IMG/VR virus record: IMGVR_UViG_3300032224_001677
Location: 1 to 41,518 of that record
Reading direction: 5' to 3' (one strand)
DNA: 41,518 bases
Source of the DNA: a virus
Shown here: piece after piece, positions 1 to 41,518 of the stretch
How positions within the stretch are numbered: the stretch's first letter is position 1
Layout: every line of letters starts with the position of its first letter
Notes under the pieces: generated by a model
Database searches by the model: none
Seen by the model: the letters and a program-made list of their open reading frames with translations, nothing else
Told to the model about the DNA's origin: nothing
Made by a program: the position numbers and the translations under genes

Positions 1-1
1 G

Positions 2-427
2 GATTTATTTTTAAAAACTCTTCCTAATATTAAAAAATATCATGCTGTAGATCCTTATCCAACTTATGTGGATGGTGACTCAGCATATTTTGATAAAGAC
101 AGACAGGTACTAACTAAACAATATGCTTTTGAAAATTTATCCAAGCATGGAGATAAAGTAAGTTTTGATTATGTAAGCAGTGATGAATTCCATAAAACGA
201 TTCCAGACAATTATCTGGATTTTATTTTTATTGATGGCGATCATAGCTACGAAGGTGCTTTAAAAGATATTGTTAATTATTATCCAAAGGTAAAATCAGG
301 CGGTGTATTTGCCGGACATGATTATTACTGGCCGGGCGTTAATCAAGCAATTAAAGAATTTCTTACTAAAGATTATGGTGATGTAAATGTATTGCAATAT
401 GACGTTTGGTATGTGGAGAAGAAATAA
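2..427 (+). CDS. Class I SAM-dependent methyltransferase, 5' truncated
   Basis: The reading frame is open from the left edge of the window, so the start and probably the SAM-binding motif I lie upstream; the GTG at 68 is only an internal codon. The visible C-terminal half has the pattern of the Methyltransf_24-like group: a strand ending in FIDGDHSYEG (about nt 224-253), then a helix, then KSGGVFAGHDYY, where the acidic and His residues usually line the active site. The substrate cannot be read from sequence; the sugar-nucleotide genes downstream suggest a glycan or sugar O-methyltransferase. The stop codon overlaps the next ATG (TAATG), so the two are translationally coupled. Confidence 0.75.
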   Translation, partial: DLFLKTLPNIKKYHAVDPYPTYVDGDSAYFDKDRQVLTKQYAFENLSKHGDKVSFDYVSSDEFHKTIPDNYLDFIFIDGDHSYEGALKDIVNYYPKVKSGGVFAGHDYYWPGVNQAIKEFLTKDYGDVNVLQYDVWYVEKK

Positions 428-1446
428 TGAAAAAGTATAATAAAATTATCGTATGGGGTGGTAAACCCTATACAAGACATACTCACGGATTTGCACACGG
501 TGCTTTGTATAGAGCAGCTCAATCCATGGGTATTGAGTCATATTGGTTAGACAATAGAGACAACGCTCCAGAAAGTTTTTTCGATAATTCTATTATTGTA
601 ACAGAACAATGGTTGGCATTTGAAAATCCAAATAGCAATCGCCTGCCATTACGTCCTACATCTGCTTATGTTGTAAATTATCTAGGCAATAAAGGACCCG
701 GACGAGAAGGCAATCCTGGTGCAGGAATGTATCTGGGTAAAGTAGGACGTTTGATTGATTATCGTTTTGCTTGTGATTGGGGTGTTAATGGTATAGAAGA
801 TAAAAACTACGCTTACAAGTTTGAAAAAGAAAAATATCTTGAAATTGGTGGCGGTTCAAGTTATTATGAGAAGGGTGATGATTACGATAAATTTTATGCT
901 TTCTGGGGAACTGATTTGCTTCCTGATGAGATAAATTTTGAAGATAGATTTATTCCTTTTGCAGATCCTAAATATGCTTTCTTTGGTGGATCTATTTCAA
1001 ATGGTTGGGGAAACATTGGTGATGGCAACGCACATTTATTTGCAGCCTTCAGTGAAGAATGTAAAAAAGCAGACATAGCATTCTATCATAACAGTCCACA
1101 TGAATCTCCGTTAGAGATTGGACAGATTAGAAAAGTTATAACTGAATCATATCTTCCTCTGGACATACGCCCAGAAAATCATCTGGCAAATAATTATGTG
1201 CCTTGTCGTTCCTTTAAGAATACAAGTTATGGCCAATTAGTAATTACCAATTCCAAGGCTGTTTATGATTTCTTTGATGGTGAAGCAGCATATGCCAGTG
1301 ACACTGGAGAATTATTTCATGTGGCTTGTGAGATGCAGAATGATCCTAAAACAAAGGATAAGATTTTAAATCAGATGAAGAAAGTAAAAGACAAGCATAC
1401 ATATGTCAATAGAGTGAATGACATTATTAGTATTTTGGAGATGTAA
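427..1446 (+). CDS. Putative glycosyltransferase-like protein (339 aa)
   Basis: I chose the ATG that overlaps the previous stop rather than a TTG 21 nt upstream. No textbook motif is obvious. The protein is globular and aromatic-rich, and its C-terminal part has the look of GT-B or CgeB-like transferases: the segment LVITNSKAVYDFFDGEA is followed by a helix ending KDKHTYVNRVNDIISIL, where an HTY-x2-R signature is common at the C-terminus of that group. Its position between a methyltransferase and a sugar-nucleotide dehydratase fits a glycan-assembly role. The assignment is by resemblance and context only; a conserved protein of unknown function remains possible. Confidence 0.45.
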   Translation: MKKYNKIIVWGGKPYTRHTHGFAHGALYRAAQSMGIESYWLDNRDNAPESFFDNSIIVTEQWLAFENPNSNRLPLRPTSAYVVNYLGNKGPGREGNPGAGMYLGKVGRLIDYRFACDWGVNGIEDKNYAYKFEKEKYLEIGGGSSYYEKGDDYDKFYAFWGTDLLPDEINFEDRFIPFADPKYAFFGGSISNGWGNIGDGNAHLFAAFSEECKKADIAFYHNSPHESPLEIGQIRKVITESYLPLDIRPENHLANNYVPCRSFKNTSYGQLVITNSKAVYDFFDGEAAYASDTGELFHVACEMQNDPKTKDKILNQMKKVKDKHTYVNRVNDIISILEM

Positions 1447-2469
1447 ATGACTGTTAAGACCGCACTTATTACTGGTATTACTGGAATGGTGGGATCCCAC
1501 CTTGCAGACTATCTTATTGAAAATACAGATTGGAATATTGTAGGTCTTACTAGATGGAGAAGTCCTCTCGATAACATTAAACATCTTATAGAAAGAATTA
1601 ATGTTAAGAATAGAATTACGTTAGTCAATGGTGATCTTAATGATAGTATCTCTTTAGATTCTGTTATACGAGATCACCAACCAGACTATGTGTTTCATCT
1701 TGCTGCTCAAAGTTTTCCTTTGACAAGTTTTACTGCTCCTGTCGATACTCTTAACACTAATATTCAAGGCACTGTAAGGCTCTTGGATTCTATTAAAACA
1801 TATAAGCACGATGCTATTGTTCATGTTTGTGCTTCCTCAGAAGTCTTTGGTAGAGTTCCTAAAGAAAAATTACCAATTGATGAGGAATGCACATTTCATC
1901 CTGCATCTCCTTATGCTGTATCTAAAGTAGGAACAGATCTTATGGGTCGTTTTTACGCAGAAGCTTATGGCATGACTGTTATGACAACCAGAATGTTTAC
2001 ACATACAGGACCAAGACGTGGTGATGTGTTTGCTGAATCTTCTTTTGCTAAACAAATTGCAATGATTGAAGCTGGTTATATTAAAGAGCCTATTGTTAAG
2101 GTAGGCAACTTAAATAGTCTCAGAACTATTGCTGATGTTAGAGATGCTGTTCGTGCTTACCATATGTTGTTGACAGTCAATCCTACTGCTGGAGAATATT
2201 ATAACATTGGTGGAACATATACATGTGAAATTGGTGATGTGTTAAACACTCTTATTGGTATGTCTACCATGAAAGATGATATCAAGATTGTAACAGATCC
2301 AGAAAGATTGCGTCCTATTGATGCCAATCTACAAGTGCCCAATACTAATAAATTTTTTAAGCATACAGGATGGAAACCCGAGATACCTTTTGACAAAACC
2401 ATGTTAGATTTGTTAAACTACTGGCGAGATCAAATTAAAACAAACGGTGGAAAATATCTAATTAGATAA
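1447..2469 (+). CDS. NAD(P)-dependent sugar-nucleotide dehydratase, GDP-mannose 4,6-dehydratase-like
   Basis: An extended short-chain dehydrogenase of 340 aa, the usual length for the family. The Rossmann motif G10-x2-G13-x2-G16 sits at the N-terminus, with HLAAQS at 84-89, the catalytic Ser in CASSEVFG (about 130) and the catalytic pair Y156-x3-K160. The downstream segment TRMFTHTGPRRGDVF is typical of GDP-mannose 4,6-dehydratase/RMD-like proteins. These act on GDP-mannose, and their relatives in capsule loci act on GDP-heptose. It begins directly after the previous stop. With the GDP-fucose-synthase-like, GmhA-like and heptose-kinase-like genes nearby, a GDP-6-deoxyheptose or GDP-fucose route is possible; the exact substrate is not decided by sequence. 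Confidence 0.8.
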   Translation: MTVKTALITGITGMVGSHLADYLIENTDWNIVGLTRWRSPLDNIKHLIERINVKNRITLVNGDLNDSISLDSVIRDHQPDYVFHLAAQSFPLTSFTAPVDTLNTNIQGTVRLLDSIKTYKHDAIVHVCASSEVFGRVPKEKLPIDEECTFHPASPYAVSKVGTDLMGRFYAEAYGMTVMTTRMFTHTGPRRGDVFAESSFAKQIAMIEAGYIKEPIVKVGNLNSLRTIADVRDAVRAYHMLLTVNPTAGEYYNIGGTYTCEIGDVLNTLIGMSTMKDDIKIVTDPERLRPIDANLQVPNTNKFFKHTGWKPEIPFDKTMLDLLNYWRDQIKTNGGKYLIR

Positions 2470-2478
2470 GGATTTATT

Positions 2479-3045
2479 ATGGGTAGATTAACTTCAGAAT
2501 ATTTACATAAATTTTCAAAAAAATATGCTTTTATCGAAACAGGAACGTATCAGGGTGATACTGTAAGAACTGCAGACAATTACGGATTTAAAACAATACA
2601 TAGTATTGAAATATTCCAACCATTGTATGAACAATGCACAGAAACTTTCAAGAACGATTCTCATATTACAATATGGCAAGGTGATTCTCCAGACGTATTA
2701 AAAGAAATTGTTCCCACTCTTACAGAACAATCTACGTTTTGGTTGGATGCGCATCGCAGTGGTGTTCTTAAAACTCCTGGCAGTGAAAAATATGGTGCAT
2801 GTCCTTTGGTAGATGAAATAAATGCAATAGCATTATCTCCAATTAAAAATCATGTTATCTTTGCTGATGATCAAAGATTGTTTGGAACACCTGGTTGGGA
2901 CTATTTGCAAAGAGATGATTATTTAAATGCTATTTTAAAAATCAATCCCAATTATGTTTTTGAATATCTTGATGGTGGATTTAGTTACGGTAAAACATTT
3001 CCTGCAGATGATATTATTGTGGCATATGTTCCGGAACAAGGATAA
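2479..3045 (+). CDS. Class I methyltransferase-like protein (188 aa)
   Basis: A Rossmann-type methyltransferase core is visible: motif I is IETGTYQGDT (19-28), followed by a strand HSIEIF with the acidic ribose-binding residue (about 42-46), a GDSPDVL segment (69-75), FWLDAH (87-92) and VIFADDQRLF. This pattern is seen in small FkbM-related or uncharacterised methyltransferases of polysaccharide loci. An AAGGA Shine-Dalgarno lies at 2468-2472 ahead of the ATG. It sits inside the sugar operon and probably methylates a glycan or precursor. The DDQRLF motif is unusual, and a different activity on the same fold cannot be excluded. Confidence 0.65.
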   Translation: MGRLTSEYLHKFSKKYAFIETGTYQGDTVRTADNYGFKTIHSIEIFQPLYEQCTETFKNDSHITIWQGDSPDVLKEIVPTLTEQSTFWLDAHRSGVLKTPGSEKYGACPLVDEINAIALSPIKNHVIFADDQRLFGTPGWDYLQRDDYLNAILKINPNYVFEYLDGGFSYGKTFPADDIIVAYVPEQG

Positions 3046-3051
3046 TACATT

Positions 3052-3234
3052 ATGATGAACTCTATAGGTATTAAAGCAGTTAAATCTGCAAATAGCAAAT
3101 TATATGATACAGAACAAGAATGGTTGGAAGCATTTGCTAACAAATATTATGAATTAACGATAGAAAAATTCATTGAACTTGCAAAACAAGAACTATCCCA
3201 AGAAACTATTGAAAAAATAAAGAATTTTAAATGA
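3052..3234 (+). CDS. Small hypothetical protein (60 aa)
   Basis: A 60-residue charged, helical protein rich in Lys and Glu with no recognisable motif. Two ATGs are in tandem and the ribosome binding site is weak. It begins six bases after the methyltransferase stop, and its TGA overlaps the ATGATG of the following FkbM gene, so it is part of the operon and probably translated by coupling. No function can be proposed. Confidence 0.55.
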   Translation: MMNSIGIKAVKSANSKLYDTEQEWLEAFANKYYELTIEKFIELAKQELSQETIEKIKNFK

Positions 3235-3779
3235 TGAGATATTATTCTGAGTTGGGTCAGGACAGAGTTGTAGATAATTTTTTAAACGGTAAAACTGATG
3301 GTTATTTTGTAGATATTGGTGCTGCTGGTCCTATAGATCGTAACAATAGTTATTTCTTTGAAAAAGAAAAAAACTGGAGAGGTTTAGCTGTAGAATTGGA
3401 ATCACATTATACAAAATCTTGGATTGACAACAGACCCAATTCAATTTACATTATAGCAGATGCCATTACCTTGGATTATCAGAAAATTTTAGATGATAAT
3501 AATGCTCCAAAAATAATTGATTTTCTTTCTGTAGATTTAGAACCACCAGCAATTACTTTTGAAGCAGCTAAACTTATATTAAATACTGATTACAAATTTA
3601 GAATGATTGCTTTTGAAGTTGATGATCATCGAAAAGATCAAGATGGAAATAAAATATCAGTTACACAAGAAAGCAGAGAATTTTTTAGATCTCGAGGCTA
3701 TACATTACTAAATGAAATATTTACTTGTCGAGGTGGGTATCATATTGATGATATATGGGTAAACAATGATCATAATTAG
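3231..3779 (+). CDS. FkbM-family methyltransferase (182 aa)
   Basis: The N-terminus has the FkbM hallmark order: YSELGQD (5-11), FVDIGA (26-31) as SAM motif I, an NS pair (39-40) with FFEKEKNW, and GLAVE (51-55) supplying the ribose-binding acid. A later FLSVDLE segment corresponds to the motif carrying the active-site acid. FkbM enzymes O-methylate sugars and related small molecules; in phage and O-antigen loci they usually decorate surface glycans. It overlaps the previous gene by four bases and the next gene by fourteen, a compact operon arrangement. The family call is strong; the substrate is unknown. Confidence 0.85.
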   Translation: MMRYYSELGQDRVVDNFLNGKTDGYFVDIGAAGPIDRNNSYFFEKEKNWRGLAVELESHYTKSWIDNRPNSIYIIADAITLDYQKILDDNNAPKIIDFLSVDLEPPAITFEAAKLILNTDYKFRMIAFEVDDHRKDQDGNKISVTQESREFFRSRGYTLLNEIFTCRGGYHIDDIWVNNDHN

Positions 3780-4767
3780 AACTCCTTATCGTATTTCTTT
3801 TTTTGGTGGTGGTACAGATTATCCTGCCTGGTATAATGAAAATCCCGGCTCTGTTATTTCTACGACAATTAACAAATATTCTTTTCTTGTTTTAAGAAAA
3901 CTTCCTTCTATATTTGATTACAAGTATCGCATTCGTTATTGGGAAAAACAAGAAACAGATAACGTAGAAGATATATCTGTTCCTATTATCAGAGAAGCCA
4001 TCAAATATATGGATTTTGAACATGGAATAGACATAACACACCATGGAGATCTACCCAACAGAACTGGTATTGGATCTAGCTCTAGTTTTACTGTAGGATT
4101 GGTACACGGACTTTCTGTTCTTAAAAATCAAAATTATACAAAAAGAAATATTGCATCTGATGCCATTCATCTTGAACAAAATATAATTAAAGAAGCAGTG
4201 GGATCTCAGGATCAGGTTGCTGCTGCTTTTGGAGGTCTTAATCGTATTGATTTTGGTGGAACATGGAATTTTACATGTTATCCATTGCATCTAAAGAAAC
4301 GAGACATAACTGAATTTGAATCCTGGGTGCAGATATTCTTTACAAGTAAATTAAGAAACTCTCATGATATTGCTACTAAAAATATCAATAGCATCAAATC
4401 TAAAAAAGTTGATCTTAATCTTATGAATGAGATTACAAAACAAGCAGAGTCTATATTGTTTTCTTCTAACAAAAATAAATTTTATGATCTTGGTATGTTG
4501 TTAAACGATCAGTGGAAGATTAAAAAGAGCATAGAAGAAACCATCACTAATACGGATATTGATGATATCTATGAAAAAGGATTGAATGCCGGGGCTATCG
4601 GCGGTAAATTATTGGGTGCTGGTGGTGGAGGATTTATTATGTTCTTGACACCGCCACATTTACATAGTAGAGTGGCAGACGAATTGCAATTAAAAGAAGT
4701 ACCGGTTGATTTTGAACATTTGGGTAGTCAAATGATATATCACGACTATCAAGACCAAGAGGATTGA
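3766..4767 (+). CDS. hddA: GHMP-family sugar kinase, D-glycero-D-manno-heptose 7-phosphate kinase-like
   Basis: A 333-aa GHMP kinase. Motif 1 is RTPYRISFFGGGTDYP (5-20), the form characteristic of heptose and related sugar kinases. Motif 2, the ATP loop, is GIGSSSS (101-107), and motif 3 near the C-terminus is the Gly-rich GKLLGAGGGGF. The FGGGTDYP form is shared by HddA (D,D-heptose-7-P 1-kinase), fucokinase and L-glycero kinases. The GmhA-like isomerase two genes downstream makes heptose the most likely substrate. In that pathway it yields heptose 1,7-bisphosphate, which needs a GmhB phosphatase that I do not see in this window. Confidence 0.8.
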   Translation: MIIIRTPYRISFFGGGTDYPAWYNENPGSVISTTINKYSFLVLRKLPSIFDYKYRIRYWEKQETDNVEDISVPIIREAIKYMDFEHGIDITHHGDLPNRTGIGSSSSFTVGLVHGLSVLKNQNYTKRNIASDAIHLEQNIIKEAVGSQDQVAAAFGGLNRIDFGGTWNFTCYPLHLKKRDITEFESWVQIFFTSKLRNSHDIATKNINSIKSKKVDLNLMNEITKQAESILFSSNKNKFYDLGMLLNDQWKIKKSIEETITNTDIDDIYEKGLNAGAIGGKLLGAGGGGFIMFLTPPHLHSRVADELQLKEVPVDFEHLGSQMIYHDYQDQED

Positions 4768-4769
4768 TT

Positions 4770-5720
4770 ATGAGTAAAATTTATGTAGCAGGCCACAGAG
4801 GTCTTGTGGGATCTTCCATTGTAAAAACTCTTATTAAACAAGGCGTTGATCCTGATGATATTATCACAAGGACTAGCAAAGAATTAGATCTAAGAGATAA
4901 AGATAATGTCAATTGGCTTTTTGGTACGTTCAATATCAAACAGGTTTATATGGCTGCTGCTTATGTTGGTGGTATCGTAGCTAACAACACATACCCAGCA
5001 GATTTTATCTATAACAATATCATGATCCAGACGAACGTGATCAGTGCTGCACATCAGTATAAAGTTGATAGACTTCTTATGTTGGGTTCTACATGCGTAT
5101 ATCCTAAATTAGCTCCTAATCCTATCAAAGAAGAATATCTTATGACTGGTCCTTTGGAGTGGACTAACGAAGCATATGCTGTGGCAAAGATTGCCGGTAT
5201 CAAGATGTGTGATGCATATAACAGACAATATGGTACAGATTTTAGAAGCGTTCTTCCTTGTAATCTTTATGGTCCTGGTGATAATTATGATCTTGCCAAC
5301 GGACATGTTACAGCTGGTATTCTTCGTAAGATGCATGAAGCAAAAATTAATAATTCTCCTACAGTAACAATCTGGGGAACAGGAAACGCCCGTCGTGAAT
5401 TTCTTTATGCCGAAGATATGGCAGAAGCATGTATTACAGTTTTAAATGCTGATAAAAAAAATTATGACAGTCTGGTATCACCATTTCAAAATTATATAAA
5501 TCTAAGTGTAGGATTTGATATTACGATTAGAGAACTTGTATCACATATTAAAAATGTTGTGGGTTATGAAGGTGATATTGTTTATGATGACAGCAAACCC
5601 GATGGCACAATGCAAAAATTAACAGACAATACCAAGGTGTTGCAATTAGGTTGGCAACCTAAAACATCCCTGGAACAGGGTCTTAAAAAAACTTATGAAG
5701 CATTCAAGAGGACATTATGA
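4770..5720 (+). CDS. fcl: GDP-L-fucose synthase-like epimerase/reductase
   Basis: The ATG overlaps the previous stop region; a TTG two codons upstream is less likely. At 316 aa it matches E. coli WcaG/Fcl in length. It carries GHRGLVG (8-14) for NADP binding, the family hallmark AAAYVGGIVANN (62-73), the catalytic Ser107, and Y136-x3-K140, positions identical to those known for E. coli GDP-fucose synthase. The family carries out 3,5-epimerisation and 4-reduction of GDP-4-keto-6-deoxymannose; homologues in heptose loci act on GDP-4-keto-6-deoxyheptose. Following a GMD-like dehydratase it would complete a GDP-6-deoxysugar. Confidence 0.88.
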   Translation: MSKIYVAGHRGLVGSSIVKTLIKQGVDPDDIITRTSKELDLRDKDNVNWLFGTFNIKQVYMAAAYVGGIVANNTYPADFIYNNIMIQTNVISAAHQYKVDRLLMLGSTCVYPKLAPNPIKEEYLMTGPLEWTNEAYAVAKIAGIKMCDAYNRQYGTDFRSVLPCNLYGPGDNYDLANGHVTAGILRKMHEAKINNSPTVTIWGTGNARREFLYAEDMAEACITVLNADKKNYDSLVSPFQNYINLSVGFDITIRELVSHIKNVVGYEGDIVYDDSKPDGTMQKLTDNTKVLQLGWQPKTSLEQGLKKTYEAFKRTL

Positions 5721-6304
5721 GTATAACATATAGATTAGAAGATTATGCAAATCGTTTATCTGCATCAATTCAATCAGTAGACAAAGAAGAGCTTAAATCT
5801 GCTCATGATATTATTTTAAATGCCGTAAAAGGCAAGAAAAATATTTTTGTTTGTGGCAATGGCGGTTCGCTCTCTATGAGTGAACATCTTATGTGTGATA
5901 TGGGCAAAGGACTTTATTATGATGCTGGACTTAAACCTCGCATCTTTTCTTTGACATCAGGTCCCATTATTACAGCTACTGCTAATGATATTGGTTACGA
6001 AGAAATATTTTCTTTACAGTTGGATATGATGGCTGATGTTGGCGATGTTCTTATTGTTGTATCAGCATCCGGCAATTCTCCTAACATTGTCAAAGCAGTT
6101 AAAAAAGCAATAGATATGAATATGATTATCATTGCATTTACTGGTTTTGATGGCGGTAAAATTTCTCTCTTAGCAGATGTTGTTCTTCATACAAATGAAA
6201 ATAACTATGGTATTGTTGAAGATTCTCATCAAGCTATTATGCACGTTATTGCTCAACAAATCCGTGAAACATATCATAATGAAGTGAATGAGCTTAAACT
6301 ATGA
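5717..6304 (+). CDS. gmhA: Sedoheptulose-7-phosphate isomerase-like SIS-domain protein
   Basis: A 195-aa single SIS domain, the size of GmhA. It has CGNGGSLSMSEHL (46-58), the phosphate-binding loop and helix, and a second Ser-rich loop VSASGNSPNI near 115-124, both typical of GmhA. The C-terminal EDSHQAIMHVI segment is also characteristic, since it supplies the catalytic Glu and His. GmhA converts sedoheptulose 7-phosphate into D-glycero-D-manno-heptose 7-phosphate, the entry step of ADP- and GDP-heptose synthesis. It overlaps the gene on each side by four bases (ATGA), so it is tightly coupled to the nucleotidyltransferase that follows. Confidence 0.88.
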   Translation: MSITYRLEDYANRLSASIQSVDKEELKSAHDIILNAVKGKKNIFVCGNGGSLSMSEHLMCDMGKGLYYDAGLKPRIFSLTSGPIITATANDIGYEEIFSLQLDMMADVGDVLIVVSASGNSPNIVKAVKKAIDMNMIIIAFTGFDGGKISLLADVVLHTNENNYGIVEDSHQAIMHVIAQQIRETYHNEVNELKL

Positions 6305-6732
6305 AAAAAATTATAGTTGTAAGTGGTGGATTTGATCCTATTCATTCGGGTCATATTAAATTAATCAATAACGCAAAAGAATTGGGAGATATTCTTGTAG
6401 TTGGTATTAATTCAGATAATTGGTTAATTAGAAAAAAAGGTAAGTTCTTTATGCCATGGCAAGAAAGAAAAACCATTGTTTCTAATTTAAAAGCAGTAGA
6501 TTATGTTATTGAGTTTAATGATGATGATGGTTCTGCATTACATCTTCTTAAACTTGTAAGACAAACATGGCAAAATGATCGTATTATTTTTGCTAATGGT
6601 GGTGATAGAAACGAAACAAATAATAATGAAGTTAGTTTTCAGGATGATAATTTTGAATTTGCTTTTGGTATTGGTGGTTCATATAAAAGTAATTCATCAT
6701 CTTCAATATTAGAACAGTGGGAAAATAGATGA
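6301..6732 (+). CDS. RfaE2/HldE-C-like nucleotidyltransferase (143 aa)
   Basis: A cytidylyltransferase-fold protein with the nucleotide motif FDPIHSGH (11-18), followed by the HldE-C-like pattern GDILVVGINSD and then FMPWQERKTIVSNLKAVDYV and FANGGDR. HldE C-domains transfer AMP from ATP to heptose 1-phosphate, while other members of the fold use CTP. The classical ISTTxxR signature is replaced by a Ser-rich KSNSSSSILEQ segment. Sitting between GmhA and a glycosyltransferase, it is the likely nucleotide-activating step. The GDP-heptose pathway normally uses an unrelated HddC enzyme, so the nucleotide used here is uncertain. Confidence 0.75.
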   Translation: MKKIIVVSGGFDPIHSGHIKLINNAKELGDILVVGINSDNWLIRKKGKFFMPWQERKTIVSNLKAVDYVIEFNDDDGSALHLLKLVRQTWQNDRIIFANGGDRNETNNNEVSFQDDNFEFAFGIGGSYKSNSSSSILEQWENR

Positions 6733-7685
6733 AAAGAATTCTTTATGTTGTACATAGATACGCACCTTATCCTGGCGGATCGGAAAACTATGTTCGTGAT
6801 ATGGCAGAAGAAACTCTTGGCAGAGGTCATGAAGTAGCAGTATTTACAGTAGAACATAAAGGTAATTGGAACGGAGTAAGAGTCTCTAGCGATCCTAATA
6901 TTCTTATGGAAAATTGGGATCTAATAGTAGTCCATGGTGATGCTAGTGCTCAGAACTTTGTTCATGCACATGCACAAATTATTCCTTCGGACATTCTTTA
7001 TATGATTATTCGTCCTGTAGATACTGAAATTTGTTTTAAAGCATTACAAAATAGCAAATATATTGGTTGTTCTTCTTTGGCTGATTGGGAACATGTTAAA
7101 AAATATAATGTAACTGATAAAGCAGTAGAAATTAGACATGGTATTGATCCTAAAATTTCAATAGGTAAACCGGGTTTTAGAGAAAAATATAGTATTAAAA
7201 CTTCTAAAATGTTTTTATCTGCTGGAGGTTTTTGGCAGAACAAAGCATTTGATGAACTCGTAAATTCTTTTAATAAAGCAAATCTTACAGATACGACTCT
7301 TGTTCTTGCCGGTTATGATAATAGAAGCAATCTTATGCCAGCAGCAACTGAGTTCGTTAAACCGTTTCTTATTGATGATAGAGAAGATGTTATGTCTGCT
7401 ATTACTGAAGCAGATCTTTATATTTTAAATTCTTATGAAGAAGGTTTTGGTCTTGTTCTTCTTGAGTCAATGCTAAATCATACTCCATGGGCTGCTAGAA
7501 ATATTGCTGGTGCAGCCACTATGAAAGAATATGGATTTACATACGATACTCAAGAACAATTAATTAAATATATGAAAGAATTTAATCGGTTGGGTTCAAT
7601 TTCATCTGATGAAACTTATAATTATGTCATTAATAACAGAATGATATCAAATACTGTAGATGATATTTTAGGATTATTAAAATGA
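6729..7685 (+). CDS. Glycosyltransferase, GT4-like (GT-B fold)
   Basis: A 318-aa GT-B transferase. The N-terminus MKRILYVVHRYAPYPGGSENYV is the classic acceptor-side start of GT4 enzymes with the Gly-Gly-x-Glu loop. A central SAGGFWQNKAFDEL segment and LVLAGYD mark the donor domain, and NSYEEGFGLVLLESM supplies the E-x7-E donor-binding motif. It probably transfers the sugar made by the upstream enzymes. It overlaps both neighbours by four bases. Acceptor and cellular target (host envelope, virion protein or modified DNA) cannot be told from sequence. Confidence 0.85.
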   Translation: MKRILYVVHRYAPYPGGSENYVRDMAEETLGRGHEVAVFTVEHKGNWNGVRVSSDPNILMENWDLIVVHGDASAQNFVHAHAQIIPSDILYMIIRPVDTEICFKALQNSKYIGCSSLADWEHVKKYNVTDKAVEIRHGIDPKISIGKPGFREKYSIKTSKMFLSAGGFWQNKAFDELVNSFNKANLTDTTLVLAGYDNRSNLMPAATEFVKPFLIDDREDVMSAITEADLYILNSYEEGFGLVLLESMLNHTPWAARNIAGAATMKEYGFTYDTQEQLIKYMKEFNRLGSISSDETYNYVINNRMISNTVDDILGLLK

Positions 7686-8692
7686 GCAAAAATGTTTTGA
7701 TTACAGGTGGTGCAGGTTTTATTGCTCACCACCTGATAAACCACATACTCAACAATACAGATTGGAATGTTGTTAGCCTTGATCGTTTGGACTTCTCAGG
7801 AAATCTAAACAGACTTCACGACCTTATTAAAGATAATCCAAATAAACATAGAGTGAGGGTTGTATATCATGATCTTAAGGCTGCTATTACTCCTCTTACT
7901 GCTACCCGTATTGGTCCCGTTGATATTATTCTTCATCTGGCCGCTGGTAGTCACGTCGATCGCTCTATTGATTATCCTATGGAGTTTGTTCTTGACAATG
8001 TTGTTGGAACTTGTAACATTCTTGATTTTGCTCGTAGATGTAATGGTTCATTAGAAAAGTTTATCTATTTTTCAACCGATGAAGTATTTGGACCAGCACC
8101 TCCTGGTGTAGATTATGATGAGTATGATCGTTACAATAGTACTAATCCTTACTCTGCAACAAAAGCCGGTGGCGAAGAACTAGCAGTTGCTTATCGCAAC
8201 ACCTACAAACTTCCTATCATTGTTACTCATACTATGAATGTATTTGGAGAGCGTCAGCATCCAGAAAAGTATATTCCTATGTGTATTAAGAAAATTAGAG
8301 ATGGTGAAACAATTACAGTACACAGTGATGCAACAAAGACTATTCCTGGAAGCAGACATTATATTCATGCTATTGATGTCGCAGAAGCTGTTTTATTTCT
8401 TTTAAATAATATTGATAGTAAGCAATGGTCAACAATTCCAAAATTTAACATTGTTGGAAAAAAAGAAATAAATAACTTAGAGCTGGCGCAAATTATTGCT
8501 GATGCTCAAGGTAAAGAGTTGAAATATGTAATGACTGACTTTCACTCTTCAAGACCAGGACACGATCTTAGATATTCTTTGAGTGGTCAAAGAATGAAGA
8601 ATCTTGGATGGGAACCCAAGATTGATTTGACTGAAAGAATTAAACAAGTGGTTGATTGGACACTCAATAAACCAGACTGGCTCGTTACATAA
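7682..8692 (+). CDS. dTDP-glucose 4,6-dehydratase-like SDR enzyme
   Basis: A 336-aa extended SDR. The N-terminal ITGGAGFIAHH holds G9-x2-G12 with Ala at the third glycine position. HLAAGSHVDRSI, the TDE triad in STDEVFG (131-137) and Y157-x3-K161 are the marks of RmlB-type dehydratases, in which Asp and Glu of TDE catalyse water elimination. NVFGERQHPEKYIP and GSRHYIHAIDVAEA also fit RmlB. It shares a near-identical start (an NTDWN-containing helix) with the GMD-like gene at 1447. It closes the sugar operon; the next gene is separated and has its own ribosome binding site. The substrate nucleotide is not certain. Confidence 0.8.
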   Translation: MSKNVLITGGAGFIAHHLINHILNNTDWNVVSLDRLDFSGNLNRLHDLIKDNPNKHRVRVVYHDLKAAITPLTATRIGPVDIILHLAAGSHVDRSIDYPMEFVLDNVVGTCNILDFARRCNGSLEKFIYFSTDEVFGPAPPGVDYDEYDRYNSTNPYSATKAGGEELAVAYRNTYKLPIIVTHTMNVFGERQHPEKYIPMCIKKIRDGETITVHSDATKTIPGSRHYIHAIDVAEAVLFLLNNIDSKQWSTIPKFNIVGKKEINNLELAQIIADAQGKELKYVMTDFHSSRPGHDLRYSLSGQRMKNLGWEPKIDLTERIKQVVDWTLNKPDWLVT

Positions 8693-8702
8693 AGGATACA
8701 CG

Positions 8703-9503
8703 ATGAAGAAAATTCTATTTTTAATAATATTTGCATTACTTCCATTTGCTGCATTTGGTTCTGATCAAACACCTCCTTTTCCACAATCTGTTTGTTCCGA
8801 GCAGCTTCCTTATGGAATGCCAACGATAAAGGCAAAACATCCAATTATCTGTCGAATGGGATATATTTTAGAACATGATCCTATTGCAAAGATTCCAAAT
8901 TGGGTGTCTTGGACATTAACACCTCAACACGTGATTGGATGTGTGACCAGAGATGATGCATTTGCTGCAGATGCTTCTCTTCCTGTGAATCAACGTGCCA
9001 CACCTGCTGATTATGCTGGTTCAGGATATGATCAGGGACATTTAGCCAACAATGCAGATATGTCTTGGGATGTTAAAGTTGCACGTGAATCATTTTATAT
9101 GTCTAATATGAGTCCACAATTACCTTCTGTTAATCGCGGCACATGGAAAAATTTAGAACAAGCAGAACGTGCTTGGGTTTATTCTACTAAACACACATTT
9201 ACTATTTACGCGGGCAATGTTTTTTCTGAAAATAGCAAAAAAATTGGTGAAAATAAAGTAACAGTTCCTGATTATCTTTATAAAATACTTATTGACAATG
9301 CAACTAAAAAGTCGTATGCTTTTATCTTCCCGCATAAAAATGGGTTAGATCAAGATTTTACTAAGTATCAGACTACAGTTTTGGACATAGAAGCTGTATC
9401 TGGCATTGTTTTTCCTATTCCTGATAGTAAAACAGTAAAGAATGCTCTACTTCCGGTAGATTTAAAATCATATGCAGATAAAAAGAAAGAAATCTGCAAA
9501 TAA
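8703..9503 (+). CDS. Exported DNA/RNA non-specific endonuclease (NUC family)
   Basis: The ATG after AAAGGATACACG gives a 266-aa protein with a Sec signal peptide (residues 1-19, ending FAAFG). The beta-beta-alpha-metal nuclease core follows: DQGHLANNADM at 110-120, with catalytic H113, then FYMSNMSPQ and NRGTWKNLE (144-152), with metal-ligand Asn144 and Glu152. The usual DRGH is DQGH here; the Arg contacts the phosphate in characterised members, so activity may be altered. It would act in the periplasm or outside the cell. Several Cys in the mature part (31, 50, 80) suit disulfides there. Degradation of extracellular or incoming DNA is a plausible role. Confidence 0.85.
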   Translation: MKKILFLIIFALLPFAAFGSDQTPPFPQSVCSEQLPYGMPTIKAKHPIICRMGYILEHDPIAKIPNWVSWTLTPQHVIGCVTRDDAFAADASLPVNQRATPADYAGSGYDQGHLANNADMSWDVKVARESFYMSNMSPQLPSVNRGTWKNLEQAERAWVYSTKHTFTIYAGNVFSENSKKIGENKVTVPDYLYKILIDNATKKSYAFIFPHKNGLDQDFTKYQTTVLDIEAVSGIVFPIPDSKTVKNALLPVDLKSYADKKKEICK

Positions 9504-9520
9504 TAAATAATGAATCGCCT

Positions 9521-9572
9521 TTCAATTGGATTTATTGAAAAACGAGAAGTGAATAGGATAGTTTCCTATTCA
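9521..9572 (+). other. Two consecutive hairpins in the nuclease-lysozyme gap
   Basis: Two perfect inverted repeats lie between the nuclease stop and the transglycosylase start. TTTCAAT (9521-9527) pairs with ATTGAAA (9535-9541). TGAATAGGA (9550-9558) pairs with TCCTATTCA (9564-9572) around a five-base loop. Neither has a T-run, so they are more likely mRNA-stabilising or processing structures than factor-independent terminators. The second ends 19 nt before the ATG. Confidence 0.5.
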
Positions 9573-9591
9573 TCAACACTAAGGAGTAAAA

Positions 9592-10047
9592 ATGAAGAAA
9601 CTACTATTAACCCTTTTACTAGGGTATAGTATGTCCGTTTCTGCATCATACGCTAAAGAAGATAAAAATATTAAAATAATATACGACGCTATACAAATAC
9701 AAAATTTAGTTATACAAAAAGCAGAAAGACATAATGTTCCAAAAGATTTTGCGTTAGCAATCATCGAATTGGAATCACAATACGATCCCAATGTGACGGG
9801 TAAAAAAGGTGAATACGGTCTGGGTCAGATTCTATGTTCTACCACTCGGTTGATGGGATTTAAAGGTAAGTGTGAGCAACTTCACGATCCTGAAACTAAC
9901 CTAGAGTATACGATGTTATATCTTCGTTATGCATTGGATCAAACAAATAATGATATATGCAAAGCAGCATCTTATTATGGTAGTGGAAAAATTCCAAAAT
10001 CTAATAAAACAGCTTATTGCAGAACAATGCTTACCCATCTAAAATGA
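9592..10047 (+). CDS. Exported lytic transglycosylase (SLT/lysozyme-like)
   Basis: A strong AAGGAG site precedes the ATG. The 151-aa protein has a signal peptide (about 1-21, ending SASYA) and then a compact SLT-type domain. AIIELESQYDP carries the catalytic Glu61 followed by Ser62, GEYGLGQI (73-80) is the conserved G-x2-G-L-x-Q loop, and NLEYTMLYL and AASYYGSG correspond to the later family motifs. It would cleave peptidoglycan from the periplasmic side, either as an endolysin exported by Sec or as a localised wall enzyme. Four Cys residues in the mature part suggest disulfide stabilisation. The late spanin genes lie elsewhere, around 28.6 and 30.2 kb. Confidence 0.8.
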   Translation: MKKLLLTLLLGYSMSVSASYAKEDKNIKIIYDAIQIQNLVIQKAERHNVPKDFALAIIELESQYDPNVTGKKGEYGLGQILCSTTRLMGFKGKCEQLHDPETNLEYTMLYLRYALDQTNNDICKAASYYGSGKIPKSNKTAYCRTMLTHLK

Positions 10048-10060
10048 AAATATTATTGGG

Positions 10061-10093
10061 CGGCAACTTGTAAGAAAATATTACATGTTGCCG
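10061..10093 (+). other. Long stem-loop upstream of tRNA-Gln
   Basis: CGGCAAC at 10061-10067 pairs with GTTGCCG at 10087-10093, and after a T.T mismatch TGTAA pairs with TTACA around a GAAAATA loop. It lies 10 nt before the tRNA-Gln 5' end. There is no T-run, so it may act as an RNase processing signal or partial terminator between the lysozyme gene and the tRNA. Confidence 0.6.
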
Positions 10094-10103
10094 TCTAATT
10101 TAT

Positions 10104-10177
10104 TGGGAGATCGTCTAATGGTAGGACCGCAGACTTTGAATCTGCTTATCGGGGTTCGAGTCCCTGTCTCCCAGCCA
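10104..10177 (+). tRNA. tRNA-Gln (anticodon TTG)
   Basis: A complete cloverleaf can be folded by eye. The acceptor TGGGAGA/TCTCCCA has 7 pairs, the D stem GTCT/GGAC encloses a loop with GG, and the anticodon stem GCAGA/TCTGC encloses the loop CTTTGAA (TTG). The T stem CGGGG/CCCTG has loop TTCGAGT, followed by discriminator G and an encoded CCA. It reads CAA and CAG; CAA is common in this AT-rich genome. Confidence 0.92.
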
Positions 10178-10219
10178 AAATAAATATTTTTTTACACATC
10201 CAGAAAGGTATCTACCACA

Positions 10220-10582
10220 ATGACTAAAACTTGGGGTTATCATCTACTTCTCGATTGTACTGCAGGCGATAAAGAACTTATTGGTTCTAAACAAAATATT
10301 CGCGAATTCATTACTCATTTAGTATGGGATATTGATATGATTGCTTTTGGCGATCCGTGGATTGAACGTTTTGCAACACATGCTGCTGACAAAGCTGGTA
10401 TCAGTTTTTGCCAAATGATTGAAACATCTAATATCACTGGACATTTTTGTGATACAGATGGCAATTTTTATATTGACATCTTTAGTTGCAAACCATACAA
10501 TATGGATACAGTGTTTGATTTAGTAGATAAATATTTTAAACCACAAAAGATTAGACATCATTACATCTCTCGTGATGCATGA
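10220..10582 (+). CDS. S-adenosylmethionine decarboxylase-like protein
   Basis: A 120-aa protein with the length and strand order of the bacterial SpeH/SpeD proenzyme: WGYHLLLDCTAGD at the N-terminus, ISFCQMIETSNITGHF (61-76) in the cleavage region and YIDIFSC (84-90) with the conserved Cys90. SpeH decarboxylates AdoMet for spermidine synthesis after Ser-dependent self-cleavage to a pyruvoyl group. The canonical E-S-H cleavage site reads E68-T69-S70 here, so normal pyruvoyl formation is doubtful. From memory, related sequences occur in other T4-like phages under this name. It lies between two tRNA genes with an AAAGG-type site upstream. Confidence 0.65.
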   Translation: MTKTWGYHLLLDCTAGDKELIGSKQNIREFITHLVWDIDMIAFGDPWIERFATHAADKAGISFCQMIETSNITGHFCDTDGNFYIDIFSCKPYNMDTVFDLVDKYFKPQKIRHHYISRDA

Positions 10583-10590
10583 TTAATTGA

Positions 10591-10664
10591 AGCGCGGTAG
10601 TGAAACAGTATCACAGCGGTCTCATAATCCTCAATTCTAGGTGCAACTCCTAGCTGCGCAACCA
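10591..10664 (+). tRNA. tRNA-Met-like gene (anticodon CAT), atypical
   Basis: A tRNA shape is visible. The acceptor GCGCGG pairs with CTGCGC, leaving an A1:A72 mismatch as in initiator tRNAs. The D stem is GTGA/TCAC, the anticodon loop is CTCATAA (CAT), and the T stem CTAGG/CCTAG is perfect, followed by A and CCA. However, the anticodon stem GCGGT/TCCTC has two mismatches, the D loop AACAGTA lacks the GG pair, and the T loop is TGCAACT instead of TTCxAxT. It may be a degenerate or specialised tRNA-like RNA. Confidence 0.6.
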
Positions 10665-10685
10665 TTTTATTAATAAAGGTGTGAC

Positions 10686-11459
10686 ATGAAAATAGAACAT
10701 GCTTATATTTTGTATATTGATACTCCAGATGCTGTTAAGTATATGGAAGAGTGTAAAGCTTCGTGTGAAGAGTATGGAATTCCTGTCACACCTTTTCTTG
10801 GTCTAAAACTTCCTACCACAACAAAAAACATTTTAGACAAATGGGGATTTAGAGTCGATCCTCGTTGTGATGATCATGAAACCACTAATGATGTTATGAC
10901 TATCTGGTTTAAAGAACAACTATGTCTAACTGGACATCTTGCTATTTGGAAAGAAGTAGCAAATAAGCATCAGGGCGCTGTAGCAGTATTTGAACATGAT
11001 GCTATTGTAAAACGTAACTTCCTGGATGTCGATGTCAATGATGGCGAATGGGTATTCCTGGGTTATCGTGTGGATCATAGAGACGACTATGAATGTATTT
11101 CAGATCCTTTTGAAAAAATTAAAATTAATAAATTTGAAGGCACTCATGGTTATGCACTTACTCCCAATACTGCCAGATCATGTTTGGATGCTCTAGATAA
11201 ATTTGATCATAATCGTGGATATCTTCCTCTTGGTGTTTCTATCGATCATATGATGGGTGTATCAAACGGATTTAAAATGGCAATGTATGTTGTGGACCCT
11301 GCTCCGGTAATTGTGGCAACAGAAGATAAAATATCACATACACAACCTGAACATAAAGTAGCCAGATATAATATGGCACCACATAATGGTTTTATTAAAG
11401 GTCTTAAGAATTTAGAAAAATATACTTATGATGAAGAAAACAACTGGTTGGTGTTTTAA
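10686..11459 (+). CDS. Glycosyltransferase family 25-like protein
   Basis: A 257-aa protein with the plan of GT25 (LPS biosynthesis) enzymes: an N-terminal AYILYIDTPD strand, an acceptor-site helix LTGHLAIWKEV (81-91) resembling the GCxxSHxxvW motif, and VFEHDAIV (101-108) in the place of the metal-binding ED(D) motif. EGTHGYALTPNTA and a SIDHMM segment match later family positions. GT25 enzymes add galactose or other hexoses to lipooligosaccharide. The stop codon overlaps the next ATG (TAATG). The HD in place of a DxD motif is a variation, so activity is not certain. Confidence 0.65.
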   Translation: MKIEHAYILYIDTPDAVKYMEECKASCEEYGIPVTPFLGLKLPTTTKNILDKWGFRVDPRCDDHETTNDVMTIWFKEQLCLTGHLAIWKEVANKHQGAVAVFEHDAIVKRNFLDVDVNDGEWVFLGYRVDHRDDYECISDPFEKIKINKFEGTHGYALTPNTARSCLDALDKFDHNRGYLPLGVSIDHMMGVSNGFKMAMYVVDPAPVIVATEDKISHTQPEHKVARYNMAPHNGFIKGLKNLEKYTYDEENNWLVF

Positions 11460-11968
11460 TGAAAGTTAATCTTGGAAAATTTCCTAAAAAAATAAATAGT
11501 GAGCGAAAAATTTCTGTAAAGATTGATCCCTGGGATACCTGGTCCATGGATCATACTTTGGCATATATCATTCATCCCATGCTTGTTCAGCTACAAAAAA
11601 CCAAGCATGGTTCACCATGGACAGAAGATGAAGATGTGCCAGAAGGACTTCGTTCAACTTCTGCTCCGCCCAAAGAGAATGATTATGATACTGACGATAA
11701 TCATCATAAACGTTGGGAATGGATTCTAGATGAAATGATCTGGGCTTTCGCTCAACAATTAGATGACGAGGCCTCAAGTCAATTTCATTCAGGCCATATT
11801 GATTTGCAATTTAAAGAAATACAAGAAAATGGCGAAACCTTCCATGAGATGGTGAGGGGTCCAGAAGATACTCATGTATATGACAAGGAGGGTCATGATG
11901 CTTGGCAATCTAGAAAGTCCAACGGTTTTAGATTATTTGGAAAATACTACGAAGCTCTCTGGGATTGA
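11459..11968 (+). CDS. Conserved T4-like phage protein of unknown function
   Basis: A 169-aa acidic and aromatic protein. The segments KIDPWDTWSMDHTLAYII (22-39), DVPEGLRSTSAPPKEND, and the C-terminal ARxSNGFRLFGKYYEALWD-type ending are ones I recognise from hypothetical proteins in many T4-like phages of marine and alphaproteobacterial hosts. No catalytic motif is evident. It is translationally coupled to the GT25-like gene, and the next small gene starts inside its 3' end. The function is unknown. Confidence 0.75.
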   Translation: MKVNLGKFPKKINSERKISVKIDPWDTWSMDHTLAYIIHPMLVQLQKTKHGSPWTEDEDVPEGLRSTSAPPKENDYDTDDNHHKRWEWILDEMIWAFAQQLDDEASSQFHSGHIDLQFKEIQENGETFHEMVRGPEDTHVYDKEGHDAWQSRKSNGFRLFGKYYEALWD

Positions 11969-12119
11969 CACACACAATTATTCAATAGATGCTTTGAAAA
12001 AATCTGCTTTTATTGATGAAATTAATAATGTATTAATACCAAAAAATTCGATTGACCAATTGGCCATAATATACTATCTTGAGAATAGAATAAAAGAAAT
12101 AGACAAAAAATATAAGTGA
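11898..12119 (+). CDS. Small hypothetical protein (73 aa)
   Basis: A strong AAGGAGGG (11885-11892) precedes two tandem ATGs at 11895 and 11898; the second has the better spacing. The gene overlaps the 3' end of the previous one in another frame by about 70 nt. The product is a small mostly helical protein, LENTTKLSG..., with a charged C-terminal helix ENRIKEIDKKYK. No family is recognised. The excellent Shine-Dalgarno is the main reason to consider it real. Confidence 0.6.
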   Translation: MLGNLESPTVLDYLENTTKLSGIDTHNYSIDALKKSAFIDEINNVLIPKNSIDQLAIIYYLENRIKEIDKKYK

Positions 12120-12123
12120 TTAT

Positions 12124-12215
12124 GGGCGTGGGTGTTGGTACACAGGGAGTCCTTATAAGGCTTTCAGCGGCAGATTACCGTTCTCGACAGGGTTCAAATC
12201 CTTGCACGCCTACCA
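12124..12215 (+). tRNA. Class II tRNA with long variable arm, isotype uncertain (loop reads TAT)
   Basis: The acceptor GGGCGTG/CACGCCT, the T stem CAGGG/CCTTG with canonical loop TTCAAAT, the discriminator A and the encoded CCA make this a tRNA. The anticodon stem GAGTC/GGCTT (two wobble pairs) encloses loop CTTATAA, giving anticodon TAT. Between it and the T stem is a variable arm of about 24 nt with a CGG/CCG hairpin, as in Leu, Ser or Tyr tRNAs. TAT would be Ile, which never has a long arm, so the isotype is unresolved. The D arm is short (GTG/CAC). Confidence 0.65.
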
Positions 12216-12232
12216 AATTCTAGGAGATAATA

Positions 12233-12529
12233 ATGCCAACGCTTACAACAGAAGTTGATTTTGATTTAGACGAAATCGATGACTATGACCTTATAAATGA
12301 GCTTGAGAGTCGTGGATATGATGTACATGAAAATGGATATGATGTTCAAGATCTTATCGATAGGATTGAAGACAAGGGCTTCACAGTCTATGGCAAAGCT
12401 CATAAGCCAAACATTACTAGAGCTTTCGTAGAAAAACTCTATACTACATATCAAACTATGCCACCTGAGTTCTTTGAGAAAGAATTAAAGAAGTTCTTTC
12501 GTGAGCATTTAAATGTATCTATATACTAA
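12233..12529 (+). CDS. Acidic hypothetical phage protein (98 aa)
   Basis: An AGGAG site lies just upstream of the ATG. The N-terminal half is strongly acidic, with two short repeated units of the form ExRGYDV and DxGFTVYG, suggesting a small repeated alpha-beta motif. The C-terminal half is a helical segment ending in EKELKKFFREHLNVS. It sits between tRNA genes. No family is recognised; an acidic protein of this kind could be a DNA mimic or a protein-binding factor, but that is only a thought. Confidence 0.6.
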   Translation: MPTLTTEVDFDLDEIDDYDLINELESRGYDVHENGYDVQDLIDRIEDKGFTVYGKAHKPNITRAFVEKLYTTYQTMPPEFFEKELKKFFREHLNVSIY

Positions 12530-12536
12530 TACAAAT

Positions 12537-12613
12537 GGTCTCATAGCTCAACAGGACAGAGCAGCCGCCTTCTAAGCGGCAGGTTGGACGTTCGAGTCGT
12601 CCTGAGATCGCCA
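12537..12613 (+). tRNA. tRNA-Arg (anticodon TCT)
   Basis: A full cloverleaf is present: acceptor GGTCTCA/TGAGATC, D arm AGCTC..GAGC-type, anticodon stem GCCGC/GCGGC with loop CTTCTAA (TCT), T stem GGACG/CGTCC with loop TTCGAGT, discriminator G, and CCA encoded. It reads AGA and AGG; AGA is the dominant Arg codon in many genes here and is often rare in alphaproteobacteria. Confidence 0.93.
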
Positions 12614-12619
12614 ATTTAA

Positions 12620-12695
12620 GCCCACGTAACCCAATGGCAGAGGTAGGAGACTTAAAATCTCCAAAGTGTCAGTTCGAGTCTGACCGTGGGCACCA
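12620..12695 (+). tRNA. tRNA-Leu (anticodon TAA) with short variable loop
   Basis: The acceptor GCCCACG/CGTGGGC is perfect, the anticodon stem GGAGA/TCTCC encloses loop CTTAAAA (TAA), the T stem GTCAG/CTGAC encloses TTCGAGT, and A73 with CCA follows. The region between anticodon and T stems is only AAAGT, a class I length, whereas bacterial tRNA-Leu normally has a long variable arm. The anticodon and discriminator A still fit Leu and decoding of TTA. Confidence 0.85.
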
Positions 12696-12704
12696 ATTTT
12701 AAAA

Positions 12705-13295
12705 ATGAGTAATATGAACGCAATTCCTTTATTTGCTAATCTTCTTTCTTATGGAAAATTAGATATTGATCTTAATGATATAAGACGTTTAAGCTACGAT
12801 ATTAAAAATAATCAACAATCAAGATCCTTTACTAACAAAGGCGGGTTTCAAAGCGACTTTGTTGATGATCTTCCTGAAATGCAAGATTTAATTTTTGAGA
12901 TTGAAATTCGTCTTGAGAATCTGAGAGAAATTTTTAAATTTAAAGATGCAAAACGTTTAGCAGTTGAAAGTATGTGGATTAATATAAATCCTCCTTTCAG
13001 TTATAATAATTTTCATACACACATTAATTCATACATTTCAGGTGTGTTTTACATAGATGTTCCTGAAAATTCCGGAAACATTGAATTTAAACATCCTGCT
13101 ATTTTACAACCACTTTTTGTTACTGAAGATATATTTGAAGAATACAATGCCTACAATTCATCTAAATGGATTATTAGTCCTGAGCAAAATCAGTTAATAA
13201 TGTTTCCTGGTTGGTTGGAACATGGTGTATCGCAAAATTTATCTGAACATGATAGAATTTCTATAGCATTTAATACGGAGTTTATAGACAAATGA
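12705..13295 (+). CDS. 2OG-Fe(II) oxygenase superfamily protein
   Basis: A 196-aa protein resembling the short phage 2-oxoglutarate/Fe(II) dioxygenases (TIGR02466-like). ESMWININPPFSYNNFH leads to H104-x-H106 in HTHINSYISGVFYI, followed by H173 in FPGWLEHGV and R184 in RISIAFN, the expected order of two metal ligands, distal His and 2-oxoglutarate-binding Arg. The second ligand, commonly Asp, is His here, as I recall for this subfamily. Such enzymes hydroxylate small molecules, protein residues or nucleobases; the target is unknown. The next gene overlaps by four bases. Confidence 0.75.
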   Translation: MSNMNAIPLFANLLSYGKLDIDLNDIRRLSYDIKNNQQSRSFTNKGGFQSDFVDDLPEMQDLIFEIEIRLENLREIFKFKDAKRLAVESMWININPPFSYNNFHTHINSYISGVFYIDVPENSGNIEFKHPAILQPLFVTEDIFEEYNAYNSSKWIISPEQNQLIMFPGWLEHGVSQNLSEHDRISIAFNTEFIDK

Positions 13296-13510
13296 CAAAA
13301 CTTATTAAATTAACAAACGATGCAGATGCCCATAAAGGCAATCCGCTTTATATTAATCCAGATCATATTACTGCAATTTATGATGCTCCTGGTAATAATG
13401 GCGGACTTAAAACATTTATTTTTGGTGGATTTACTGGCGTACAATGGGAAGTAGAAGAAACTCCTAGGAAAATTATAGATTTAATGAATCCATTGGCTTA
13501 TATTGATTGA
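13292..13510 (+). CDS. Small hypothetical protein (72 aa)
   Basis: A 72-aa beta-rich protein: MTKLIKLTN, then YINPDHITAIYDAPGNNGG, then FIFGGFTGVQWEVEETPRKIIDLM. The plan (strand, hairpin, C-terminal helix) recalls short FlbD-like or SH3-like phage proteins that begin KLTR and contain a VNPDxI segment, but the match is weak. It is coupled to the dioxygenase by an ATGA overlap. The function is unknown. Confidence 0.65.
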   Translation: MTKLIKLTNDADAHKGNPLYINPDHITAIYDAPGNNGGLKTFIFGGFTGVQWEVEETPRKIIDLMNPLAYID

Positions 13511-13514
13511 GGGC

Positions 13515-13796
13515 ATGATGATTACAGAATATCAAGTTAAAAAGAAACCAATCATTGTTAAGTGTATTCAATTTACTCAAGAACTTACTGATGAAGAATT
13601 GAAGTTATGGAGTAACAAAAAAGCATTTATTACCCATCTCGATCGTGATGATCAACCATGTGCAATAATCTATACTCTCGAAGGTGTAATGAAAGCTCAA
13701 TACGGTGATTGGATCATCATGGGTAACTTCAATGATGTTTATCCTATTCGTGAAGACATTTTCAATTCTAATTATGATTTTGTGAGTGAACGATGA
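13515..13796 (+). CDS. Conserved small phage protein, PGDYG-like
   Basis: A GAGGG site precedes two ATGs at 13515 and 13518; an upstream TTG inside the previous gene is unlikely. The product of about 93 aa has YQVKKKPIIVKCIQFT at the start, and later GVMKAQYGDWIIMGNFNDVYPIREDIFNSNYDFV. This matches the common phage family in which GD(Y/W) is followed by G and (Y/C)P(I/C)(R/K)xxIFxxxY (PGDYG-type domain). Its function in phages is not established. It overlaps thyX by four bases. Confidence 0.75.
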   Translation: MMITEYQVKKKPIIVKCIQFTQELTDEELKLWSNKKAFITHLDRDDQPCAIIYTLEGVMKAQYGDWIIMGNFNDVYPIREDIFNSNYDFVSER

Positions 13797-14452
13797 AAGT
13801 ACATATTGTTTCCTATTCTAATCCTACATCCCCTATGTCTGCGGATGACTTTATTGCATATGTTGCAAGAGTGTCCAATCCTTCCAATCAAGGAAACACA
13901 GATACATCAACTAAGCTCTTGAAATATCTTGTAAAGAACAAACATTGGAGCCCTTTCGAAATGGCTCATATTACAATGGAGATAGAGACAACACGTGATA
14001 TCGCTAGACAGATTTTACGCCACCGTAGCTTCTCTTTCCAAGAGTTTAGCCAGAGATACGCGGATCCAACCCAAGACCTCGGATTTGTCACTCGTGAAGC
14101 CCGTCTCCAAGATACCAAGAACAGACAGAACTCAATCGAAGTTAAAGATGATCCAGAGCTCAAACACATGTGGAATGAGCGTCAAAAGATAGTAATTGAA
14201 TATGCACAAAAAGAATATGATTGGGCAATTAAAAATGGAATTGCAAAAGAACAGGCTCGTGCGGTATTGCCAGAAGGTCTTACTATCTCTCGTCTTTATA
14301 TGGCTGGTTCTGTTAGAAGCTGGATTCACTACTGTATGCTACGTATGGCTAATGGTACTCAAAAAGAACATCGTGAAATAGCGATAAAATGTTGGCATGA
14401 AATTACACGTATTTACCCATCTCTCGCAGAACTCATTGAAATCACTGAATAA
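13793..14452 (+). CDS. thyX: Flavin-dependent thymidylate synthase ThyX
   Basis: A 219-aa protein with the ThyX signature RHRx7S at R76-H77-R78 to S86, preceded by HWSPFEMAHITMEIE and followed by SQRYADP. The C-terminal RSWIHYCMLRM segment is also typical. ThyX methylates dUMP to dTMP with FAD, NADPH and methylenetetrahydrofolate, and is common in phages as a substitute for ThyA. With the ribonucleotide reductase at 32 kb it supplies dNTPs for replication. The last codons contain one copy of an ATTGAAATCACTG repeat that reappears just downstream in the promoter region. Confidence 0.95.
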   Translation: MKVHIVSYSNPTSPMSADDFIAYVARVSNPSNQGNTDTSTKLLKYLVKNKHWSPFEMAHITMEIETTRDIARQILRHRSFSFQEFSQRYADPTQDLGFVTREARLQDTKNRQNSIEVKDDPELKHMWNERQKIVIEYAQKEYDWAIKNGIAKEQARAVLPEGLTISRLYMAGSVRSWIHYCMLRMANGTQKEHREIAIKCWHEITRIYPSLAELIEITE

Positions 14453-14492
14453 TTTATTTTTTCATAAAAGTGACAACCTATTGAAATCACTG
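14435..14492 (+). repeat. Direct repeat ATTGAAATCACTG (two copies) before an early-type promoter
   Basis: The 13-base sequence ATTGAAATCACTG is present exactly at 14435-14447 (inside the thyX 3' end) and at 14480-14492. The second copy is followed by CATTTTTT and a TTGACT-N17-TATATT promoter. A close relative, ATTGATATCACAGCATTTT, lies upstream of the promoter at 38006. The core TTGAAATCA is a near palindrome, which suits a dimeric regulator. Confidence 0.6.
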
Positions 14493-14513
14493 CATTTTTT
14501 GATTCCTTAGCGT

Positions 14514-14542
14514 TTGACTTTATTGCTTATCTTTGTTATATT
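14514..14542 (+). promoter_or_regulatory. Sigma70-type promoter (TTGACT-17-TATATT)
   Basis: TTGACT at 14514-14519 and TATATT at 14537-14542 are separated by exactly 17 bases, 29 bases before the ATG of the following small gene. The start region TATATTGGTATTATAAA is repeated identically at the next promoter (14890). Confidence 0.75.
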
Positions 14543-14571
14543 GGTATTATAAACAAAGAAAGGAAAAACAA

Positions 14572-14775
14572 ATGGCTACACATTTTGGTACTTTCCGCTT
14601 CGAACACGATACAGTTCTTGGTGACCTACTTCAGATCATGGCTGAAACTGATGCTAACGTAAAGAAAATACACTATGATCGTGCCTATCCCGAAAATTGG
14701 GATCTGACACTTATATTTCCTACCTACGCTAAATTCATGCTTTTCGTACATGAATTAGGACGCGATCCTTTATAA
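14572..14775 (+). CDS. Small early-type phage protein (67 aa)
   Basis: The start is fixed by the promoter just upstream and by AAAGGAAAAACAAATG, a leader shared by the next three small genes. The 67-aa product THFGTFRFEHDTVLGDLL... has a strand-helix-strand-helix look (HYDRAYPENWDLTLIFP, KFMLFVHELG). No family is recognised. Its own promoter, tiny size and grouping with similar genes suggest an early accessory or host-takeover protein. Confidence 0.7.
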   Translation: MATHFGTFRFEHDTVLGDLLQIMAETDANVKKIHYDRAYPENWDLTLIFPTYAKFMLFVHELGRDPL

Positions 14776-14782
14776 TAATTAG

Positions 14783-14833
14783 TCAATGATTTCAATGGGT
14801 TAGTTATGTCCTCTAACCCATTGATTTCATTGA
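14783..14833 (+). repeat. Long imperfect inverted repeat upstream of an early promoter
   Basis: TCAATGATTTCAATGGGTTAG at 14783-14803 pairs, apart from three central mismatches, with CTAACCCATTGATTTCATTGA at 14813-14833 around a nine-base loop. No T-run follows at once, so it could be a weak terminator, but it also contains TGATTTCA elements related to those before the other early promoters. Confidence 0.7.
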
Positions 14834-14866
14834 ATAATAAAATTTCTTATTTTTTAATAAAAATGC

Positions 14867-14895
14867 TTGACATTTAGATAGAAATGTCGTATATT
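14867..14895 (+). promoter_or_regulatory. Sigma70-type promoter (TTGACA-17-TATATT)
   Basis: A perfect TTGACA at 14867-14872, a 17-base spacer ending AAATGTCG, and TATATT at 14890-14895, 30 bases before the ATG. The spacer end AAAT(G/A)TCG is shared with the promoters at 15104, 37883 (minus) and 38006. Confidence 0.85.
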
Positions 14896-14925
14896 GGTAT
14901 TATAAAGAAACAAAGGAAAACGAAA

Positions 14926-15084
14926 ATGAAATTTACGGTTACATTTACAGAAGAACAGTTAGAATATTTACTTAACATTCTTGAGCCATTAGCAGAAAAT
15001 GATGAAATTCTTAACGATATTCTCGATGTGTTTGACGAATGTGGAGTTGAAGAAATTGATGAAGATGAAGAAGATTTATTTTAA
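14926..15084 (+). CDS. Very small acidic protein (52 aa)
   Basis: The ATG follows AAAGGAAAACGAAA and lies 30 bases after the -10 box, so upstream in-frame ATGs inside the promoter are excluded. The product starts MKFTVTFTEEQLEYLLNIL and ends in a run of Asp and Glu (EEIDEDEEDLF), with a net charge strongly negative. No family is recognised. Short acidic phage early proteins often bind host proteins, but no target can be inferred. Confidence 0.7.
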   Translation: MKFTVTFTEEQLEYLLNILEPLAENDEILNDILDVFDECGVEEIDEDEEDLF

Positions 15085-15103
15085 TTAAAATGTCGATTAG
15101 GGC

Positions 15104-15132
15104 TTGACTTTTTTCTTAAAATATCGTATAGT
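15104..15132 (+). promoter_or_regulatory. Sigma70-type promoter (TTGACT-17-TATAGT)
   Basis: TTGACT at 15104-15109, a 17-base spacer ending AAATATCG, then TATAGT at 15127-15132. It matches the motif of the promoter at 14867, including the last eight spacer bases. The downstream gene starts about 30 bases later. Confidence 0.75.
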
Positions 15133-15162
15133 TATAATATGATGAAAACACAGGAAAACAAA

Positions 15163-15399
15163 ATGAACGACAAGACTTATTGGGTTACTCGCGTTGTGAC
15201 ATATTCAACAGAAATAGTTGCCGCTAGCGCCGAAGAAGCCGAAACTAAAGCCTTGGAACTGTCACAAGAGCCAGATGGTTTCGTGGATAACACCGTGTGG
15301 GGAATATCAACCGATGACATTAATGAAGTTGATGAGAATGATTGTATTGATGACGACATGTTAGAGGGCGATCGAGAGAACGATTTGACAAGCGACTAA
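15163..15399 (+). CDS. Small acidic protein (78 aa)
   Basis: The start at 15163 is chosen because CAGGAAAACAAAATG matches the leader of the neighbouring small genes; an ATG 24 bases upstream lies almost at the transcription start. The product has a beta-type N-terminus, TYWVTRVVTYSTEIVAASAEEAETKALEL, which resembles small DUF-type domains in which AxSxxEA is followed by a helix. An acidic tail is rich in Asp and Glu. The function is unknown. Confidence 0.68.
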   Translation: MNDKTYWVTRVVTYSTEIVAASAEEAETKALELSQEPDGFVDNTVWGISTDDINEVDENDCIDDDMLEGDRENDLTSD

Positions 15400-15417
15400 A
15401 ATCTTTTATTATATAAT
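15385..15417 (+). promoter_or_regulatory. Possible sigma70-type promoter overlapping a gene end
   Basis: TTGACA at 15385-15390 overlaps the last codons of the preceding gene. ATTATA is 17 bases downstream, and the better TATAAT at 15412-15417 would need a 21-base spacer. It precedes a small gene with the shared AGGAAAACAAA leader, so a promoter is expected here, but which -10 is used is not clear. Confidence 0.45.
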
Positions 15418-15447
15418 CGTAGAAAAAAAAACACATAGGAAAACAAA

Positions 15448-15762
15448 ATGACCGATTTCAATCTTATTCTCGCTTTTGTTGCTCTCGAAGCAACTCATGA
15501 ACAGCTTGTTGCTATTTCTGAGGTTTCAAAGATTCGCCGTGAGAAGCTAGCCAAACAAGCAAAATATGTTTTGAAGGCAGGACAGAACGTCACCTTCACT
15601 CATAAGGGCATTAATTACTCTGGTGTGCTTAAGGCCATTAAAACTAAAAAGGCAACTGTAGAATGCACAATTCCAAATTCTTATGCCTACACGGCCAAGA
15701 TGCAGCGTGTGCCTGCTACGACAAGTTACATAGTTCCCCTTAACATGTTGAAGGCAGCTTAA
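15448..15762 (+). CDS. Basic small phage protein (104 aa)
   Basis: Preceded by TAGGAAAACAAA, the common leader of this cluster. An N-terminal helical half with KIRREKLAKQAKYVLKAG leads into a beta-rich half, GQNVTFTHKGINYSGVLKAIKTKKATVEC, ending YIVPLNMLKAA. The second half looks like a small KOW/SH3-type barrel, which is often nucleic-acid binding. Basic composition supports this, but the domain call is by eye. Confidence 0.65.
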   Translation: MTDFNLILAFVALEATHEQLVAISEVSKIRREKLAKQAKYVLKAGQNVTFTHKGINYSGVLKAIKTKKATVECTIPNSYAYTAKMQRVPATTSYIVPLNMLKAA

Positions 15763-15766
15763 TCAA

Positions 15767-15988
15767 ATGGCAAATGTTTATACATACAAGAATACCAGCT
15801 TTGATGAATGGATGATTAAAGTTGCTGATGAATTTAAAAAAATGAAAATAAATCCTATTGGTGTAACCAGATTGCGATATCTGCACGCATACGAGGGTGG
15901 AGATACACCTTATGCCTGGTGTGATCATTTGGTAAGGCAGGCAGCAATGCAAAAACGAACTCGAGATATCAAAAGGGACAATCCGTGA
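15767..15988 (+). CDS. Small hypothetical protein (73 aa)
   Basis: It begins four bases after the previous stop and overlaps the GTG of the following peptidase gene. The product has aromatic and basic residues: NTSFDEWMIKVADEFKKM, GVTRLRYLHAYEGGDTPYAWCDHLVRQA, and a basic tail RTRDIKRD. No family is recognised. Coupling on both sides suggests a cotranscribed unit. Confidence 0.6.
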   Translation: MANVYTYKNTSFDEWMIKVADEFKKMKINPIGVTRLRYLHAYEGGDTPYAWCDHLVRQAAMQKRTRDIKRDNP

Positions 15989-16470
15989 TTGAATTTAAAG
16001 GCACAAAGAAACTGAAAGAAAAAGATTTAGAATATCTTAATAGTTTGGCTTCTTTTGTTTTAAACAAATTCTTTACACCATCCAAGAATGAACGTTTAAA
16101 TATTGTTGTTAAATTTAAAAAAGGATTGTTTAAAGAAACAAGCCAATACGGTAATTGTATCTGGGAAGATCAACATCTGAGACCCGAAGAGTTTGAGATT
16201 GAGATTGAACCAAATCAAACAATTCAGCTGCTACTAAATACATTAGCTCACGAGCTTGTTCATGTCAAGCAGTGGGCCAAAGGAGAGTTTTATCAACTTC
16301 AACGTGAGAAACATGTTTACAAATTTTGTGGTAAACGATTCGATACTAAGAAAGTTGATTATTGGGATACGCCCTGGGAAATTGAAGCCCATGGACGTGC
16401 AATCGGATTAGTTGTTCAATGGGCACGTGAAAATAATCTTTCAAATGAAGATTTAGTCGTTGACGGTTAA
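15985..16470 (+). CDS. SprT-like zinc metallopeptidase
   Basis: Translation starts at GTG (GTGATTGAA), overlapping the previous TGA; no good ATG lies nearby. The 161-aa protein contains the zinc motif H89-E90-x2-H93 in LAHELVHVKQW, and a downstream PWEIEAHGRAIG with Glu/His that may supply the third ligand. The N-terminal EFEIEIEPNQTIQLLLNTLAHE fits SprT-like proteins. Such phage proteins may cleave DNA-protein crosslinks or act on host proteins; the zinc-ribbon tail of true SprT is missing. Confidence 0.75.
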   Translation: MIEFKGTKKLKEKDLEYLNSLASFVLNKFFTPSKNERLNIVVKFKKGLFKETSQYGNCIWEDQHLRPEEFEIEIEPNQTIQLLLNTLAHELVHVKQWAKGEFYQLQREKHVYKFCGKRFDTKKVDYWDTPWEIEAHGRAIGLVVQWARENNLSNEDLVVDG

Positions 16471-16499
16471 TCTATTTTTTATAAACTAAGGAGTACTAA

Positions 16500-17138
16500 A
16501 TGAACAAGCTAATTATTTCCGCTGTGGCTGTATTGATGGCTACATCTGCATATGCAACTGATCTTCCTTCCAAGAAGGCAGCTCCTGCTGCACCTGCACC
16601 TGTCGCTGCTGCACCTGCCAGTGTGGATAGTTTAACTGTAACATATGGTCAGGATCTGGGTACTAATTTTGGTACAAAGGCTGACGATGCATACTCAGTT
16701 GCTTACAAGCATTCTCTTGGTGGTGGTTTCAGCATTGGTGGTGTTGCTAGCACCACTCAGGCTCCAAGCTCATTGCTAAAGCAGACAATCGAAGCACAGG
16801 CTGGTTATGCGCTTCCTGCAATGTCTGGTGTTGTTGTAAGTGGCAAGGTTGGCGTTGGTGAGCGGTTCACTGACTCTGCCAATTATCCTTATTATGCGCT
16901 CTATGGCAATGCAGACTATAAGGTGTCTGATGGCATTACTCTTAATGCTGTTCAGTATCGTTATCGCAACGCAATTGATAGCGCTGCTTATAGCTATCAG
17001 AGCCACCAGATTGGCACTGGTGTAACAGTTGATCTTAATCAGACTTATAGCGTGAGCGCAAAGATTGCTCGTAACTATGATTCTGCTCTCAATGCAACTG
17101 GCGATTATGTCGGTGCTAGTTTGACAGTTAAGTTCTAA
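16500..17138 (+). CDS. Outer-membrane porin-like beta-barrel protein
   Basis: A strong AAGGAG site precedes the ATG. The first 19 residues are a Sec signal (ending SAYA), followed by TDLPSKKAAPAAPAPVAAAP. This mature N-terminus is very like that of Rhizobiales porins and Omp25/31-type proteins, in which a DLP-(S/R)-(R/K) segment precedes Ala/Pro-rich sequence. The rest is 8-10 amphipathic strands, ending with the outer-membrane terminal Phe (LTVKF). At 212 aa it is the size of an eight-stranded barrel. Lys is mostly AAG and many codons end in C or G, unlike neighbouring genes, suggesting recent acquisition from the host. It may alter the cell surface during infection. Confidence 0.82.
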   Translation: MNKLIISAVAVLMATSAYATDLPSKKAAPAAPAPVAAAPASVDSLTVTYGQDLGTNFGTKADDAYSVAYKHSLGGGFSIGGVASTTQAPSSLLKQTIEAQAGYALPAMSGVVVSGKVGVGERFTDSANYPYYALYGNADYKVSDGITLNAVQYRYRNAIDSAAYSYQSHQIGTGVTVDLNQTYSVSAKIARNYDSALNATGDYVGASLTVKF

Positions 17139-17154
17139 TATTTTTTAATAATAA

Positions 17155-17181
17155 AAAAGGCGCTTTTTAGCGCCTTTTTTT
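17155..17181 (+). terminator. Factor-independent terminator after the porin gene
   Basis: AAAAGGCGC (17155-17163) pairs perfectly with GCGCCTTTT (17170-17178) around TTTTTA, followed by a T-run to 17181. It lies 16 bases after the stop codon. Confidence 0.92.
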
Positions 17182-17296
17182 GTGATTGTTATTTACAATT
17201 TTGTTATATTCAACATGATTGTAATAAAACGGACACATAAGTTTTCTATATACGTGAGTGGAAAATTTTCCACTATTTTTTATTATAGGAGTTATC

Positions 17297-18241
17297 ATGT
17301 TTAAGAAACTATTTCTTGCGGTTTTAATTACAATTCTTCCATTTGCAGCTTTTGCCTCTGATATCAATGGTGCAGGTGCTACATTTCCATATCCAATTTA
17401 TTCAAAATGGGCAGATGCTTACAAAAAGGCTTCTGGCAATCAATTAAACTATCAATCTATTGGTTCAGGCGCTGGCATGAAGCAAATCGATGCAAAGACT
17501 GTTACATTTGGTGCAACTGATATTCCAGTAAAGCCAGAAGATCTAGAAAAGAAGGGACAGGTACAATTCCCAATGATTGTTGGTGGCATTGTTCCAATCT
17601 TCAATCTTAAAGAAGTTGATCACCTCACATTAACAACAGACATTCTTGCCAAGATTTATATGGAAAAAATTAAACGTTGGAATGACAAGGAAATTGCTGA
17701 CGCCAACCCTGGCGTAAAACTTCCTGATCTTCCAATTATTAAAATTCGTAGAGCTGATGGTTCAGGTACAACCTGGAACTTCACAAAGTTTCTTTCAGAA
17801 GCAAATGCTGATTGGAAGAAGAACTATGGTACCGGTCAGACTGTTGAGTGGCTTGGTGGTGCAATTGGAGCCAAAGGCAATGATGGTGTAGCTGCTAACG
17901 TATATCAGACTAACGGTTCAATTGGCTACGTCGAGTATGCTTTTGCCAAGCAGAACAACCTTCAAGTTGCAGATATGTTAGTTTCTAAAGGTGGTGGCAA
18001 TACTCATCAATTTCTAAAAGTTACTCCAGGTATTGCTTCATTCCAAACAAATTGGCCAATGGTTGCTACTTCTTATATTGTAATGTACAAGGATCCGGCT
18101 GATAAGGATGCTTCCAAGGCTGCAATTAAATTCTTTGAATTTGGTTATGCCAACGATAAGATGGCGCAAGAATTAGATTACGTTCCTCTTACAGCTGCTC
18201 AAAAGGCAGACGTAAAGAAGATCTGGGCTACCATTCAGTAA
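17297..18241 (+). CDS. pstS: Phosphate ABC transporter substrate-binding protein PstS
   Basis: A TAGGAG site lies eight bases before the ATG. The 314-aa protein has a Sec signal (1-20, ending FAAFA). The mature part starts SDINGAGATFPYPIYSKW, the PstS signature, with SGAGMKQI, FGATDIP and RRADGSGTTWNFTKFL supplying the phosphate-binding residues. It would bind phosphate in the periplasm and feed the host PstCAB transporter; no pstC, pstA or pstB is present. Phage pstS genes are known auxiliary metabolic genes in cyanophages. Like the porin it uses many AAG Lys codons. It is bounded by terminators on both sides and thus a separate transcription unit. Confidence 0.95.
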   Translation: MFKKLFLAVLITILPFAAFASDINGAGATFPYPIYSKWADAYKKASGNQLNYQSIGSGAGMKQIDAKTVTFGATDIPVKPEDLEKKGQVQFPMIVGGIVPIFNLKEVDHLTLTTDILAKIYMEKIKRWNDKEIADANPGVKLPDLPIIKIRRADGSGTTWNFTKFLSEANADWKKNYGTGQTVEWLGGAIGAKGNDGVAANVYQTNGSIGYVEYAFAKQNNLQVADMLVSKGGGNTHQFLKVTPGIASFQTNWPMVATSYIVMYKDPADKDASKAAIKFFEFGYANDKMAQELDYVPLTAAQKADVKKIWATIQ

Positions 18242-18261
18242 TCATTACATTTAACATAATT

Positions 18262-18307
18262 AAGCCTCCATGCTATATTATTAATATAAGCAATGGAGGC
18301 TTTTTTT
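18262..18307 (+). terminator. Terminator after pstS whose 3' arm also carries a Shine-Dalgarno
   Basis: AAGCCTCCAT (18262-18271) pairs with ATGGAGGCTT (18293-18302) and further pairing extends inward through GCTATATT; a seven-base T-run follows. GGAGG at 18295-18299, inside the 3' arm, stands eight bases before the next ATG at 18308. Confidence 0.85.
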
Positions 18308-18526
18308 ATGTCTAATCAACGTGCCGGCAAGACTCATGCAGCGTCGTTAAATGATGGTGCCAATATATCGCTTCAGTCGTTACTTAACTTCTGTAAGGAA
18401 GCTCGTAATGATCTTATAAACGAAGGTGAAGATGTTTCTGCTCTTAGGTTTGAGATCCTAGAAGAATGGCTTCGTAATGACTTCAAAGGATCGTTCAAGT
18501 ATCAGTCTAAGATGATTGGATTATAA
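18308..18526 (+). CDS. Small hypothetical protein (72 aa)
   Basis: The ATG directly follows the T-run of the pstS terminator; the only ribosome binding site, GGAGG, is in the terminator stem. An in-frame ATG at 18293 within the stem lacks any such site. The product, SNQRAGKTHAASLNDGANISLQSLLNFCKEARNDL..., is a small helical protein ending KGSFKYQSKMIGL. The function is unknown. It would be translated from read-through transcripts in which the stem is opened. Confidence 0.6.
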   Translation: MSNQRAGKTHAASLNDGANISLQSLLNFCKEARNDLINEGEDVSALRFEILEEWLRNDFKGSFKYQSKMIGL

Positions 18527-18529
18527 ATA
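18522..18529 (+). promoter_or_regulatory. T4-type late promoter TATAAATA
   Basis: An exact TATAAATA octamer at the end of the preceding gene, 48 bases before the next start. It matches the T4 late -10 consensus recognised by gp55. The same octamer precedes three other virion-type genes in this window. Confidence 0.7.
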
Positions 18530-18577
18530 CCATAAATAGACTATAATACAATATCTAAATTAACCTAGGAGAATATA

Positions 18578-18940
18578 ATGACAAACGTAGTAAACAATTA
18601 TGCAGAATTTATATCAAAACAGCTTGTAAGAGAAGGTACAGGTGAAAACAAAGAAATTACTGCAAAGATTAAAAAAACAAAGAAAATTGAAGGTTCTCAA
18701 GACACATCACTAGGACGTGATGCAGAGCATGTTTTTTCAAAAGGTGATGAACATGTATATCACACAAATCCAGGTGGTAGAGATACAGCTCAATACATAG
18801 TGCATAATTCAAAAACAAATAAAATGCATCTTGTTTCTTCCGGTGTTGAAAAAGGTGAAGGTTCACCAAAGCACAAAAGTGTTTCAGCAGATACACTTAA
18901 AGCTATACACAATCACGCTATAAAATATTATAACGATTAA
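18578..18940 (+). CDS. Putative virion-associated protein with leader-like N-terminus (120 aa)
   Basis: A CTAGGAG site precedes the ATG. The N-terminus, NNYAEFISKQLVREG, is a variant of the MKTFxxFIxE leader seen in the following genes, with a candidate cleavage point after LVRE. The rest is hydrophilic, rich in Lys, His and Ser, with HVYHTNPGGRDTAQYIVHNS as a possible small beta domain. Late promoter upstream and terminator downstream indicate a single-gene late transcript. The function is unknown; a minor internal head protein is possible. Confidence 0.6.
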   Translation: MTNVVNNYAEFISKQLVREGTGENKEITAKIKKTKKIEGSQDTSLGRDAEHVFSKGDEHVYHTNPGGRDTAQYIVHNSKTNKMHLVSSGVEKGEGSPKHKSVSADTLKAIHNHAIKYYND

Positions 18941-18966
18941 TTTTAATGTTTTAATTAAAAATCTAC

Positions 18967-18998
18967 AAAAAAAGAGGTTGACACAGCCTCTTTTTTTT
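18967..18998 (+). terminator. Factor-independent terminator
   Basis: AAAAAGAGG pairs with CCTCTTTTT around TTGACACAG, followed by an eight-T run to 18998. The TTGACA in the loop is coincidental. Confidence 0.9.
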
Positions 18999-19047
18999 AT
19001 TTAAATAAATATAAGAAATAAACTGTATTTAGATAATAGGAGCGATT

Positions 19048-20007
19048 ATGTTAACTTTTTTAACTTTTATAACCGAATCAGCAGCAAAATCAGGATATAG
19101 TGACGAACATGCTTTCGCTCATGTTTGGAATCATATGGTTAAACATAAATTAACTCACGATAAAGACGCAATGAATGCTGAATTAGAAAAAGCAAAAAAA
19201 GATAAAACACATCCGTTACATCATAGCAAAATTCCATCTGCTGGTTTCAAAGGCGGTAAAAAAACAGCAGCATCAATAGAAGATTATCATAGAGAATTAT
19301 CAGATGCGGTAAATACTGTTCATGCTATAGCCAAACATCCTGATTTTAAAAAAGCTGTAAAAGAAGGACATCAAGCTAAAGTTATGGGAGCTAGCAGAGG
19401 AGAAGTATCTCCTTTATGGAAGAAACATGGTGCAACTAAAGGTGCTGTTTCTAAATCTGATGTATCTATTTCTAAACCGGGTTCTGAAGAAGGATCTGGT
19501 CTTAAACTTTCATTGAAAAAAGGTGGTGGCTCACAATTAATGTCGGGCGGCCCAGAAGAAAATAAAGCAGTTCATGATCATGCTGCTAGAGAAATGTTAG
19601 ATACTCATCCTGATTATGCTAAAAAATCTAAAAAAGCAAAAGATGCTATTCATAATGATATAATGAGTAAAATGGATGAAGTTACTCATCATTTAAATGC
19701 TATGAAAACTGCTTCACCAGAAAAACAACAAGAGCATAAAAATAAAGCACAAGCTGTTCTTAATGCTGTTCATGATGCTCATCCACATTTGAACTCTTTT
19801 GTCAGAAAAGAAGCTACGACTGGACGTGGTAAATTTGGAGAAAATTCACCTCATGCTGCTTCTTATCTTGTTAAATCTGCAAGTGGTAATAAAACAGCAT
19901 CTATTCAACATGTTAACGAAGTTGATCATAGAGGTCCAAGATTACGAGCGTCGCTACCTAAAAAGACGGGTCGTTCAGGAAATATTAAAGCTGACGAAAG
20001 GTCATAA
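19048..20007 (+). CDS. Lys/His-rich virion-type protein with capsid-targeting-like leader (319 aa)
   Basis: A TAGGAG site precedes the ATG. The N-terminus MLTFLTFITESA matches the leader found on several genes here, with a predicted cleavage after ITE. The mature protein is basic and helical, with abundant Lys, His, Ala and Gly, and segments such as HPDFKKAVKEGHQAKVMG and MKTASPEKQQEHKNKAQAVLNAVHDAHPHL. No enzyme motif is seen. Its composition resembles T4 internal head proteins that coat the DNA. It starts the run of leader-bearing genes from 19.0 to 24.2 kb. Confidence 0.65.
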   Translation: MLTFLTFITESAAKSGYSDEHAFAHVWNHMVKHKLTHDKDAMNAELEKAKKDKTHPLHHSKIPSAGFKGGKKTAASIEDYHRELSDAVNTVHAIAKHPDFKKAVKEGHQAKVMGASRGEVSPLWKKHGATKGAVSKSDVSISKPGSEEGSGLKLSLKKGGGSQLMSGGPEENKAVHDHAAREMLDTHPDYAKKSKKAKDAIHNDIMSKMDEVTHHLNAMKTASPEKQQEHKNKAQAVLNAVHDAHPHLNSFVRKEATTGRGKFGENSPHAASYLVKSASGNKTASIQHVNEVDHRGPRLRASLPKKTGRSGNIKADERS

Positions 20008-20012
20008 TAATA

Positions 20013-20681
20013 ATGAAAACTTTTGCAGAATATATTACAGAAGGTACGGGTGTTGCTTCTGCCAAGCATCAAGAGCATCCTGAAGATAATGCTATTAAAA
20101 GTAAAGCGGGTTTTGCACATGCTGTATCTACTATAAGAGCGTTGCACCACGGATTAAAAACCGGATCAATGCCTGCTGATACTCATGTATCAACAAAAGT
20201 AGATGGCTCACCTGCTTTTCTTGCCATGCGCCATCCGGAGACAGGTGCTGTTATGGTTGCTACTAAACACTCTGCTCTTGGCAACAATCCACGCTGGGCT
20301 TCTACACACGAAGAAGTTGATCAACATTTTGGACACTCTCCAGGTCTTGCAAAGAAAATGCACCATTTGTTAAATCATGTGGGTAAAGTTCTTCCTAGAC
20401 ATGGAATATATGGTGGGGATTATATGCACGATACGCATGAGATACAGCATTCAGATAATGAAATGACATTTAAACCCAATACTATCACATACCATGTTAA
20501 AAAAGGCACTACTGAAGGTAAGAAAATGGAACAATCGAAAATTGGTCTTGCTTTTCATACTAAATTTGAAGGAAATCCTGAACATCCGGAAACTTTGCAT
20601 GCACATCCAATCACCGATCATTCAGTATTTAAAAAGCATCCTGATGTGCATTTAATATCCACGGAGGCAAAAGCAAAATGA
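20013..20681 (+). CDS. Ligase-like nucleotidyltransferase, N-terminal part, with leader
   Basis: The start MKTFAEYITEG is the shared leader, with predicted cleavage after ITE. Further on, STKVDGSPAF contains K62-x-D64-G65, the nucleotide-accepting Lys motif of DNA/RNA ligases and capping enzymes. GIYGGDYMHD (131-140) fits motif III, and MTFKPNTITYHV could be the next strand. I recall related phage proteins of about 350-500 aa (DUF6267-like). This one stops after 222 aa, and the probable remaining motifs are in the overlapping next gene. Binding of ATP is a reasonable inference; ligase activity is not shown. Confidence 0.6.
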   Translation: MKTFAEYITEGTGVASAKHQEHPEDNAIKSKAGFAHAVSTIRALHHGLKTGSMPADTHVSTKVDGSPAFLAMRHPETGAVMVATKHSALGNNPRWASTHEEVDQHFGHSPGLAKKMHHLLNHVGKVLPRHGIYGGDYMHDTHEIQHSDNEMTFKPNTITYHVKKGTTEGKKMEQSKIGLAFHTKFEGNPEHPETLHAHPITDHSVFKKHPDVHLISTEAKAK

Positions 20682-21217
20682 ATCATCTTACTCCAGAAGA
20701 AAGCGCCAAGGTAGAACAGCACCTTAGTAAAGCAGAAGAAATTCATAATAAATTGCCACCAGAACATCACGATATTATCGGCAAACACGATGAACACATG
20801 AGCACTTATATAAACAAAACAGTAAGAACAGGTGAAAAACCTTCTACTGCAGGTTTACGTTCTCATATTGCAGAACGCATGGGCAATGAAGTGGACAAGG
20901 TTAAAACTGATGCTGCAAAAGCAAGAAAAACAGAAGCCATGAATAATGCTCTTGCTCATCACGATACACATGAAAAACATTTTGCCAAAGCATTGCAGAT
21001 ACATTATCATATACAGGCAGCAAAAGATATTGTTACTCATGGTCTGCATAAAGCACAAGAAACTTCCAATCCTATGCAGCAATCTATAGGAGGTGAAAAA
21101 ACAACTCCTGAAGGTTATACGGTTCAGCATAAAGGACAGATTGTTAAAGCTGTTAATCGTCAAGAATTTGCAAAGAAAAATTTCAATCAACCCAAAACAT
21201 GGGCAAAAACACCATGA
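20678..21217 (+). CDS. Ligase-like nucleotidyltransferase, C-terminal part (179 aa)
   Basis: It overlaps the previous gene by ATGA and lacks the leader. The first 130 residues are a charged, His- and Lys-rich helical region. The C-terminal TTPEGYTVQHKGQIVKAVNRQEFAKKNF contains E145-G146 and K157, resembling motifs IV and V of ligase-type nucleotidyltransferases. That suggests both genes together correspond to one protein elsewhere. Either this is a natural split with a two-chain enzyme or the result of a frameshift. A separate helical virion protein is the alternative. Confidence 0.55.
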   Translation: MNHLTPEESAKVEQHLSKAEEIHNKLPPEHHDIIGKHDEHMSTYINKTVRTGEKPSTAGLRSHIAERMGNEVDKVKTDAAKARKTEAMNNALAHHDTHEKHFAKALQIHYHIQAAKDIVTHGLHKAQETSNPMQQSIGGEKTTPEGYTVQHKGQIVKAVNRQEFAKKNFNQPKTWAKTP

Positions 21218-21840
21218 AAACTTTTAGCCAATTTATATCTGAAGAAGAGATCAAACACGGTGTCTTTGCGTTCGGAAGATTCAATCCGCCGACTGTAGGC
21301 CATGAAAAACTGATACATGCTACAGAAAAAGTTGCTGCTAAACATGGTGTAGGAGCAAACATCATAGCTTCTCATTCACAGGATTCATCCAAGAATCCAG
21401 TCCCGACCAAAGCTAAAATAGGCTACTTGAAGAAAGTTGCTGCAAAGACATCCGTTGTATCTCATTCTGACAGCGAAGCTCCTAGCGTGTTGCAACAAGC
21501 AGCAAAGCTCCATAAGCAAGGAGTTACTCATCTCCATATGGTCGCTGGTTCTGATCGTGTGGACGAGTATCATAAATTGCTCCATAAGTATAATGGTACA
21601 CACGAAGGTGCTCTATTTAACTTTAAAAAAATTACTGTACATTCAGCAGGAGCTCGTGATCCCGATGCTGAAGGTACAGCTGGTGTATCAGGAACCAAAG
21701 TTAGAGCCATGGCACATGCAGGCGATACAGAAGGTGTTAAGAAAGCGTTACCTAAAGCTCTCCATCCTCATGTGAAAGAGATCATGGGACACATTCAGAG
21801 CATTAAAGAAGATGCCGATATCGAAAACACAAATTTTTAA
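21214..21840 (+). CDS. HxGH-type nucleotidyltransferase with capsid-targeting-like leader
   Basis: The ATG at 21214 overlaps the previous stop; an ATG 15 bases upstream would spoil the leader. MKTFSQFISEEE is the shared N-terminus, with predicted cut after ISE. The domain that follows has GRFNPPTVGH (21-30), the (H/T)xGH nucleotide motif of the cytidylyltransferase/NMN adenylyltransferase fold, VAGSDR (110-115) and VSGTKVRA (158-165), the counterpart of ISxTxxR. Phage homologues are often called nicotinamide-nucleotide or generic nucleotidyltransferases. The combination of a virion leader with this enzyme suggests delivery into the cell with DNA. Confidence 0.75.
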   Translation: MKTFSQFISEEEIKHGVFAFGRFNPPTVGHEKLIHATEKVAAKHGVGANIIASHSQDSSKNPVPTKAKIGYLKKVAAKTSVVSHSDSEAPSVLQQAAKLHKQGVTHLHMVAGSDRVDEYHKLLHKYNGTHEGALFNFKKITVHSAGARDPDAEGTAGVSGTKVRAMAHAGDTEGVKKALPKALHPHVKEIMGHIQSIKEDADIENTNF

Positions 21841-21841
21841 T

Positions 21842-21849
21842 TATAAATA
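21842..21849 (+). promoter_or_regulatory. T4-type late promoter TATAAATA
   Basis: Exact TATAAATA two bases after the preceding stop and 27 bases before the next ATG. Confidence 0.72.
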
Positions 21850-21875
21850 TATAAAAATCTAACCCGAGAGATAAC

Positions 21876-23531
21876 ATGGCAGCCAATCAACAAACACCAC
21901 AAGCTCCTGCAGATAATGCTAAAGATATAAAAGATAACAAGACCACCAGTTCTAAAAAATTAAAGACGGGTAAAATCAAAGATACGATATCTAAAGGATC
22001 CACCATGGTCGGCAGAACCGAAGCCAATCCTTCGGGCAAAACAGATCAGATTGACATCAATCCCATGCAGAATGAAAATGTATTGAGTCAACTAAATGAT
22101 ATCTATGATAGTGTTATGAATGAGATAGAAGAAAATATTGATTCTATGTTTGAAGAAAAATTTGGCAAGTGGAGAGAAGCTGTTCCTCGTTCAGGTCAAG
22201 ATAGACACACTATCGATTTAACTGTTCGTAATGGTGAAGATCGTAAAAAAGATGATAGACCATATCGTCAGCAATCAATCGTAAAGAAAATTATCGATGA
22301 GAAGTATGGCAAAGGCTATGTATCTTCTGCTTCTAAAATTGAAAAAGCTATGAAAGCAAAAGGCGTAGAGCCCAACTCCAGCGACAAATATCGCCAAGAG
22401 ATGGAAAAAAATTCTGCTGCATATGATGCAATTAAAAAGAAAACTAATGAAGATTTTGAACAACTATTTGAACTCTCGCCACAATTAGTTGGTGCTGTAC
22501 ATAGACGTCATGAAATAGAAGGTGTTCCATACAAATCTAAAGCTGCTTATGACGCAGTAAAAAATGCTGTCAGAAAAGCTGCAGGTATAAAAAAACCAGG
22601 ACCTTATGTGTTTCCTGACGTTGATAAAGTACCTCCTGGCATTGGTATGAATGAAGATTTAAATGATTGGTTTAAAGACAAATGGGTTCGAATGGACACC
22701 AAAGGCAACATCAAAGGCGATTGTGCAAGAGAACCTGGTGAAGGTAAACCCAAATGTCTTCCTGTAGCTAAAGCCAAAGCCATGGATAAAGAAGATCGTG
22801 CGGCCGCTGTCCGTAGAAAAAGAAGAGAAGATCCAGTTGCCGATCGTCCAGGCAAAGGTGGCGCGCCTATCAATGTTCAGACAGAAGCTGCAAATCCTGC
22901 ACAACAAGCAGCAATAGCTATTGCTATGAAGAAAGCTGGCAAGAAACCCAAAAATGAAGAATATATACAAGAAAAACATGCACCCACCAATTCTTTATTA
23001 TGGTCAAAAGCCAAAAGTTTGGCAAAACAAAAATTTGATGTATATCCTTCAGCATATGCAAATGGTTGGGCAGTTAAATGGTATAAATCCAAAGGCGGCG
23101 GCTGGAAATCCATTGAAGAAGATCATGATATTTTAAATGTTCAAGAACAAGGTTGTTCTATAGAAGAGTGGAACGAAGAATTAGGACTTACTGAAGAAAT
23201 ATTTACTCCTTTAGGTAATGAATTGTATGAAGATTGGGGTGAAATTGAAGAAGAAGCAGAACATGATGGACACAGAGTTAAACTTGGTAAACCATTCCAT
23301 ACACCCGGCGGTCCTAAGAAACGTGCTGTTTATGTAAAAAATGATAAAGGCAATGTTGTAAAGGTTAATTTTGGCGATCCTCATCTTTCAATTAAAAGAG
23401 ATCAACCATCAAGAAAAAAATCATACAGAGCTAGACATCATTGCGAAACACCAGGACCAAGATGGAAAGCCAATTATTGGTCATGTAAATATTGGTCCTC
23501 TACTCCAACATCGGTATTAGATAAAGGTTAA
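21876..23531 (+). CDS. Multi-module basic virion-type protein (551 aa)
   Basis: A large mosaic of three Lys/Arg-rich modules joined by acidic linkers. Module one (about 264-320), WFKDKWVRMDTKGNIKG to RRKRRED, resembles a DUF5872-type phage domain. Module two (368-412) begins APTNSLLWSKAKSLAKQKF and ends KWYKSKGGGWKS. Module three (467-540) runs from VKLGKPFHTPGGPKK to CETPGPRWKANYWSCKYW with conserved Cys. I recall each as recurrent in T4-like phages of marine and alphaproteobacterial hosts. Linkers contain I/L-x-E sites, such as YIQE (363-366), that could be cut by the prohead protease, releasing DNA-binding peptides. Late promoter upstream; the next gene overlaps by one base. Confidence 0.65.
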   Translation: MAANQQTPQAPADNAKDIKDNKTTSSKKLKTGKIKDTISKGSTMVGRTEANPSGKTDQIDINPMQNENVLSQLNDIYDSVMNEIEENIDSMFEEKFGKWREAVPRSGQDRHTIDLTVRNGEDRKKDDRPYRQQSIVKKIIDEKYGKGYVSSASKIEKAMKAKGVEPNSSDKYRQEMEKNSAAYDAIKKKTNEDFEQLFELSPQLVGAVHRRHEIEGVPYKSKAAYDAVKNAVRKAAGIKKPGPYVFPDVDKVPPGIGMNEDLNDWFKDKWVRMDTKGNIKGDCAREPGEGKPKCLPVAKAKAMDKEDRAAAVRRKRREDPVADRPGKGGAPINVQTEAANPAQQAAIAIAMKKAGKKPKNEEYIQEKHAPTNSLLWSKAKSLAKQKFDVYPSAYANGWAVKWYKSKGGGWKSIEEDHDILNVQEQGCSIEEWNEELGLTEEIFTPLGNELYEDWGEIEEEAEHDGHRVKLGKPFHTPGGPKKRAVYVKNDKGNVVKVNFGDPHLSIKRDQPSRKKSYRARHHCETPGPRWKANYWSCKYWSSTPTSVLDKG

Positions 23532-23713
23532 TGAAAACATTTAAAACATTCATAAATGAATTACAAGTAAGAGATCCTTCTGGTAAGTTGATAACAATCA
23601 AAAAAGAAATATTCAGAGGATCTGACAATAAAATACACACTGCGTATCCCGGTAAGAGCGCAAGTTCGGGTGGTGGTAGTGGCGGTGGTGCAGCAGGATC
23701 AGGAGACGCATAA
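23531..23713 (+). CDS. Leader peptide with Gly/Ser linker tail (60 aa)
   Basis: MKTFKTFINELQ is the shared leader (predicted cut after INE). It is followed by a short beta segment, VRDPSGKLITIKKEIFRGSDNKIHT, and a flexible tail SASSGGGSGGGAAGSGDA. The stop overlaps the ATG of the Dps gene (TAATG). A targeting leader plus a linker that ends exactly at the Dps start looks like the N-terminal part of a leader-linker-Dps fusion. No classical slippery heptamer is visible. Alternatively it is an independent small head protein. Confidence 0.6.
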   Translation: MKTFKTFINELQVRDPSGKLITIKKEIFRGSDNKIHTAYPGKSASSGGGSGGGAAGSGDA

Positions 23714-24153
23714 TGGATCAGTTAATTGAAAAAATGAAGGCATATCACGCATCTAACTTTGCGTTTTATCTAAAACTACACTTCTTTCACTGGAATGTAG
23801 AAGGACCCAACTTCCCACAATATCATAAATTTTTTCAAAAACTTTATGAAGATGTATTTGAAGCAGCAGATGGTATTGCAGAACATATAAGAGCTCTCCA
23901 GGCATATGCTCCTGGTTCATTCACAAGATTTAGTGCAATGAGTTCTATTGCAGATCAAATTGAACCTATTCCTGCACCAGAAATGATTAATATGGCTATT
24001 GCAGATAATACTAAAATTATGTTTATGATTGCTAATTTAGATAAAATGGCAAATGATGCTGGTGAAATTGGACTTAGCAATTTTCTACAAGCACGTCATG
24101 AAATTCATAGAAAACATCAATGGATGCTCAGAGCAACATCTAAATCTATGTAA
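23713..24153 (+). CDS. Dps-like ferritin
   Basis: A 146-aa four-helix protein with the Dps ferroxidase signature. HFFHWNVEGPNF (24-35) has the conserved His, followed by YHKFFQKLYEDVFEAADGIAEHIRALQ with the Asp and Glu of the DxxxE pair. HEIHRKHQWML closes the last helix. Dps forms a 12-mer that binds and oxidises iron and often binds DNA, protecting it from oxidative damage. It is the only plainly cytosolic, host-type protein in the virion-gene block and is coupled by TAATG to the leader/linker gene. It may be packaged with DNA or act during infection. The terminal Lys-rich DNA-binding tail is short. Confidence 0.85.
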   Translation: MDQLIEKMKAYHASNFAFYLKLHFFHWNVEGPNFPQYHKFFQKLYEDVFEAADGIAEHIRALQAYAPGSFTRFSAMSSIADQIEPIPAPEMINMAIADNTKIMFMIANLDKMANDAGEIGLSNFLQARHEIHRKHQWMLRATSKSM

Positions 24154-24164
24154 TTTTATAAAAT

Positions 24165-24172
24165 TATAAATA
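24165..24172 (+). promoter_or_regulatory. T4-type late promoter TATAAATA
   Basis: Exact TATAAATA in the gap between the Dps gene and the structural gene that starts 49 bases later with an AAGGAG site. Confidence 0.72.
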
Positions 24173-24220
24173 AAAGAACAGTATTATGTTCTTTGTATTA
24201 ATTTTTTAAAGGAGATTAAA

Positions 24221-25099
24221 ATGGCTCAATGGGGCAATACAGACGTAGCAGGTAACTCAGTACTTTGGGGTGTAACTGGATTTTTCGGTGCTCCAAATAC
24301 AACAAATAGATCTGCTTTTTATGGAAATACATCTAAAGGTTCTTTTGTAACCAATCAAATTGTAGGTCAGTTTGGTGCAGATACAACAGAAATTGGCGTT
24401 AATAAAGGTCCTGTTGTTCATATCACAGTAACTAACAACGGAAGTGGTTATACATCTAACACAGCAAACGGTACATTTACTATCACTCTTGGTGGTGCTA
24501 ATACAGGATTAGCACTAAGCGCCAACGCATTTGGTGTTGCTAATAGCACTGGTAGAATTGCTTCAGTTAGTGTTCTTAACAATGGTAACAACTATATTAC
24601 CAGTCCAACATTTGTACTACCAGCACCAGCAACTACAGGGTTCAATGCTAACTCTGCTGTAACAGGTGGAACTGGCGGTGGCGCAAATAGCACTATTGCT
24701 ATTTCATCAGCTCCTTATTTTATTGCCGGTGATATTGTTACTTATGCTAACTCAGCAGGTAATACGGCTATTTCTCCTTTAGCAAATCAAACACAATATT
24801 ATGTTAACTTTGCTAATAATACAGTGGTTGCTCTTTCACTAACCAATTCATCAGCAGTAGCAGATAGAATTACGTTAACAAAAGGCCTTACTGAAACAGG
24901 TCATTCACTAACAGGTCAAACAGCAGCTGCAACTGTTGTTACTGGCGGTGCTAAGAATAAAGGTATGGCACATGCTGGTTGGAATGTACGTAAAGTAGGC
25001 ACTGGTGGACGTGCCGGTCGTGTTCAATACGAAACACTTGTTGCCATGGGCACAATACAGGGCGATGGTGCAGATGATCTGGTGTTACCAGACGCATAA
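24221..25099 (+). CDS. Structural virion protein, Asn/Thr/Gly-rich (292 aa)
   Basis: A strong AAAGGAG site precedes the ATG. The protein is almost all beta with many Asn, Thr, Gly and Ala and nearly no Cys, as in decoration or fibre proteins. The first 60 residues, with WGVTGFFGAPNTTNR, and the last 45, GMAHAGWNVRKVGTGGRAGR to DDLVLPDA, look like conserved ends, while the middle has repeated VTNNGSGYT / VLNNGNNYI units. Late promoter upstream, terminator downstream and high-expression signals support an abundant virion protein. Confidence 0.7.
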   Translation: MAQWGNTDVAGNSVLWGVTGFFGAPNTTNRSAFYGNTSKGSFVTNQIVGQFGADTTEIGVNKGPVVHITVTNNGSGYTSNTANGTFTITLGGANTGLALSANAFGVANSTGRIASVSVLNNGNNYITSPTFVLPAPATTGFNANSAVTGGTGGGANSTIAISSAPYFIAGDIVTYANSAGNTAISPLANQTQYYVNFANNTVVALSLTNSSAVADRITLTKGLTETGHSLTGQTAAATVVTGGAKNKGMAHAGWNVRKVGTGGRAGRVQYETLVAMGTIQGDGADDLVLPDA

Positions 25100-25118
25100 T
25101 AAACAAAATACTATTATC

Positions 25119-25145
25119 AAAAAGGGGGAGCAATCCCCCTTTTTT
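25119..25145 (+). terminator. Factor-independent terminator
   Basis: AAAAAGGGGG (25119-25128) pairs perfectly with CCCCCTTTTT (25135-25144) around AGCAAT, with a T-run. It closes the structural gene. Confidence 0.93.
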
Positions 25146-25178
25146 ATTGACATAAATAAATGATTTACAGAGGTTATA

Positions 25179-26255
25179 ATGCCAAAGATTTCTGAGCTTA
25201 ATGAAATTACATCACTATTTGCAAATGACTATTTCGCTGTAGTTCACGATCTTCAGGGGTTGCCTTCTACAAAAAAAATTAAAGTTAATGATTTAGCCAA
25301 CACACTTCAAACATTTGCCAACTATGCCAACAACACTTCTGCTGGTGTAATAAAAGTTGGTGATAATCTTACAGTAAATTCAACTGGGTATCTTTCTGCT
25401 ACTGCTGGTTCAAATGGATATACCGGATCTAGAGGCTCATCAGGTTATAATGGATCAACAGGCAGTACTGGTTATAATGGATCAACAGGTTCTTTAGGAT
25501 ATACAGGTTCACAAGGTGTTATTGGTTATACAGGTTCTTATGGTAACATTGGTTATACTGGTTCTTTAGGATATACGGGTTCTACAGGTAATACTGGATA
25601 TACAGGTTCGCAAGGTGTAGGGTTCATTGGTTCTACAGGTAATACTGGATATACTGGATCAGCAGGATATAATGGATCAGCAGGATATGATGGATCAGCA
25701 GGATATACTGGATCAGCAGGATATACAGGTTCGCAAGGTGTAGGGTTCATTGGTTCTACAGGTAATACTGGATATAATGGATCAGCAGGATATAATGGAT
25801 CAGCAGGATATACTGGTTCTATTGGTGATACTGGATATACGGGTTCAACTGGTACATTTGCAACTGGTCAAAATATTGTTGCAAGTAGTTTTACATCCAA
25901 TACAGGTAGCTGGACATTAGCTTCAGGTACTAACTCAAAAGACTTTAGTGTACCAGGGCCAGGTACCTACACATTATGGGTAAATGGCAATATTCCTAGT
26001 GGCATAGTTACCTATACTGCTACAGTTGTTGTGACCAATCAAAATGTACCAGTGTTAGGCACTAGTTATGGTTGGTATTATGCAGACGGCAATGCCTTGG
26101 TACTCACAGCAATACCCACTCAGATTGTTGGAACATTAAATGGTATCAGCACTGCCACAGTGAGCACAACAACGGCTTGGAAATTTGCTTTTGGTATTAC
26201 CAACAACAGCGGAACCAGTCAGACAATAAATTATGGTTATACCAGATTAGGATAA
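25179..26255 (+). CDS. Collagen-like fibre protein (358 aa)
   Basis: Three parts are visible. Residues 1-50, [21 protein letters not shown], form an attachment domain shared with the next gene. A collagen-like region (about 78-225) has Gly-x-y triplets arranged as GYTGS, GYNGS, GSxG, likely a trimeric triple helix. A C-terminal beta domain (from about 230), [29 protein letters not shown], may form the receptor or knob part. Collagen-type repeats are frequent in phage tail and head fibres. The repeat DNA contains a 123-bp duplication. Terminators flank the gene. Prolines are absent from the triplets, so stability must come from other features. Confidence 0.82.
25409..25851 (+). repeat. Collagen-type codon repeat with 123-bp tandem duplication
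   Basis: Units of the form GGATATACTGGATCA / GGTTCTACAGGTAAT repeat in 9- and 15-base steps. The block starting TTCGCAAGGTGTAGGG (25607 and 25730) recurs 123 bases apart with nearly identical following sequence, showing recent slippage or recombination. Length variation between strains is expected. Confidence 0.85.
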
Positions 26256-26284
26256 TTTATAATTATACTGAGAATAAGATAATT

Positions 26285-26311
26285 AAAAGGGAAAAAAATC
26301 TCCCTTTTTTT
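26285..26311 (+). terminator. Factor-independent terminator
   Basis: AAAAGGGA (26285-26292) pairs with TCCCTTTT (26301-26308) around an A-rich loop, followed by T residues, 30 bases after the fibre stop codon. Confidence 0.82.
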
Positions 26312-26337
26312 ATATTTAAATGCATGATTAAAAATCT

Positions 26338-26345
26338 TATAAATA
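26338..26345 (+). promoter_or_regulatory. T4-type late promoter TATAAATA
   Basis: Exact TATAAATA 31 bases before the ATG of the second MPKISEL protein. Confidence 0.72.
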
Positions 26346-26375
26346 TATAATCCAACAATCTTATTAGAGAGTGCT

Positions 26376-26939
26376 ATGCCTAAAATTTCCGAATTAAATG
26401 CACTTACTAGCGTAACAAATGACGATTTGGTAGTAGTCGTTAATGATCCAGCTGGATCTCCTTCAACCAATAAGATTACGGTTGGAAATTTCTTTTCTAA
26501 TATTAATGCAACTACCGTTTTTTCTAATAATGTAACATTTAATAAAAGCATTACAATCTCTAATACAACAATTTCAAATGCCACTTTGACATTTTCAATT
26601 ACCAATGTGGGTTCTGGCGCAAATAATTCGGCAAATTCTACAAATTATAAAACAACTGCAACAAAATTAGATGTTAACACAAGCATACAATATTTGTATG
26701 CCAACACCACAGCATACAATTATTATCTACCAGCAGGTTCAAATGGACAGATAATGTATTTTGCTGCTAAATCAAGCACTCACATGGATAATACTTATAT
26801 CTGGATGGATAATTTTAGAGGTTATAATGTAGATAGTTCAAATGCAGAGTGGAAACCATTTACATCAACATGGTCCAGATCTTTTGCTACAGCATGTTAT
26901 ATAGACGGTGCCTGGAACATAGATACCAATAATAGTTAA
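26376..26939 (+). CDS. Fibre-related protein sharing the MPKISEL attachment domain (187 aa)
   Basis: The first 45 residues ([22 protein letters not shown], then DPAGSPSTNKITVGNF) align with the N-terminus of the collagen-like fibre, so both probably bind the same place on the virion. A beta-helix-like stretch of Asn/Thr/Ser residues follows, then a C-terminal domain with GSNGQIMYFAAKSSTHMDNTYIWMD and a Trp-rich end. No collagen repeats are present. It could be a short fibre, a decoy paralogue or the base of a heteromeric fibre. Confidence 0.7.
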   Translation: MPKISELNALTSVTNDDLVVVVNDPAGSPSTNKITVGNFFSNINATTVFSNNVTFNKSITISNTTISNATLTFSITNVGSGANNSANSTNYKTTATKLDVNTSIQYLYANTTAYNYYLPAGSNGQIMYFAAKSSTHMDNTYIWMDNFRGYNVDSSNAEWKPFTSTWSRSFATACYIDGAWNIDTNNS

Positions 26940-26959
26940 TAAGAGTATTTTTAAAAACA

Positions 26960-27352
26960 ATGATTGATAAACTTGACGAGACCAATTTTTTATTATACGC
27001 TGCAAAACATTATGATAATCCCCAGTGTTATGATACTATAGAATTTTATGATGATTTAAAACGATTTAAATATGTCAAAAGATTATTAAACAGATATCAG
27101 GAAGAAAACGATCTTAAAGAGAGATTAATACTCAATCATATTATTATTCTTAATAACGTATTTGGGCCTGTACATACCGCAAAGATGTTATTTTTAAAGT
27201 GCAAAGGCATGGAAGAATATCTAAAACCATTTTTATTATTCTTGAATATCCTGCCTGATAAAATAGAAAATTTAGGTATAGAGTATAAAACAATAAATAC
27301 ATCAGAAATACCTTTAAACGAATTCATATTAAACGAGCTTAGGAACATCTGA
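26960..27352 (+). CDS. Conserved T4-like phage protein (130 aa)
   Basis: A mainly helical protein: YDTIEFYDDLKRFKYVKRLLNRYQEENDLKERLILNHIIILNNVFGP. This ...KRFKYVKRLxxRY...LKERLILNHIIxLxNVFG pattern is one I recognise from hypothetical proteins of many T4-like phages of marine hosts. No catalytic residues stand out. The stop overlaps the next ATG by one base, and conserved linkage to the next gene is likely. The function is unknown; a virion or assembly role is suggested by location. Confidence 0.75.
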   Translation: MIDKLDETNFLLYAAKHYDNPQCYDTIEFYDDLKRFKYVKRLLNRYQEENDLKERLILNHIIILNNVFGPVHTAKMLFLKCKGMEEYLKPFLLFLNILPDKIENLGIEYKTINTSEIPLNEFILNELRNI

Positions 27353-28590
27353 TGATAGTAGACGCAGTATTAACTTATCAGTTTATCAAGAAATTGATAA
27401 CACCATTTAATAAAATGCCAGCATACGCTCTACACCTTATTGATGAAAATGGCAATTTTCTCAAGAACAGAAACTCGTTTACTTCACAAGAAAAAAGTGC
27501 GCTTGGTCTTTTTGATATTATGATTATCAATCTCAAGAAATTGATTGCTAAAGTTCCTTTTGGTAAAACAAGAATTGCCACATTGGCCGCAGCCATGTTG
27601 CTGCTCAGATCTGCTCCATTAAAAGAAGAAGTCTTAACAGACTCAATGTTTTCTTTAGAAGAAGATTTTAATAAAACATTACGAGAATTGGAGTTAATGG
27701 AAGAAATGGGTGCTGTTAACAATGTGGGCGGTATAGCAGGAACAGGCGATACTAGATTGGCAGCAAATCAAAGAGAACCCGGTATTTCTAAATCAGCAGT
27801 TGCTAGATATATTGCCGGAAACAAAAAAACTGCTCCTAAAAAAAAAGTTAAATCCTCCGTATTAACTTCTATTCTTAGACGTAATACAGTAAAAGAAGAT
27901 ACTACTCTACAGTATCATACAGAATTAAATTCTAAAATATGGGACGGATTCAAACTCAAAGATGAAGTGAGAGGTAAACTGCTTCAAATAGCAGCTGCCT
28001 GGATGAATTTTGCTAAAATATCTCCAGATAGAGTACAAGACATTATTATTACTGGTGGTAATGTCAATTTCAATTATACTCCTCTTTCAGATATTGATTT
28101 ACATCTTGTCATATCAAGAGATGATTTAAATCCAGATAGAGCTCTTGTAGACGAATATTTACAAGATAAAAAGATTCTCTGGACATTATCACATCAGAAT
28201 ATTAATATCTACGGATATCCTGTAGAACTATATGCTCAAGATATTTCAGAACAACCACATGCAAATCAGGGTGTTTATTCAATAAGAAATAACGAGTGGA
28301 TATCAATGCCGCAACATCTTGACATTGACTTTGAAAACGACTATCATTTACAGAAGAAAGTTCAGTTCTATAAAGATTTGATTGATAGCATGATTGCTCA
28401 GAATGCCACAGATGGCACTCTTGATATGATTAAACAAAAAATTAAAAAAATGAGAGGTGATTCTATCGCCAAAGATGGTGAGTTTGCTTTTGGTAATCTT
28501 GTGTTCAAAGAGCTTCGTAATCAGGGTTATCTAGATAAGATGGATATGTATCAGAAATCCAATCAAGATAAGGCCATGTCACTATCATGA
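27352..28590 (+). CDS. Phage protein with C-terminal pol-beta-type nucleotidyltransferase domain (412 aa)
   Basis: The N-terminal 120 residues (VDAVLTYQFIKKLITPFNKMPAY, then KVPFGKTRIATLAAAMLLL) form a conserved domain I recall from T4-like phages. After a basic, Gly-rich linker (120-175), the C-terminal domain has ITGGNVNFNYTPLSDIDLHLVI. G235-G236 and D247-x-D249 are the Gly-Gly and metal-binding Asp pair of the pol-beta superfamily, as in minimal nucleotidyltransferases, CCA-adding enzymes and (p)ppGpp synthetases. It may transfer a nucleotide to RNA or protein. It lies in the virion block and may be packaged. The acidic LKEEVLTDS linker holds possible prohead-protease sites. Confidence 0.7.
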   Translation: MIVDAVLTYQFIKKLITPFNKMPAYALHLIDENGNFLKNRNSFTSQEKSALGLFDIMIINLKKLIAKVPFGKTRIATLAAAMLLLRSAPLKEEVLTDSMFSLEEDFNKTLRELELMEEMGAVNNVGGIAGTGDTRLAANQREPGISKSAVARYIAGNKKTAPKKKVKSSVLTSILRRNTVKEDTTLQYHTELNSKIWDGFKLKDEVRGKLLQIAAAWMNFAKISPDRVQDIIITGGNVNFNYTPLSDIDLHLVISRDDLNPDRALVDEYLQDKKILWTLSHQNINIYGYPVELYAQDISEQPHANQGVYSIRNNEWISMPQHLDIDFENDYHLQKKVQFYKDLIDSMIAQNATDGTLDMIKQKIKKMRGDSIAKDGEFAFGNLVFKELRNQGYLDKMDMYQKSNQDKAMSLS

Positions 28591-28973
28591 TGGGTTGGAT
28601 ACTTCGTTTATTTGCTGGCGGTTCTTCACTTCCGTGGATCATTGGCGGCATTATGCTTGCTGTTACTGCGGGATTTACCTGGTTAAAAATACATGACTAT
28701 AATGTATGGGAACAAGCTACTTCTGCTTTTAATCAGGCACAAGAGCAACTGACTCAACAGAAGCAAGAAGAATTTGCGCAAAAAACTGAAACAATTAATG
28801 ACAATGCTGATCGTATCAGAGAAGCCATTGCCAAACATGAACAAGACATGAATGATGTTTCTAATAACATTGAAAAACAAGCCATCACAGAGCATAAAGG
28901 CACCGAGCAGGCGTCTAAATATTTAAAGAATATCATTTATCAATTAGATCAGAATTACGGAGCAAAGAAATGA
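28587..28973 (+). CDS. Inner-membrane spanin (Rz-like)
   Basis: A 128-aa protein with one N-terminal membrane segment (about 15-34, LPWIIGGIMLAVTAGFTWL), then a long charged, Gln/Glu/Lys-rich coiled coil (40-115) in the periplasm. This is the architecture of an i-spanin that links inner to outer membrane at lysis. A matching lipoprotein (o-spanin) is encoded at 30209, unusually separated by one gene. It overlaps both neighbours by ATGA. A generic membrane-anchored virion protein is the alternative. Confidence 0.72.
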   Translation: MMGWILRLFAGGSSLPWIIGGIMLAVTAGFTWLKIHDYNVWEQATSAFNQAQEQLTQQKQEEFAQKTETINDNADRIREAIAKHEQDMNDVSNNIEKQAITEHKGTEQASKYLKNIIYQLDQNYGAKK

Positions 28974-30196
28974 AAAGTTTTAAAGATTTTAAAGAAGAAA
29001 TTGCAGAAGAAACAGAAATGCGCCATTCAAACGATTCGCTTGGAGATCATATGGCTCTTAAAGACTATGCAAAAAAACATGGTGGCATTGATAAAGAAGA
29101 TTTACATACAGCAGCAAAACATATGAAGTCGGGCGATATGGATGCATTAAAAAAGCATCTTCGTAGCATGGATACAGATCCTAGAGATGCAGCTTTGCAT
29201 TATGTTGCAAGACGCCATTATCCAGAGCTCGGATACAGAGTTCATAAAGAAGAAACTGATAAAAAAACTAATCTGATCCCAAAACATAAAGATGATTCGC
29301 CAGATCCATTAGAAAATCGTAAAGGTTATATTCCTGGTGGTATTGCTCCTGGTAGTGGTAATTGGCCAGGACATCCAAACAGAACTAAAAAAATTATGAG
29401 AAGTTTTCCTTTAGATAAAGGTCCAAAACCAAATTTACCTGAAGAAGTTGAAGATATGGAAGAAGGTATTATTAAAGGCACTGCTTCGTTAATTAAACAT
29501 GCTGTTGCAGTACCTGCTAAGACTGCAGGAAGAGTAGCAATGGGTGCTGTTAATGCAGTCCATGCAGTTGCGGGTGGTGTTAAGAATACTGTCAAGGATG
29601 TTAAGGATGCATCTAAGAAGGTCAAAGCAGCATATGCAGAAGAAGTTGAACTTGATGAAGCATTCAAATTAGGTACTGAAGTTATAATACATGATCTTGG
29701 TAAAAGTCACCATGGTAAAAAAGGTATTATAGGTGAAATTCGTCATGGATTACATAGAGGTCAAAGAACATTTGTAGTTTATCACGGCGATCACGGAGCT
29801 ACTCAACTTCCTAAAGAAAACTTAAGAATCGTAAAAGAAGAAGTCGAGCAAGTCAATGAAAACATCGACAAGACTATTGAAAGATTACAAAAACAATATG
29901 ACAAACATGATGTTCTATATGGACGCGCACAAGAAGCTCGCAGAAATAGAGGAAGCAGAACTATGAGTCCTAGAGAAGAAGGACTTCGTAATAAGAGGAA
30001 CACTATTCTAGATCAAATTCGAGATCTTGAAAGACAGAAAAAAGAATCTTCTACTATCAAAGAAGAAGAAATTGATGAAGCAACAAGAGCTGCTATTACT
30101 CTGGCAGCTGCTAGAGCAGCTGCCGCACGTGCAGGTGTTGAAATGAATAATCCTAAGAAACCTAAAAAAGAAAATCCTATTAAATTTAGACCTTGA
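28970..30196 (+). CDS. Virion-type protein with capsid-targeting-like leader and KOW-like domain (408 aa)
   Basis: MKSFKDFKEEIAEE is a variant of the shared leader, with predicted cleavage after IAE. Residues 20-90 are a helical, His/Lys-rich domain (HMKSGDMDALKKHLRSMDTDPRD). A Pro/Gly linker, an Ala/Lys/Val-rich amphipathic region (about 165-215), and a small barrel-like domain (about 225-285, FKLGTEVIIHDLGKSHHGKKG) follow, then coiled coil and an Ala-rich end. Acidic EEVE/EEID sites punctuate the modules. No enzyme motif is seen. It resembles a processed internal head protein with several DNA-binding pieces. Confidence 0.65.
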   Translation: MKSFKDFKEEIAEETEMRHSNDSLGDHMALKDYAKKHGGIDKEDLHTAAKHMKSGDMDALKKHLRSMDTDPRDAALHYVARRHYPELGYRVHKEETDKKTNLIPKHKDDSPDPLENRKGYIPGGIAPGSGNWPGHPNRTKKIMRSFPLDKGPKPNLPEEVEDMEEGIIKGTASLIKHAVAVPAKTAGRVAMGAVNAVHAVAGGVKNTVKDVKDASKKVKAAYAEEVELDEAFKLGTEVIIHDLGKSHHGKKGIIGEIRHGLHRGQRTFVVYHGDHGATQLPKENLRIVKEEVEQVNENIDKTIERLQKQYDKHDVLYGRAQEARRNRGSRTMSPREEGLRNKRNTILDQIRDLERQKKESSTIKEEEIDEATRAAITLAAARAAAARAGVEMNNPKKPKKENPIKFRP

Positions 30197-30208
30197 GAGA
30201 AAAATAAC

Positions 30209-30487
30209 ATGAAATTGTTATATGTGTTACCTTTATTATTGCTTACGGCGTGTCAACACACATCAGTTTCTTTAATTGCACCCGAATATAAGATCGTCAG
30301 AGCTCCTGACGATCTTTACAAGTGCCCTATCGTAACTAAGTTTCCGAAAGATGATACATTGACAGATCAAGAAGTCGGTTCGCTTTTATTAAAACTTCAA
30401 AATAATAATATTACCTGCAGAAGATCATTGGATTCTATTAAACAATTTTATAACGAAGCAGAAAAGACATTGGCAGAACAAAAATGA
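30209..30487 (+). CDS. Outer-membrane spanin lipoprotein (Rz1-like)
   Basis: A 92-aa protein with a lipoprotein signal: MKLLYVLPLLLLTAC gives the lipobox LTAC with Cys15 as the lipidated residue. The remaining 77 residues are hydrophilic and include two Cys (39 and 71 approximately) and a C-terminal helix. This is the form of an o-spanin partner for the i-spanin at 28587. The two are separated by the 1.2-kb leader-bearing gene instead of being nested. A general small lipoprotein cannot be excluded. Confidence 0.75.
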   Translation: MKLLYVLPLLLLTACQHTSVSLIAPEYKIVRAPDDLYKCPIVTKFPKDDTLTDQEVGSLLLKLQNNNITCRRSLDSIKQFYNEAEKTLAEQK

Positions 30488-30837
30488 AAAGTTTTATAGA
30501 ATTTATTAAAGAAGAAAATACACCGCGACCAAAAAAGATGAATGAAATTTTAAATAAATCTCAAATTCGTGCTCTTCATAGACACCAATCATTTAATACG
30601 TATGTGCATTCATACGGTCATCCTGACATCTATGGTAAAGAAGAGAGTGAGTTTGATCAAGGACCTGGAAAAACAAGAAGTGTAATATTAACTAACTCTG
30701 GCAATAAGCACAAGATGCATGTTGCTATCACCCATCGTGGTAAGATCCTTGGGCACACAATATATCGCAAGTCAGACAAACCACATCCAGATGCAACTGT
30801 ACAGTGGGATTTAGTTAAATCTGTCGATGGCAGTTAA
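30484..30837 (+). CDS. Small virion-type protein with capsid-targeting-like leader (117 aa)
   Basis: The ATGA overlap couples it to the o-spanin. MKSFIEFIKEEN is the shared leader, with a predicted cut after IKE. The following domain, ILNKSQIRALHRHQSFNTYVHSYG then VILTNSGNKHKMHVAITHRGKILGHTIYRK, is beta-rich and basic. Strand pattern NKHKMHVAIT is like that of the protein at 18578 (NKMHLVSSG), suggesting distant paralogy. The function is unknown. It is the last late gene before a TTGACA promoter. Confidence 0.65.
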   Translation: MKSFIEFIKEENTPRPKKMNEILNKSQIRALHRHQSFNTYVHSYGHPDIYGKEESEFDQGPGKTRSVILTNSGNKHKMHVAITHRGKILGHTIYRKSDKPHPDATVQWDLVKSVDGS

Positions 30838-30843
30838 TAATAC

Positions 30844-30871
30844 TTGACAAACTGTACAGTTATGTTATAAT
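30844..30871 (+). promoter_or_regulatory. Sigma70-type promoter (TTGACA-16-TATAAT)
   Basis: TTGACA at 30844-30849 and a perfect TATAAT at 30866-30871 with 16-base spacing, 36 bases before the primase ATG. The spacer holds the dyad CTGTACAG. Confidence 0.85.
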
Positions 30872-30906
30872 TACTCTGTAGATTTGAAATAGAGTGATTA
30901 AAGAAA

Positions 30907-31941
30907 ATGAATACGTTATGGTTGGATCAGAAGTTTGCATCTCTTGTTGGTACTCAACTGGAGCAATTTAAAGTAATCAATAATAAACCTTATAATGCCA
31001 AGTTTAGATGCAATGTCTGTGGAGACTCTCAGACTAGCAAATTTAAAACACGCGGCCATTTCTACGAACATTCAGGTCGTATCAATGTAAAGTGCTTTAA
31101 CTGTGGTTATAGCACGTCTCTATCTAAATTTATTAAAACATATAATCCGTCGTTATACACGGAATATCGTCTTGAAGTAATGAAAGAGATTAATCCAGAA
31201 GAAGCCGAAAAATTTGTTTCGGCTATAGAAAAATTTTCTTCTAGACGCATAGAACATTTTGATCCCTTTAAAGAATTGAAAAAAATATCTCAATTAAAAC
31301 CCGAACATCCGGCAAAAAAATATATTTCTGAGAGAAATATTCCATCCAACACTCACTATCGAATATTCTATTCTCATATATATTTTACCTGGGTAAATTC
31401 TTTTGTTCCAAATAAGTTTAATGAAAAGGCACTAAAATTTGATGAACCAAGAATCGTATTCCCATTCATTGACAGCAACGGCTATGTATTTGGTTTTACT
31501 GGAAGATCTATATCTGCTAAATCAACTTTAAGATATGTTACTATAATGTTAGATGAGTCTAAAGACAAAATCTTTGGTCTCGATTCTATTGATAAAAGTA
31601 AAAAAATATACGTAGTAGAAGGACCTATTGATAGTTTATTTTTAACAAATTGTGTTGCCATGGCAGGATCAGATGTTAATTTGACTAATTTAGGTGATCG
31701 TAGTAATATAGTTATTGTATATGATAATGAACCTAGAAGCAAAGAAATAGTTAAAAAGATACAAAAAACAATAGATCAAAATTATAAAGTTTGCATTTGG
31801 CCTGATAATATAGAACAAAAAGATATTAACGAAATGATTTTAGCTGGTTTAAGTGGTCCTGCTGTTCAACACATTATAGATCATAATACATATGAAGGAT
31901 TAGCAGCTAAAATGAGATTGCAAATGTGGAGTAGAGTATGA
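30907..31941 (+). CDS. DNA primase, T4 gp61-like
   Basis: A 344-aa primase. The N-terminal zinc finger is C35-x2-C38 ... C63-x2-C66 (FRCNVCGDSQ, VKCFNCGYS). The Toprim-type core has VVEGPIDSLF (236-245) with the catalytic Glu238, and VIVYDNEPRS (269-278) with the acidic metal site. Length equals T4 gp61 (342 aa). It synthesises RNA primers with the gp41 helicase. It is preceded by a strong early promoter and begins the replication and nucleotide-metabolism block; the start is overlapped by no other gene. Confidence 0.9.
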   Translation: MNTLWLDQKFASLVGTQLEQFKVINNKPYNAKFRCNVCGDSQTSKFKTRGHFYEHSGRINVKCFNCGYSTSLSKFIKTYNPSLYTEYRLEVMKEINPEEAEKFVSAIEKFSSRRIEHFDPFKELKKISQLKPEHPAKKYISERNIPSNTHYRIFYSHIYFTWVNSFVPNKFNEKALKFDEPRIVFPFIDSNGYVFGFTGRSISAKSTLRYVTIMLDESKDKIFGLDSIDKSKKIYVVEGPIDSLFLTNCVAMAGSDVNLTNLGDRSNIVIVYDNEPRSKEIVKKIQKTIDQNYKVCIWPDNIEQKDINEMILAGLSGPAVQHIIDHNTYEGLAAKMRLQMWSRV

Positions 31942-32120
31942 CAGCATATACTGTTAAAATACAATACGATATAAGAGAAGGTGATTATTATATTCCTCTG
32001 CCTGAAGAAATGCTATCTGTTATAGCAGAACTGGGTTGGAATGTTAATGAAGAACTTGAATGGATAGATAACAAAAACGGAACGTTTACAATACAAAAGA
32101 AAGAGGAACGAGATGAGTAA
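31938..32120 (+). CDS. Small phage protein, AbrB-like strand pattern (60 aa)
   Basis: The ATG overlaps the primase stop. A 60-residue product with YYIPLPEEMLSVIAELGWNVNEELEWIDNKNGTFTIQKK, a pattern (LPxEmLxxLGWxxGDxLEWxdN.dGs) that resembles short AbrB/MazE-like or phage-type beta proteins. It overlaps the RNR start by eight bases. The function is unknown; a small DNA-binding regulator is possible. Confidence 0.6.
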   Translation: MTAYTVKIQYDIREGDYYIPLPEEMLSVIAELGWNVNEELEWIDNKNGTFTIQKKEERDE

Positions 32121-34038
32121 TTTTCTACCAACATTATACCAAGAGTTTATTTACAAGAGCCGCTATTCAAAATTTTTAGACAAAGAAGGTCGTCGCGAAA
32201 ATTGGAATGAAACTGTTTCTCGTTATTTTGATTTTATGACTAAACATTTAAATGATAATTTTAATTATACTCTTTTTAAAGATGATCGCGATCAATTAGA
32301 AGAAGCTGTTTTAAATCTTGAAATTATGCCTTCTATGCGTGCTTTAATGACTGCCGGACCTTCTCTTGAACGTGATAATACTTGTGCTTATAATTGCTCT
32401 TATGTTGCTGTAGATGATCCAAAAGCATTTGATGAAACTATGCTTATTCTTATGAATGGTACAGGTGTTGGTTTTTCTGTAGAACGTCAATATGTTAATC
32501 AATTGCCAGAAATTCCTGCTAAAATGTTTGATAGTGATACGACTATTATTGTAAAGGATTCAAAAGAAGGTTGGGCAAAAGGTTTTCGTCAGTTAATCGC
32601 ACTTCTTTATTCTGGTGAAGTTCCTAAATGGGATCTTGCACTTCTTCGTCCTGCTGGTGCGCGTCTTAAAACATTTGGTGGACGTTCTTCTGGACCGGGT
32701 CCTTTGGATGATTTGTTTAAGTTTACTGTTCGTATGTTTCGTGGTGCAACAGGTCGTAAATTAAACTCTCTCGAATGTCATGACATTATGTGTAAGATTG
32801 GTGAAGTAGTAGTTGTTGGTGGCGTTCGTCGTTCAGCAATGATTTCACTTTCAAATCTTACAGACGAGCGTATGAGAACAGCAAAGAATGGATCGTGGTG
32901 GGAAACTAATCCTCAACGTGCTCTTTCTAATAATTCAGCAGCATATACAGAGAAACCAGAGATGGGTACGTTTATGCGTGAATGGCTTTCTTTGTATGAT
33001 TCAAAGTCGGGTGAGCGTGGCATCTTCTCTCGTGTAGCATCACAAAATCAAGCAAAGAAGTTTGGTCGTCGTGATCCTAATCATGATTTTGGTACTAATC
33101 CATGTTCTGAAATTATTCTACGTCCTAATCAATTCTGTAATCTTACAGAAGTTGTTGTTCGAGGAACAGATAGTATTCCTGATCTAGAACGTAAAGTTCG
33201 TCTTGCTTCTCGTTTAGGTACTATTCAATCTACATTAACTAAGTTTCCTTATCTTCGTAAAGTATGGACAAACAACACAGAAGAAGAACGTCTACTTGGT
33301 GTTAGTATGACTGGTATTATGGATAATACTCTTACTAATGGTCGTGAAGGTATTGATAAACTTCAGACGATATTAGAGATGCTTCGTGTTACTGCTGTTA
33401 TTGCTAATAAAGAATTAGCCGATGCTTTAGGTATTCCTCAATCAGCAGCAGTAACTTGTGTAAAACCATCAGGAACTGTATCTCAGTTAGTTGATTCTGC
33501 TTCTGGCATTCATGCACGCCATAATGATTATTATATTCGTACAGTGCGTGGTGATAATAAAGATCCACTTACAATGCTTCTTAAAGAATCTGGTTTTCCC
33601 AATGAGCCATGTGTTATGAAGCCACAGTCTACCACAGTATTTTCTTTCCCTGTAAAAGCACCTGATGGAGCAGTTACTCGTACAGAAATGACAGCAGTAG
33701 AACAACTTGAGATGTGGATGATATATCAGCGCCATTGGTGTGAACATAAACCATCTGTTACTATTACTGTTAAGGAAGATGAATGGATGGACGTTGGTGC
33801 GTTTGTTTACGAACATTTTGACGAAATGTCTGGTGTTTCATTCCTTCCACATTCTGATCATACTTATCGTCAAGCACCTTATCAGGATTGCACAAAGGCA
33901 GAATATGAAGCATTAGATGCAACTATGCCAAAAATTATTGATTGGAATAAATTAGCAGAGTATGAGAAAGAAGATAATACTAAGGGTTCTCAGACTCTAG
34001 CTTGTGCAGCTGATGGTTGTGAAATTGTCGACCTGTAA
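32113..34038 (+). CDS. Adenosylcobalamin-dependent ribonucleoside-triphosphate reductase (class II, monomeric)
   Basis: A 641-aa RTPR-like enzyme. The radical Cys is in NPCSEI (C331, E333), with the partner redox Cys C342 in FCNL eleven residues on, as in Lactobacillus RTPR (408 and 419). C91/C95 supply the first redox Cys, and the C-terminal tail ends ACAADGCEIVDL with C631 and C636 for thioredoxin/glutaredoxin reduction. It reduces NTPs using B12, without an NrdB subunit. Codons CGT and CTT are more frequent than elsewhere. The host must supply cobalamin. It lies in front of a DUF1289 gene and near a glutaredoxin gene. Confidence 0.93.
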   Translation: MSNFLPTLYQEFIYKSRYSKFLDKEGRRENWNETVSRYFDFMTKHLNDNFNYTLFKDDRDQLEEAVLNLEIMPSMRALMTAGPSLERDNTCAYNCSYVAVDDPKAFDETMLILMNGTGVGFSVERQYVNQLPEIPAKMFDSDTTIIVKDSKEGWAKGFRQLIALLYSGEVPKWDLALLRPAGARLKTFGGRSSGPGPLDDLFKFTVRMFRGATGRKLNSLECHDIMCKIGEVVVVGGVRRSAMISLSNLTDERMRTAKNGSWWETNPQRALSNNSAAYTEKPEMGTFMREWLSLYDSKSGERGIFSRVASQNQAKKFGRRDPNHDFGTNPCSEIILRPNQFCNLTEVVVRGTDSIPDLERKVRLASRLGTIQSTLTKFPYLRKVWTNNTEEERLLGVSMTGIMDNTLTNGREGIDKLQTILEMLRVTAVIANKELADALGIPQSAAVTCVKPSGTVSQLVDSASGIHARHNDYYIRTVRGDNKDPLTMLLKESGFPNEPCVMKPQSTTVFSFPVKAPDGAVTRTEMTAVEQLEMWMIYQRHWCEHKPSVTITVKEDEWMDVGAFVYEHFDEMSGVSFLPHSDHTYRQAPYQDCTKAEYEALDATMPKIIDWNKLAEYEKEDNTKGSQTLACAADGCEIVDL

Positions 34039-34228
34039 CGAACAAGCAGCTTCTCCTTGTGAGAAGATATGTAAATTAGATCCTACCACAGAGTTTTGCA
34101 TTGTCTGTGGTAGGACAACAGAACACATTCAAAATTGGACCATATATACTGATGAGAAGAGATCTCAAATAATGAAAGACCTTAAAGCAAAAAGGAAACT
34201 AAGAAATGAATTGGGAAGAGCTAATTGA
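34013..34228 (+). CDS. DUF1289-family Cys-rich protein
   Basis: Residues SPCEKICKLDPTTEFCIVCGRTTEHIQNW are the DUF1289 signature: SPCxxxCxLD-x5-CxxCGRT-x2-EIxxW, a likely Fe-S or zinc site. Its start lies inside the RNR 3' end; GTG 34004, ATG 34013 and GTG 34019 are all possible, and no clear ribosome binding site decides. DUF1289 is widespread in proteobacteria, where its function is unknown. The length of about 71 aa is normal. Confidence 0.75.
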   Translation: MVVKLSTCNEQAASPCEKICKLDPTTEFCIVCGRTTEHIQNWTIYTDEKRSQIMKDLKAKRKLRNELGRAN

Positions 34229-34433
34229 TGTAATTTCAGAGTTAGTTAAAGATGCTGAAATACGTAAACAAATTTACACTAGAATGATTGATATGCACAC
34301 TCATTATAGCGAAGATTTAGAAGACAATATGGGCGTTGATTCTGCTTGGGATGAAGTAATTAAAAACTATATTGATACAGATGAAGAAGAAACCGACGAA
34401 GATGATTACAACTATGATTATGAAGACGAATGA
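34206..34433 (+). CDS. Acidic hypothetical protein (75 aa)
   Basis: AAAGGAAACTAAGAAATG gives a good site inside the end of the DUF1289 gene. The product has an N-terminal helical part (EELIDVISELVKDAEIRKQIYTRMIDMHTHYSEDLEDN) and ends in an acidic, Tyr-rich tail, DEEETDEDDYNYDYEDE. Such tails may bind SSB-like or basic proteins. No family is recognised. The stop overlaps the RuvC-like gene by four bases. Confidence 0.65.
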   Translation: MNWEELIDVISELVKDAEIRKQIYTRMIDMHTHYSEDLEDNMGVDSAWDEVIKNYIDTDEEETDEDDYNYDYEDE

Positions 34434-34987
34434 GGATCGTAGGAGTTGATTACTCTTTATCTAGTCCTTGCGTCTGTATTTCTGATAGCATCAATTTTGA
34501 TTTTAATTTATGTAGAATATTTTACTTAACTAATATTAAAAAATATGATATAGATTTTCGTAATATACAAGGTGATATGCATGCAGATTATTCTTGTGAT
34601 GAAGAGAGGTTTTATAATATCACAAATTGGGTATTGACAAAACTACAAGAAGGTGATATTATATACATTGAAGGATATTCAATGGGATCTACCGGTAGAG
34701 TTTTTAATATCGGTGAAAATGCGGGTCTCTTAAAACACTATTTGTGGAAAAAAGGTTATAGCTATAATCTTGTTCCTCCTACAGTAATTAAGAAATTTGC
34801 TACTGGTAAAGGTAATGCTAATAAAGAAGCATTGCAAGAAGTTTTTATAAAAGAAACTTCTTATAATATTAAAAATGAACTTAATATGACAGATAAACAA
34901 TGGAATCCATCTTCAGATATAATAGATAGTTATTTTATTTGTAAGTATGGTTTTGAACAGGAGAATAAAAATGACAACAGTATCTAA
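34430..34987 (+). CDS. RuvC-like Holliday junction resolvase (RNase H fold)
   Basis: A 185-aa protein with the four acidic residues of the RuvC fold: D7 in GVDYSLSSPC, E81 in IYIEGYSMGS, and D163/D166 near the C-terminus in SSDIIDSYFI. The loop TGKGNANKEAL (126-135) corresponds to the substrate-binding segment of RuvC. In T4-like phages it could replace gp49 for branch cleavage before packaging. It is coupled to the preceding acidic protein by ATGA and overlaps the following gene by 17 bases. Confidence 0.82.
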   Translation: MRIVGVDYSLSSPCVCISDSINFDFNLCRIFYLTNIKKYDIDFRNIQGDMHADYSCDEERFYNITNWVLTKLQEGDIIYIEGYSMGSTGRVFNIGENAGLLKHYLWKKGYSYNLVPPTVIKKFATGKGNANKEALQEVFIKETSYNIKNELNMTDKQWNPSSDIIDSYFICKYGFEQENKNDNSI

Positions 34988-35261
34988 ATGGTTTGCCGAA
35001 TTGTTCGGTATTGGTCTTAGAAATGCTAAGGCAGAAGCAGCTAAGGTTGAAACTGAAGTTAAAGCAGATGTTTCAAAGATTGTAGAAACTGTAAAAACAA
35101 CTGAAGAAAAAGTTGAAAAAGCAGTTAAAGCTGGTGCAGATAAAGTAACTAAGATTGTTAAATCTGATATCAAGAAAGTTGCTGAAGTAGAAAAGAAAGT
35201 TGAAACAGCAATTAAACAAGCTTCTTCTAAGGTAAAGAAGAAGAAGAATGGTGTCAAGTAA
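34971..35261 (+). CDS. Lys/Ala/Val-rich amphipathic repeat protein (96 aa)
   Basis: CAGGAGAATAAAA gives the site for ATG 34971; an earlier in-frame ATG lies within the RuvC-like gene. After a hydrophobic N-terminus (VSKWFAELFGIGLRNAKAEAA) the protein is a chain of 11-residue-type KVEKAVKAGADKVTKIV repeats and a Lys-rich tail SKVKKKKNG. Composition and periodicity are like LEA-type or histone-H1-like proteins: an extended amphipathic helix that could bind membrane or DNA. No enzyme domain is present. Confidence 0.65.
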   Translation: MTTVSKWFAELFGIGLRNAKAEAAKVETEVKADVSKIVETVKTTEEKVEKAVKAGADKVTKIVKSDIKKVAEVEKKVETAIKQASSKVKKKKNGVK

Positions 35262-35463
35262 ACCAATATCTATTGTACAAGACGGCAGTCTTCCTGTAGT
35301 TTTGGGAGACTGCCCTAATTGTAAGCTGGGACCGAGATCATTAATATTGATTGATTTTGTTCCCAATTTAGGAAAACCAGATAATAGCACAGTATATTTA
35401 AAATGTATTAGTTGTAATTCAATACATCAAAGAAAAATTAAAGAAGTGGCAGAAGGAAGTTAA
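35248..35463 (+). CDS. Small zinc-ribbon protein (71 aa)
   Basis: Starts inside the Lys-rich 3' end of the previous gene, where AAGAAGAAGAATG includes a weak site. Two CxxC pairs, CPNCK (22-26) and CISCN (53-57), are spaced for one zinc ribbon. The segments are beta-like: LGPRSLILIDFVPNLG and NSTVYLKC. Could bind nucleic acid or act in transcription. No close family is recalled. Confidence 0.7.
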   Translation: MVSSKPISIVQDGSLPVVLGDCPNCKLGPRSLILIDFVPNLGKPDNSTVYLKCISCNSIHQRKIKEVAEGS

Positions 35464-35465
35464 TT

Positions 35466-35750
35466 ATGGCTGGTAAATCAAAAAGAACAAAATATGTTTC
35501 TAAAGGACAGCGCGATAGCATTTCAAGTGATTTGCTTAAATCTGTGAAACGCGACAGACCTCTTGTAGAACGCGTTCTTAACCAACTTAAGCATTGGTCA
35601 AAAGGCAAGCGTACAATGGTTACAATTCCCAATCCCAATAAAAATGAAACCAACAAGCGTTTTATTAAGGTAGAAGGTAATCATTCTGCTGCTTTTGGTC
35701 CATGGAAGCGAATGGAAAAAGATCAAAAGAGAATGGGTGCAAATGATTGA
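35466..35750 (+). CDS. Conserved basic phage protein (94 aa)
   Basis: An AGGAAG site lies upstream. The protein is basic, with GKSKRTKYVSKGQRDSIS, a central KHWSKGKRTMVTIPNPN and end FGPWKRMEKDQKRMGAN. The pattern WxKGKxTxVTIxNPNxxET is one I associate with small conserved proteins of T4-like phages; the function is unknown. The glutaredoxin gene starts within its last codons. Confidence 0.68.
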   Translation: MAGKSKRTKYVSKGQRDSISSDLLKSVKRDRPLVERVLNQLKHWSKGKRTMVTIPNPNKNETNKRFIKVEGNHSAAFGPWKRMEKDQKRMGAND

Positions 35751-35991
35751 AATTTACGGTAAAACAGACTGTAATTGGTGTGTTTCAGCAAAACAACTTC
35801 TCAATGAGAGAGGTGTAAATTACAAGTATTATAATCTTGGAGAAGATTACGGAGTAGATTTTTTACGTGAGAATTTTCCAGGAGTTAAAACAGTTCCTAT
35901 TATTGTTGTAAATGGTTTTAGAATTGGTGGTTATGAAGATTTAAAATCTTATTTGGAGGAAACATCAGGTGGATACGGACACAATATCTAA
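35743..35991 (+). CDS. Glutaredoxin
   Basis: ATG 35743 in the end of the previous gene gives an 82-aa thioredoxin-fold protein. C10-N-W-C13 is the active site, TVPII carries the cis-Pro loop, and FRIGGYEDLKSYL is the conserved glutaredoxin end. It reduces disulfides using glutathione or thioredoxin reductase. The RNR at 32 kb has the redox Cys pair that would need such a donor. It overlaps the next gene's GTG start region by 23 bases. Confidence 0.88.
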   Translation: MIEIYGKTDCNWCVSAKQLLNERGVNYKYYNLGEDYGVDFLRENFPGVKTVPIIVVNGFRIGGYEDLKSYLEETSGGYGHNI

Positions 35992-36223
35992 ATCAAATAT
36001 TATGAATATGCTCAAATCTGGTATTGTAAATATTAGGTTTACAAAGGTAGATGGCACAGAACGTGTAATGAAATGCACTTTAGCTGAAGGTATTGTTAAA
36101 TCTCACGAAAAAACCACTGATCGTGAAAAGAAAACCAATGAAAACATTTGCTCGGTATGGGATGTTGATAAGGAGGCCTGGCGTTCGTTTCGTTATGACT
36201 CTATTTTAGAAATTCATAAATAA
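35969..36223 (+). CDS. Conserved T4-like phage protein with SH3-like barrel (84 aa)
   Basis: I chose GTG at 35969, because TTGGAGGA lies nine bases upstream; an ATG 33 bases later has no good site. The domain VNIRFTKVDGTERVMKCTLAEG to SVWDVDKEAWRSFRYDSILEI matches a family common in T4-like phages often noted as an SH3-fold protein: FTKxDGTxRxMxCTL...(V)WDxxxxxWRSFRxDSI. It may bind a nucleic acid or polymerase; the function is unknown. Confidence 0.75.
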   Translation: MDTDTISKSNIMNMLKSGIVNIRFTKVDGTERVMKCTLAEGIVKSHEKTTDREKKTNENICSVWDVDKEAWRSFRYDSILEIHK

Positions 36224-36253
36224 GATAACGTAAACATTTAATGGGTTTAATAA

Positions 36254-36586
36254 ATGTCTGATCCGATAACTACACCACTTATGATGAAGTTAATCACCGG
36301 CGTGGGTGGTTTAATTGGAGGAGTTGCTTTTATGGCTTTTTATACTCCTAAAAATGTCTGGGATGCTGCAATAAGATCTGGTCTTAGCGTTACTGCTGCT
36401 ATAGTGGGTGCACCTGTTGTATGTGAATGGTTTAATTTTTCTTGTTCGTTGGATAATGTCTTAGCAACATCAGTGGCATTGGGATTTGCTTCATGGAGTA
36501 TATTATCATTGGCTGCAAGGTTTTTGATAAACATACAAGATGAAAAAGTTAATATTAAGCTACCTGAGTTTTTAGAAAAAAAATAA
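36254..36586 (+). CDS. Membrane protein, possible holin (110 aa)
   Basis: The sequence has three hydrophobic segments, roughly 12-31 (KLITGVGGLIGGVAFMAFY), 44-62 and 70-92, with a charged C-terminal tail NIQDEKVNIKLPEFLEKK. The N-terminus SDPITTPLMMKLITGVGGLIGG is like a small family (DUF6107-like) in alphaproteobacterial phages and prophages, placed near lysis genes there. Size, three membrane spans and a charged end suit a class I holin. CATAAATA, a variant late promoter, stands at 36215. The holin role is inference. Confidence 0.55.
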   Translation: MSDPITTPLMMKLITGVGGLIGGVAFMAFYTPKNVWDAAIRSGLSVTAAIVGAPVVCEWFNFSCSLDNVLATSVALGFASWSILSLAARFLINIQDEKVNIKLPEFLEKK

Positions 36587-36612
36587 ATATTTGTCGAATG
36601 TGAGTTTATATT

Positions 36613-37542
36613 ATGGAAAAAAATGAATTGAATAAGAATGCTCGTGGTGGCACTGAGCTGATGCAGGAACGTCTTCATAGAAGCATTCCTGAAGAAATAT
36701 TGAACAAATTTCAAATTATTCCTTCACGTGTCAGAGAATTAGATTCTAATAAAAAGAAAATTCTTTGGTTACATGATCTTCCTCACGATCCAGAATCAGA
36801 ACATTTAAAAGATCCTGAACTCCGTAAACGTTTTGATAAAATTGTTGCTGTATCAGATTGGCAGCTTCAATTGTATAATCTTGTCAGTGGTGTTCAATAT
36901 GGTGAAAGTATTGTAATAAAAAATGCCATTGATCCTATTCCTATTGAGAAAAAAGAATACAATGGCACAGTAAATCTTATATATCATACTACTCCTCATA
37001 GAGGATTGGAAATTTTAATTCCTGTTTTTGAAGAACTTTGTAAAATTCATGATAATATCCATCTTGATGTTTATTCTAGTTTTAGCATATATGGATGGGA
37101 ACAGAGAGACGAACAATATAAACAATTATTTGATCGTTGCAAAGAACATCCCAAGATTACATATCATGGAGCAGTGTCAAACGAAGAAGTTCGTGATGCA
37201 TTAACTAAGTCTCATATTTTTGCCTATCCTTGTATTTGGCCTGAAACGAGTTGTTTGGCTGCTATTGAAGCTATGTCAGCAATGAACCTTGTTGTGTGTC
37301 CTAATTTTGCTGCATTAGCAGAGACATGCTCTAATTTTGCCATGATGTATCAGTTTAATGAGAACAAGAATCTGCACGCTGTGCAATTTGCTCATACTTT
37401 AGATATGGCAATTAAAACTGTCATTAAAAATGAAGGCAGCACTTATCCGTATTTGGAATTTCAAAAACAATATTTTGATTATTTCTATAGCTGGGAAAAG
37501 AGAAAAGGAGAGTGGTTAGCTCTCCTTCAATCAATGTCTTAA
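36613..37542 (+). CDS. Glycosyltransferase, GT4-like
   Basis: A 309-aa GT-B protein. The start NKNARGGTELMQERL is the acceptor-side loop (Gly-Gly-x-Glu) of GT4 enzymes. KKILWLHDLPHDPES, AVSDWQLQLY and VIKNAIDP are the typical hinge region. LIYHTTPHRGLEILIPVFEEL and FAYPCIWPETSCLAAIEAMSA give the donor-binding E-x7-E-type motif. The start lacks the usual first strand, so it may be slightly shortened or bind in another way. The target is unknown. It runs convergently into a minus-strand gene seven bases away. Confidence 0.82.
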   Translation: MEKNELNKNARGGTELMQERLHRSIPEEILNKFQIIPSRVRELDSNKKKILWLHDLPHDPESEHLKDPELRKRFDKIVAVSDWQLQLYNLVSGVQYGESIVIKNAIDPIPIEKKEYNGTVNLIYHTTPHRGLEILIPVFEELCKIHDNIHLDVYSSFSIYGWEQRDEQYKQLFDRCKEHPKITYHGAVSNEEVRDALTKSHIFAYPCIWPETSCLAAIEAMSAMNLVVCPNFAALAETCSNFAMMYQFNENKNLHAVQFAHTLDMAIKTVIKNEGSTYPYLEFQKQYFDYFYSWEKRKGEWLALLQSMS

Positions 37543-37549
37543 AACTGTA

Positions 37550-37852
37550 TTACGCCGTTTCTCTTCCGACCGGACGACCAGCAAATTTCTCAAGAATGTC
37601 ATAATACCAATCCTCGTTCTTATCACGTAGGATAGCTAAAGGCGCTTGACGGTTATGTACAAGAGCCATAAAATAATCCTCTACTGTATGATTAGCAATA
37701 AGCTCTTTAATGAACTTTGCTTTTGTAAAGGGACTCTTTGTATGCTTAAAACGAGCTACAAATTTATGAGACTCACCATCATAATAATAAAGATATTCTC
37801 CGCTATGATGGAAGAATTTCTTATCAAAACGTGTGGTCGGAATCAACTGCAT
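37550..37852 (-). CDS. Lone minus-strand small protein (100 aa)
   Basis: The frame is open further upstream to 37894, but the -10 box lies inside that part, so the likely start is the ATG at 37852, 8-9 bases after a CGGAG site. The product is basic and aromatic, MQLIPTTRFDKKFFHHSGEY, YYYDGESHKFVARFKH, with a helical TKAKFIKELIANHTVEDYFMAL part. No family is recognised. It is the only minus-strand gene seen in the window and has its own early-type promoter. Confidence 0.7.
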   Translation of the reverse strand: MQLIPTTRFDKKFFHHSGEYLYYYDGESHKFVARFKHTKSPFTKAKFIKELIANHTVEDYFMALVHNRQAPLAILRDKNEDWYYDILEKFAGRPVGRETA

Positions 37853-37882
37853 ATCTATGTTCTCCGTGTTCTTCATATTATA

Positions 37883-37911
37883 ACTATACGACATTTAGAT
37901 AGAAATGTCAA
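37883..37911 (-). promoter_or_regulatory. Minus-strand sigma70-type promoter (TTGACA-17-TATAGT)
   Basis: On the minus strand, TTGACA (37911-37906), a 17-base spacer ending AAATGTCG, then TATAGT (37888-37883). It matches the plus-strand promoter at 14867 over the whole box and end of spacer. Confidence 0.8.
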
Positions 37912-37942
37912 CCGATTTTATTAAAAAAACAAAAAAATATTA

Positions 37943-37990
37943 ATCAATAATATCAATAGGTTATACAAAATACTAAACCATTGATATCAC
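37943..37990 (+). repeat. Imperfect palindrome between divergent early promoters
   Basis: ATATCAATAGGTT (about 37951-37963) is complementary, with one bulge, to AACCATTGATAT (about 37976-37987). The region ATTGATATCACAGCATTTT is a close match to ATTGAAATCACTGCATTTT at 14480. It lies between the minus-strand promoter and the plus-strand promoter at 38006, as an operator might. Confidence 0.6.
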
Positions 37991-38005
37991 AGCATTTTAT
38001 TCTGC

Positions 38006-38034
38006 TTGACATTTTTACAGAAATATCGTATATT
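38006..38034 (+). promoter_or_regulatory. Sigma70-type promoter (TTGACA-17-TATATT)
   Basis: TTGACA at 38006-38011, 17-base spacer ending AAATATCG, TATATT at 38029-38034. A TATAAATA late-type octamer at 38040-38047 follows it, so the gene may be transcribed early and late. Confidence 0.82.
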
Positions 38035-38064
38035 AATAATATAAATAGCCGAGGAGTATGTAAT

Positions 38065-38265
38065 ATGAACACTGAACTTCGCGATGCGCTTGATGATGCT
38101 GATAAATGGTATGAGCTGTATCTTGGTCAAAAAATGGCTAATGAACGGCTTGTTAAGGAAATCAATGAGCTCAAAGCAGATCTGTTAAAATCAGAGCATC
38201 ATTATTCCATTGTGTCTGATATGTTAACTGAAGAACAAAATTTAAGAAATATTGCCTATGGCTAA
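38065..38265 (+). CDS. Small coiled-coil protein (66 aa)
   Basis: GAGGAG lies nine bases before the ATG; upstream in-frame ATGs are inside the promoter. The product is charged and helical: MNTELRDALDDADKWYELYLGQKMANERLVKEINELKADLL..., a probable coiled coil. No family is recognised. The next gene starts in its last codons. Confidence 0.7.
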   Translation: MNTELRDALDDADKWYELYLGQKMANERLVKEINELKADLLKSEHHYSIVSDMLTEEQNLRNIAYG

Positions 38266-38902
38266 TATCGCAGTATACAAACACCACCCGTTTTGCTCAG
38301 AAGACTCTGCGAGTGGTTTTGTAGATGCTATGGAAAACTTTCATAATTGCTCTTATATCAATGAGACGGACATTACTTCCGATTTTTTAAAAAACTTTGA
38401 TATGGTTGTGTTTCCGGGAGGTATCGGAGACTCTGATGAATTTTACAATTTGTTTCATTGGAGAAAAGCTCTGGCGATAAATGACTATGTAAAATTTGGA
38501 GGAAAATATCTTGGAATATGCATGGGCGCTTACTGGGCTGGTTCTCATTATTTTGATTTGGTCAGTGGCATAGATACAGTACAGTATATCAAACAACCAG
38601 ATTCTCTAATTAAACGCAGCTACGGAACGGTCGTGCCGGTAGCTTGGAGTGGCAATAACGAGATGATGTATTTTTATGATGGTTGCACATTTAAAGGTGA
38701 CATATCAAAAATACGAGTTATAGGACGTTATGGGTCAGGTCATCCTGCTGCTATTATTCAAGGAAATATAGGACTTATAGGTCCACATCCAGAAGCTAAC
38801 GAAAATTGGTATGATACTTGGTCTTATATGCCAATATATTGTCAACGTGATCGTCATCATAAACTTCTTAGAGATTTTGTAAAGGAAATGTTAAATGGCT
38901 AA
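38258..38902 (+). CDS. Class I glutamine-amidotransferase-like protein
   Basis: The start at 38258 is the ATG overlapping the previous gene's end. A 214-aa protein with the BPL_N/GATase1-like fold: VYKHHPFCSEDSASGFVDAM, VFPGGIGDSDEF, and the nucleophile elbow GICMGAYWAG with C88 (86-90). GLIGPHPEANENWYD carries a His-x-Glu-like pair in the place of the catalytic His/Glu. These proteins resemble the BPL N-terminal and ThiJ/GAT groups; activity on glutamine is possible but not shown. It is unusual as a phage gene. Confidence 0.7.
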   Translation: MANIAVYKHHPFCSEDSASGFVDAMENFHNCSYINETDITSDFLKNFDMVVFPGGIGDSDEFYNLFHWRKALAINDYVKFGGKYLGICMGAYWAGSHYFDLVSGIDTVQYIKQPDSLIKRSYGTVVPVAWSGNNEMMYFYDGCTFKGDISKIRVIGRYGSGHPAAIIQGNIGLIGPHPEANENWYDTWSYMPIYCQRDRHHKLLRDFVKEMLNG

Positions 38903-40010
38903 AGCTATGGCTAATATTAAAAAAGTTAAGAAAACTCCTCGTAAAACAAAGAGTGAATCTTATCTTGTTAATTGGAAATATCTTGGCGACGAACCTAAGA
39001 ATGTTCGTGGTACAGTTAATTTGCTTAAAGCATTTAACTGGTATAACGTTATGGCTGAAAAAGATGATATACGTCAGTATTTTAAAGATTATTTTACTGA
39101 TAAAGAAACGCATAAAATAATTGATCGCATTCCTGATAATCGTTTGCCAACTACATCAGCATGGCTTTGTCGTATTGCATCTAATAACAAAGAAGAACTA
39201 CAACCTAATGACTATATTAAAGTTAATAATGATATTCAAGATGCTATTCATCACAACGAAGAAGTTGAAGATAAACCAAAAGTAGTTGTTGTAAAACCAA
39301 GCATTCAAGATCGTATTCGTGAGCGTGGTTATGATATCATTGGCGACATTGAAGAGATGATTGATAAAAATGATACTTTCTCTCTTTATGATTGGTTGCA
39401 GAAAAATGAAATTCCTGCAATGTATGCTAACAAAATAATTGAACATTACAAGCCATGGTTTATGGAATTGTATGAGGCATCTACTACTAACAATGCTGAT
39501 CTTAATGAAGCATATTCTCATATGACAAAAAAAGAACTAAAAGATCGCATTGTATTTTTTACTAAATTTATTGAAGATGCAGAGCGTTATGGCGGCAACG
39601 TCAAGAAGGCTCGTGCTCCTCGTAAAAAGAAAGCACCCACTACAGAAAAACTCCTGAAACATTTTCAATATCAGAAAGAAAGCAATGAGTATAAATTACA
39701 ATCGTGTGACCCCGCAACGGTTATTGGCGCTCAAGAGCTTTGGACTTTTAATACCAAGTATAAAACTCTTAGCGTTTTCCGCGCTCGTGGCCCTAGTGGT
39801 CTTATCGTACGGCGCACTAGTATTGATGGTTATGATAGCGATGCTTCCATAACTAAACGTGTAGGTCGTAAACCAGAAGAATATGTAAAGAAAGTACTCA
39901 ATGGTGGCAAAATTATTCTACGTAAACTTATGGAAGAGATTAAATCTGACCCTATTACATTTTCAGATAGGATAAATACAAATGTAATCCTCTTAAAAGT
40001 GGTAAGGTAA
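38895..40010 (+). CDS. Conserved T4-like phage protein (371 aa)
   Basis: Overlaps the previous gene by eight bases; another ATG at 38907 is possible. The first 20 residues are Lys/Arg-rich. SYLVNWKYLGDEPKNVRG and LLKAFNWYNVMAEKDDIRQYFKDYF then IPDNRLPTTSAWLCRIASN form a conserved N-terminal part, and a C-terminal part has ELWTFNTKYKTLSVFRARGPSGLIVRRTSI. I recall similar proteins of unknown function in T4-like marine phages, near replication genes. No catalytic motif is evident; the basic segment ARAPRKKKAP may bind DNA. Confidence 0.75.
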   Translation: MAKAMANIKKVKKTPRKTKSESYLVNWKYLGDEPKNVRGTVNLLKAFNWYNVMAEKDDIRQYFKDYFTDKETHKIIDRIPDNRLPTTSAWLCRIASNNKEELQPNDYIKVNNDIQDAIHHNEEVEDKPKVVVVKPSIQDRIRERGYDIIGDIEEMIDKNDTFSLYDWLQKNEIPAMYANKIIEHYKPWFMELYEASTTNNADLNEAYSHMTKKELKDRIVFFTKFIEDAERYGGNVKKARAPRKKKAPTTEKLLKHFQYQKESNEYKLQSCDPATVIGAQELWTFNTKYKTLSVFRARGPSGLIVRRTSIDGYDSDASITKRVGRKPEEYVKKVLNGGKIILRKLMEEIKSDPITFSDRINTNVILLKVVR

Positions 40011-40370
40011 ATGACAGAAAACGTAGTAAATTTTCCAAATAAAACTGTAGAGATGTTTCCTGCCAATTTACAGGAATCAATAGATCATCTTCATTCAGTA
40101 AGACAAGAATATTGTGATGAAGTATCTGATGATGTTTTTGAAGCTATGGCTGGTGTATTGGGCGCTTATGGTATGGGTGTCAGAATGGACGAAAGCCATA
40201 TAAAAGATTATACTTTTCTTGAAGAAGCAATTAAAGCTCTCGTATACAGATATAAAAGAATTGTGCATCCATTTCATGAAATAATTGATAATGTAATTAC
40301 TATTTCGGATGAAGTTAAATCTGATTTAGAAGAAAAGAAAAATCAACAAGAAAAAAACTTGACATCTTAA
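40011..40370 (+). CDS. Conserved helical phage protein (119 aa)
   Basis: Begins directly after the previous stop. MTENVVNFPNKTVEMFPANLQESIDHLHSVRQEYCDEVSDDVFEAMAGVLGAYG is a pattern, an NVVNFP start followed by paired helices with CDEVSDDxxEAM, that I recall from small proteins of T4-like phages. The C-terminus is a charged helix ending KKNQQEKNLTS, in which the last codons contain the -35 box of the next promoter. The function is unknown. Confidence 0.68.
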   Translation: MTENVVNFPNKTVEMFPANLQESIDHLHSVRQEYCDEVSDDVFEAMAGVLGAYGMGVRMDESHIKDYTFLEEAIKALVYRYKRIVHPFHEIIDNVITISDEVKSDLEEKKNQQEKNLTS

Positions 40371-40387
40371 TAAATAGTGTATATATT
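40359..40387 (+). promoter_or_regulatory. Sigma70-type promoter (TTGACA-17-TATATT)
   Basis: TTGACA at 40359-40364 overlaps the end of the preceding gene; TATATT at 40382-40387 is 17 bases away and 30 bases before the RNase H ATG. Confidence 0.78.
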
Positions 40388-40417
40388 ATATTATAGTAGA
40401 AATATGGAAACTTTAAA

Positions 40418-41254
40418 ATGATAATCGTGGATTTTAATCAAGTTATGATTTCTAATTTGATGATGCAGTTAGGAAATCATACAAACATTCCTTTAGAAGA
40501 AGGTTTGTTTAGACATATGGTAATAAACTCTTTACGCTCTTATAAGCAAAAATTTCAAAGTGAATATGGTGAGATTGTAATTGCTTGTGATGATAGAAAC
40601 TATTGGCGTAAACAAGTATTTCCATATTACAAAGCCAATCGTAAAAAAACTCGAGATGCTTCTGAGATTAATTGGAATCAGGTATTTGAGATCTTTAATA
40701 AAATCAAAGGGGAAATTAAAGAACATTTTCCGTACAGAGTTATTCAGGTAGATTCAGCAGAAGCCGACGATATTATTGCAACTCTTGTAACTGAAAACAA
40801 AAAAGATACAATTTTAATTTTGTCTGCTGATAAAGATTTTGTTCAGCTTCAAAAATTTAACAATGTTAAACAATACGATCCTATTCGTAAGAAATGGATC
40901 AAAGAAGATAACCCTCAGCAGTATCTTTACGAACATATTCTTAAAGGTGATCAGGGTGATGGTATTCCTAATATTCTTTCTGATGACGATACGTTTGTGA
41001 CCGATAAACGTCAAAAACCAATGACACAAAAAAAGATTGAATCATTTAAATCTGAAGGTATTTCACAAGAAATGCTCAAGCGTAATTTTGCACGAAATGA
41101 GATGCTTGTGGATTTGTCAAAGGTACCTGACGCCATTAGAAATGGCGTTATTAATAAATATAACGAAGAAAATGGCAAAGACAGAAGCAAATTGTTTAAC
41201 TATTTTATTTCACATAATTTGAAACTTCTAATGGATAGTGTAGGTGATTTTTAA
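40418..41254 (+). CDS. rnh: T4-type RNase H (5'-3' exonuclease)
   Basis: A 278-aa FEN-like nuclease. IIVDFNQVM has the first metal Asp (D5). IACDDRNYWRKQVFPYYKANRKKTRD is the helical arch region of T4 RNase H with its YWRK and YKxxR residues. SAEADDIIATLV and LSADKDFVQL hold the later metal-binding acids, and GDQGDGIPN is the helix-two-turn-helix motif. It removes RNA primers during lagging-strand synthesis. In T4 rnh lies upstream of genes 33, 59 and 32; here it is likewise followed closely by another gene. Confidence 0.93.
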   Translation: MIIVDFNQVMISNLMMQLGNHTNIPLEEGLFRHMVINSLRSYKQKFQSEYGEIVIACDDRNYWRKQVFPYYKANRKKTRDASEINWNQVFEIFNKIKGEIKEHFPYRVIQVDSAEADDIIATLVTENKKDTILILSADKDFVQLQKFNNVKQYDPIRKKWIKEDNPQQYLYEHILKGDQGDGIPNILSDDDTFVTDKRQKPMTQKKIESFKSEGISQEMLKRNFARNEMLVDLSKVPDAIRNGVINKYNEENGKDRSKLFNYFISHNLKLLMDSVGDF

Positions 41255-41255
41255 T

Positions 41256-41518
41256 ATGTCAAATTTCGTTTTTAAAATGCAATCTGTATCTAAATTTTTA
41301 GAACAGGTAAATGAACTTAAGAAAAAAGAAGATAGAATTTCAGCATTACAAACAAACAGTCATAATGCAATTAAAATTATTTTAAAATATATGTTTGATC
41401 CAAATATCAAATTTCTTCTTCCAGAAGGTAATCCTCCGTTTAGAGCTAGTCAATTTGACGAACCAAAGGCTTTAATGCAAGAAGTTAGTAGATTTTATCT
41501 ATTCGTCGAAGGTGGTAA
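41256..41518 (+). CDS. Conserved T4-like phage protein, 3' truncated by the window
   Basis: It starts one base after the RNase H stop and runs off the right edge; 87 residues are visible. VNELKKKEDRISALQTNSHNAIKIILKYMFDPNIKFLLPEGNPPFRAS and SRFYLFVEGG match, from memory, a conserved family (DUF6433-like) in T4-like phages: ... LPEGxPPY... RxFYLFVxGG. The location after rnh is that of the T4 late-transcription and helicase-loader genes, which suits a replication or transcription role. The function is unknown. Confidence 0.7.
   Translation, partial: MSNFVFKMQSVSKFLEQVNELKKKEDRISALQTNSHNAIKIILKYMFDPNIKFLLPEGNPPFRASQFDEPKALMQEVSRFYLFVEGG

Follow-up and report, generated by a model that had tools for sequence, protein, structure and literature searches.

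Several unrelated proteins of a T4-like virus begin with a leader that matches the T4 capsid-targeting sequence and probably travel in its particle

Leader-bearing genes and their setting

The window (the whole 41,518-nucleotide stretch that was analysed) is a 41.5-kb piece of a T4-like virus, judging from a gene content and order that resemble those of Kyanoviridae, Melnitz, S-SM1 and C48C1. Its genes include a gp61-type primase, an exonuclease (PHROG 107), a ribonucleotide reductase, a thymidylate synthase, pstS and collagen-like tail genes. The locus described here precedes gp61, a place at which phages of this kind have genes for DUF6267 and for T4-GC190, a cytidyltransferase, and its leader-bearing genes are interspersed with tail genes (24221-26939) and spanin-like genes (28587, 30209). 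Genes are named below by their first position, and the features of the locus are as follows.

18522..18538, + strand: TATAAATA and CATAAATA, a pair of late-promoter octamers of the T4 type that precede 18578 (octamer scan)
18578..18940, + strand: proposed seventh leader protein, membership unsupported (I/L-x-E scan)
19004..19011, + strand: AATAAATA, an octamer resembling a late promoter, ahead of the leader operon at 19048-21840 (octamer scan)
19048..20007, + strand: conserved 319-aa cargo with leader, in no Pfam or PHROG family (relatives L087-L095, alignment)
20013..20681, + strand: N-terminal half of DUF6267 with leader and a KxDG motif, TKVDGSPA (PF19782, 127 bits)
20678..21217, + strand: leaderless ORF of its own for the C-terminal half of DUF6267, with ATGA overlap (PF19782, 92 bits)
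21214..21840, + strand: cytidyltransferase/NMNAT-like protein with leader, 208 aa (PF01467; PHROG 3041, 2.6e-55)
21842..21849, + strand: TATAAATA, a late-promoter octamer that precedes 21876 and 23531 (octamer scan)
21876..23531, + strand: leaderless multi-module protein (module comparison, I/L-x-E scan)
23531..23713, + strand: 60-aa leader protein with Gly-rich tail (sequence, slot comparison with L087/L088)
27352..28590, + strand: protein with a phrog_18642 domain and an NTase-like domain, the latter at 27904-28584 (PHROG search, module comparison)
28970..30196, + strand: modular protein with leader variant MKSFKDFKEEIAE, 28970-29008 (segment comparison, I/L-x-E scan)
30484..30837, + strand: 117-aa protein with leader (L087 relative)

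The five clear leaders are MLTFLTFITE in 19048 (coding positions 19048-19077), MKTFAEYITE in 20013 (20013-20042), MKTFSQFISE in 21214 (21214-21243), MKTFKTFINE in 23531 (23531-23560) and MKSFIEFIKE in 30484 (30484-30513). Behind them stand one NMNAT/cytidyltransferase-like enzyme, one DUF6267 protein and three proteins without assigned function, and PADLOC detected no known defence genes among the cargoes. The 21214 product scores 21.1 bits against PF01467 (CTP_transf_like; cut-off 21), carries an (H/T)xGH motif (NPPTVGHEKL) and had no significant match in a PDB sequence search; its start at 21214, which forms an ATGA overlap with 20678, is favoured over a longer ORF from 21199. The KxDG motif of the DUF6267 protein, which might point to a ligase-like covalent nucleotidyltransferase, was spotted by eye, and the structure model of this protein (pLDDT 51) is of too low quality for comparison with a ligase fold; some of its cyanophage orthologues carry no recognisable leader. 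A nuclease fold guessed for the 19048 protein is not claimed because its predicted structure (pLDDT 65) found no PDB relative. The relative of 30484 in L087 is 69% identical and begins MKSFLEFINE.

Octamers of the T4 late-promoter type ([TCA]ATAAATA) occur 17 times on the + strand of the window, which is the coding strand, and not once on the - strand, and they precede 18578, 19048, 21876, 24221, 25179 and 26376. On this promoter sequence the tagged genes would be expressed late. Across the loci collected in the scan described below, the frequency of an upstream octamer is only slightly higher for leader genes (17/81) than for other T4-like genes (94/628).

A leader in the register of the T4 capsid-targeting sequence

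The first-pass annotation had proposed that these five genes share the N-terminus M(K/L)(T/S)Fxx(F/Y)I(T/S/N/K)E, and the sequences bear this out. To quantify the resemblance we scored the exact register of the T4 capsid-targeting sequence (CTS), that is, an aromatic residue at positions 4 and 7, I at 8 and E at 10, which 5 of the 64 gene N-termini in the window match against 0.0055 expected from composition (Poisson P ~4e-14); shuffling residues 2-40 gave a mean of 0.0075 matches and a maximum of 2 over 20,000 trials. Away from N-termini the pattern occurs at 2 of 12,207 positions, and the fuller motif, sought in a six-frame translation of the whole window, is confined to the five gene starts. 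The aromatic positions are F4 and F/Y7 throughout. The I/L-x-E site, previously placed some 10-20 residues in, lies instead exactly at residues 8-10 of all five proteins, within the conserved leader, and is the sole such site in the whole of 19048, 20013 and 30484. Internal I/L-x-E sites occur at 0.70 of expectation in the cargo compared with 1.29 in neighbouring proteins, but a control motif is likewise depleted, and the difference is for that reason given no weight.

Two further genes had been put forward as variants. In 28970 the leader (MKSFKDFKEEIAEE) is shifted, with I-A-E at residues 11-13 (a displacement of three residues) and F4 and F7 kept, and it can stand as a variant; 18578 (MTNVVNNYAEFISKQ) has a leader-like YAEFISK, but I/L-x-E is absent from the entire protein and we dropped it. 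The earlier estimate of five to seven tagged proteins is thus narrowed to five clear ones plus one variant.

The same positions carry function in T4. According to a review of T4 work, mutagenesis of IPIII showed that targeting depends on residues 4 and 7 and processing on residues 8 and 10, and the protease gp21 cuts after L/I-x-E (PMC9026906). In the T4 genome both IPII and IPIII start with MKTYQEFIAE, and the window leaders are in register with them, a comparison that had been suggested at the outset together with one of relatives, in which the leaders proved to be conserved at 56-92% body identity. Because the constant positions 4, 7, 8 and 10 are the targeting and processing residues of IPIII, we regard the leader as a functional peptide. 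Ten-residue motifs are short, and a chance likeness of N-termini might be invoked on that ground; for the five genes it is already refuted by the observed count (5 against 0.006), by this conservation in relatives and by a scrambled pattern that is almost never found at gene starts, and its probability is negligible.

The scrambled pattern served as the control in a collection-wide scan, in which a DNA pattern for MK(T/S)FxxFIxE was searched in viral contigs and 80 loci were taken among the matches listed. Of the 80 complete leader ORFs at these loci, 79 had at least 54 aa, in contrast with 4 of the 34 matches that the control gave in the whole collection, and 74 of 84 leader starts among the matches listed had an in-frame stop at most 20 codons upstream. 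At least two other T4-like genes accompanied the leader at 72 of the 80 loci listed, compared with 18 of 34 control loci (P = 2.6e-5). At position 11, which the pattern leaves free, 50 of the 80 listed have Ala or Ser, in agreement with gp21 cleavage at Glu-Ala; in an alignment of 66 proteins the only invariant columns were M1, K2, F4, F7, I8 and E10, all of them fixed by the pattern. A T4 match, MLLEFKQFLYEAS, falls within the annotated uvsW and was not counted as a leader protein.

Relatives of the locus show that leaders are interchangeable. The body of the 19048 family carries three unrelated leaders, MLTFLTFITE, MLRFTTWLNEEALYE and a longer MI-x-x-Q-(R/K)-K type, and in 8 of 8 sequences an I/L-x-E site with an invariant Glu column lies at the junction of leader and body (ITE; LYE; LDE or INE, by leader class). 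That one body takes different leaders with I/L-x-E at the junction is a further reason to consider the leader a functional peptide. Conversely, the same leader is seen on non-homologous proteins, as in L091, where MLRFTTWLNE begins two unrelated genes. These observations bear on the proposal that the shared N-terminus reflects a preference in translation initiation, or recent copying of start regions. Every leader does begin with ATG, mostly followed by AAA, a common initiation preference; however, the codons for Phe, Ile and Glu vary synonymously among the leaders, the two identical L091 leaders differ synonymously at four codons, and the constraint falls on residues 4, 7, 8 and 10 rather than on the first codons, which together make the proposal very improbable. 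Somewhat less remote, though still improbable, is a leader that sends its proteins elsewhere, for example to the tail or the membrane, as the tail and spanin-like genes among the tagged genes could suggest. Against this, the maximum 12-residue hydropathy of the leaders (at most 1.25, compared with 2.79 for PstS) is too low for a signal peptide, and the leaders are in register with the T4 head CTS, gp21 site included.

Modular neighbours, protease and virion proteins

Three neighbours of the tagged genes are built from several modules. The leaderless protein 21876 has five I/L-x-E sites within residues 413-459, a linker of about 45 residues between modules that are separate genes in one relative. 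Its residues 258-413 correspond to a standalone leader gene (MLSFNDFILDED...) in L087/L088, the slot of which is held in the window by the 60-aa leader stub 23531. Four I/L-x-E sites span residues 90 to 117 of 27352, and the NTase of this protein has its own leader in L191 and a homologue in S-CREM2 virions. In 28970, for which no relative was found in the phage collection, a segment at 29444-29659 (residues 159-230) is about 82% identical across otherwise different proteins and is flanked by I/L-x-E at 158 and 230. The arrangement suggests polyproteins that may be cut apart by a gp21-like protease.

No gene for such a protease (family S77) was found in the 41.5-kb contig, and we therefore infer that of this phage from its relatives: S77 is encoded by 9 of 9 reference phages and by all but one of five contigs from relatives, the exception being a 15.7-kb fragment.

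Published virion proteomes of cyanophages provide a further line of evidence. In these, mass spectrometry places the cytidyltransferase in virions of S-SM1 (T4-GC190), S-SZBM1, S-SCSM1 and S-CREM2, and the four proteins checked, all from S77-encoding cyanophages, begin with this leader (MKKFSAFLNEA, MRFRQFIIEA, MKSFLQFLKEA and MKNFSSFLTEA, respectively). The S-CREM2 virion also contains a SAM hydrolase (MKDFDSFLEE), a kinase (MKRFDAFLTE) and the likewise leader-bearing ORF13 (MKDLHSFLTE) and ORF136 (MQTFSMFFSE); a Cas9-like virion protein reads LRFASFMAEA from residue 17, possibly a leader behind an upstream start. Exact leader matches in S-CREM2 were detected by mass spectrometry in 3 of 3 cases, compared with 52 of 219 proteins overall (P = 0.013), and relaxed matches in 5 of 6 (P = 0.003), a set chosen post hoc. 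The virion samples were CsCl-purified and, the authors allow for carry-over and, in the parts of the reports consulted, give no protein N-termini; whether the cytidyltransferases, kinases and SAM hydrolase that they repeatedly detect in particles are cargo or contamination they left undecided (PMC10665884, PMC9602691). Virion presence does not require the leader, because the NMNAT of S-CBWM1, a phage with no detectable S77 gene, has none and yet appears in the virion list.

Taken together, the positions matched to mutagenesis, the protease in relatives and the leader-bearing orthologues in virions strongly, if indirectly, support capsid targeting, as the first-pass annotation had surmised. Alternatively, the leader might serve for core docking and cleavage while the proteins are mainly structural or scaffold components, retained in the head or broken down there, and not effectors delivered to the host. 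In favour of this, the T4 core proteins gp22, gp67 and gp68 are likewise cut by gp21 (PMC9026906), the conserved segment of 28970 recurs in a gene adjoining gp21, gp22 and gp23 in G002, and several cargoes have no recognisable enzymatic domain. On the other hand, the cargoes tagged in other loci look like enzymes or toxins (SAM lyase, HD hydrolase, HicA, zeta-like, HNH, cytidyltransferase), and S-CREM2 has a kinase and a SAM hydrolase, both tagged, in its virions. In T4, moreover, Ip1-3 are injected and inhibit type IV restriction enzymes (PMC12373910). On balance we consider a mainly structural role unlikely, while giving it more weight than any other alternative.

A predicted set of delivered proteins and its known counterparts

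Because unrelated proteins start with the ten-residue head-loading tag of T4, the particle of this water-dwelling virus probably contains a few preformed enzymes that would be released into the host bacterium. The preferred account, to which we assign a probability of roughly 85%, builds on the leader and its register, its interchangeability, the late promoters and the protease of relatives, all of which are read from the DNA. The tagged proteins would be made late from TATAAATA-type promoters and docked by leader residues 4 and 7 onto the prohead scaffold core, around which the shell would close. A gp21-like S77 protease would then cut behind the Glu that ends the I/L-x-E site (residues 8-10), freeing the mature proteins within the head, and would release further pieces of 21876, 27352 and 28970 at internal I/L-x-E sites; finally, the mature proteins would leave the head together with the DNA and enter the next host. 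For this phage docking, cleavage, ejection and host function are predicted steps, that of injection by analogy with the T4 internal proteins.

Among the matches listed in the collection scan the leader stands on dozens of unrelated cargoes, with families that include cytidyltransferase, DUF6267, S-AdoMet lyase, zeta-like, HicA, HD and HNH proteins. With confidence no better than even, we propose that T4-like viruses of oceans and lakes use the CTS as an open delivery tag. Dozens of unrelated proteins would then stand behind interchangeable leader classes, among them kinases, NMNAT-like enzymes, predicted SAM lyases and HD-domain (SpoT-like) hydrolases as well as proteins of the HicA and zeta-like types, and others would belong to polyproteins cut by gp21. 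If the proposal is true, the head is a compartment that delivers many different proteins to the host. Preloading would suit enzymes that act early, for example a SAM lyase (anti-restriction) or an NAD-related enzyme, and an N-terminal tag with a predicted cut site would allow delivered proteins to be listed from sequence alone in a virus group that is among the most abundant in water.

Such a set had been called undescribed, which holds in part. At least 10 internal proteins recognised by their CTS signal have been reported in T-even phages (PMC12373910), where injected CTS proteins are known, as are cyanophage virion cytidyltransferases; in the open-access papers searched, no account of the CTS was found for cyanophage-type T4-like viruses or as a loading signal for their virion enzymes, and on that basis its link to the latter, and the scale of that link, appear to be new.

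Several known systems invite comparison. In the giant phages SPN3US and phiKZ, ejection proteins are likewise carried in the head and processed by a protease related to gp21, which cuts behind a short x-x-E motif, but their propeptides often exceed 100 residues and end in S/A-x-E-type sites rather than in a 10-residue CTS. The T4 ADP-ribosyltransferase Alt is a head-packaged, gp21-trimmed and host-delivered enzyme, features that are predicted here, whereas the tagged proteins of the window had no Alt-like family match and represent other enzyme types. Closest in content are the cytidyltransferases/NMNATs of S-SM1 (T4-GC190), S-SZBM1, S-SCSM1 and S-CREM2, homologous leader-bearing enzymes encoded, like 21214, upstream of the gp61 primase gene and detected in virions, for which the accessible parts of the published accounts give no loading signal; the window protein, with 208 aa, is shorter than these, and the sequence of its phage covers 41.5 kb. 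With T4 IPI, IPII and IPIII the window shares a 10-residue leader with aromatics at 4 and 7 and I-x-E at 8-10 on unrelated proteins. In the family searches its mature parts match no such family, one of its cargoes belongs to an enzyme family, and its relatives add other leader classes and multi-module proteins.

Window genes around the leader set

Five features of the window are considered here:
17258-18241, PstS-like phosphate-binding protein that bears a signal peptide
20013-21217, DUF6267 protein, as two overlapping ORFs
23713-24153, Dps/ferritin-like protein (PHROG 3636, 'DNA binding protein')
25179-26255, collagen-like tail protein with a G-x-T/N-G-S repeat
29444-29659, Ala-rich basic segment

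Within the split DUF6267 pair, the leader is carried by the first half only. The break point differs from the window's in three relatives (L090, L093 and L095), and the protein is whole in a fourth (L088). The Dps/ferritin-like protein is itself leaderless, and its gene starts in a one-base overlap with the end of the leader stub gene at 23531, a gene order also present in L088. On other contigs the Ala-rich segment recurs at ~82% identity in proteins that are otherwise dissimilar; the gene for one of these lies next to gp21.

Leaders and candidate leaders in other loci

Tagged genes and candidates were located as follows:
L198 1223-1783, L181 12007-12633, L188 2990-3673 and L158 10526-11047, leader-tagged proteins
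L091 5321 and 9395, L093 9959 and 10963, genes with two additional candidate leader classes
L137 7704-10313, Cas9-like protein (cyanophage S-CREM2 ORF12)

Domains among the four tagged proteins include HD_4, HicA and zeta-like; a YHGT motif, spotted by eye alone, is possibly ADP-ribosyltransferase-like. MKLLTxxGWKxS... and MIxxQ(R/K)KxxWxRAG..., each shared by unrelated neighbouring genes and followed by L/I-x-E, are candidates for two further leader classes.

Comparison with known phages

S-CREM2 ORF12 was detected in virions. LRFASFMAEA begins at its residue 17, where the codon is CTG rather than ATG. Either a wrongly annotated start or a displaced leader could account for this. The PstS-like gene is an auxiliary gene already known from water phages.
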